Assembly (NCBI GenBank): GCA_002701385.1
Contig: NZVD01000085.1
Location: forward strand, 78,047 to 115,025
Length of the DNA: 36,979 bases
Direction: 5' to 3'
Source: Rhodopirellula sp.
GTDB lineage: Bacteria > Planctomycetota > Planctomycetia > Pirellulales > Pirellulaceae
In this document: positions 1-36,979 of the stretch, piece after piece
Position numbering within the stretch: position 1 is the stretch's first letter
Layout: every line of letters begins with the position of its first letter
The notes under the pieces: generated by a model
The model's database searches: none
What the model was told of the DNA's origin: nothing
Seen by the model: only the letters and a program-made list of their open reading frames with translations
Made by a program: the position numbers and the translations under genes

Positions 1-14
1 GCTTGATTTCACGT

Positions 15-30
15 TTGGCACGGTACTTGC
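15..30 (+). promoter_or_regulatory. Sigma-54 (RpoN) promoter, -24/-12
   Basis: TTGGCACG at 15-22, four bases (GTAC), then TTGC at 27-30, followed by A. This matches the RpoN consensus TTGGCACG-N4-TTGC at every fixed position, with the required GG-to-GC spacing. It points at the secreted protein gene starting at 130 and implies a leader of roughly 90 nt. An enhancer-binding activator would be needed; no activator gene or upstream activating site is visible, because the window begins just upstream. A second copy lies at 6835-6850. Confidence 0.85.
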
Positions 31-56
31 ATAACAAGTTTTCTACGTCATGGGCA

Positions 57-89
57 TTCCCGCAGGCTAGCGATGGCTATTGTCGGGAA
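57..89 (+). other. 5' leader hairpin of the sigma-54 transcript
   Basis: TTCCCG (57-62) pairs with CGGGAA (84-89). A smaller TAGC/GCTA stem lies inside. The structure sits between the sigma-54 promoter and the ribosome binding site of the gene at 130. It could be a stability or translation-control element, but it matches no riboswitch family I recognise and the stem is short. Confidence 0.25.
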
Positions 90-129
90 ACTTAAATCGA
101 AAGCTTTTGAAAGCTGAAGGAGGAGTGAA

Positions 130-1446
130 ATGATAAGAGTTAAAGTACATTTGACAGCAAGTTTGATGTTGGTATTGGTATTATTTGTTTTCTCCTTTTC
201 GGTTCTGCCGGGTTTAGCCAAACCTCCTAAAAAACCTCTTACTGAAATGGACGCAGCACCAGTTGGTTCATTGAACGAAGTTGGATTCAATGATGTTGAT
301 ATTGAGCGTGTACTGATGATCACCGACCTTAAGGTAGTTGAACATCCTGTCTATACCAATCCAAAGAGCCCGACACCATACTGGACCTTCAAGCATTTAA
401 TGACTCAGATGAGTGGAAAGGTCCCACCATCAAAATTTGTTGAAAACTGGCTGAATCAATGGCTCGAAGATCAAACTGTCGGCCATGGCGTCGCCATCGC
501 CCGATCTGCGATGAACGATCTCATCATTGATCCGTGGAGGGAAGCAAGCGGTGGTGGGAAATTAGATCTGAATAAAGCTCCCTTCAAATTATTAGCCATT
601 GTGAATCGAATGGATTTAAGGTCAGTGAATGACAACCAGGTTCGATCTGCTGGAGAAGGTCGATTAGTCTTTGGCACGTTGGATGCCGAAGGAAAGCCTC
701 TTGGGCGTGGGTTCTACATTATCTTTGAATACAATCTTCCAGCCTCTAATCTTCACGAGTTGAATCAGTGGGTTAGAAAATGGCAACGGCTACAGGCTCA
801 CCCCATAGAAAGTCGGCGCTATAGCGATGAATTGTCTAAAATCACCCGTTCATTCACGGATCGGCAGACCGGCCTTGATAATCATTCTTTCCATTTGAAT
901 CAGGTTAGAACTAATGAAGTGGCTTTAGGGCGTCCTTGGGAACTTCGTGAATTTAAGATCAATCCAGGTCAGACCAAGTTAACCCAAGTACCTGTTGCTG
1001 GAACTCCTGATTTCGAATTCTTCAACGAGACAAAACAGGGGCGTCAAACATTAGGTGCCATTCTTCAGCTCGTGGATGGTCTGCCAGATTCCATTTTGGG
1101 ATCTTCGGCTCCGACACCGTTTGGAGTTCCCTGGAAACCAGCCAATGTGACTTCGGACCAACGTCATCAATTTGCTTTGTTCACCTGCAGCGGTTGCCAT
1201 CATACAGAAACCGATGCTCTTTTCACCCATATTGCATTTCCGGAGGAAAATAATCTCCCTGATTCCTTAGGTAATCAGGCTGCACTGTCCGGATTCCTTA
1301 CAGGTATTAAAGTCCAGGATCCGTTGGATGACACGATCACCAGAAAATTCAATGATCTCGAAAGAAGGCAAATTGACTTTGCCGAGCTGTTAAATGATAC
1401 CCAAAAAGGGCGTATGCCTTCTGACGGAGAAAAGAGAAAGCATTGA
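130..1446 (+). CDS. Secreted protein of unknown function with one CSGCH motif
   Basis: The 438-residue product has a hydrophobic signal peptide (about residues 1-30). The body carries conserved-looking blocks (NRMDLR, GEGRLVFGTLD, LNQVRTNEVAL, WELREF) and a late CSGCHH motif near residue 355. I recall proteins with this order of motifs in myxobacteria and other delta-proteobacteria, with no assigned function. CxxCH is the covalent haem c attachment signature, so a monohaem domain is possible, but no obvious c-type fold or distal Met ligand is clear; the motif could bind metal instead. The start is firm: a strong GGAGG-type SD lies at about 118-124. The gene has its own sigma-54 promoter (15-30) and a terminator (1475-1511), so it appears monocistronic. 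Confidence 0.75.
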   Translation: MIRVKVHLTASLMLVLVLFVFSFSVLPGLAKPPKKPLTEMDAAPVGSLNEVGFNDVDIERVLMITDLKVVEHPVYTNPKSPTPYWTFKHLMTQMSGKVPPSKFVENWLNQWLEDQTVGHGVAIARSAMNDLIIDPWREASGGGKLDLNKAPFKLLAIVNRMDLRSVNDNQVRSAGEGRLVFGTLDAEGKPLGRGFYIIFEYNLPASNLHELNQWVRKWQRLQAHPIESRRYSDELSKITRSFTDRQTGLDNHSFHLNQVRTNEVALGRPWELREFKINPGQTKLTQVPVAGTPDFEFFNETKQGRQTLGAILQLVDGLPDSILGSSAPTPFGVPWKPANVTSDQRHQFALFTCSGCHHTETDALFTHIAFPEENNLPDSLGNQAALSGFLTGIKVQDPLDDTITRKFNDLERRQIDFAELLNDTQKGRMPSDGEKRKH

Positions 1447-1474
1447 ATTTTAAGTAAACACGATGCTGTTGAAG

Positions 1475-1511
1475 ACAAGTCCTTCTGCTCGATAGTAGAA
1501 GGACTTGTTTT
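1475..1511 (+). terminator. Rho-independent terminator
   Basis: A perfect 12-bp stem (ACAAGTCCTTCT at 1475-1486 with its complement at 1497-1508) closes a 10-nt loop and runs into TTTT (1508-1511). It sits 29 nt after the stop codon of the gene at 130. Confidence 0.85.
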
Positions 1512-1684
1512 CGTACCACGTTCAATTGCTCCGCCGTCTAGACGCTAGGTGAAAACCGGCATGTGTGTCTTACGCTGTGTTTTCTGCGCTGATATTTAAC
1601 CCTAAATTTTAGATTTATACGAATAAGACCTTTCCGAAAGTCATTTTTTGGCAAGCATATCCTTGGTGAATAAGGAGATCTCAA

Positions 1685-2260
1685 ATGACTAAATTCCGCC
1701 TGCCCCCACTATTACTATTTTTTGTTGCAACTACGTTGTTTGCTGACACGAACCGTGAAGTCTTACTCGAATTTGATAGCCCGGCAAGCATCAGAAACTG
1801 GCGAGCTGTCAATGATGGTGTCATGGGAGGACGATCAGTTGGAAGATATCGACTGACTGACAAAAATATGCTGGAGTTTTTTGGTTACCTTTCTTTAGAG
1901 AACAATGGTGGATTTGCATCGATACGCCTACCTTCCGGGGACTTCAATTTCAAACAAGGTGATTCGGTTATTTTGCGGGTCAAGGGAGATGGAAGAACTT
2001 ACAATATGAACTTGTATGCCCAGAGAAATCTCGGGGGTTACTCATTTCGCCAGTCTTTCAAAACAACCGCCAATAAATTGATCGAAGTGAAGTTGCCAGT
2101 AGATCAGTTTGTAGCGACCTGGCGTGGCAGGGTGTTTCCTAAGCAAGAACTTAATCCCAGTCAGATCGCCGGGCTTGGAATACTTCTTGGTGATAAGAAA
2201 CAGGGCAAGTTCAGTTTGCAAATAGAGTCAATCAGTATTCAACGCGGTGAAAAGAACTAG
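1685..2260 (+). CDS. CIA30-like (complex I intermediate-associated protein 30) domain protein, exported
   Basis: The 191-residue product has a short N-terminal signal peptide (about 1-20), then a single CIA30-type jelly-roll domain to the end. Family landmarks are FDSPASIRNWRAVNDGVMGG near residues 30-48, GGFASIR, VILRVKGDGRTYN and the closing GILLGDKKQGKFSLQIESI. In mitochondria the namesake helps assemble complex I; bacterial members are mostly uncharacterised and exported forms probably bind carbohydrate-like ligands, so no complex I role is implied here. The ATG follows AAGGAG at about 1671-1676. Two hairpins (2266-2291 and 2308-2341) follow the gene. Confidence 0.8.
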   Translation: MTKFRLPPLLLFFVATTLFADTNREVLLEFDSPASIRNWRAVNDGVMGGRSVGRYRLTDKNMLEFFGYLSLENNGGFASIRLPSGDFNFKQGDSVILRVKGDGRTYNMNLYAQRNLGGYSFRQSFKTTANKLIEVKLPVDQFVATWRGRVFPKQELNPSQIAGLGILLGDKKQGKFSLQIESISIQRGEKN

Positions 2261-2265
2261 CAGTG

Positions 2266-2291
2266 TTCCCTGCCCCGGGGTGGGGCAGGAA
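2266..2291 (+). terminator. GC-rich hairpin after the CIA30-like gene
   Basis: CCTGCCCC (2269-2276) pairs with GGGGCAGG (2282-2289) around a 5-nt loop, and two flanking A-T pairs extend it. The T-rich tail is weak (ATTCTGATTCTT), so termination strength is uncertain. Confidence 0.5.
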
Positions 2292-2307
2292 TTCTGATTC
2301 TTCCAGC

Positions 2308-2341
2308 AAGCAAAGATATTTCGGTTGAAAAATCTTTGCTT
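2308..2341 (+). terminator. Second hairpin in the convergent spacer
   Basis: The arm at 2308-2321 pairs with 2328-2341 with one mismatch around a 6-nt loop. It is AT-rich and followed by CTTGTTCG, so it is a weaker terminator candidate backing up the hairpin at 2266-2291. Confidence 0.4.
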
Positions 2342-2383
2342 CTTGTTCGTTGATTACCTCCTCCGTCATTAAGATTTAAAAAG

Positions 2384-2413
2384 CCAGAGAGCTCTCAGGC
2401 GAAAGCTCTCTGG
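2384..2413 (-). terminator. Rho-independent terminator of the minus-strand CsgG-like gene
   Basis: A perfect 10-bp stem (CCAGAGAGCT at 2384-2393 with AGCTCTCTGG at 2404-2413). Read on the minus strand it is followed by CTTTTTAAAT, the expected U-rich tail. It lies about 60 nt past the stop of the gene at 2472. Confidence 0.75.
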
Positions 2414-2471
2414 AGGCCGATCAATGCCAACTCGGGAGAAGTTTGCATTGACAAAATTATCGTCGACTCAA

Positions 2472-3434
2472 TTAGTCGATCAATTCCACCGCGTCACCTA
2501 TTGCAACGTCGGCAATCTGCCCATCCGGAAGCAGTCGGTTCGCAATGGCGATACGATTTCGCACAGCTTCAATCACCAACACAGCAGTTACTTCCGTCAT
2601 CGTATCTAAAACTTCTCCGGTAGCGGGATCTCTAATTACTTTACTCACGCTAGAGACTGCAACTCGCATGCCTGGTTCTAAGCCCGCATTTCTACCTCCG
2701 TTTAGATAAACGTATTCTTCATCGACTTCGGCTATAAGTCCCTTATAGAGATGAACTTCGGGAGCCATTTCATTTCCTTGGGGAATAACGGCGGTCAATT
2801 GAACCTTGCCTAAAGCATTATCAATAGCCCTTTGCATAGCCTTACCAAGCGATGACATTTGATATCGTCGCATTCCCAAATCGTACTGATCTACGGAACC
2901 AGCGATTCTTACATAGTCCAAGTCCAAACCTACATCGGTACCAGTACTTGTACCTCGTCCATTAACACTCGTCAAAATCTTTCCGGTATAAGGGTCAAAT
3001 GCACGAAGCACGACTTCAGCATGGGCTATAGACTGTGAAAGATTGATTCCCAAATCATAAATCCTCCCAAGTTTGATTTGGCCCAATCCCGTACTGAACT
3101 GAGAGCCAGTACGCTGATCCATCACCGTTACGGTTAACTGTAAAATCGCGTCCACTCCCATTTCCTGCGCTTTAGTCAGGACTTGTGAATTAAGGCGGCC
3201 ATTAGTCAAAGAAAGACTGTCGACTACCGTATATTGATTGGAATTTACGAGATTATGAATCAGTTGGTCCGAGAGATAAGGAAAACGGTAATGCATTCTG
3301 GACTGAGTTGGTAAAACAGCCACAGTCAGTTTTTCGACTGGCTGTTGCGCCTTCAAAGTCCAGTTACCAGCGAAAAGACTCAAAATAAGAATTGTTAAAG
3401 TTAGTCGATTACGATTGGCGTGGTAGCGTTTCAT
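2472..3434 (-). CDS. CsgG/FlgT-like exported protein
   Basis: The 320-residue product has a signal peptide (about 1-30, cleavage near KAQQ). Residues about 35-215 read as a CsgG-like domain: VAVLPTQ, an early 'YLSDQLIHNLVNSNQYTVVD' helix-strand block, VDAILQLTV and the AEVVLRAFDPYTGKIL strand. The last 90 residues resemble the FlgT C-terminal domain (YLNGGRNAGLEPGMRV, IRDPATGEVLD, IGDAVELID). CsgG-type proteins are periplasmic or outer-membrane-associated and help secretion or envelope assembly. No lipobox Cys is seen, unlike true CsgG, so it is probably periplasmic. It is divergent from the sigma factor gene at 3576 and has its own terminator. Confidence 0.65.
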   Translation of the reverse strand: MKRYHANRNRLTLTILILSLFAGNWTLKAQQPVEKLTVAVLPTQSRMHYRFPYLSDQLIHNLVNSNQYTVVDSLSLTNGRLNSQVLTKAQEMGVDAILQLTVTVMDQRTGSQFSTGLGQIKLGRIYDLGINLSQSIAHAEVVLRAFDPYTGKILTSVNGRGTSTGTDVGLDLDYVRIAGSVDQYDLGMRRYQMSSLGKAMQRAIDNALGKVQLTAVIPQGNEMAPEVHLYKGLIAEVDEEYVYLNGGRNAGLEPGMRVAVSSVSKVIRDPATGEVLDTMTEVTAVLVIEAVRNRIAIANRLLPDGQIADVAIGDAVELID

Positions 3435-3575
3435 TTTTCAAATCCCTTATATTGGTATTTATGTCAGGTTTTCCTTCAATCTTAGAAACGTAAACCTGAT
3501 ACCAAACGGACAAAGAAACCCTTAAATATTCCTGATTTCTATTTCATCTCCATCCAACATCCTGATTGATTTGGC

Positions 3576-4139
3576 ATGTCATTCACTGAGCTACTAAAAA
3601 GAATTGAGAATGGAGATTCCGACGCTTCGACGGAATTGCTCGACCAGTATGGGCATCACATTCGACGTATTGCCAGAATACGTCTCAATGACACGATGCT
3701 CCGAAGAGTCGAGGATAGTATGGATATTTACCAAAGTGTCATGGCGAACTTTTTCATGAGGGCAGCTACGGGGCAATTCGACCTTGATACCCCTGAACAA
3801 ATGCTGGCTCTAATCTCAACGATGATAAGAAACCGTGTTATGGATAAAAGCCGGTTCTATCGCTCTCAGAGAAGGGATATGCGTAGGAATATCTCTATTG
3901 CCAACACACCTGCGGAAGATAAAAAGCGTGAAACTCCGAGCCTCATGATGAGCCGCGAAGAGGTTATTGCTGAATTCTACTCGCGACTTAATGAAGAGGA
4001 ACGCTGGTTACTGGAAGAACGAGCGAATGGCAGCAGTTGGCAAGAGTTAGCCCAGAAATTAGATGCTACTCCCGACCAGTTACGTAAACGCCTGGCGAGA
4101 GTCACGCAGCGTATCGCAGCAAATATAGATTGGGAATAG
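3576..4139 (+). CDS. ECF-type RNA polymerase sigma factor
   Basis: The 187-residue product has the two-domain ECF layout: region 2 at about 8-95 (LLDQYGHHIRRIARIRL, VEDSMDIYQSVMANFF, MIRNRVMDKSRFYRSQRRD) and region 4 helix-turn-helix at about 135-183 (LNEEERWLLEERANGSSWQELAQ, then DQLRKRLARVTQRI). It belongs to the ECF type greatly expanded in planctomycetes, which commonly sits beside a Ser/Thr kinase, as here. No anti-sigma factor is encoded nearby. The SD before the ATG is weak. The stop lies 8 nt before the ATG of the kinase gene, which implies co-transcription and suggests that the kinase controls this sigma factor; that link is inference. Confidence 0.9.
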   Translation: MSFTELLKRIENGDSDASTELLDQYGHHIRRIARIRLNDTMLRRVEDSMDIYQSVMANFFMRAATGQFDLDTPEQMLALISTMIRNRVMDKSRFYRSQRRDMRRNISIANTPAEDKKRETPSLMMSREEVIAEFYSRLNEEERWLLEERANGSSWQELAQKLDATPDQLRKRLARVTQRIAANIDWE

Positions 4140-4147
4140 AGATACCC

Positions 4148-5734
4148 ATGAAACCAATTCATGACTTACTACCATATCTTTGTGCCGAACAAAGTAATCG
4201 ATGGGCGAATGGAGATCATGTCCCAGTCGAAGAATTTGTTAGTCAGTTTCAAGAACTAAAAGAAGATACTTCTTCACTGCTTGATCTTATCTACCACGAA
4301 ATCTATCTACGCGAGATTCATCAGGAACCGATTGATTTGGAAATGTTTTCGAAACGATTTCCTTATCTTCGTTCTGACATTGCTCTCATGTTTGAGGTGC
4401 ATCAACTAGTAGATACGGGCAATTTGGAAGTATCCGACGAGTTGCCCACAAACAGTGAGATAGACGAATTCCCGGATCCCGTTGCCGATGTTCTTCGTGT
4501 GTTATCCGAAACTTATCCTTTTTCCGAGTTACCTCGAAATGTGCAAGAGAGTATTGCCGGGCAATCAATTTATCGTGTTTTTGATGCTGGTGAGTATTTA
4601 GTCAGGCAAGGCGATATCTCCGACTCTCTTCTGATTATCAAGTCTGGTGAAGTTGAAATCCGGTTGAACCACTCTGAGACGGAGGTCGAAGTCATCGGTT
4701 ACTGTAGCGTCAACAACGTCATCGGAGAAATTGGTATCTTCACCAATAGCACACGCAGTGCAGACGCCGTTGCAATTGGAGAAGCCGTAGCACTGGAAGT
4801 CCCACTGGCATTATATGAGCAGATGAATCGTGATTTCCCTGCCACCAGTTCAATGATTGCAAATCAGGTATCTGAACGAATCGGCGGTCATGATATTGAC
4901 ATATTGACCAATAAATCTCTCGAGGGATACCGGATCATAAAACGACTTGGCCGTGGGAGCATGGGAGTTGTCTATTTATCGGAACGAGTTTCTGACGGGA
5001 AGAGATATGCACTAAAAATGCTTCGGCACGACATTCTCTGTAATCAAAAAGCCTGCCAGCGTTTTACGCAAGAATCGGAAATACTCCGGGACCTTGATCA
5101 CCCCTTGATTCTCAAGACCTATCAGGCATTTCATGCCATGGCTACGATGTTTTTGGTAATGGACTACTGTGAGGGTGTCTCGCTTCGAAAATGGATGGAC
5201 ACCTCGGAGCATCTCGAGATCGATATTATCAAGCATGTTGCAGCTCAGTTAATGGACGCCTTGCTTTATGCGCACGACTGTGGAATTATTCACCGAGATG
5301 TCAAACCATCGAATGTAATGATTAACGAGAGCTATCAGGTTACCCTGATGGATTTTGGTCTGGCCAGAAGCTCGGTCAACCCCTCACTAACTCATACAGG
5401 TGAATTGCTGGGAAGCCCGCGTTACATGGCCATCGAACAATTTACGGGGGGGGATGTGGGACCCAAAGCCGATTACTATGCGTTGGGATGTCTGATTTAT
5501 GAAATGTTAACGGGTGCCGCATTGTTTGACAGTCATGATCTGATAGGAATGCTTACGCAGCGAATGCAGTGGAGCATGCCGGAGAAAGATGTAATATTTC
5601 CTGAACTCGACAATGAGGTTTATGATTTCCTCCGCAGTTGTCTGGAAGCAGATAAAGAGAGACGCCTGGCAGATTATGACAAAGAGACACTTATTGCTTT
5701 ATCGGAGAGCTGGCGTTTAAATCAAATAGTCTGA
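4148..5734 (+). CDS. Ser/Thr protein kinase with cyclic-nucleotide-binding domain
   Basis: I start at ATG 4148 (528 aa); an upstream in-frame TTG at 4130 overlaps the sigma factor gene and has no SD. Residues about 1-95 are the planctomycete pre-kinase module (RWANGDHVPVEEF, LLDLIYHEIYLRE, RFPYLRSDI). About 135-234 is a CAP-type cNMP-binding domain that keeps the phosphate-binding-cassette pattern (GEIGIF...TRSADAV, with E194 and R203). The kinase domain follows from about 261: glycine loop GRGSMGVVY, ATP Lys290 (YALKML), HRDVKPSN with Asp384, DFGLA with Asp402 and GSPRYMAIEQ. All catalytic residues are present. No membrane segment is seen, so it is cytosolic. It is expected to be a cAMP- or cGMP-gated kinase acting with the adjacent ECF sigma factor. 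Confidence 0.88.
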   Translation: MKPIHDLLPYLCAEQSNRWANGDHVPVEEFVSQFQELKEDTSSLLDLIYHEIYLREIHQEPIDLEMFSKRFPYLRSDIALMFEVHQLVDTGNLEVSDELPTNSEIDEFPDPVADVLRVLSETYPFSELPRNVQESIAGQSIYRVFDAGEYLVRQGDISDSLLIIKSGEVEIRLNHSETEVEVIGYCSVNNVIGEIGIFTNSTRSADAVAIGEAVALEVPLALYEQMNRDFPATSSMIANQVSERIGGHDIDILTNKSLEGYRIIKRLGRGSMGVVYLSERVSDGKRYALKMLRHDILCNQKACQRFTQESEILRDLDHPLILKTYQAFHAMATMFLVMDYCEGVSLRKWMDTSEHLEIDIIKHVAAQLMDALLYAHDCGIIHRDVKPSNVMINESYQVTLMDFGLARSSVNPSLTHTGELLGSPRYMAIEQFTGGDVGPKADYYALGCLIYEMLTGAALFDSHDLIGMLTQRMQWSMPEKDVIFPELDNEVYDFLRSCLEADKERRLADYDKETLIALSESWRLNQIV

Positions 5735-5811
5735 ACGAACCAAGGAGGGTTTGTTTCAATCGTCACCATTTAATAAAAAATTTAGAATCGAAACTTATTG
5801 GAGTCTAAGCT

Positions 5812-6081
5812 ATGAAAAACTATGTTCTGGGTATTCTCTCAGCCGTACTTATTGCTGGTATCTGTGGAGCTGTTGTTCAAGATCGAAACCGAGGGGTTGA
5901 GTATGAACACATTTACGTTGATCCAGAAAACTTTACAATGCAATTATTCACTGATTTTGAGGCCACTCCCGTGCCAAAGAAAGAAGGAGTATTTTTCGAG
6001 ACTCTTGGTAAGCTCCAGAAAAATGGATGGCGTGTCGTCTCAATGGATGACGTGGGATTTGTGATGTTACGTGAAAAATAA
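5812..6081 (+). CDS. Small exported or membrane-anchored protein, DUF4177-like
   Basis: The 89-residue product has a hydrophobic N-terminus (about 4-22). A short domain follows that ends in LQKNGWRVVSMDDVGFVMLRE, which resembles the DUF4177 pattern (GWELVS...Y.F.R). Function is unknown. The ATG follows a TTGGAG SD about 8 nt upstream. A 77-nt gap separates it from the kinase gene, so it could be the last gene of the sigma-kinase unit. The strong bidirectional terminator at 6088-6128 lies directly after its stop. Confidence 0.6.
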   Translation: MKNYVLGILSAVLIAGICGAVVQDRNRGVEYEHIYVDPENFTMQLFTDFEATPVPKKEGVFFETLGKLQKNGWRVVSMDDVGFVMLREK

Positions 6082-6087
6082 AAAGCC

Positions 6088-6128
6088 GGAGGGAGTAAGG
6101 CTTTGCAGCCTTACTCCCTCCATTTTTT
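6088..6128. terminator. Bidirectional rho-independent terminator
   Basis: A perfect 15-bp stem (6088-6102 with 6107-6121) and a TTGC tetraloop. The plus side ends in six T (6123-6128). The minus side runs into TTTTTATTTTTC, so it also ends the convergent gene at 6142-6576. Confidence 0.95.
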
Positions 6129-6141
6129 GAGCTAAATTTAG

Positions 6142-6576
6142 TTAACGTTGTACGAATCGATTTCGATTTCTGTTGCTATACTGTTGCGATGAACCTTGTC
6201 GGAATTGATTCAGTACATTTTCAATATTGAAGCTGTTCGATTCGTTAACATGCTCTTCTATTTCCATACGTTCTATTTCACGATGATAGATCACTCGTCG
6301 TGATGCCTGTCGGTTCTGTACGGCAGAAGCTCGCTGAATTTGCTGTAGTAAATCTTGGAATTGATTACTACTTCCCTGCGAATTCGAAACGTTACGAGCT
6401 CTTACGACTCGAGGTGCGACTTGGAAGGGCATTTGATTCATACCGTTGCTTCGCACATTCCATGACGATCCCCCGTGGTTCATATTGAAAGGAAATCCGA
6501 AGTCCTGTGCTTTTGCCTCTCCCAAACTCATGTGTGCTACCAAAATAGCTACCATCATTGTTATTGCCTTTTTCAT
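6142..6576 (-). CDS. Small secreted Asn/Gln/Arg-rich protein (QDFGF type)
   Basis: The 144-residue product has a signal peptide (about 1-23, KAQ|DFGF). The mature protein is hydrophilic and low in complexity, rich in Asn, Gln, Ser and Arg, with a possible coiled or helical stretch at FQDLLQQIQRASAV and a basic tail (NRNRNRFVQR). There is no cysteine. The mature N-terminus DFGF is shared with the divergent gene at 6914 (ADFGF), suggesting distant paralogy or a common processing signal. The SD AGGAG lies well placed upstream of the ATG. Function is unknown. No sigma-54 motif was found on its own strand. Confidence 0.6.
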   Translation of the reverse strand: MKKAITMMVAILVAHMSLGEAKAQDFGFPFNMNHGGSSWNVRSNGMNQMPFQVAPRVVRARNVSNSQGSSNQFQDLLQQIQRASAVQNRQASRRVIYHREIERMEIEEHVNESNSFNIENVLNQFRQGSSQQYSNRNRNRFVQR

Positions 6577-6834
6577 CTTTTTTCTCCTGGCAAGTGGTTA
6601 TTTGAGTGGGACATTTCAAAGGTGACTGAAACTATTTTCTCAATCATTTGCCCCTTACGCTATCTAAAACGTAAGCCGATCTAAGACCGGACAGGAAAAA
6701 GAAAAAATTATCCAAAATAGGTTTTACGCTTCCAATCTTTAAGATCTAGTCAGTTTGAATACACCATGATTCAATTTGATTCGTCATTATCCATGGCACT
6801 GAAGGTTAATCCTTAAAAAACGGCATTTCGTACT

Positions 6835-6850
6835 TTGGCACGGTGTTTGC
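6835..6850 (+). promoter_or_regulatory. Sigma-54 (RpoN) promoter, -24/-12
   Basis: TTGGCACG at 6835-6842, spacer GTGT, TTGC at 6847-6850: a full match to the RpoN consensus with correct spacing, 63 nt before the ATG at 6914. Both this site and the one at 15-30 read TTTGGCACGGT through the -24 element and have an ATTTC tract a few bases upstream. The rest of the 337-nt divergent gap (6577-6913) holds only the SD sites and no ORF; the minus-strand promoter for the gene ending at 6576 could not be identified. Confidence 0.88.
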
Positions 6851-6913
6851 GGTTAGATCTATCAGTTGGTCAGGCCGCCTGACCTAAACACAATCACATT
6901 TGGAGAACATCTT

Positions 6914-7252
6914 ATGAGTAAGAAATTATTTGTTTTAGGTATGATGGCTTTTTTAAGTTGGTCAGTACCCGAAACCAAAGCAGCAGACTTCGGATTTAGT
7001 ATTTTCGGTCCTCAGGGTGGACAATTCAGTTTTTACAACGGTTCCTCTTTCTCGAATCGCGTTCATCAGCACCGGCGTCCGATGTATTCGAACTTTAATT
7101 ACCCGAGCACTTATTGCATGCCGCGGTATCAGTTCCAGTCAAATCGCCAAAGTTATCAGTATCGGAGTTTCACTAGCCAACGATATCGCTCGCGATCAAG
7201 TTTTCGATCAAACTTCTCTCAACAATCTTTTCCATCATTCTGGGGATTCTAG
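6914..7252 (+). CDS. Small secreted Ser/Arg/Phe/Tyr-rich protein (ADFGF type)
   Basis: I start at ATG 6914 (112 aa), which has TTTGGAGAA placed 8-9 nt upstream; the longer TTG-started frame at 6866 has no SD and would hide the signal peptide. The signal peptide (about 1-23, ETKA|ADFGF) leads to a low-complexity mature chain rich in Ser, Phe, Tyr, Gln and Arg, with repeated YRS/FRS steps and a single Cys. It recalls structural, matrix or cell-wall-associated proteins but belongs to no family I know. A perfect sigma-54 promoter precedes it and a terminator follows at 7258-7301, so it is a single-gene RpoN unit. Confidence 0.65.
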   Translation: MSKKLFVLGMMAFLSWSVPETKAADFGFSIFGPQGGQFSFYNGSSFSNRVHQHRRPMYSNFNYPSTYCMPRYQFQSNRQSYQYRSFTSQRYRSRSSFRSNFSQQSFPSFWGF

Positions 7253-7257
7253 TCGCT

Positions 7258-7301
7258 AAAAAAAGGGGGTGGCCGGTTTTAATAAATCGGTCACCCTTTT
7301 T
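7258..7301 (+). terminator. Rho-independent terminator
   Basis: An A-rich, GGGGGTGGCCG arm pairs with CGGTCACCCTTTTT (one G-T pair and a short bulge) around an AT-rich loop, ending in TTTTTG. It begins within 6 nt of the stop of the gene at 6914. Confidence 0.85.
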
Positions 7302-7348
7302 GTTAAAAGAACAAATACTCGCATGTTAAATAAAAGACAAGGAATCAG

Positions 7349-7762
7349 TTGAACAAGTTTTCAAACAACCAGCCGGAACCCTCTAACTGGGAAGAACAAT
7401 TGGAACTGTTACAGGGCTATACATTAGAATTGCAATCCCTCGCTCGGGAAATGGTGACATTACTGCGAGCGCATAATGAGAGCAACTGGGAACAGGTCTA
7501 TTCAAACTTTGCTCAAGCAATCGGTAACTCCAAATCCAACCGGCAACGCCTGAAGGCTATCGATTACATTCATTCAATCTATGGTGGAATGGGAAGCTGG
7601 AACGATTTCTATCTTCTCGCTTTGGGAGAGGCGGAAAAACAACGCATGTCATTAGGAATTGCTATTTACAATTTGGCTAAAAAAACGAAAACTCAGATTC
7701 TCACCGGTCCCGAGGAGCCCAAAAGAAGTCTTTGGGAAAAATTAAAAGGGAAATTATCCTGA
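7349..7762 (+). CDS. Hypothetical cytosolic protein, alpha-helical
   Basis: The 137-residue product starts at TTG 7349; AAGGA sits 5-6 nt upstream and the next Met is at residue 38, so the TTG start is preferred. It has no signal peptide or membrane segment. It is predicted helical, with LAREMVTLLRAHNESNW, then NRQRLKAIDYIHSIYGGMGSWNDFYLL. The GGMGSWND(F/L) block is reminiscent of DUF6966-like small proteins, some of which occur with toxin immunity genes, but I cannot confirm this. It probably forms a unit with the small membrane protein at 7796. Confidence 0.5.
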   Translation: MNKFSNNQPEPSNWEEQLELLQGYTLELQSLAREMVTLLRAHNESNWEQVYSNFAQAIGNSKSNRQRLKAIDYIHSIYGGMGSWNDFYLLALGEAEKQRMSLGIAIYNLAKKTKTQILTGPEEPKRSLWEKLKGKLS

Positions 7763-7795
7763 GCGTTCTTTAAGGGAAGTATAGAAGGCATAGAA

Positions 7796-7999
7796 ATGCA
7801 AAAATACAGTCGGCTTCTAATTTCATTCATCTCTCTGATGATCAGTTTTTTTTCCCTGTTTGGATTTTTGGCAACATTCGAGCCTGTCAGTAATGCTATA
7901 GCCTTTCGGGCTTTTTATTCAATTCTAGGAATCACCACAGTTACTATTAGTATTCGAATGATGTACTTAGCTATTCGTAATCCTCCCTTAGTGGAATAA
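7796..7999 (+). CDS. Small two-helix membrane protein
   Basis: The 67-residue product has two predicted transmembrane helices (about 6-28 and 38-58) and a short charged tail. It is 33 nt after the gene at 7349, with AGAAGG upstream of the ATG. No family is recognised. It converges with the glycerophosphodiesterase gene, with the two stops 2 nt apart. Confidence 0.5.
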   Translation: MQKYSRLLISFISLMISFFSLFGFLATFEPVSNAIAFRAFYSILGITTVTISIRMMYLAIRNPPLVE

Positions 8000-8001
8000 A
8001 T

Positions 8002-9162
8002 TTATTTCGAGGAACCTCGAATCGCTAGACCGATTTTTTGAGGTACATTTGTGGTAATGGATTGAACCCCCATTTCCACAAGCATTTTGGCTTGTGGGAT
8101 CTCATCGACCGTCCAAACGTGATATTCATATCCGGCCTTTTGAAATGATTTTACAAGTTCACTGGTAAGCCCTTCAAAATGGGTACTCAGCCCATTTGTT
8201 CCCAAACTCTCCAACGTACGAAGAACCGTCCTCGGCCGAGGTTCTAGCTCACCGTTCTCGTTTGCTTTAAACCTAGTCAGCCAAAACGTTTTGAGTTCGG
8301 GCCACTTATCTTCAACAGCCTTAATCACATCTTGTCGGAAGGAAATAATAACTATCTGATCTAGTTTTAAAGAGCTATTCCGGATTTGTTTGATAAGAGG
8401 GGGAACCAATTTAGCATCACTTTTGATCTCGATGAAAATCCGTTTGCCTGTTGGAATGGTAGCTATAACTTCTTTAAAAGTCGGAATTTTTGTTCCGGTA
8501 AATTGCTTGTCGTGCCATCGGCCAAAATCCAGCTTCTTCAGTTCAGCCAACGTAAGATTTTTTACCTCAATGTTTTTCTGTGTGTAATGACGAATGTTAG
8601 CGTCATGTACACAGACGATCTCATTGTCAGCCGTTAAATGAAAATCTCCTTCAATTGCATCTGCTCCTTGAAGCCACGCTTTTTTAAATGCTGGAAGCGT
8701 ATTCTCAGGAGCATCTTTAGAAGCACCTCGATGCGCTACAATAGGAATCGGATTTTGGGCCAAGAATTGCTCCCGTTCTAAACCAGCAAGTTTGTTGGTA
8801 ACAATTAACAGGTCAAGTGTCTCACGTGGGGATAAGCCTATAGCGATTTCATCGGCTAGAGTGTTTTTTTCCTGAGGGCTCTCACAATTTAGTTCCAGGT
8901 CAAAGAACCCCAAACGAGTGTTCATCCGATATTTTACGCGTTTTAAGTAGCAAACACGCCCATTAAGCCCTGTCGGTTCTTTTAATAAACCAGAGGGCAA
9001 AACAACTCTCTGACCTATACGATCTCTTAGCTCACTCGCCCCAAGGATTTCATAGGCCACAAGTTTGCCAATAGATGTCAGTAATAATAGACATACAATC
9101 CAAATTGCTATTCGCTTTCGTGGTAAAGCAGAGGCATTCTTATCTTTAGATTGTTCACTCAT
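8002..9162 (-). CDS. Membrane-anchored glycerophosphodiester phosphodiesterase
   Basis: I start at ATG 9162 (386 aa) with GGTGGGA upstream, rather than the GTG at 9174 with no SD. A single N-terminal membrane helix (about 18-38) leads to a ~100-residue linker domain and a GDPD TIM-barrel (about 139-380). Catalytic signature: AHRGASKDAPENT (His144, Arg145, Glu152), EGDFHLT (Glu171, Asp173) and VHD (His186). These are the metal-binding and general acid/base residues of the family. It hydrolyses glycerophosphodiesters to glycerol 3-phosphate and an alcohol, outside the cytoplasmic membrane judging by the anchor. The linker (GQRVVLPSGLLKEPTGLNGRV) is not recognised. Confidence 0.88.
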   Translation of the reverse strand: MSEQSKDKNASALPRKRIAIWIVCLLLLTSIGKLVAYEILGASELRDRIGQRVVLPSGLLKEPTGLNGRVCYLKRVKYRMNTRLGFFDLELNCESPQEKNTLADEIAIGLSPRETLDLLIVTNKLAGLEREQFLAQNPIPIVAHRGASKDAPENTLPAFKKAWLQGADAIEGDFHLTADNEIVCVHDANIRHYTQKNIEVKNLTLAELKKLDFGRWHDKQFTGTKIPTFKEVIATIPTGKRIFIEIKSDAKLVPPLIKQIRNSSLKLDQIVIISFRQDVIKAVEDKWPELKTFWLTRFKANENGELEPRPRTVLRTLESLGTNGLSTHFEGLTSELVKSFQKAGYEYHVWTVDEIPQAKMLVEMGVQSITTNVPQKIGLAIRGSSK

Positions 9163-9199
9163 TGTAAATCCCACCGTTAAAATAGTATGCTGCTACCTA

Positions 9200-9607
9200 T
9201 TAGCTGTTACGCTTGGATGCGGAAGACTTCAACGTTGTCCGATAGAGTATGATACCAAGAAGGAAGATAACCCATTCACCCATGGCAAGCTTATAAGTGC
9301 CGGAGCCAATATCGCTATAAAATACGAAACTCAAAGTTCTAAAAAAAACCAGATTGGCATGAATCAACACACAAACTAATAGCGTGTATTCAAGAAAACG
9401 CTCCCCGAAAAATGGTAACAAAAAAATCATTCCCATTCCGATCTCGAGCCCCCCATAGACGGTGAGGAATTCTGACATTCCTGCTCCGCCAATTAACTCA
9501 AAGCCTACTACAGCGGAGGTTTTTTCGGGTGATATAGCACACCACATACCTAAAGCGAGGTACATCAGGCCGACAACGTAGCAAAACAAAGAGGTTCGTC
9601 GCGGCAT
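9200..9607 (-). CDS. DUF4345-like four-helix membrane protein
   Basis: I prefer the ATG at 9607 (135 aa, AAGGA upstream) over the ATG at 9661, which adds 18 residues and has no SD. Four hydrophobic helices are visible. The pattern YLALGMWCAISPE, GGLEIGMGMIFLL and a late LAMGEWVIFLLGIILY matches the DUF4345 family of small membrane proteins of unknown role. It lies 37 nt upstream of the glycerophosphodiesterase start on the same strand, so the two probably share a transcript. Confidence 0.65.
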   Translation of the reverse strand: MPRRTSLFCYVVGLMYLALGMWCAISPEKTSAVVGFELIGGAGMSEFLTVYGGLEIGMGMIFLLPFFGERFLEYTLLVCVLIHANLVFFRTLSFVFYSDIGSGTYKLAMGEWVIFLLGIILYRTTLKSSASKRNS

Positions 9608-9765
9608 GCTAATATAATTCCTTGGATTCCAGATTTGAATGTAAGTTAACTTAGCAAGCATTCATAGGAAAATACAATGGTTTTAGCCTTTACTAATACC
9701 GACGAAACGTATTAATTTCTACAAAATCAAGCCTTTTCATGTTCGGAATACGGTAATCAAAACCT

Positions 9766-10701
9766 TTGGCTAAGCAATACTCTAATGCGATCCTGATTAC
9801 CTTGGTGCTTTTCGTTGTAAATAGTGCTGGTGCCCAAAGTCGGCAGGGACCATCGGAGACTATTGCGAGTGCTTTTCACGAGGATGATGAGTTAAGCCTT
9901 CTGCTTAACGAAGAGCCATTACGTCGGTTTAAGAAACAGGCTATCCAACGGCTGGCTGTATCCTCCGGTTACTTGACGGAGGGGGAAAACTCCAGCACGC
10001 ACCGATGGTTTGCTACAGAAATTGGAACTGGTATACCACTGGGAAACTTTGAAAACATTCTTGCGACCGAAGTCGCATTCAGAAATGATGTGCTCACATT
10101 ACCAGCGGCTGAATTTAACCGAAGTAATCTTTATGAGCTAAGTTGCTCTCTATTCTTTAAAAAGCCGCTTTCTGATAAGAGTAATTTACTTATAAATGTT
10201 CGTCCCAGCTATTTAGGGGATTTTGAGGCCACGGCCAACACCTTTGGTATGTTTGGAATGGCTCTTATTACAAAACAACTCGAATCCCATGATCTTACAT
10301 TGTCATACGGAATCGTACATCTTAATCAGGTAGACGTTGCTCTATTGCCCGGAATAGGGGTTCGCTGGGATCCAAGTCCTAAAATGACAGTTGATCTCAG
10401 GTTTCCAGAATCAAGGATATCCTGGCGTCTCGATAAAAACGGTGGATACAGTGAACATTGGTTACATGCTTCAATTGGCTTCGGTGGAAATCGCTGGGGC
10501 ATCCGTACGCTTGACGGTAATGATACTGAGATCCGACTTAAGTATTGGTCGGCTGCACTTACCTTGGAAAAAAAAATCGATGGTGGAGGGGGGTGGTGGA
10601 TTCATTTATCACATCAATTTGCGCGTCGGTTTTCGGAAAGTGGTGAAGTTGACTTTAAATTAGGCAACGGCTTTCAGATAGCTGCGGAAATCGCTTATTA
10701 G
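9766..10701 (+). CDS. Predicted outer-membrane beta-barrel protein (DUF6268-like)
   Basis: The 311-residue product has a signal peptide (about 1-23, SAGAQ). Alternating hydrophobic strands follow: SNLYELSCSLFFKKPLS, NLLINVRPSYLGDF, HDLTLSYGIVHLNQ, the block LLPGIGVRWDPSPKMTVDLRFPESRISWRL, and a final strand ending in an aromatic residue (IAAEIAY), as expected for an outer-membrane barrel. The VRWDPSP...D(L)RFP(E/K)sRISWRL block is the hallmark of DUF6268-type planctomycete proteins as I recall them. The start is TTG at 9766: an in-frame stop at 9753 prevents extension and no ATG is available before the signal peptide. The SD is weak. It lies 42 nt upstream of the PQQ-propeller gene. Confidence 0.65.
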   Translation: MAKQYSNAILITLVLFVVNSAGAQSRQGPSETIASAFHEDDELSLLLNEEPLRRFKKQAIQRLAVSSGYLTEGENSSTHRWFATEIGTGIPLGNFENILATEVAFRNDVLTLPAAEFNRSNLYELSCSLFFKKPLSDKSNLLINVRPSYLGDFEATANTFGMFGMALITKQLESHDLTLSYGIVHLNQVDVALLPGIGVRWDPSPKMTVDLRFPESRISWRLDKNGGYSEHWLHASIGFGGNRWGIRTLDGNDTEIRLKYWSAALTLEKKIDGGGGWWIHLSHQFARRFSESGEVDFKLGNGFQIAAEIAY

Positions 10702-10743
10702 GGATACTGAATTCCATATTCTTCTTGCACAAGGAATCATTCG

Positions 10744-12552
10744 TTGAGTCAAAACGATGAGAAATTAGAAGCAGATACTCGCCAGAACGAGAAGCCTAGC
10801 AACGACAAGAACCTGCGTCTTTGGCCTGCTCTACTTCTGATTATCATAGGTATTCTCTCGTCTCGTCTTACTGATTTAATTGAAGATGGTCCGTCTTGGC
10901 TGTGGATGGTTGTTGCATTTGGCCCCGTAGCGTGCTCATTATTGGCTTTAGTTTGGTGGACATTTCTGAGTCGCGTTAAACGACGTGAACGGATTATCGG
11001 ATTGCTCGGAATCATAGGTACGGGAGCAATTACCACAGTTCTTTTAGATGAAACTATGTATGGTCCGGTCCTCATGATGATCACTTTCCCACTTGGCATG
11101 ATGGGCTTTGTGACAGGAATCTACCTGTCTCGCTGGTTACACCTACCGCAAAACGGTTTAGCCATCGCAGGATGTATACTTGGGTTTGGCTACTCTTTAC
11201 TTTTTCGCTATGAGGGAATGTGGGGTGACTTTACCGTAAAACTCTCCCCACGTTGGCAGCCGACATCTGAATCACTTCTTTTAAATCGCGGAGCCGAGGA
11301 GGAAGACGCCCTGCCAATCGCACGTCGAATCCAATCTATCGAGCAGGTATCATGGCCGGGGTTTAGAGGGAGAGAACGTCAGGGAATTGCTACCTCAAGC
11401 CAAATCGAAACAGATTGGATAAAACATCCACCGAAAGAACAATGGCGTATCAAGATAGGCCCGGGATGGTCTTCATTTGCCATTGCTGGCGAATTGGTTT
11501 TTACACAGGAACAACGCGGCGAGAATGAATGTGTTACGTGCTACAACGCACTAACCGGTAAGGAAATCTGGATACATCTGGAACAAGCCCGCTTGAATGA
11601 TCCGCTGGGCGGCCCCGGCCCTAGAGCAACGCCTACGCTTTACGAAGGGCGTCTCTATACACTAGGCTCGACGGGCATTCTTTTGTGTTTAGACCCAATC
11701 AATGGTGAAATAATCTGGAAAGTGGATATTCCAAAAGAAGCGAATCGTAGCGTGCCGATGTGGGGGTTTTGTGCCTCACCACTTTTGTTAGGAGAACATG
11801 TCATCGTTCACGCGAGCGAATCAGGTGATAAAGATGTTTTCGGATACAAAGCATCCAATGGAGAACTGGTCTGGACGGCATCGGCAGGAGAACATTCCTA
11901 TAGTTCACCGCAACAGATGAATTTCGGTAGTAATCGGCAGGTGGCAATTCTCACCGATGAAGGCCTGACCCTCATTAATCCGATCACAGGCGTTGTTCTA
12001 ATGGAACATGAGTGGCCACATAGTGGATATCGGGCATTGCAGCCATGCGTAGTCGGAGATAAACAAATTGTTATTCCTACTGGTATGGGTACGGGAACAC
12101 GGCTGTTAGAAATAGAAGTGGAATCAGAACATTGGAGTGTGAGAGAGATCTGGACCACCAAGAACCTGAAATCGGACTTTAATGACTTGTTGGTACACGA
12201 GGGTCATCTATACGGTTTTGATGACAGTATTTTTACCTGTATCGATCTGGCGACGGGGCATCGAAAATGGAAACGCGGAAGGTATGGTAAAGGCCAAAGC
12301 TTGCTACTACCGGAAGATAATCTGATCATGGTCTTATCTGAGCAAGGAGAGTTGGTCGTTCTCGACACAGATTCCGAAAATCATCAGGAGCTAGCTACTC
12401 TACAAATGCTGAATGGCAAAACCTGGAACCATCCAGTATTGGTTGGTTCCAGATTGTACGTGCGAAATTCAGAAGAGGCTGCCTGCTATCAGCTCCCGAC
12501 AAATGAACCGAGCCAGATTGAGTTACCCGTCGACACGACTGGAGCGCGTTAG
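10744..12552 (+). CDS. Membrane protein with PQQ-like beta-propeller domain
   Basis: The 602-residue product starts at TTG 10744, with AAGGA about 8 nt upstream. Residues about 28-160 hold four to five transmembrane helices. From about 200 the protein is a PQQ-type propeller: the planctomycete entry motif WPGFRGRERQGI, then repeated blades (TCYNALTGKEIWIH, LCLDPINGEIIWKVD, FGYKASNGELVWTA, TCIDLATGHRKWKRG, VVLDTD). These resemble BamB and quinoprotein repeats without a clear PQQ-coordination set, so this is likely a binding or scaffold propeller rather than a dehydrogenase. Its stop overlaps the stop of the convergent repeat protein gene. Confidence 0.85.
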   Translation: MSQNDEKLEADTRQNEKPSNDKNLRLWPALLLIIIGILSSRLTDLIEDGPSWLWMVVAFGPVACSLLALVWWTFLSRVKRRERIIGLLGIIGTGAITTVLLDETMYGPVLMMITFPLGMMGFVTGIYLSRWLHLPQNGLAIAGCILGFGYSLLFRYEGMWGDFTVKLSPRWQPTSESLLLNRGAEEEDALPIARRIQSIEQVSWPGFRGRERQGIATSSQIETDWIKHPPKEQWRIKIGPGWSSFAIAGELVFTQEQRGENECVTCYNALTGKEIWIHLEQARLNDPLGGPGPRATPTLYEGRLYTLGSTGILLCLDPINGEIIWKVDIPKEANRSVPMWGFCASPLLLGEHVIVHASESGDKDVFGYKASNGELVWTASAGEHSYSSPQQMNFGSNRQVAILTDEGLTLINPITGVVLMEHEWPHSGYRALQPCVVGDKQIVIPTGMGTGTRLLEIEVESEHWSVREIWTTKNLKSDFNDLLVHEGHLYGFDDSIFTCIDLATGHRKWKRGRYGKGQSLLLPEDNLIMVLSEQGELVVLDTDSENHQELATLQMLNGKTWNHPVLVGSRLYVRNSEEAACYQLPTNEPSQIELPVDTTGAR

Positions 12553-12971
12553 TCAAAGAATTCCCCAAAGAAAACGATGGCGGCAGCTACGGTGCGACGT
12601 TCGGAATCAGAACAGCAAGAGCTGGCACTGCCCCACAATCTACCTTGTGCACGAATGGTCCCGCTATTGGAAATTTGCCCGACAAGCTTGCCGTTCTTTC
12701 GCAGATTTCCATTAGATTGAACTTCACCCAGATAGGAACCAGACTCTCTTAAAGTCCCACTACTACTAATCGAACCCACCAATCGACCTGCAGCGCGAAT
12801 ATTTCCATTTGCCTCGATACGCCCGACCAATCGGCCGGATTCTCTTACATTCCCACCACTGTCAATCGTTAGAAAAAGTGCCCCGGATTTTCGGATAGTC
12901 ATATCTGCGTTGAGAACCGTACCCAACGCCAACACTAATGCGACGGTTAAAAGTATGTAGCTGTTTTTCAT
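12549..12971 (-). CDS. Secreted protein with five 16-residue repeats
   Basis: I start at ATG 12971 (140 aa) with AAAGGA upstream; the in-frame TTG at 12989 has none. The signal peptide is about 1-22. Residues 36-115 are five exact-length 16-residue repeats of the form I-x-S-x-G-N-(I/V/L)-R-x-x-G-(R/K)-L-V-G-x, preceded by a degraded copy. No spacer or indel separates the copies, which suggests a regular beta-solenoid. The tail has a CC pair and a hydrophobic end (AAAIVFFGEFF). No family is recognised. The stop codons of this gene and the convergent propeller gene overlap. Confidence 0.7.
   Translation of the reverse strand: MKNSYILLTVALVLALGTVLNADMTIRKSGALFLTIDSGGNVRESGRLVGRIEANGNIRAAGRLVGSISSSGTLRESGSYLGEVQSNGNLRKNGKLVGQISNSGTIRAQGRLWGSASSCCSDSERRTVAAAIVFFGEFFD
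12627..12866 (-). repeat. Five tandem 48-bp coding repeats (5 x 16 aa)
   Basis: The repeats encode residues 36-51, 52-67, 68-83, 84-99 and 100-115 of the secreted protein. Each unit has Gly at positions 5, 11 and 15, Arg at 8 and a hydrophobic residue at 1, 7 and 13. The copies are diverged at DNA level, so the array is old and selected at the protein level. Confidence 0.8.
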
Positions 12972-13217
12972 GAGAAGTTTCCTTTGCAATTGAGAGTCTT
13001 TTGCTTATCAAATGCAATTCTCATACCATTGTTATTCCATTCGGATAATGGGTTAATGCACGAATCAAAGTTGTTGTCAAATTGATGAACGATCTTCCAG
13101 ATTGAATACGAATCAGACATCTCAATCTAAAAAGAGTTCTCCTTGTATGTTTTCCGGACACTCTTTACGGATTCTCCGAAATCCTACTGTGCCTCGGATA
13201 CCATTCAGACAGGCATG
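12972..13217. other. Intergenic stretch, nothing recognised
   Basis: It must hold the promoter of the repeat-protein gene ending at 12971. No ORF, clear -35/-10 pair, sigma-54 site or RNA motif could be picked out. Confidence 0.4.
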
Positions 13218-13255
13218 AAAAAAGCGTGGTTAGTATTCACCAACCACGCTTTTTT
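13218..13255. terminator. Strong bidirectional rho-independent terminator
   Basis: A perfect 14-bp stem (AAAAAAGCGTGGTT at 13218-13231 with its complement at 13242-13255), flanked by A and T runs. On the minus strand it ends the small lipoprotein gene (stop at 13290). Confidence 0.92.
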
Positions 13256-13289
13256 TTGATTGAGCAAAAGGCTCTATCTGACTCGGTCA

Positions 13290-13475
13290 TTAACCGTCAG
13301 AAGAATTTTCGCCTTCGCCACCTTCGCCTGGATCTTCCGTCGGATCGGTTTGGCTTTCCATTTCGCCAATGGCTTCATCACCATCTGGATTCGGTGGTAT
13401 ATCAGCTTTTTTATCGCCACATCCAGCGATCGTTACGCTGAATACAAATAGCATTAATAGAAATGCTTTTTTCAT
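13290..13475 (-). CDS. Small lipoprotein with acidic tail
   Basis: The 61-residue product is a signal peptide with a clear lipobox (TIAG|C at residue 19), then about 40 residues rich in Asp, Glu, Gly and Pro. An AGGAAAC SD precedes the ATG. It starts 84 nt after the permease stop and has its own terminator, so it may be the distal gene of the sugar-transporter transcript or a separate unit. Small acidic lipoproteins like this are common in planctomycetes, and nothing specific can be assigned. Confidence 0.6.
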   Translation of the reverse strand: MKKAFLLMLFVFSVTIAGCGDKKADIPPNPDGDEAIGEMESQTDPTEDPGEGGEGENSSDG

Positions 13476-13559
13476 AATTTAGTTTCCTGAATAGTAAAAA
13501 GGTCGTACGAAAATTACTATTAATGAGCGGCATACGTTCCGCTCACCATAGTCCCAATT

Positions 13560-15224
13560 TTAGTCCGGATTGGTTTCATCAACAAGACTGACGCGTAGTA
13601 CTTCTTCTTGCTGTCGTTTCTTGTGGTTCAATTTCTTAACGGCTTCGTCGGCTAGGACTCCAATCATGATGACCACGCCAATGATGGCAAACTCCAATGT
13701 GGTGGGAATTTTCAACAGGGTGATCGAGTTGTAAAGTACACGCATAACGGCTGCACCTATGACGACGCCGGCAATACTTCCTTCACCTCCACGCAGGCTA
13801 CAACCACCAAGCACAGCCGCCGCGATTGCATAGAGTTCGTAAAAGTTACCGTGCCCTGCCGGCTGTATGGAATTTCCATCAAGAGCAAACAGGATTCCAC
13901 TGATGGCCGTGCAGAAAGCACATATGACATAGGCCAGAATGATCATCCGATCCGTGTTAATACCACTCAATCTTGCGGCCGTTTCGTTGTTACCAAGAGC
14001 CAGTAAGTAGCGTCCATAAATAGTCTGATTCAGAAAGATAGCAGCGGCGATGGCGATTACCGTCAGGAAGATCATGGGGGCTGGCACTAAGACCCGACAA
14101 ATAGGAGTTTGACTTACCAACCAGCACATAGCCAGAACACAGGTAATGACAAGTAATCCTCGACGCTCGGGCAACGCCTTGTAGACCCCCTTAAGGAACC
14201 GATCGAGACCCAAAATAAAGACGCCCAGAGATAGGGTGACTTTTAAAATCGACGCCATGCCAATGTCCTGTCGATTAGCAAACAGCTTTTGGACTTGATT
14301 GGAGGAGAAATAAGTGGCCGCCGCTCCGCTGACTAGCAGCAGAATCGCCAGTCCGGCTGTCTTTCTATCGACCTGCAAAAAGAAGATTGCCAGTGCGATC
14401 GCCAGTGGCAACGCGAGATATCCCAGATAATTGAGTGAGATTTCGGGCATAAACTGACTTGGTCGCTTCTCCGGATGGCTCTCATCGAGCGTCTTGATGT
14501 CTAATTTTTCAGAATCGAATTTGTTATAGATTTCAACACTGGTGTAGTTTGCCAGATTCAAAACGGTTTGCTCAGAGAAATTGTAAAAGCGACTAGTACC
14601 GCTCAATGCAACTCCTACACTGATGACAATTCCAAAGATCCATTTCCCGTTTGTGTTTCCGCCAGTTTGCTCGTGATCGGTGGCGGCCTTGCTAATTCTG
14701 CCGATGCAATATAAGGCGGCTGCGATGCCCAGAACGATTAGTACGGCGGACGTGGAAAATGGTCGCCCCGTTGCCAGGAGACGTAACGATTCGTTGTAAT
14801 CCTGACCAAATCCTCCAGTCGCATCATCGGTAATCCAGCGGGCTGCTCCTCGATAGATCAACAATCCGCAGAGCGTAACGACGAATGGTTGAAGGTGAGC
14901 CTTGGTGATCAGGACTCCATGCAATACACCTAAACCTACAGAAACCACCAGGACAATCAACAGAGTCGTTGCAATGGAAAACTCCCACTTCATTAGAGAA
15001 AGAGTCATCAGGCATCCGATCAGCCCGATCATCGATCCGATCGACAAGTCGATGCCGCCGGTGATAATGACAAAGGCAACGCCGATTCCAATAATGCCGA
15101 ACATTGAGGTTCGCACCATCAGGTTTTGCAGATTAAACGGGATTACAAAGTTGCCGCCGCTAAGGATATTCGTTGCAATACAGGCAAATACCAATAGCAT
15201 TAGAATTCCCATAATCTTATTCAT
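13560..15224 (-). CDS. Sugar ABC transporter permease (RbsC/XylH type), enlarged
   Basis: The 554-residue product is the membrane subunit of a ribose/xylose/galactose-type importer. The N-terminal part (LMVRTSMFGIIGIGVAFVIITGGIDLSIGS, VTLCGLLIYRG) and C-terminal part (LALGNNETAARLSGI, AAVLGGCSLRGGEGSIAGVVIGA) are canonical BPD_transp_2 sequence. Family members are normally about 320-400 aa. Here an extra block of about 190 residues sits between about residues 160 and 360, with a soluble loop (IYNKFDSEKLDIKTLDESHPEKRPSQ) and further membrane helices. The ATG is preceded by AAAAGGG. It is 45 nt downstream of the ATPase gene, in one operon. Confidence 0.88.
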   Translation of the reverse strand: MNKIMGILMLLVFACIATNILSGGNFVIPFNLQNLMVRTSMFGIIGIGVAFVIITGGIDLSIGSMIGLIGCLMTLSLMKWEFSIATTLLIVLVVSVGLGVLHGVLITKAHLQPFVVTLCGLLIYRGAARWITDDATGGFGQDYNESLRLLATGRPFSTSAVLIVLGIAAALYCIGRISKAATDHEQTGGNTNGKWIFGIVISVGVALSGTSRFYNFSEQTVLNLANYTSVEIYNKFDSEKLDIKTLDESHPEKRPSQFMPEISLNYLGYLALPLAIALAIFFLQVDRKTAGLAILLLVSGAAATYFSSNQVQKLFANRQDIGMASILKVTLSLGVFILGLDRFLKGVYKALPERRGLLVITCVLAMCWLVSQTPICRVLVPAPMIFLTVIAIAAAIFLNQTIYGRYLLALGNNETAARLSGINTDRMIILAYVICAFCTAISGILFALDGNSIQPAGHGNFYELYAIAAAVLGGCSLRGGEGSIAGVVIGAAVMRVLYNSITLLKIPTTLEFAIIGVVIMIGVLADEAVKKLNHKKRQQEEVLRVSLVDETNPD

Positions 15225-15269
15225 TCGAACAACCCTTTTATGATTGAATTTTGATTTCTCTGTTATGAG

Positions 15270-16775
15270 TTATTGGTGGTCACCACCGGTAGCCAGATGC
15301 ATGATGGATTCTTCGGTTAAATCCTCGCGGGAAATCTCACCGGTAATGCGACCTTCGTGCATAACGATCGTGCGATCTGACATACCGATGATCTCTTCCA
15401 ATTCACTCGAAACAAACAGCACGGCCATTCCCTGAGCTGCCAGTTCTTCCATCAGTTGATAAATCTCTTGTTTGGCACCGATATCAATACCGCGAGTTGG
15501 TTCATCTAACAATAGTAAAGTGGGGTCGGTGGCTAGCCATTTTCCAAGTACGACTTTTTGTTGATTTCCGCCCGATAGGAAGCCTACGACTTGATCTGCG
15601 TTGGGCGTCTTGGTTCGTAGGCGCTTAATCATTAAGTCGGTGTCCTGGCTTTCCTTCTCGCTATTACGGAATATCCTCGAAATAGCATGCGTCTTTAAGG
15701 AAGCAAGCGAGGTGTTTTCCTTGACGCTCATTGGCAGGATAAGGCCTTGCCCTTTACGATCTTCAGGAACTAGGGCCAGCCCAAGTGCGATCGCATCTTT
15801 AGGTGAAGTGATCGTCACAGGGCATCCCTGAACTTTTATCGTCCCACTGATCGCTGGTGCCACGCCGAACAGGGCATCAAGCATTTCGGTTCGGCCAGCT
15901 CCTACCAATCCTGAGATTCCAACGATTTCACCCTGCATTATTTTGAAACTCAGCTCATGGTCAGGATTCGCCTGCGTCCGTAAATTCGCCACTTCCAGAA
16001 TGGCGTCGCCAGTCTGATTGGGCTCATGAGAGTAATACTGAGAAATGTCCCGTCCGACCATGTGTTTCACCATGGCGTCATGCGTGATTTCGTCCCCGAC
16101 TAAATCACCGACATATTCACCATCCCGAAAGATGGTTACTCTGTCGGAGAGCATTTTGACCTCTGCCAGGCGGTGGGAGATGTAGATGATGCTCACTCCA
16201 CGTTGGCGTAAATCCGCGATAACTTCGAATAGTCTTTCGGATTCACCGGCGCTTAAACTTGAGGTCGGCTCGTCCATGATCAGGATTCGCGCATCGATAC
16301 TCAATGCCTTGGCGATTTCGACTAGTTGTTGTTGCCCGATCGAAAGGTCACCAGCCAATGTTTTAGGATCGATATCCAATCCGACCATGCCCAAGAAGCG
16401 ACTGGCTTCCTGATGAATTACACGTTTATTCAGGAAACCGGTAGTGGTAGGCTCTCTACCCAGAAAAATGTTGGCCGCAATACTCAGGTTTTCACTTAGA
16501 TTGAGTTCCTGATGAATCAACGCGACGCCATGTGCCTGTGACGTCTTAACGCTATCCATGCGTACCGTCTGGCCGGAAACTTCCACCGTACCTTCATCCT
16601 GTAATTGCACACCGGCCAGGATTTTCATTAACGTGCTTTTGCCGGCCCCGTTTTCACCAATCAAAGAGAGAAATTCACCTTCGTGTAGCTTCAACTGTAC
16701 GTTGTTTAATGCCACCACGCCGGGGAAGCGTTTGGTGAGATTTCGTACATTGAGGATAAGGTTCTGGTCGGGCAT
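15270..16775 (-). CDS. Sugar ABC transporter, duplicated ATP-binding subunit (RbsA/MglA type)
   Basis: The 501-residue product is a tandem ABC ATPase of the carbohydrate uptake CUT2 class. The first cassette has Walker A GENGAGKST (residues 40-48), signature LSIGQQQ and Walker B ILIMDEPTSSLS. The second has a degenerate Walker A (GLVGAGRTE), as usual for the class, signature LSGGNQQ and LLLLDEPTRGIDIGAK. Length is normal. It energises the permease at 13560 and receives substrate from the lipoprotein at 16864. The exact sugar cannot be read from the sequence. An 88-nt gap with a stem-loop separates it from the binding-protein gene. Confidence 0.93.
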   Translation of the reverse strand: MPDQNLILNVRNLTKRFPGVVALNNVQLKLHEGEFLSLIGENGAGKSTLMKILAGVQLQDEGTVEVSGQTVRMDSVKTSQAHGVALIHQELNLSENLSIAANIFLGREPTTTGFLNKRVIHQEASRFLGMVGLDIDPKTLAGDLSIGQQQLVEIAKALSIDARILIMDEPTSSLSAGESERLFEVIADLRQRGVSIIYISHRLAEVKMLSDRVTIFRDGEYVGDLVGDEITHDAMVKHMVGRDISQYYSHEPNQTGDAILEVANLRTQANPDHELSFKIMQGEIVGISGLVGAGRTEMLDALFGVAPAISGTIKVQGCPVTITSPKDAIALGLALVPEDRKGQGLILPMSVKENTSLASLKTHAISRIFRNSEKESQDTDLMIKRLRTKTPNADQVVGFLSGGNQQKVVLGKWLATDPTLLLLDEPTRGIDIGAKQEIYQLMEELAAQGMAVLFVSSELEEIIGMSDRTIVMHEGRITGEISREDLTEESIMHLATGGDHQ

Positions 16776-16796
16776 CAGTGTTATAGCACTAAAATG

Positions 16797-16829
16797 GGGG
16801 GCTGATTTCAGGATAGAAAGTCAGCCCCC
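16797..16829 (-). terminator. Intergenic stem-loop between binding-protein and ATPase genes
   Basis: GGGGGCTGA (16797-16805) pairs perfectly with TCAGCCCCC (16821-16829), with an inner TTTC/GAAA extension. On the minus strand it is followed by only a short T run (CATTTTAG), so it is probably a partial terminator or 3'-end stabiliser that keeps the binding protein more abundant than the ATPase and permease. Confidence 0.6.
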
Positions 16830-16863
16830 GCTTCGTTGTAAACGTGAATTGGAAACGCTGGGA

Positions 16864-17973
16864 TTATTCGGCGGAATCTTCAGCTGTTTCTTCTTCTTCT
16901 AATTCTTCTTCGCTTTGGTCTTCGGACCCTTCGTCTGTCTTACCAGTTAATTTCTTAAGCTCAGCCCAGAATTCTTCGACGTTGTCTCGTTTAATCTGAC
17001 GAGCAGGAATGTCGATGAACTTATCGAGTGATGAAATTGGTGTGGTGCCAAGAGCATTTTCTGCCAGGACTTTGACCGACTGGTAACCGTACTGATAAGG
17101 ATTCTGAACAACCGTACCATAGCAGGTACCATCAACGATGGCTTGCAATGTACTTTCATCTTCGTCAAATCCGACGACGTGCACTTCGTTGAGCTTGTCG
17201 GCCGAGGCTAATGCTTCAAGGATCATCGGAGGATTGTATGCAAACAGTCCAACCATGCAGGTGATGTCTGGATAGGCCGTCAGCGTGTCTTCAGCATATG
17301 ACTTACACTTGTTGAAATCGAAGTCATCCGTGCGAGTGCCAAGAATGACGAATCGTTCATTCTTGATTTCGGCGCCTGGTTCATCATACCGAGTATCATC
17401 CTTTTCCCGTTTCATCAGGTAATCGATCAAACCCTGTCGACGCTGGCGAGCATTAACCTGTTCCAGTCGTCCAACAAAAATCATGATGGATACTTCACCT
17501 GCCACATCTTGAGTGGCTTCTTCAATCAATTTGCCACACATCCACCCGGCGTCATAGTTGCTCATGCCGATATACAATTCCCGGTCAGAGTCCGCAGCAT
17601 CGGAATCCTGAGTAATGAGTGTCGTTGCGGCGGCAACTTGATTCAGTAAGTCGAGTTGATTGTCAGAGTCAATCGGGCTAACAGCGACACCATCGACCTG
17701 ACGGGTAATCAGGTCTTCAAGCATACGTTTTTGGTCCTGCACGCCATCGATCGGCATTTGAACTAAGACTTCGACGCCTAAATCTGCAGCTGCTTGTTCT
17801 GCGCCTGCTTGAGCAATATCCCAGAAGGAAGCAACACCATTGGTTACGTAAGCGACGGTGGGACGAGGTCCTTGGGTATTATTGTTGGTATTGGTTTCCT
17901 GCCCGTCACCGGAATCACAACCAGTCAATGCTGTGGCTAGAATTAGTAAAGTCAAGCAAAAGAAGCGTTTCAT
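16864..17973 (-). CDS. Sugar-binding lipoprotein of ABC transporter (RbsB-like)
   Basis: I start at ATG 17973 (369 aa; AAGGGA about 7 nt upstream), not the GTG at 18024, which would add 17 residues ahead of the signal sequence. It has a lipoprotein signal with lipobox LTG|C (Cys at about residue 18), then a type-1 periplasmic binding protein fold (PTVAYVTNGVASFWDIAQAGAEQAA, VDGVAVSPID, DITCMVGLFAYNPP, VVGFDEDESTLQAI, GTVVQNPYQYGYQSV). A glutamate-rich tail (last ~25 residues, EEELEEEE) is not part of the fold and is unusual. As first gene of the importer operon it delivers a monosaccharide or similar ligand. Confidence 0.92.
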   Translation of the reverse strand: MKRFFCLTLLILATALTGCDSGDGQETNTNNNTQGPRPTVAYVTNGVASFWDIAQAGAEQAAADLGVEVLVQMPIDGVQDQKRMLEDLITRQVDGVAVSPIDSDNQLDLLNQVAAATTLITQDSDAADSDRELYIGMSNYDAGWMCGKLIEEATQDVAGEVSIMIFVGRLEQVNARQRRQGLIDYLMKREKDDTRYDEPGAEIKNERFVILGTRTDDFDFNKCKSYAEDTLTAYPDITCMVGLFAYNPPMILEALASADKLNEVHVVGFDEDESTLQAIVDGTCYGTVVQNPYQYGYQSVKVLAENALGTTPISSLDKFIDIPARQIKRDNVEEFWAELKKLTGKTDEGSEDQSEEELEEEETAEDSAE

Positions 17974-18133
17974 GCCGCGTTCCCTTAAATGGAATCTAAA
18001 TATAAAGCTGGGTATATAGAGCACGGTGTACCGGAGCCCCTAAGAACTCGATTCTATTTTGAGATCGAGTTGTGGGCAAGATTAAGGCGTGCATTTTGAG
18101 GTAAGTTCGAAGGATTGGTTGAGCGGAAAAACG

Positions 18134-19183
18134 CTAATTACCGATGTATTTTGCGTAGATATTCCGAGCAACCACCTCGTCCTCGGTCCCTTTAATGATC
18201 GCTCGACCATCGGCAAACACCGTGATTTCAAATTCCTCGATCTCTGCCTTTAACAGGAACGGATTGACAGATACGTTGCCTAGGCTTGATAGCTTGTTCC
18301 CCAATTCTTCCAGGTCGATCCGTGCATCAGAGCTAAAGGCAAGTTGTACGGCATTGCGGCCACATAGAATGGCCGATTGACTACCCTGTTTTCCGGTCCA
18401 CCAATCGAATTGGTGATGGTTACAAGTTGGGCATTGTTTACCTTCCAAAAGCTGATCCAAATTAACTTGTCGTACCTGATTGTCCCAAAGGTCGAAGATT
18501 TGTAGGACGCGACTTGTTTTGTCGCGATTGCCACTAACGATTTTGATTGCCTCTAAAGCTTGAATCGACGCAATCACATTGATGATCGAGGATAAGATAC
18601 CTGCCGAATCACAAGTTGGAGTTGTCCCCGGAGGCGGAGGACCGGCCTGCATGAGACAGTGGAGGCAAGGAGTTTCATCAGGCAAAATGGTCATAGTTTG
18701 CCCTTCGCTTCCCAAACAACCGCCATAAACCCAGGGGATGTTGTTTTTGACGGCAGCATCATTGAGAAGAAATCGAGTCTCAAAATTATCCGTTCCATCG
18801 ACGATGCAATCGACCGAGTCGATTAATTCACCGATGTTCTGGGCAGAAACATTGGCAACGAGAGCTTCGATCTCGATTTCGGAGTTTATTTGTTCCAGAT
18901 GGCTTTTCGCTGCAACCGCTTTAGGGATTCCAGCGGTGACGTCGGCTTCTGTAAATAGGACCTGCCGCTGCAGATTATTCCATTCAAGGAAGTCCCGATC
19001 GACAATTCGTAGGTGCCCTACGCCTGCTCTGGCGAGTGTATTTGCGATGACACTCCCTAAGGCTCCGCACCCACAGATTAGTACTCGGCTTTCCCGAATT
19101 CTCTGCTGACCTTCCTCACCTAGTGGTCCGAACCTCATTTGACGCACATAGCGTTCTAATTCTGTTGGTATAGTTGGACTCAA
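18134..19183 (-). CDS. ThiF/MoeB/HesA-family adenylyltransferase (E1-like)
   Basis: The 349-residue product starts at TTG 19183, with AGGGA about 9-10 nt upstream. It has the ATP-binding GCGALGS (38-44), conserved NNLQRQ (Arg73), the DGTDNFETR block (129-137), zinc ligands CLHC (173-176) and CPTC (251-254), and the thiolation-site-like PTCDSAGIL (Cys191). It should adenylate the C-terminal glycine of a small ubiquitin-like sulfur carrier (ThiS- or MoaD-like). After residue 260 an extra ~90-residue domain (LCGRNAVQL, FADGRAIIKGT, ARNIYAKYIG) follows, as in some MoeB-like proteins. No sulfur carrier gene is nearby, so the pathway (thiamine, molybdopterin or other) is undecided. It starts 12 nt after the preceding gene. 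Confidence 0.88.
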   Translation of the reverse strand: MSPTIPTELERYVRQMRFGPLGEEGQQRIRESRVLICGCGALGSVIANTLARAGVGHLRIVDRDFLEWNNLQRQVLFTEADVTAGIPKAVAAKSHLEQINSEIEIEALVANVSAQNIGELIDSVDCIVDGTDNFETRFLLNDAAVKNNIPWVYGGCLGSEGQTMTILPDETPCLHCLMQAGPPPPGTTPTCDSAGILSSIINVIASIQALEAIKIVSGNRDKTSRVLQIFDLWDNQVRQVNLDQLLEGKQCPTCNHHQFDWWTGKQGSQSAILCGRNAVQLAFSSDARIDLEELGNKLSSLGNVSVNPFLLKAEIEEFEITVFADGRAIIKGTEDEVVARNIYAKYIGN

Positions 19184-19195
19184 TAGAATCGTTCC

Positions 19196-20119
19196 CTATG
19201 ACTGGAAGAGATAGGATTGGCTAACAATATACCCAGCGTAATCACCCTCTGGAGCAAGTAATGCCTGAAGCTGAGCACATGTTTCTCTTGCTTTGCGGTC
19301 ATTATTGTAGTCGGTGATGTGATGAGCGAGGACTGGAATGTGGGAATTCCGGTACCGGTTGTTAAACGACTCGACGTTACTGACATCCGCTGCGATCAGT
19401 TGAGCCCAGTCTGGTAAGCTCTCAGGTGATACATCGTAAGCTGCCAGTAGCAAGTTGTTCGGTGCCGTGATTGATAACGAAGAGTCTGTCTGACTGGAAA
19501 GGATGCATAGGGCAACGCAGGGCCACTGACTGAGTTCGTCGAGTTTCGGTTGGATTTCCGTTTCTGGTAAATCCAAAACAGCGACGAGCCATAGTCCTTG
19601 TTCGGTGGCCTGTTGGCATTCGTCCCGTGTGGGATTGGTAACAACTCGGGAAAGTCTTAATTCCCGGCATTCTTCTCCCTGATCACTTAAGGCCAAAGAG
19701 ACACTACCAGCCGCAGCTCGGAGCACCCAGCGTTTGGTAAATCCGTTGAGATCCGTGAGTACAAAATGGGAGTGTTTGACAGCGAGTGTTTTGAATCCTA
19801 AAAGCTGTTCATCAATGCCTAAAGTCTGGTCGTCATTCAGAATCTCGGTCGAGACTCGATAAATGGCAGGTAGAGCAGCCGACCAAGGACAGGGGTCAGG
19901 CACGATCGCCGCCGATAACAGACTTTGACCATTGCCACGGTCTTTGAGTTTAATCCGAGCTGGAAGCGTATCACTTAAACTGCAATGAGGCCCGTAAACA
20001 TTGCCGGTAATTCGCCACCCATCTGCCCAATCGTATTCGCCTTCCAGCTCGGCATAGACAGAAACGTGCACGGAATTGAGCTCCGTGTAAAAAATTCGGG
20101 GTGGTTTCGGATCAGACAT
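19196..20119 (-). CDS. Degenerate GH2-like (beta-galactosidase-fold) protein, uncertain
   Basis: The 307-residue product has no signal peptide or membrane helix. The segment at about 75-135 (PWSAALPAIYRVSTEI, LLGFKTLAVKHSHFVLTDLNGF, RWVLRAA) follows the pattern of the Ig-like domain and barrel entry of family 2 glycoside hydrolases (WSPdnP.LY, GfR...f.lNG....LRG). The later part (LRLSRVVTNPTRDECQQATEQGLWLVAVLDL) resembles a TIM-barrel strand-helix series, but no NE acid/base motif or nucleophile is seen, so catalysis is doubtful. It sits between uvrA (13 nt gap) and the ThiF-like gene (12 nt gap), which is an odd place for such a protein. The fold call is inference from pattern only. Confidence 0.45.
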   Translation of the reverse strand: MSDPKPPRIFYTELNSVHVSVYAELEGEYDWADGWRITGNVYGPHCSLSDTLPARIKLKDRGNGQSLLSAAIVPDPCPWSAALPAIYRVSTEILNDDQTLGIDEQLLGFKTLAVKHSHFVLTDLNGFTKRWVLRAAAGSVSLALSDQGEECRELRLSRVVTNPTRDECQQATEQGLWLVAVLDLPETEIQPKLDELSQWPCVALCILSSQTDSSLSITAPNNLLLAAYDVSPESLPDWAQLIAADVSNVESFNNRYRNSHIPVLAHHITDYNNDRKARETCAQLQALLAPEGDYAGYIVSQSYLFQS

Positions 20120-20132
20120 AAATGCTGTGAAT

Positions 20133-23078
20133 TTAGTGATTGTTCAATACTTCACATAGAAAGCTTCCAGTATGAGAAGCTTCAATTTCGGTTAATTCCT
20201 CAGGTGTTCCCTGTGCGACCACCGTTCCGCCTTCGTCTGCTGCTCCGGGGCCAATATCGATAATATAGTCGGCCGCCTTCATGAGCTGAAGATTATGCTC
20301 CACCACAATTAGCGAATGTCCCAGGGCCAATAAAGTATCGAAGCAGTCCTGAAGCTGTAGAATATCGTTGAAATGCAAACCGGTGGATGGTTCATCAAGG
20401 ATGAATAAGGTTCGATTACGTTTGTGAGTCGACATGTAGGCAGCCAGTTTAAGGCGTTGAGCCTCTCCGGAGGATAACGTATTGGCAGGTTGTCCAAGTT
20501 GGAGATAATCCAGTCCAACATCAATCAGACGTTTGAGTTTCTCTTGTACTTTATTTTGCCCGCGGAAAAACGAAAAGGCCTCCCGTACCGTCATGCTCAA
20601 TACATCTGAAATATTGAGCCCTCGATAAGTTACATCCAGAATCTCATCTCGATATCTTGTGCCGCCACATTGAGGGCATTTCATATAAACATCGGCCAAG
20701 AATTGCATGTCTATCTCGAGTTGTCCCTCACCTTTACAGACGCTACAACGACCTCCATCTACATTGAAGCTGAAATGACCAGCAGTGTAGTTATGAGTGC
20801 GGGCTTCCAGGGTATCAGCAAATACCGCTCGGATTTGATCAAAAGCTTTGATATAAGTGACCGGATTGGAGCGGGGAGAACGTCCGATCGGACTTTGGTC
20901 GACCAGAACCACATCGTCAATCTGGCCATCACCAACAATATCGGTGTAGGGCAAAGGCTTGGTCGCATCTTTTCGTTTTCGCCGGCAGATTGCTCCATAC
21001 AGCGTGTCCTGAACCAATGTACTTTTACCGGCTCCACTGACTCCGGTAACCAGACAGAGAACTCCAAGTGGAAATTCAACAGTGATGTTTTTGAGGTTAT
21101 TGCCGGTGGCTCCTTTTAACTTAAGCCATCCACGATTCGCCGGCCGTCGTCGCTCCGGTATCACGACGCCGCGTGTACCGGTCATGTAGCTGCCGGTTAA
21201 ATTATCCGGAGTTGCCAGCATTTCATCGAGAGATCCCTGAAACGTAATCTTGCCCCCGCGGTCTCCGGCTCCTGGCCCGACTTCGATCAGCTGATCTGCA
21301 TTTCGCAGCATCTCTTCTTCATGATCGACGACCACAACGGTATTGCCACGATCGCGTAAGCCAACGATGGCCTGACACAGATGCCGTACATCCTTGGGGT
21401 GTAGACCAACAGTTGGTTCGTCTAAAACGTAAAGCATATTAACGAGGTTCGACCCCAACGCCGTTGTGAGGCTGACGCGTTGGGCTTCTCCTCCGCTCAA
21501 CGTTCTTATGGTTCGGTCTAACGTAAGGTATCCCAGTCCCACAGCATTTAAGTAGTGTAGTCGTGAATGAATTTGCTCGATTACGTGTCGAGCGACCTGA
21601 CGTTGCCAATCGGTAAATTCAATCTGGTGAAAGAAATCGATGGCGTCTTTGATTTTCAGATGGCATATTTCCGCAATGTTCAAGCCGCCGATCTTGGTAG
21701 CCAGAGACTCGGGCTTGAGTCGGGAACCGTTACACGTAGGGCAGGGCCGGTAGCTCCGCCAACGACTAAGGAATACACGTAAGTGCATTTTGTATTTACG
21801 TCGTTCCAACCAATTGAAAAAGCCGCTGAGCCCACCAAATTCCCGCTCGGGTACTCCATCTTGAACGATTTTTAAGTGAGCTTTAGTTAGTTGGCTAAAT
21901 GGGATATCGACAGGCAGGTCGTAGTCGTCTGCGAGCGCTAGTAATTCCTGTAACTCGTGTTGGTAGGCGGGCGTCTTCCAGGGAGCTATGGCTCCTTCCC
22001 GGATAGATTTGCTGGGATCAGGGACAATGAGTTCCATATCATTGTCGATAATATTCCCAAATCCTTCGCATTCAGTACAGGCACCCAGCGGACTGTTGAA
22101 ACTGTAGAGTCGAGGCTCCGGGGTTGCATACTCAAGATTGCATTGATCGCATCGATACCCGGCACTGTAACGCCGCTGGAGCCACGGCCTGTCATCAATT
22201 TCGGTCTGCAATGAAGTTTCATGGATGTTATCTGCAGACGGGTCATAGGTGATGATACAAATGGATTCCGGTTGGCTGAAAATGACTTCCAATGAATCCC
22301 GCAGTCGACCGTCAAATTGGTCGTCTCGTTGTACGGAAAGACGATCAACAATGAATAACAACTCCGCTTCACTGCTGTTGTTACTTAGGGCATCGCAGCA
22401 GACGCTGATTAACTCCTCCCGCTCATCTTCAAGTCGATAGGTTCTGCCTTGGGCAACGACACGTACAAATCCGTCTTCTAAATAGTGCGACAGGTAGTTC
22501 TCCAGTACGGCAGGTAGCTCATCCGCGTGCTTCGGATCCCACTCCAGATGTTCCGCCGATAAACGGGTGGAAAACCCTACCATGAACCTAGTGTTATCTG
22601 GTAAAGCGTAAATGTCCTCGGTTACGGACTGGGGGGAGTCTTTTTGGACAACACGATCACAGCCGTGGCATGTGATCTCTCCGATCCTCGCAAACAACAA
22701 CCTCAAGTAATCAGCTGTTTCAGTGGCAGTCCCAATTGTCGATCGACTACTGCGGCTATTGTTTCCTCTTGTCACTGCGATCGCTGGCGGAATTCCGTCA
22801 ATACGATCGGCAGCCGGTTTTTCCAGACGGTCGAGAAACTGCCGAGTGTATGCAGAGAAGCTTTCGATATAACGGCGTTGTCCTTCTGCATAGAGCGTAT
22901 CTAAGGCCAGACTGGTTTTACCACTGCCACTAACACCGCAAAAAGCAACCAACTGATTATGCGGAATGTCTAAATCCACATCTTTAAGATTGTGGACATG
23001 AACTCCTCGCAATTGAATGCTAAGTTCTTCGCCGGGAAGGGCATCCGTTTCCACTGGTGGAGAATCGCTGGTCGTCAA
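20133..23078 (-). CDS. uvrA: Excinuclease ABC subunit A (UvrA)
   Basis: This is the DNA damage-recognition ATPase of nucleotide excision repair, which loads UvrB at lesions. I choose TTG 23078 (981 aa): CCGGAG lies 6 nt before it, while the in-frame TTG at 23093 has no SD. Both ABC modules are complete: Walker A GVSGSGKTSL and GVSGAGKSTL, signatures LSGGEAQRVSL and LSSGEAQRLKL, Walker B LYVLDEPTVGLH and LFILDEPSTGLH. Zinc modules are CDQC...CTEC and CSVC...CPQC, and the UvrB-binding insertion after RSTIGTATE is present, so it is not the shortened UvrA2 type. It has a slightly unusual VVDHEEE in place of VEHDxD in the first half. It heads a three-gene minus-strand cluster. Confidence 0.95.
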   Translation of the reverse strand: MTTSDSPPVETDALPGEELSIQLRGVHVHNLKDVDLDIPHNQLVAFCGVSGSGKTSLALDTLYAEGQRRYIESFSAYTRQFLDRLEKPAADRIDGIPPAIAVTRGNNSRSSRSTIGTATETADYLRLLFARIGEITCHGCDRVVQKDSPQSVTEDIYALPDNTRFMVGFSTRLSAEHLEWDPKHADELPAVLENYLSHYLEDGFVRVVAQGRTYRLEDEREELISVCCDALSNNSSEAELLFIVDRLSVQRDDQFDGRLRDSLEVIFSQPESICIITYDPSADNIHETSLQTEIDDRPWLQRRYSAGYRCDQCNLEYATPEPRLYSFNSPLGACTECEGFGNIIDNDMELIVPDPSKSIREGAIAPWKTPAYQHELQELLALADDYDLPVDIPFSQLTKAHLKIVQDGVPEREFGGLSGFFNWLERRKYKMHLRVFLSRWRSYRPCPTCNGSRLKPESLATKIGGLNIAEICHLKIKDAIDFFHQIEFTDWQRQVARHVIEQIHSRLHYLNAVGLGYLTLDRTIRTLSGGEAQRVSLTTALGSNLVNMLYVLDEPTVGLHPKDVRHLCQAIVGLRDRGNTVVVVDHEEEMLRNADQLIEVGPGAGDRGGKITFQGSLDEMLATPDNLTGSYMTGTRGVVIPERRRPANRGWLKLKGATGNNLKNITVEFPLGVLCLVTGVSGAGKSTLVQDTLYGAICRRKRKDATKPLPYTDIVGDGQIDDVVLVDQSPIGRSPRSNPVTYIKAFDQIRAVFADTLEARTHNYTAGHFSFNVDGGRCSVCKGEGQLEIDMQFLADVYMKCPQCGGTRYRDEILDVTYRGLNISDVLSMTVREAFSFFRGQNKVQEKLKRLIDVGLDYLQLGQPANTLSSGEAQRLKLAAYMSTHKRNRTLFILDEPSTGLHFNDILQLQDCFDTLLALGHSLIVVEHNLQLMKAADYIIDIGPGAADEGGTVVAQGTPEELTEIEASHTGSFLCEVLNNH

Positions 23079-23306
23079 TTTGAACTCCGGCAAGCCGGTC
23101 GGGATTTTTGAGTGTACCCAGAGTACTACTTTGGGTGTCGATTAATCCCTCATGATAGAATTTTGTAGGGCGGAATTCCAGCTGTTTCTGATTGTAAATG
23201 AAGTCTTGAAGCGGGATTTTCCAACGCCATCTGATACGTTAGTATCCAGAAAGACTACCAAGGTCGAACCAAGACACTAGGACCTCCACCCGACGGACAA
23301 GTTAGC

Positions 23307-23738
23307 TTGACTGACAAATCAAAAAAACAGAAGAATCCTTTTTATACTTTGCTCATCTGGGTAGGAATTGTGTTCGCCATCACTGCGACGTCCTACGGTG
23401 TCATGACCGTCACTCATCTCAAAGCTTCGGAAGAAATAACCGAATCGAGTGATCCCACAGAGACGTTTCATCCTCTTTTCAGATTTCTGGATGAAAATGG
23501 ATTTGATCTCATGCTTGCCGAGCTTGGTTTGTTGGGCGTTCTGACGTTTGCTGCAATTGCCTATGATGAAGTGCATGAGATACCAAATAAACCATCGTCA
23601 GGACAGGCAGCAGAAGAGGTCGAAGGCCGGGTGTCTACTGATCAGGATGATGGAGAAGTAGACGCAACGGATGCTGACGGAGACTCCGCAACGGCATCGG
23701 TGTCGACTGACCAACTACATCAGTCTTCGGATGCTTGA
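23307..23738 (+). CDS. Small membrane protein upstream of ligA
   Basis: The 143-residue product starts at TTG 23307 with a weak GGA upstream; there is no better in-frame start. It has two membrane helices (about 13-35 and 66-87), with an extracytoplasmic-length loop between them and a polar acidic C-terminal tail of about 50 residues (DQDDGEVDATDADGDSA). No family is recognised. Its stop lies 14 nt before the ligA start, so the two are probably co-transcribed. It is divergent from uvrA across a 228-nt gap in which I found no LexA-like palindrome. Confidence 0.5.
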   Translation: MTDKSKKQKNPFYTLLIWVGIVFAITATSYGVMTVTHLKASEEITESSDPTETFHPLFRFLDENGFDLMLAELGLLGVLTFAAIAYDEVHEIPNKPSSGQAAEEVEGRVSTDQDDGEVDATDADGDSATASVSTDQLHQSSDA

Positions 23739-23752
23739 GGGAGGTCAGGCCG

Positions 23753-25774
23753 TTGAGTAAACGTACGCAACAACAGATCGAGCAACTGCGAAGTGACCTG
23801 TTACGGCACAATAAACTCTATTACATCGATGCTCAGCCTGAGATTACTGACCTCGAATATGACCAGTTACTGAAAGAACTTCATCGTTTAGAGCAACTGT
23901 ATCCGGAATATGATTCGCCGGAGAGTCCAACTAAACGAGTCGGAGAGCAGCCGGTTGATCACTTGGTTACCGTGGATCACCGTCTGCCCATGTTGTCGAT
24001 TGATAATACTTATAATCTCGACGAACTAAGAAAATTTGGTCAACGTACCAAGGATGCATTCGACGGTAGAGAGTCAGAATGGGCTGTTGAATTGAAAATC
24101 GATGGCGTCGCGGCTTCTGTTATCTATGAAAACGGCGTGTTGGTTCGTGCACTGACTCGAGGCAATGGAGTGCAGGGAGACGATATCACTCATAACATTC
24201 GTACGATTGCCGATGTTCCTTTGCGGTTGTTATCGGATAATCCGCCGGATGTTTTGGAGGTGCGTGGTGAAGTCTATATGACTAACCATGATTTGGCTCA
24301 GATTAATGAACGTCAAATCAGCCGTGGAGACGCGTCATTTAAGAATACCCGTAACGCGACGGCCGGAAGTATCCGCCAGTTGGATCCTCGTATTTGTGCG
24401 GAACGACGTCTGAGAATGTTTTGCCATGGCATTGGGTATTGTGAAGGGATTCATAGCGAAACCCATATGCAGTTTCTCGATGAGATACGGAGCTACGGAC
24501 TACCCGCCTCGCCGTTTGTTGATAGTTTTGATTCCTTTGAAGCCGCGATTGCTCACTGCGAATTCCTGACTCAGGAAGTGCAGGATATCGATTTTGAAGT
24601 GGATGGGATTGTTCTCAAACTAAATCAATTCAATCAACGCGACGCACTTGGAAACACCGCGAAAAGCCCTCGTTGGATTGTGGCCTACAAGTGGGAACGT
24701 TATGAGGCGATTACGCGACTCAACAACATTACGGTTCAGGTTGGTAAAACCGGCGCGATTACTCCGGTCGCTGAACTGGAGCCTGTGGAATTGGCAGGGA
24801 CGACTGTGAGTCGGTCGAGCTTACATAATGCGGATGAAATCGAGCGTAAAGACATACGGGTTGGTGATGTCGTTGTGGTCGAAAAGGCCGGCAAGATTAT
24901 TCCACGGGTCGTCCGTGTTGAAAAACATGAACGGAAAAGTAACCTACCTAAATTTCCATTCCCCACCCACTGCCCGGAGTGTGACTCGGCACTGGTGAAG
25001 GATGAAGGCGGCGTTTATATTCGCTGCCCGAATTACCTTTGTCCGGCTCAATTGAGGGAACGTCTGCGTTTTTATGCAACACGTAATGCGATGGATATCG
25101 AAGGGTTAGGAGACAAGCTAGTGGAACAACTCGTGGAAGCAGAGTTGGTCTCCGGATACGCCGATCTTTATCGATTGTCGTCTGACCAGGTGGCTGAATT
25201 AGAACGTATGGGAGATAAGTCGTCTAAAAACGTGGTGATCAACATTCAGGCAAGTAAGACTCGGGGGCTGGCTAAAGTCTTAAATGCGTTATCGATTCGA
25301 CACGTTGGGGCTCAGGTCGCTGCGACGATTGCCAAACACTTCGGCTCGCTCGACGCCATCCGCAAGGCAACACTTGAAGAGCTGAGTGAAATCAATGAGA
25401 TCGGTGAAGTAATTGCCGCAAGTCTGCATCGATTTGTCCATCAGTCCCCCGGAAGCGACATTCTGCAAGAACTAGAGAATGCCGGAGTGGTTATGACTGA
25501 AGCAATGGCAGAGGAAGAACAAATCAGTGATGTGTTCGCTGGCAAAACCTTTGTGGTGACCGGGACCCTTACGGATTTCACTCGAGATCAAATTCATGAA
25601 TTGATCGTTCAGCATGGTGGTAAAACGAGTAGTAGTGTATCGGGGAAAACCGATTACCTAGTCTCGGGGGAAAAAGCCGGAAGCAAATTGGCTAAAGCAC
25701 AGGATCTCGGAGTCGAGATCTTAAGCGAAGCTGATTTTCAACGGTTGATCGCGCCGGGCAATCTGTTGTTTTGA
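23753..25774 (+). CDS. ligA: NAD-dependent DNA ligase LigA
   Basis: The 673-residue product seals nicks in replication and repair using NAD. I choose TTG 23753, since GGGAGG (23739-23744) lies 8 nt upstream; an earlier TTG at 23735 overlaps the preceding gene. Domains in order: Ia (YYxxxxP.I.D.EYD), adenylation domain with nucleophile Lys115 in LKIDGVA and EVRGEVYM, OB fold (VGKTGAITPVAEL), four-Cys zinc finger (CPECDSA...CPNYLCPAQ), helix-hairpin-helix repeats (about 470-570), and a BRCT domain (about 595-665, GKTFVVTGTL). Length is normal for the family and all key motifs are present. Confidence 0.96.
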   Translation: MSKRTQQQIEQLRSDLLRHNKLYYIDAQPEITDLEYDQLLKELHRLEQLYPEYDSPESPTKRVGEQPVDHLVTVDHRLPMLSIDNTYNLDELRKFGQRTKDAFDGRESEWAVELKIDGVAASVIYENGVLVRALTRGNGVQGDDITHNIRTIADVPLRLLSDNPPDVLEVRGEVYMTNHDLAQINERQISRGDASFKNTRNATAGSIRQLDPRICAERRLRMFCHGIGYCEGIHSETHMQFLDEIRSYGLPASPFVDSFDSFEAAIAHCEFLTQEVQDIDFEVDGIVLKLNQFNQRDALGNTAKSPRWIVAYKWERYEAITRLNNITVQVGKTGAITPVAELEPVELAGTTVSRSSLHNADEIERKDIRVGDVVVVEKAGKIIPRVVRVEKHERKSNLPKFPFPTHCPECDSALVKDEGGVYIRCPNYLCPAQLRERLRFYATRNAMDIEGLGDKLVEQLVEAELVSGYADLYRLSSDQVAELERMGDKSSKNVVINIQASKTRGLAKVLNALSIRHVGAQVAATIAKHFGSLDAIRKATLEELSEINEIGEVIAASLHRFVHQSPGSDILQELENAGVVMTEAMAEEEQISDVFAGKTFVVTGTLTDFTRDQIHELIVQHGGKTSSSVSGKTDYLVSGEKAGSKLAKAQDLGVEILSEADFQRLIAPGNLLF

Positions 25775-25828
25775 CCCTCTCTGCATTCAGCTTCTTAAGC
25801 AAACGGAAGCACGCTCTAACAGGAGTTC

Positions 25829-25867
25829 AAAAAAACATCCCTTTGACATATGTTGCCAAAGGGATGT
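25829..25867 (-). terminator. Rho-independent terminator of the selenoperoxiredoxin gene
   Basis: A perfect 11-bp stem (ACATCCCTTTG at 25835-25845 with its complement at 25857-25867). On the minus strand it is followed by seven T. It lies about 30 nt after the full-length stop at 25898, not after the internal TGA, which supports one full-length gene. Confidence 0.9.
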
Positions 25868-25897
25868 CTTGGGAATTGTGGATCAGCAGTGAAGCAG

Positions 25898-26497
25898 TTA
25901 TTTTTGCTTAACTCCAAGCTCCTTTAGTTTTTTCACCAGATCCGTGCCATGAGTCTTGGCACTTACTTCTTTGTCGACATAAAGCACTTTTCCATCAGTT
26001 CCTATAATGTAGGTCCAACGGAAAGGAACAGGTCGCTCATCGTTGACGACTCCGTAGGCTCGCGCCGTATCTTTCTTAGGGTCACTCAGGATAGGGTAAT
26101 CCAACTGAAGTGACTCGGCATATCGTTTGTTAGTGTCGGCAGTATCACAACTGGCGGTAAAGAATGCGACATTAAATTTGTCGAGTCCTGAACCTTTTTC
26201 TCGGGCCGAAACTGAAAACTTACGGTCGCCCAAAAGCTTAATAGAGAAGCCTTCTTTAACTCCGCTGGCACGCAGCGAATCACATTGAGCGGTTCAGCCT
26301 CCGGTAAATGCTTTAGGGAACCAAGCCACAATGACCACTTTCCCTTGATAATCCGATAACTTATGGACTTTGCCGTCGCTACCTTGAAGTGCAAAGTCTG
26401 GGGCTTGGTCACCCGTTTTGACTTCGGCATGGAGAGGAGCAACAATCAAAGTCAGCAGGGCAAGAAGCCCACAGATCTTCGTTAAAGATCGCTTCAT
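25898..26497 (-). CDS. Exported peroxiredoxin, probable selenoprotein (in-frame TGA = Sec68)
   Basis: This is one gene of 199 residues if the TGA at 26294-26296 is read as selenocysteine; standard calling gives two pieces (25898-26233 and 26294-26497) in the same frame. It has a signal peptide (1-24, PLHA|E), then an AhpC/TSA-Bcp thioredoxin fold: KTGDQAPDFALQGSDGK, VVIVAWFPKAFTGG, then U68-TAQC72, SLR, ASCDTADTNKRYAE, YPILSDPKKDTARAYGV, RWTYIIGTDGKVLYVD. In this family the residue after F-T-(P/G)-G is the peroxidatic Cys, and the TGA falls exactly there; Cys72 would be the resolving thiol. No other stop or frameshift occurs, and the terminator lies past the full-length stop. It would reduce H2O2 or organic peroxides in the periplasm. 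The alternative is a nonsense mutation in a fresh pseudogene. No sel genes are in the window. Confidence 0.85.
26261..26279 (-). promoter_or_regulatory. Candidate bacterial SECIS element
   Basis: On the minus-strand mRNA, nucleotides 15-33 after the UGA fold as UUCGCUG-CGUGC-CAGCGGA: a 7-bp stem with one U-G pair and a 5-nt apical loop. The loop begins 22 nt after the UGA and has G at its second position. Bacterial SECIS elements are known to lie within the coding region just after the UGA, with a short loop carrying a G in its first two positions at roughly this distance. The fold was made by eye, without an energy calculation. Confidence 0.65.
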
Positions 26498-26629
26498 CAG
26501 AATGTCCTTTCGATTATATTTTCAGTTAGCTGCCAGTTGTTAGAATAAGTGCAATATAGTCTTTCCAGTAGCCAACATCGACGATCTCTAATCAGAAGTT
26601 CAGAATATTAATAAAAAGAGTACTCTCCC

Positions 26630-27973
26630 ATGAAAAATTATCACTTGCCTTGGTTATTGTGTTTGACCTGGGTCTGCCTTCTCCCCGTTGAATCACAAGG
26701 GCAGAACTGGCATCAATTCCGAGGTCCAGGATCGCGTGGTGTCAGTGCCAATGATGCCTTGCCATTAAAGTGGGACTATGGGAAACGCACGAATATCGAG
26801 TGGGAGGTCGAGACGCAGGGACGAGGCTGGTCGTCGCCGATTGTTACCAATGGAAAAATCTACTATTCCACCGTTGTGAACGAAGGGGCTACGGAGGCGG
26901 CTAAAAAAGGACTCTACTTCGGTGGCAATCGAGCCGCGCCTCCTAAAGGCGTACACCACTGGCTTATCATCTGCCGTGACTTAACGACCGGTAAATTGGA
27001 ATGGAAAAAGGAGGTGCATCACGGAATCCCCAGTGGATCGATTCATGTAAAAAACAGTTTTGCTTCCGAGACGGCGGTGACAGATGGAGAGAATCTGTAT
27101 GTCTCCTTTGGCCATTTAGGAATCTTCTGTGTGGATCTCAAAGGGGAACTCATTTGGCAGCGACGTGGAAAAGCATCAAAGACCCGCTATGACTGGGGCA
27201 CAGCGGCTTCGCCCGTCCTTTATAAGGACAAGCTTTTTATTGTCGACGACAATGAAGAACAATCGACGTTGCTGGCATTGGATAAGGCCACAGGAAAAGA
27301 ACTTTGGCGAGCGAAGCGTCCGGAAGGCAGCAATTGGGCGACTCCTTTCGTTTGGGAGAATTCACAACGGACAGAACTTGTCACACCAGGTACCGGTATG
27401 AACCGAGTTTACAGTCTGGAGGGAGAGTTACTTTACGAATTTGGTGGCAATTCCAGTATCACCATTGCGACGCCGTATGCGAAGGATGACTTGCTATACG
27501 TTAGTAGTGGTTATGTGCTGGATCCCAAAAAACCGTTGTTTGCCATCAGGCCGGGGGCCAGCGGAGATATTACACTTGGCGATAAAGAAACCAGTAATGA
27601 TTTCATTCAGTGGTGCCAAAAGGAGGCTGCTCCATACAACCCGTCGACCTTACTGTACGAAGGAAGAATCTATGTTCTGTACGACCGGGGATTCTTTGCC
27701 TGTTTTGATGCCAAGACCGGTCGGGAAATATACGGCAAACAGCGTCTCAATGGTGGCCGAGCCTTCACCAGTTCGCCTTGGGCCTATCGCGGGCATATTT
27801 TTTGCATAAATGAGTATGGCGAGACGTTTGTTATTAAAGCAGGAGATACGTTTGAGGTGACAGGAAAGTACGCCTTGCACGTGGAGGATATGGCGATGGC
27901 CACACCTTCCATGGTGGGGGACCGTCTGATCATCCGTACCGCAGAACGCTTGTACAGTATTCGAGAAAAGTAA
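26630..27973 (+). CDS. Secreted PQQ-like beta-propeller protein
   Basis: The 447-residue product has a signal peptide (about 1-24, SQGQ|NW). The mature protein opens with WHQFRGPGSRGVS, the planctomycete quinoprotein-like entry motif, and is built of propeller blades: CRDLTTGKLEWKKEV, CVDLKGELIWQRRG, ALDKATGKELWRAKRPEG, ACFDAKTGREIYGKQ, YSIRE. Trp/Gly-rich blade ends recur about every 45-50 residues. As with BamB-like proteins, the repeats alone do not prove PQQ binding; no dehydrogenase active-site set is evident. Its start is ATG 26630 with a weak SD. It is divergent from the peroxiredoxin gene, 132 nt apart, so the two share a promoter region. Confidence 0.87.
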   Translation: MKNYHLPWLLCLTWVCLLPVESQGQNWHQFRGPGSRGVSANDALPLKWDYGKRTNIEWEVETQGRGWSSPIVTNGKIYYSTVVNEGATEAAKKGLYFGGNRAAPPKGVHHWLIICRDLTTGKLEWKKEVHHGIPSGSIHVKNSFASETAVTDGENLYVSFGHLGIFCVDLKGELIWQRRGKASKTRYDWGTAASPVLYKDKLFIVDDNEEQSTLLALDKATGKELWRAKRPEGSNWATPFVWENSQRTELVTPGTGMNRVYSLEGELLYEFGGNSSITIATPYAKDDLLYVSSGYVLDPKKPLFAIRPGASGDITLGDKETSNDFIQWCQKEAAPYNPSTLLYEGRIYVLYDRGFFACFDAKTGREIYGKQRLNGGRAFTSSPWAYRGHIFCINEYGETFVIKAGDTFEVTGKYALHVEDMAMATPSMVGDRLIIRTAERLYSIREK

Positions 27974-28086
27974 ATAGCACTGTTTTTGAAAGATACACTA
28001 ACAGAATCCAACGGAAATTGTCGAAGGGTTAGAGTATTAGCCTAGTTGACAAGCTGAGGATTTCTCATTCAACTAAGTTTCTTACT

Positions 28087-28159
<73 letters not shown>

Positions 28160-28163
28160 CAGG

Positions 28164-28194
28164 TACCCATCGACTTCGGTCGGTGGGTATTTTT
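28164..28194 (+). terminator. Rho-independent terminator of tRNA-Lys
   Basis: An 11-bp stem with one T-G pair (28164-28174 with 28179-28189), a UUCG tetraloop and a T run at 28190-28194, 5 nt after the tRNA. Confidence 0.95.
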
Positions 28195-28282
28195 ATGCGC
28201 TCGATCACCATATTAGTACGTTGTTTGCCAGTGATTCTCTACAATATAACTCTTTCACTTTGATTTCTTTGAGAGTTAGAAA

Positions 28283-29119
28283 ATGTATCTTTCTGTGTCT
28301 GTCCGTATCGTGGAAGCAACCTGTAAGACACGATTGAATGTGCCCGTGGAAGACTTCATCGATATTGTTCGAGATGGAGGAGGACAGGCGATTTGTATGC
28401 GAGCAAGCGGGGCAGGTGTTGCCGATGCAGACGAGCGGATTGAAGCGGTGGCACAGAAGATAGCTGGATCCGGTTTGCCAGTGACGATGGTGACTGCAGA
28501 CTATGATGTCCCGCTCAATAATGCCAATGGTCCGAATAGCTTGCGGGACATTTCGGCATCTCTGGACGTCGCTCAGGCATTCAATTGCGATCTGATTCGA
28601 GTATGCATGAAATCGAACGATGATATCGAGTATGCCAGGCAGGCGGCTGATTTGGCGGCCAAGAGGGGAATTCGACTTGCGCACCAGTGTCACACGACAA
28701 GTATCTTTGAAGAAGTGGATCAGATTCTCTGGGTGTTGGAGCAGATCAATCGGGAAAACTTCGGGATTATCTATGAACCCGCCAACTTGATGCTCAATGG
28801 CCAGAGTTATGGAGTAGATACTTTGCAACGTCTGGCTCCGCACATCATGAACGTCTATGTGCAAAACCACCGTCTTGATCCCGAAGGGCCAGAAGAGCTC
28901 GACACGTTTTGCCGAGGGCCGGTCAGGTTTCACCATCTCTATCTGTGGGAACCCGGTGGCGTTGACTTTACTGAGGTATTTCAGGGACTGCATGCGATCA
29001 ATTACGGCGGAAGCTTTACGATCCATCAGGCGCAGGGAATTGAAACGGTACAGGATGCGAAAGATTATGTGACGCAATGTCGTGAGTTTTTCGAACTCCA
29101 CCTTAGTGAAAACGACTAA
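28283..29119 (+). CDS. Sugar phosphate isomerase/epimerase family TIM-barrel protein
   Basis: The 278-residue product is a cytosolic xylose isomerase-like (AP endonuclease family 2) barrel. Strand and ligand motifs appear in order: DGGGQAICMRASG, LPVTMVTADYDVPL, CDLIRVCMKSN, IRLAHQCHTTSIFE, FGIIYEPANLML, IMNVYVQNHRL, GSFTIHQAQG. Acidic and His residues at barrel strand ends (E in IYEP, H in AHQCHT, H in IHQA) fit a divalent-metal isomerase or epimerase. It leads a run with a VOC protein and an MFS transporter, a common planctomycete catabolic arrangement, so it probably acts on an imported sugar or sugar acid; the substrate is unknown. A long antisense frame across it is a coding shadow. Confidence 0.85.
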   Translation: MYLSVSVRIVEATCKTRLNVPVEDFIDIVRDGGGQAICMRASGAGVADADERIEAVAQKIAGSGLPVTMVTADYDVPLNNANGPNSLRDISASLDVAQAFNCDLIRVCMKSNDDIEYARQAADLAAKRGIRLAHQCHTTSIFEEVDQILWVLEQINRENFGIIYEPANLMLNGQSYGVDTLQRLAPHIMNVYVQNHRLDPEGPEELDTFCRGPVRFHHLYLWEPGGVDFTEVFQGLHAINYGGSFTIHQAQGIETVQDAKDYVTQCREFFELHLSEND

Positions 29120-29242
29120 GCAATGCTTTGGCGTATGATCACTCAAATCATTACAATAGACCCCTTAACAACAACGGTGCACTACTACTGATCGGACGTA
29201 GTGGGCTACGCTGAACGACACTTATATCGGTAGGAAACACTC

Positions 29243-29662
29243 ATGGCAGTTACCCGAATGGCCCATATGGCATTACGGTGTTCTAACTTGGAACGGTCGC
29301 GGGATTTTTATACAAACGTGATTGGATTCAAGTTCTTTGCCTGGCGACCCCAGGGTGATTCGATGGACATTACCGATGGCTGTATCAATATTACGCTGTT
29401 GCCATATGACGGGAGTCGACCTGGATTTGAAGAAGGGGATGAATACATTCACTTTGGAGTCATCGTTGATGATTTACAGGCAATCTGGGATCGAGCGGTG
29501 GAATGGGGAGCAGAGATTTCCAAAGGGGATGTGAAGGACCGAACGGAAGTCGCTCTGTCGGAAGGACCAGGTAGATCCTTCAAAGTACTTGACCCGGATG
29601 GAAATGTAATTGATGTCACCGCCGATCGTGAAGAATGGCGTTGTGTGAAATTTGACGACTGA
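29243..29662 (+). CDS. VOC-family (glyoxalase/dioxygenase-like) protein
   Basis: The 139-residue product has the two beta-alpha-beta-beta-beta halves of a vicinal oxygen chelate domain: MAHMALRCSNLERSRDFYTNVIGFKFF (metal His8) and YIHFGVIVDDLQAIWDRAVEWGAE, ending VLDPDGNVIDVT. The usual final metal Glu (G.v.El) appears as Asp here, so metal binding may be altered. Reactions in the family range from glyoxalase to ring-cleaving dioxygenase and epimerase. Context with the isomerase (29119) and MFS transporter (29729) points to small-molecule catabolism. An AGGAAA SD precedes the ATG. Confidence 0.88.
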   Translation: MAVTRMAHMALRCSNLERSRDFYTNVIGFKFFAWRPQGDSMDITDGCINITLLPYDGSRPGFEEGDEYIHFGVIVDDLQAIWDRAVEWGAEISKGDVKDRTEVALSEGPGRSFKVLDPDGNVIDVTADREEWRCVKFDD

Positions 29663-29728
29663 GTGACGAGAATTTAGCTTGCAGCGGAATGCAAAAGAGA
29701 ACAGGAATAGGACTTAGAGGGAAAGCGA

Positions 29729-31108
29729 ATGATGGATATGGAATTGGAGCAGCAGAGTGACGTAGAGCCTCAAGAGTCTCAGCAAGGTTTAAGCTCCCAA
29801 CAGAGAATTCTAATCTTGGTGGTGGCTTTCCTCGGGTGGATGTTCGCCGGGACTCAAATGAGTATCAACGGAATTGTGCATTTTCCAGCAGCAGCAGACT
29901 TGCTCGGCCCCGAATCGTCCTCAGATGCTGGGAAATGGGCAGGCTTATTGGTCTGTGCGTTCCTTTTCGGCGCTGCGGCTGGTGGATATGTGTTCGGCTG
30001 GATTGGAGATCGATTTGGCAGATCGAAGGCAATGGCCATTAGTATTGCCTGCTACAGTATTTTTTCGTTCCTTTCTACGCTTTCACCCTCGGTCGAAGTT
30101 TTCTGGGTACTAAGATTCATCACCTGTATGGGAATCGGTGGGATGTGGCCTAACGGGATGGCTTTAATTCAAGAAGCTTGGCCGAATACGGCGAAGCCAA
30201 TTTTGGCCGGTGTCCTTGGAACGTCAGCTAATGTGGGAATTATGTTGTTTTCTCTTTGGTGCATGCATAAAGATGTGAACGCTGCAGATTGGCATTGGAC
30301 GTTACAAGCTGGCTCAGCGCCTATTTTGCTTGCGTTGTTTACATGGTTTTGTATTCCGGAGTCACCTTCTTGGTTAGCTGAACAGAAAGCCAATCCTACA
30401 GAAGCTGGGGATGTGAACCCAGTCACCATGGGCGAAGTGTTTAATGGCAAAAATGGGAAGCTGACCCTGATCGGAATTGTTCTCGCTTTTGTTCCCTTGT
30501 TTGGTGGATGGGGTGTAGCAAATTGGGCCAACTATTGGGCTGCTGAACATGACCAGCAAACGGTTAGTAAAGCCTCGGAAGAGAAAGAACAAGTTGATTC
30601 CGGTAAAACAAAGGTGAATCTCAAAGCAGAAGCTAATTTTCACCGAGCTTGGCCTGGTAGTATCAGCAGTTTGCTGGGAGGGGCATTGGCTTTTGTTTTA
30701 GGAAGAAGACTTAGCTATGCTTTGCTTTGCGTGCTGGCATTTGGTTGCACTCAGTTTCTGTATGCATTGCCGGATCCCACTCATGCCGACTTTATGTTTT
30801 GGGTTCGTTGGTTAGGTTTCTTTAGCGGATTCTTCTTTGGCTGGCTACCGCTTTGTTTACCTGAGATGTTTGATACTAGAATTAGGTCGACAGGCAGCGG
30901 AGTGAGTTTCAATTTTGGTCGTATCATAGTTGGTGTTTTAATCATCGCCACTTCTTTCGCTCTGAAAGCAGAATTCGAAGGTCGATACGATACTGTGGGA
31001 CGAATCTGTGGATTCATGTATCTGATCGGTATCGTGGCTGTCCTAAAAATGCCTACCACCAAGACTGCCAAGCCACCAACAACTACCACGCAAGGATCAT
31101 ACGGCTAA
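29729..31108 (+). CDS. Major facilitator superfamily transporter
   Basis: The 459-residue product has about twelve membrane helices and the MFS loop 2-3 signature GWIGDRFGRSKAMAIS (near residues 90-105), then VLRFITCMGIGGMWPNGMALI. The type resembles the sugar/aromatic acid proton symporters of planctomycete catabolic clusters. A charged hydrophilic segment (about residues 275-300, SEEKEQVDSGKTKVNLKAE) is longer than usual for the loop it occupies. GAGGG lies about 8 nt before the ATG; a second ATG follows immediately. It is 66 nt after the VOC gene, so it likely imports the substrate of that cluster. Confidence 0.9.
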   Translation: MMDMELEQQSDVEPQESQQGLSSQQRILILVVAFLGWMFAGTQMSINGIVHFPAAADLLGPESSSDAGKWAGLLVCAFLFGAAAGGYVFGWIGDRFGRSKAMAISIACYSIFSFLSTLSPSVEVFWVLRFITCMGIGGMWPNGMALIQEAWPNTAKPILAGVLGTSANVGIMLFSLWCMHKDVNAADWHWTLQAGSAPILLALFTWFCIPESPSWLAEQKANPTEAGDVNPVTMGEVFNGKNGKLTLIGIVLAFVPLFGGWGVANWANYWAAEHDQQTVSKASEEKEQVDSGKTKVNLKAEANFHRAWPGSISSLLGGALAFVLGRRLSYALLCVLAFGCTQFLYALPDPTHADFMFWVRWLGFFSGFFFGWLPLCLPEMFDTRIRSTGSGVSFNFGRIIVGVLIIATSFALKAEFEGRYDTVGRICGFMYLIGIVAVLKMPTTKTAKPPTTTTQGSYG

Positions 31109-31186
31109 GGCTTACGCCAAACACGTGACAGATTCTCGTGGACTGAAGACAATGTTTTGAGGCAAGACCGATTAGGAGCCTCTACA

Positions 31187-31777
31187 TTGTTAACGATTAG
31201 TCTACTTCTGGGATTGCTATTTAGTCTCGTCATCGTACTCATACTTGACCGCAGCAAAACCTCGGAAGTATTGGTCGTGGCTGAGTTTGAATTACCCTGT
31301 TTGCCGGCAGTGGCTTTTGAGTTTTTGAATGACTTCTCCGTTTGGCAAGCGTGTATCGAGTCCCCCTACATGCCAGAGACGCGGACGCGATGGAGTAGAA
31401 GGCCAGTCAAAACAGTTTCATCTACAATTGGGAATTTGCTGAGCTTATCCTTAAGCGGTGCTCAGGAGCATCCGTTTGTGTCTTTGGAAATTGTACAAGC
31501 CTGGAAGGATAGACGCCTGCAGTTGATTACACAGGATTTGGCCGCTGGGCGAATACGCGATGATCGATTGGATTTCCAACAGGCAGGAGCTTTTTGCCGA
31601 GTCCAATGGAGGACGAAGATTCTTGGAGAATCGGGAGATCCCCTAAACCGTTCGGAATTGCGCAAATTCCGAAGACAGCATAAAAAGGCAACCTGTCGCA
31701 TGATTGAATCCGTGAGACACGCGAACAAATGGGCGGTTGATTCTAGATGCGATTCAGCGAATGTTTCCTCGGATTGA
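31187..31777 (+). CDS. Membrane-anchored SRPBCC-like protein
   Basis: I start at TTG 31187 (196 aa), because AGGAG (31174-31178) lies 8 nt upstream; a TTG ten codons earlier has no SD. A single N-terminal helix (about 2-22) anchors the protein. The following part (VVAEFELPCLPAVAFEFLNDFSVWQACIES, VSLEIVQAWKDRRLQLITQD, CRVQWRTKILGES) has the rhythm of an SRPBCC/START-like lipid- or ligand-binding fold (polyketide-cyclase type), though the sequence is divergent and the fold call is tentative. The basic C-terminus (RKFRRQHKKATCRM) is long. It is 78 nt after the MFS gene. Confidence 0.5.
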   Translation: MLTISLLLGLLFSLVIVLILDRSKTSEVLVVAEFELPCLPAVAFEFLNDFSVWQACIESPYMPETRTRWSRRPVKTVSSTIGNLLSLSLSGAQEHPFVSLEIVQAWKDRRLQLITQDLAAGRIRDDRLDFQQAGAFCRVQWRTKILGESGDPLNRSELRKFRRQHKKATCRMIESVRHANKWAVDSRCDSANVSSD

Positions 31778-31835
31778 GCCTGTTGTCTTTACAGACAGTA
31801 GCCTGCAAACGATACTTCACGTAGAAGAATTAACT

Positions 31836-31859
31836 CTGTCTTCGCTTAAAAGAAGACAG
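31836..31859 (+). other. Stem-loop in the 31778-31898 spacer
   Basis: A perfect 8-bp stem CTGTCTTC/GAAGACAG with an 8-nt AT-rich loop. No T run follows, so it is not a convincing terminator; it could be a processing or leader element of the GTG-started gene at 31899. Confidence 0.35.
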
Positions 31860-31898
31860 TCTGTATAGACCCTACAAAGATGTTGAAAGTCGTAAAAC

Positions 31899-33092
31899 GT
31901 GAAAACCACCATTCGTACCTCTGTTGGATTTTGCTTGCTGCTTGTATTGACCACACTTTCTCGTGCCGCGGATGAACTCCCCGTGGGAATTGTAGTCGAA
32001 AAGCCGGCAGACGGTCCGTTCGTTAAAACGGAACGCGGTTATATGGTTCCTTACGAAGCAGTCATTCCCGGAACGGAGGTGACTTATAAGATGATTCCGA
32101 TCGCCGGTGGCATTGCGACTGTAGGTAGCCCGAAAGATGAAGCAGATAGACTTGACTCAGAAGGTCCGCAGTTTGAAGTGGAGATTAAGCCATTTTGGAT
32201 GGGACAGTACGAAGTCACATGGGCCGAATACAAATCCTACATGGCAATGCACGATATCTTCAAAGGATTTCAAACGCACAAACTTCGGCCTTTTACCGAG
32301 GACAAAAACAGCTTGATCATCTCGGCTCCCTCGAATCTATATGACACAAGCTTCACGTACCGAAATGGTGAGGAGCCTGAACTTCCAGCTGTTTCGATGA
32401 GTCAATACGCGGCAAAGCAATATACGAAATGGCTTTCATTGATGAGCGAACGGTTTTATCGTTTACCGACTGAGGCCGAATGGGAATATGCCTGTCGGGC
32501 AGGTACCAAAACCGCGTTTCACTTTGGAGATGACCCGGCCGACCTGGATGACTATGGCTGGCACTATGGGAACTCGAATGAAACGACTCATCATGTGGGG
32601 CAGAAGAAGCCGAACCCATGGGGATTGTACGACATGTACGGTAACGCCTGTGAATGGGTCCTCGATGGAATGCTTGAAGATGGCTACGCCCGGTTTGGTG
32701 GAAAACGAGTTTCCACAGCTGATGCACTCGTAAAAACCAAAAAACTCTTTCCACGTGTTGTTCGTGGTGGATACTACGACTTGGACCCGCAGGATTGCCG
32801 TAGTGCTTCACGGCTGGCTTCCAGTGATGACGAGTGGCGAGGGGAAGATCCCAATATTCCACTGAGTCCCTGGTGGTTTACAAGTGGTCCGGCTCTAGGC
32901 GTTGGTATGCGTTTGGTCCGCCCGCTGGAGGACTCAATGCCATTAAAAGAGAAAGAAGAATTCTGGAAAGCGGATGTTCAGATTGTCATCGATGACGTGA
33001 ATTTTCGCATCGACGAAGAAGGCCGTGGTGCCCGTGGGTTTGTCGATAAATTACTCCCCAAAGCGATTATAGAGCTACGGGAAAAAGAGTAG
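31899..33092 (+). CDS. Secreted SUMF1/formylglycine-generating-enzyme-like protein
   Basis: The 397-residue product starts at GTG 31899, with signal peptide about 1-24 (SRA|ADE). An FGE-sulfatase domain runs from about residue 70: FWMGQYEVTWAEYKSYM, LPAVSMSQYAAKQYTKWL, RFYRLPTEAEWEYACRAGT, NPWGLYDMYGNACEWVLDG, RVVRGGYYDLDPQDCRSASR, GMRLVR. True enzymes use two cysteines in the RGGS(x)2-3C...C segment; here only the second (in QDCRSA) is kept and the first is replaced, so formylglycine formation is unlikely and a binding or structural role is more likely. The last ~70 residues (after RLVRPLED) are not part of the domain. No sulfatase gene is nearby. The SD is weak. Confidence 0.83.
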   Translation: MKTTIRTSVGFCLLLVLTTLSRAADELPVGIVVEKPADGPFVKTERGYMVPYEAVIPGTEVTYKMIPIAGGIATVGSPKDEADRLDSEGPQFEVEIKPFWMGQYEVTWAEYKSYMAMHDIFKGFQTHKLRPFTEDKNSLIISAPSNLYDTSFTYRNGEEPELPAVSMSQYAAKQYTKWLSLMSERFYRLPTEAEWEYACRAGTKTAFHFGDDPADLDDYGWHYGNSNETTHHVGQKKPNPWGLYDMYGNACEWVLDGMLEDGYARFGGKRVSTADALVKTKKLFPRVVRGGYYDLDPQDCRSASRLASSDDEWRGEDPNIPLSPWWFTSGPALGVGMRLVRPLEDSMPLKEKEEFWKADVQIVIDDVNFRIDEEGRGARGFVDKLLPKAIIELREKE

Positions 33093-33167
33093 TCTTCGCT
33101 GTTTTTAAGAGCAGCGTGATGAAGTCCAGCGTCCCTTGGTTAAGGGGTGTCGCGGCAGGAGAAGATA

Positions 33168-35129
33168 GTGAAACGGATCAGGTTTGCAGCCGCAGCGTTA
33201 AATCAAACTCCGATAGACTGGCAACAAAATGCCGACAATATCGTAGCTGCGATTGAAGCAGCGCGAAAGCAACACGCTGATGTACTCTGCTTGCCCGAAT
33301 TGTGTATTCCAGGGTATGGCTGTGAAGACGCTTTTCTAGCTAAAGGTGTTCGAGAAACGGCACTTGAAATCCTTCTTCAAATCATCCCCGAGACACAGGG
33401 TATTGCAGTTGCCATTGGATTACCCATAGAGGTTGCCGGGGATATTTACAATGTGGTCGCCATGGTGGTCGATGGGCAGCTAAAAGGGCTGGTTGCCAAA
33501 CAGAATCTAGCCGGCGATGGACTTCACTACGAACCGCGTTGGTTCACACCCTGGGAAGCGGGCCGGCAGACGACAGTTGAGATTGCGGGTGAGCAGATTC
33601 CATTTGGGGATTTGTTGTTTCATGCCGGAGGAGTTCGGATTGGCTTTGAGATATGCGAAGATGCGTGGGTTGCCGAACGCCCAGCTCTCCGTTTTGCCGA
33701 TCAACAGGTTGGAGTCATTTTAAACCCCAGTGCGTCGCACTTTGCCTTTAGTAAGCATCATATTCGCCAGCAATTGCTGTTGGCAGGTTCCACAGCGATA
33801 CAAGGCGTTTACGTCTATGCGAATCTGGTTGGTAATGAAGCAGGTAGAGCGATCTACGATGGTGATACGATGATAGGCTCAGCCGGAAAGTTACTCGCCT
33901 CGGGCTCTCGCTTTTCCTATCAGGACGTTGTTTTGACGACTGCCGTGGCTGAAGTCCAGAAGTCCTCTCCTGATGGATGTATAGATTGCCTGTTTGAATT
34001 TAGCCAATCAGAAGAAAGCAGGGTAGAGACAGGGAATGATACATCCTTGGCAACTGGCGTGGACGCTTGGGAACAAAGTGAATTTCTGAAGGAAGAGGAG
34101 TTTGCTCGGGCTCTGTCATTGGCCTTGTTTGATTACATGCGAAAGTCGCATTCACGTGGGTTTGTATTGTCCTTAAGTGGAGGTGCCGATTCTGCTACCG
34201 TTGCTGTTCTGATTGGGCTCATGGTACGTTTTGCCCTGGATGATCTTGGACAGGATGGCCTAAGCCAACGTCTAAGTCACTGTGTAGATGGTGAGCTTCC
34301 CGATACCGCGCAACAGTGGGTTTATGAGCTCTTGTGGTGCGTGTATCAGGCGACCAGAAATAGCGGCGACATCACCCGTGAGGCGGCCCGCCATCTTGCC
34401 GAGTCGATTGGCGCGCAATTCTATGAATTAGATGTCGATGCCGTGGTCGAAGAATACAAGTCGTTGATCAGTGGTGTATTAAACCGTGCATTGACATGGG
34501 CCCAAGATGATCTGGCACTCCAAAATATCCAGGCACGGGGGAGAGCCCCGAGTGTGTGGATGTTGGCAAATATAAAACGGGGGCTGTTGCTAGCAACTAG
34601 TAATCGATCGGAAGCAGCCGTCGGATATACGACAATGGACGGCGACACGTGTGGAGGAATTTCCCCCATCGCTGGTATCGACAAGGCGTTCCTGCGACGA
34701 TGGTTAAAATGGGTCGAAACAGTTGGGCCGGTGGGAGGCGAGGCAATTCCTGCGTTGTTGAAAGTAAATGAACAACAGCCGACAGCAGAACTGCGACCTC
34801 CCGAGGAAAATCAGACAGACGAATCTGACCTGATGCCATATGAAATCCTGGATTTGATTGAACGCCTGGCAATTCGTGATAAACAAATGCCTCAGGAAAT
34901 ACTGGACACATTGATTGATCATCCGGTTGTAGGACAATTTACTGCAGACCGCCCGCGGGTGATCGAGTGGATTAAGCGTTTTTTTCAGCTATGGTCGCGT
35001 AATCAGTGGAAACGTGAACGATTTGCGCCTTCCTTCCACGTCGACGACGAGAATCTGGATCCCAAAACCTGGTGTAGATTCCCGATTCTCTCTGGAGGAT
35101 TTCGACGCGAATTGGCAGCCTTGAAGTAA
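33168..35129 (+). CDS. nadE: Glutamine-dependent NAD+ synthetase
   Basis: I start at GTG 33168 (653 aa) with AGGAG 6 nt upstream (33157-33161), rather than the GTG at 33147, which lacks an SD. The N-terminal nitrilase-type glutaminase domain (about 1-270) has the catalytic triad Glu44 (LPELCIPGYGCED), Lys111 (AKQNLAGDG) and Cys163 (FEICEDAW), which releases ammonia. The C-terminal synthetase domain (about 310-650) has the PP-loop LSLSGGADSA (about 334-343) and the late ATSNRSEAAVGYTTMDGD and GGISPIAGIDK blocks. It converts deamido-NAD, ATP and glutamine to NAD. Length and all key motifs are normal. It supplies the cofactor used by LigA, but no operon link exists. Confidence 0.94.
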   Translation: MKRIRFAAAALNQTPIDWQQNADNIVAAIEAARKQHADVLCLPELCIPGYGCEDAFLAKGVRETALEILLQIIPETQGIAVAIGLPIEVAGDIYNVVAMVVDGQLKGLVAKQNLAGDGLHYEPRWFTPWEAGRQTTVEIAGEQIPFGDLLFHAGGVRIGFEICEDAWVAERPALRFADQQVGVILNPSASHFAFSKHHIRQQLLLAGSTAIQGVYVYANLVGNEAGRAIYDGDTMIGSAGKLLASGSRFSYQDVVLTTAVAEVQKSSPDGCIDCLFEFSQSEESRVETGNDTSLATGVDAWEQSEFLKEEEFARALSLALFDYMRKSHSRGFVLSLSGGADSATVAVLIGLMVRFALDDLGQDGLSQRLSHCVDGELPDTAQQWVYELLWCVYQATRNSGDITREAARHLAESIGAQFYELDVDAVVEEYKSLISGVLNRALTWAQDDLALQNIQARGRAPSVWMLANIKRGLLLATSNRSEAAVGYTTMDGDTCGGISPIAGIDKAFLRRWLKWVETVGPVGGEAIPALLKVNEQQPTAELRPPEENQTDESDLMPYEILDLIERLAIRDKQMPQEILDTLIDHPVVGQFTADRPRVIEWIKRFFQLWSRNQWKRERFAPSFHVDDENLDPKTWCRFPILSGGFRRELAALK

Positions 35130-35202
35130 TAATCGAATCGAATTTGATTCGGTGTTATAATCAGAACTAGGAACACCCGAGAGAAAATACGAAGGGGCCA
35201 AA

Positions 35203-35565
35203 ATGACGCGAATCGTCATGGTGGAAGACAACGAACTCAATCGTGACATGCTTAGTCGAAGGTTAATCCGCAGGGACTTTGAGGTTCAATGTGCGGTCGA
35301 TGGTGAGCAGGGAGTGGCAATGGTTCGAGAGTCATTACCCGATCTGATTTTGATGGATGTCAGCCTTCCTGGTATGGATGGATTGGAAGCAACCCGGCAA
35401 TTGAAAGCCGATGAAGCGACCGCGGAGATCCCGATCATTATCTTGACTGCTCATTCAATGGCAGAAGATCGGGAAAAGGCTCTGGCGGCGGGAGCGGACG
35501 GATTTTCAGTCAAGCCAATCAAGTTTAAAGAACTAACCAGGCTCATAGAGAGCCTGCTCAGCTAA
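35203..35565 (+). CDS. Single-domain response regulator (REC only)
   Basis: The 120-residue product is a bare receiver domain of DivK/CheY type: acidic pair VEDNE (8-9), phospho-acceptor Asp52 (LILMDVSLPGMDG), Thr82 (ILTAHS) and Lys104 (VKPI). There is no output domain, so it must act by protein contact. AAGGGG precedes the ATG. It ends 36 nt before the REC-phosphatase gene at 35602, and the two receivers share the segment DNExNRDMLSRRL, implying duplication and a shared partner kinase. No histidine kinase is encoded in the window. Confidence 0.93.
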   Translation: MTRIVMVEDNELNRDMLSRRLIRRDFEVQCAVDGEQGVAMVRESLPDLILMDVSLPGMDGLEATRQLKADEATAEIPIIILTAHSMAEDREKALAAGADGFSVKPIKFKELTRLIESLLS

Positions 35566-35601
35566 CTCGAAAAATTCGCAGTGAATCGAAAGTGCTAACT
35601 C

Positions 35602-36819
35602 ATGAGTGAAGCAAGCGAAAGCCGTGAGCGAATTCTAGTTGTCGATGATAACGAAATGAATCGTGATATGCTGTCTAGGCGTTTACAACGCAAAGGTTAT
35701 CACGTTGATACAGCCATCGGCGGGCGTGAAGCCTTAGAGGCGTTGGATGCCGAGTCATATGATTTGGTGTTATTAGATATTATGATGCCGGACGTCGATG
35801 GATTTCAGGTACTGGAGTCCGCTCGCAGGCAATATGACGCGACGGAATTGCCAATTATTATGGCGACGGCAAAAACGGAATCAGATGACATTGTTAAAGC
35901 TCTGGAAATGGGCGCCAGTGATTACGTTACCAAGCCAATCGATTTTCAAGTGACTCTGGCTCGCGTAAACACTCAAATGCATTTGAAAGCTTCGATCGAC
36001 CGTGTGCGATTACTGGAAAAGTCACTGGCAGAAAGAAATGCCGAGTTAGAATCGGCCAACAAGTATATGACTCAGAGTCTGGAGTCTGCTGCCAAATTTC
36101 AACTATCGTTGTTGCAGGAAACCGCTCCAGAGATTGATGGTCTCAATATTGGTTGGATTTACTGCCCTTGTGACCAGCTAGCCGGTGATAGCTATGGCGT
36201 GTATGAATTGCCAGACGGGCAATTGCTCATCTATCAACTGGATGTAACAGGGCATGGAGTCAAAGCTGCTTTGTTAGCAGTGACTTTGTTACATCTGTTG
36301 AATCCGGAGAACCCTGGAAATGTCGTCATCGACCCTGTCTCGGGTAATACGATCGCTCCCGCTGCTGTGGTGGCTGAACTCAATGCTCGATTTCAGATCA
36401 ATGAAGAGTCCAATCAGTTCTTCACGATGGTATATGGAATTTATGACTGTTCCAGCCATTGTCTTACCTACGTGAATGCCGCTCACTCGACTTCCATTAC
36501 TACCGGTAGCGTAACGTCTTTAGTTGAAGAGGATTCAGATCTGCCGGTTGGAGTCATGCTCGGAGTGGAATTCACGGAAAACCAACTGGAGCTACAAGTA
36601 GGGCAGGGAGTTGCCATTTATTCGGATGGTATCATTGAGGCAATTGCTCCGGATGGTGAACTTTACGGTGAAGAACGTCTGGTTAATTTTTTTCAGCAGG
36701 AATCAAACACCAATGGATTGGAAACGCTTCGACTTCTGGAACAGGAATTGCGTAGTTGGTGTGGAGAATCAGGCTTTCAAGATGATGTCTCTGCGCTCGT
36801 TCTTCAGCGGCAATCCTGA
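35602..36819 (+). CDS. Response regulator with PP2C/SpoIIE-type phosphatase output (RsbU-like)
   Basis: The 405-residue product has an N-terminal receiver (about 10-125; VVDDNE, phospho-acceptor Asp59, Thr89, Lys111), a coiled coil (about 130-165, LLEKSLAERNAELESANKYM) and a SpoIIE-type PP2C domain (about 175-402) with metal sites CDQLAGDSYG, DVTGHGVKAAL, IYSDGIIEA and FQDDVSALVL. It should dephosphorylate a Ser/Thr-phosphorylated partner, typically an anti-sigma antagonist, when the receiver is phosphorylated. No STAS antagonist or anti-sigma kinase is encoded nearby, but the kinase and ECF factor at 3576-5734 show that Ser/Thr phosphosignalling is used here. It is co-transcribed with the upstream REC gene. 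Confidence 0.92.
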   Translation: MSEASESRERILVVDDNEMNRDMLSRRLQRKGYHVDTAIGGREALEALDAESYDLVLLDIMMPDVDGFQVLESARRQYDATELPIIMATAKTESDDIVKALEMGASDYVTKPIDFQVTLARVNTQMHLKASIDRVRLLEKSLAERNAELESANKYMTQSLESAAKFQLSLLQETAPEIDGLNIGWIYCPCDQLAGDSYGVYELPDGQLLIYQLDVTGHGVKAALLAVTLLHLLNPENPGNVVIDPVSGNTIAPAAVVAELNARFQINEESNQFFTMVYGIYDCSSHCLTYVNAAHSTSITTGSVTSLVEEDSDLPVGVMLGVEFTENQLELQVGQGVAIYSDGIIEAIAPDGELYGEERLVNFFQQESNTNGLETLRLLEQELRSWCGESGFQDDVSALVLQRQS

Positions 36820-36979
36820 TCTGTAATGGCTTAGAGCCTGAATTCATCAGGTTATGCTGATTGTGTTGATAATTCGATTCAGGTTATACGGGCTCTCTAT
36901 TGCTATCTTATTTAATGACCAAGTATCGACGACAATTGATGGGTAGGCATGGATTGTCGCTATCGCGGCATAAGCCTCT
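36820..36979. other. Terminal spacer, nothing firm
   Basis: A short 5-bp hairpin (CCTGA/TCAGG, about 36838-36852) follows the phosphatase gene, with no T run. A possible start codon at 36939 opens a frame that runs off the edge with only 13 codons, so no partial gene is called. Confidence 0.3.

Follow-up and report, generated by a model that had tools for sequence, protein, structure and literature searches.

A Rhodopirellula peroxiredoxin gene with an in-frame TGA at the peroxidatic position, a likely exported selenoprotein

The window analysed here, a stretch of 36,979 nucleotides from a Rhodopirellula genome, carries on its minus strand a gene that very probably encodes a signal-peptide-bearing, Bcp-like selenocysteine (Sec) peroxiredoxin. 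The protein would belong to a Bcp/AhpE-like branch, with Sec68 as the peroxidatic residue and Cys72 probably as the resolving one. A preliminary description of the sequence had proposed a likely exported selenoprotein, and our results support this reading. The frame is broken by a single TGA at a conserved codon, a hairpin is associated with this TGA across homologs, the region past it is under purifying selection, and the genome has a tRNA-Sec and selD, with selA and selB found in the genus. The features of the locus are as follows.

25898..26497, minus strand: probable Sec-peroxiredoxin gene, 199 codons plus TAA with an in-frame TGA (translation, Pfam, orthologs)
26426..26497, minus strand: signal-peptide-like N-terminus, residues 1-24 (by eye; the hydrophobic N-termini are alike in 30 homologs)
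26294..26296, minus strand: TGA, codon 68, at the peroxidatic-Cys position, PKAFTGG-U-TAQC (sequence and homolog alignment)
26282..26284, minus strand: codon of Cys72, a possible resolving Cys (Cys in 162/162 distinct homologs)
26261..26279, minus strand: SECIS-like hairpin, 7-bp stem with loop CGUGC; core of 5 bp, 26277-26273 with 26267-26263
26198..26266, minus strand: insertion of ~23 residues (78-100) past the active-site helix, modelled as two strands (in 11/28 aligned homologs)
25829..25866, minus strand: terminator-like hairpin and T run, 3' of the gene (read from the sequence)
23735..25774, plus strand: NAD-dependent DNA ligase (ligA), convergent neighbour (in the same 5 same-genus genomes as the next feature and in some other genera)
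26630..27970, plus strand: PQQ_2-type propeller protein, divergent neighbour (adjoins the gene in 5 same-genus genomes)

Translated from 26497 to 25898, the minus-strand frame begins MKRSLTKICGLLALLTLIVAPLHAEVKTG and runs through to the TAA, the TGA at codon 68 being its sole internal stop in the window. Its N-terminus, MKRSLTKICGLLALLTLIVAPLHAE, resembles a signal peptide as judged by eye. With the TGA read as a residue, the protein matches the Pfam families AhpC-TSA (97.9 bits, cut-off 26) and Redoxin (67 bits, cut-off 26.6). Translation, Pfam and the presence of the same TGA in orthologs thus confirm the initial proposal of one peroxiredoxin frame broken only by a TGA at the peroxidatic Cys. 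Gene-calling software would split this gene in two at the TGA. In the mechanical list of open reading frames of 100 aa or more, the gene is represented by its 3' piece alone (25898-26233, 111 aa), beside an overlapping frame (26086-26445). The terminator noted downstream in the preliminary description can be seen in the sequence as a 10-bp stem (25866-25857 with 25845-25836), a loop of 11 and then seven T; a consensus terminator scanner that considers loops of 3-8 only does not list it, its loop being 11. A promoter scan stayed near chance (2 found vs 1.2 in shuffles). The divergent propeller-protein neighbour is also present, and it is of the PQQ_2 type. All five same-genus relatives keep the genes that surround the locus, ligA and the propeller gene among them. 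Outside the genus, we looked for the propeller gene beside the peroxiredoxin and did not find it, while ligA is there in some. We also scanned the window for frames containing exactly one TGA. There were 11, and 3 of these do not largely overlap a long ORF; the peroxiredoxin frame is absent among those listed. In the one frame translated, at 7334-7999 (plus strand), 142 codons are followed by a TGA and 78 open codons. We rejected it as a selenoprotein: its translation bears no mark of one and the TGA is probably an ordinary stop.

The TGA codon is conserved among relatives. Our first homolog search covered 60 genomes, including the genome of the window. Five of the 8 other genomes of the genus (G001, G002, G004, G005, and G008) have a full-length ortholog, 82-84% identical, and all five have the same TGA. 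The search for an ortholog gave no match in G003 and G007, and a weak match to another peroxiredoxin in G006. Full-length homologs from other genera (58-65% identity) have the TGA in 5 of 6 cases, the sixth (G015) having TGT. Sampling was widened in two ways, by a search of 396 genomes across the order and by a scan of named genomes. The best 80 of 418 relatives were kept, and the share of TGA among homologs is therefore not an unbiased rate; with one exception, the titles of the 80 named records mark them as metagenome-assembled genomes. Three truncated matches were left out (G063, G379, and the second of G085), and the figures cover the matches listed. We read 211 loci and merged those with identical protein sequence between a point 30 residues ahead of the codon and the C-terminus, which left 162 distinct sequences. 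The preliminary description had proposed to ask whether the codon is TGA or TGC/TGT in relatives; codon 68 is TGA, TGC, or TGT in 162/162 of the distinct sequences (90, 56, and 16, respectively) and never another. The TGA forms occur in Planctomycetota, Verrucomicrobiota, and Acidobacteriota, the phyla being those given in the record titles. On the homolog tree, which is weak in places (38/159 inner branches starred), the distribution of codons calls for at least 16 switches between TGA and Cys.

A second line of evidence comes from a hairpin, ATTCGCTGCGTGCCAGCGGAG, that starts 14 bases 3' of the TGA and has a 7-bp stem and a loop of 5. Its five core pairs form at one register in 84/90 TGA genes vs 4/72 Cys genes, no TGA gene having been dropped from this count for want of a hairpin. 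When synonymous codons were resampled from the same genes, the mean was 5.3 hairpins per 90 genes, with a maximum of 15 in 1000 draws. The inner stem pair is C-G in 51, G-C in 28, and T-A in 6 of the 90 TGA genes. The Arg codon of the loop is CGT in 84/86 TGA genes vs 6/34 Cys genes among those having Arg there. The remaining six TGA genes fold as shifted or altered hairpins, and two of them (L151 and L231) are also without the GTG of the loop. Given the TGA set, RNAalifold predicted the hairpin unprompted (-4.28 kcal/mol); given the Cys set, it did not. Among 7 independent, supported pairs with contrasting codon states, the hairpin tracks the TGA in a mean of 6.9 (median p 0.016, range 0.016-0.125). 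Folded on its own, the 40-nt stretch of the window gene is uninformative: it does no better than shuffles (z -0.43) and its lowest-energy fold is a different one. As a feature predicted from sequence, the conserved hairpin, which had been overlooked in the preliminary description, adds independent support for the Sec reading.

Purifying selection acts on the region 3' of the TGA. When the window gene is compared with the five orthologs of its genus, this region has a dN of 0.09-0.11; against a homolog from another family (L103, see below) the value is 0.12. Since dS past the TGA is saturated in most pairs, or at least 1.8, several dN/dS values are not computable. The three ratios that are computable range from 0.025 to 0.051. 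Hence, the decay after the TGA that the preliminary description had named as evidence to the contrary was not seen.

The function of the protein is best approached from its fold and active site. An AlphaFold model, with Sec entered as Cys, shows a confident peroxiredoxin fold (mean pLDDT 92.7, pTM 0.85), whose top Foldseek matches are Bcp, BcpB, and AhpE. Residue 68 and Cys72 share one helix (66-75) in this model. The spacing between them is U-x3-C. The peroxidatic and resolving Cys of PrxQ are spaced C-x4-C, such that Cys72 stands one residue nearer than the PrxQ resolving Cys. Although the protein is a peroxiredoxin, it exceeds no NCBIfam cut-off. The best model is the Bcp thiol peroxidase (NF006960, 69.3 of 140 bits), and the matches to PrxU (NF040737, 39.8 of 270 bits) and ResA (37.8 of 170 bits) are weaker. 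The U-x3-C spacing unlike that of PrxQ, the peroxidase models below cut-off, and the weak ResA match would fit a Sec protein acting as an exported thiol-disulfide oxidoreductase or redox sensor rather than as a peroxidase. We consider such a role unlikely, because P61, T65, and R160 are invariant in 28/28 aligned rows and, among the 50 fold matches listed, nearly all are peroxiredoxins of the Bcp, AhpE, AhpC, and Prx1 types. Moreover, the PxxxTxxU motif is complete in the window protein (PKAFTGGU), and it is described as a peroxide-binding motif in the available part of PMC13188914. For the Sec-peroxiredoxin that we favour, the following mechanism can be proposed. SelB would bind to the hairpin that closely follows the UGA and deliver Sec-tRNA-Sec, and the UGA would be decoded as Sec to give the full 199-residue protein. 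The signal peptide would direct this protein across the cytoplasmic membrane. The selenolate of Sec68 would attack a peroxide, its presumed substrate, and the oxidised selenium would be resolved, probably by Cys72, into a selenenylsulfide that a periplasmic thioredoxin-like partner may reduce.

Decoding of the UGA as Sec depends on machinery that the preliminary description had proposed to look for across the genome. Part of it is there: a tRNA-Sec, which ARAGORN also finds, lies on contig C42 (65.8 bits against a gathering score of 47) and selD on contig C23 (355.5 bits, cut-off 125). The other part is missing, as no selA or selB match in a profile search of the assembly reaches its cut-off, with the qualification that the place expected for them falls in a contig gap and that both genes are found in five same-genus genomes. 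The SelB-like matches of the genome were rejected since their sequences read, by eye, as EF-Tu, CysN, IF2, TypA, LepA, and EF-G, and the best SelA-like match was rejected as a shorter SelA-like protein on reading its sequence. More broadly, selB is over cut-off in 20/26 relatives and selA in 22/27 genomes, the genome of the window included. In genomes with the TGA form selB is found in 37/40, vs 21/63 of those with the Cys form (Fisher p 9.5e-10, kinship ignored). This tally was made by hand; it leaves out G322, G353, and G364 (TGA), and G408 was taken to be the same as G200 and counted once because their selB matches are identical.

A few other loci of the genome deserve mention. The selD gene itself (L011:1399-2451) has one in-frame TGA, in CAGUAGK, with a hairpin predicted after it, and SelD is probably a selenoprotein too. 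Contig C36, outside the window, encodes a SelA-like protein of ~400 aa (L009; 46.9 of 267.9 bits to selA), and similar matches are found in G001, G002, G005, G006, and G008. The 10-kb contig C51 carries a second CysD/CysN-like pair (L004), rich in Lys, Asn, and Ile, the other pair being on C18 (L002); C51 is perhaps a contaminant.

Gene order in the genus bears on the missing selA and selB. The genes selB, selA, one more gene, and guaB are consecutive in G001, G002, G003, G005, and G006, and a short contig of G007 has the same order with its ends cut. The conserved order observed in G005 (L078) and in the same-genus loci L079-L082 is a surE-like gene, guaA, an ABC protein, and further on selB, selA, one gene, and guaB. 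In the genome of the window, the tRNA-Sec lies near surE and guaA on contig C42, which begins at the gene that precedes selB elsewhere. Contig C66 ends within the second gene after guaB. The stretch missing between the two contig ends is about 8 kb in G005. We searched guaB as a family, with controls, in 8 genomes: it is over cut-off in 5 and missing from the genome of the window (G000), G004, and G008. These are also the three in which the TGA gene occurs without selB. In G008, the gene behind the selB-selA-guaB block was not found either. Because the flanks of the block end at contig ends and the neighbouring guaB is also missing, the absence of selA and selB is most likely an assembly or binning gap.

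If selA and selB were instead truly lost in the lineage, the gene would be a recent relic or would yield only a truncated product. That the three genomes without selA and selB (G000, G004, and G008) all have the TGA form, at completeness values of 99%, 69%, and 91%, respectively, speaks for such a loss, and it is odd that three related assemblies should share this gap. However, in G000 each flank of the block runs into a contig end, guaB has gone from the same three genomes whereas guaA is kept in G000, the tRNA-Sec and selD are retained, and the window gene shows no decay 3' of the TGA. From this synteny we judge a true loss to be very unlikely.

Simpler accounts of the TGA fare worse. A nonsense mutation, a pseudogene, or a sequencing error at this one codon would also give a frame that a gene caller splits, but it is highly improbable given the TGA shared by 5/5 same-genus orthologs and 90/162 distinct homologs, the purifying selection past it, and the hairpin linked to it, and we reject it. 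Reassignment of UGA to an ordinary amino acid, without selenium, would equally leave the frame open and can be dismissed, since TGA still ends 6 of the 24 window ORFs taken as genes, the genome has a tRNA-Sec, homologs without the TGA have only Cys at codon 68, and the hairpin accompanies the TGA.

Several known systems resemble the Sec-peroxiredoxin proposed here. Bcp/PrxQ give the best NCBIfam (NF006960) and PDB (3drn, 5epf) matches. The window protein differs from them by its score below the cut-off, its export signal, its Sec-x3-Cys instead of the C-x4-C of PrxQ, and an identity of 23-26% to the Bcp structures listed. Mycobacterium tuberculosis AhpE (PDB 4x1u, 1xvw) is among the closest folds listed (TMt 0.73-0.83), but it is 25-26% identical, is a 1-Cys peroxiredoxin by PDB title, and is without Sec. 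PrxU is also a peroxiredoxin, of which the window protein is not a member by its NF040737 score; we take the name to be that of the Sec enzyme of Eubacterium acidaminophilum. The latter enzyme is cited in the accessible part of PMC13188914. Finally, peroxiredoxins with TxxU are an established selenoprotein family, listed as such in PMC1794560, PMC2398784, PMC9312934, and PMC13188914; the Prx (TxxU) family corresponds to PF00578 / COG1225 Bcp, and PMC1794560 counts 5 Cys-to-Sec events in it. The window protein is like this family in its AhpC-TSA domain, its TxxU with Sec at the peroxidatic position, and its PxxxTxxU. Since TxxU peroxiredoxins are already established selenoproteins, the window gene is a further member and not a new family. 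It is set apart by the descriptions, in that a signal peptide, U-x3-C, and planctomycetes were not found for the Prx (TxxU) family in the available portions of these four papers. What is less ordinary in the group of the window gene is the export signal, the U-x3-C, the spread over three phyla, and the at least 16 Sec/Cys changes. The export signal, the spacing, and the repeated changes over three phyla are absent from the same portions and may be described elsewhere. From ocean metagenomes, 253 TxxU Prx sequences are reported, which may include relatives of the window protein. Planctomycete selenoproteins are reported in the accessible part of PMC4807772, and the candidate table S9 of that paper may list the window protein.

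More tentatively, these genes could form an exported Sec-peroxiredoxin subfamily over three phyla, with its own reductant outside the cytoplasm, that switches between Sec and Cys and leaves decaying hairpins behind; we regard this wider picture as possible, at somewhat less than even chances. Annotation easily misses selenoproteins, since it takes UGA for a stop, and it would give such an exported subfamily, from bacteria that are mostly uncultured, as fragments. Close Sec and Cys versions, whose hairpin appears and disappears together with the codon, offer natural pairs to study selenium retention and could address why a lineage keeps or drops selenium at the active site of an extracytoplasmic enzyme. 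One such case is the homolog L103 (L103:2908-3528, genome G408, another family), which shares ~81% identity with the window gene and has TGT where that gene has TGA. Its stem is broken by one synonymous base change, a ligA-like fragment adjoins it, and the genome has selB. It looks like either a gene transfer followed by a Sec-to-Cys change or a contamination of the metagenome bin, and it has the look of a Sec-to-Cys switch caught in the act. In addition, the five stem pairs still form in four Cys-form homologs (L043, L179, L033, and L260). Among these, L043 (TGT) retains both the stem and the CGTG loop; such a hairpin would be expected of a former Sec gene and resembles a fossil SECIS.
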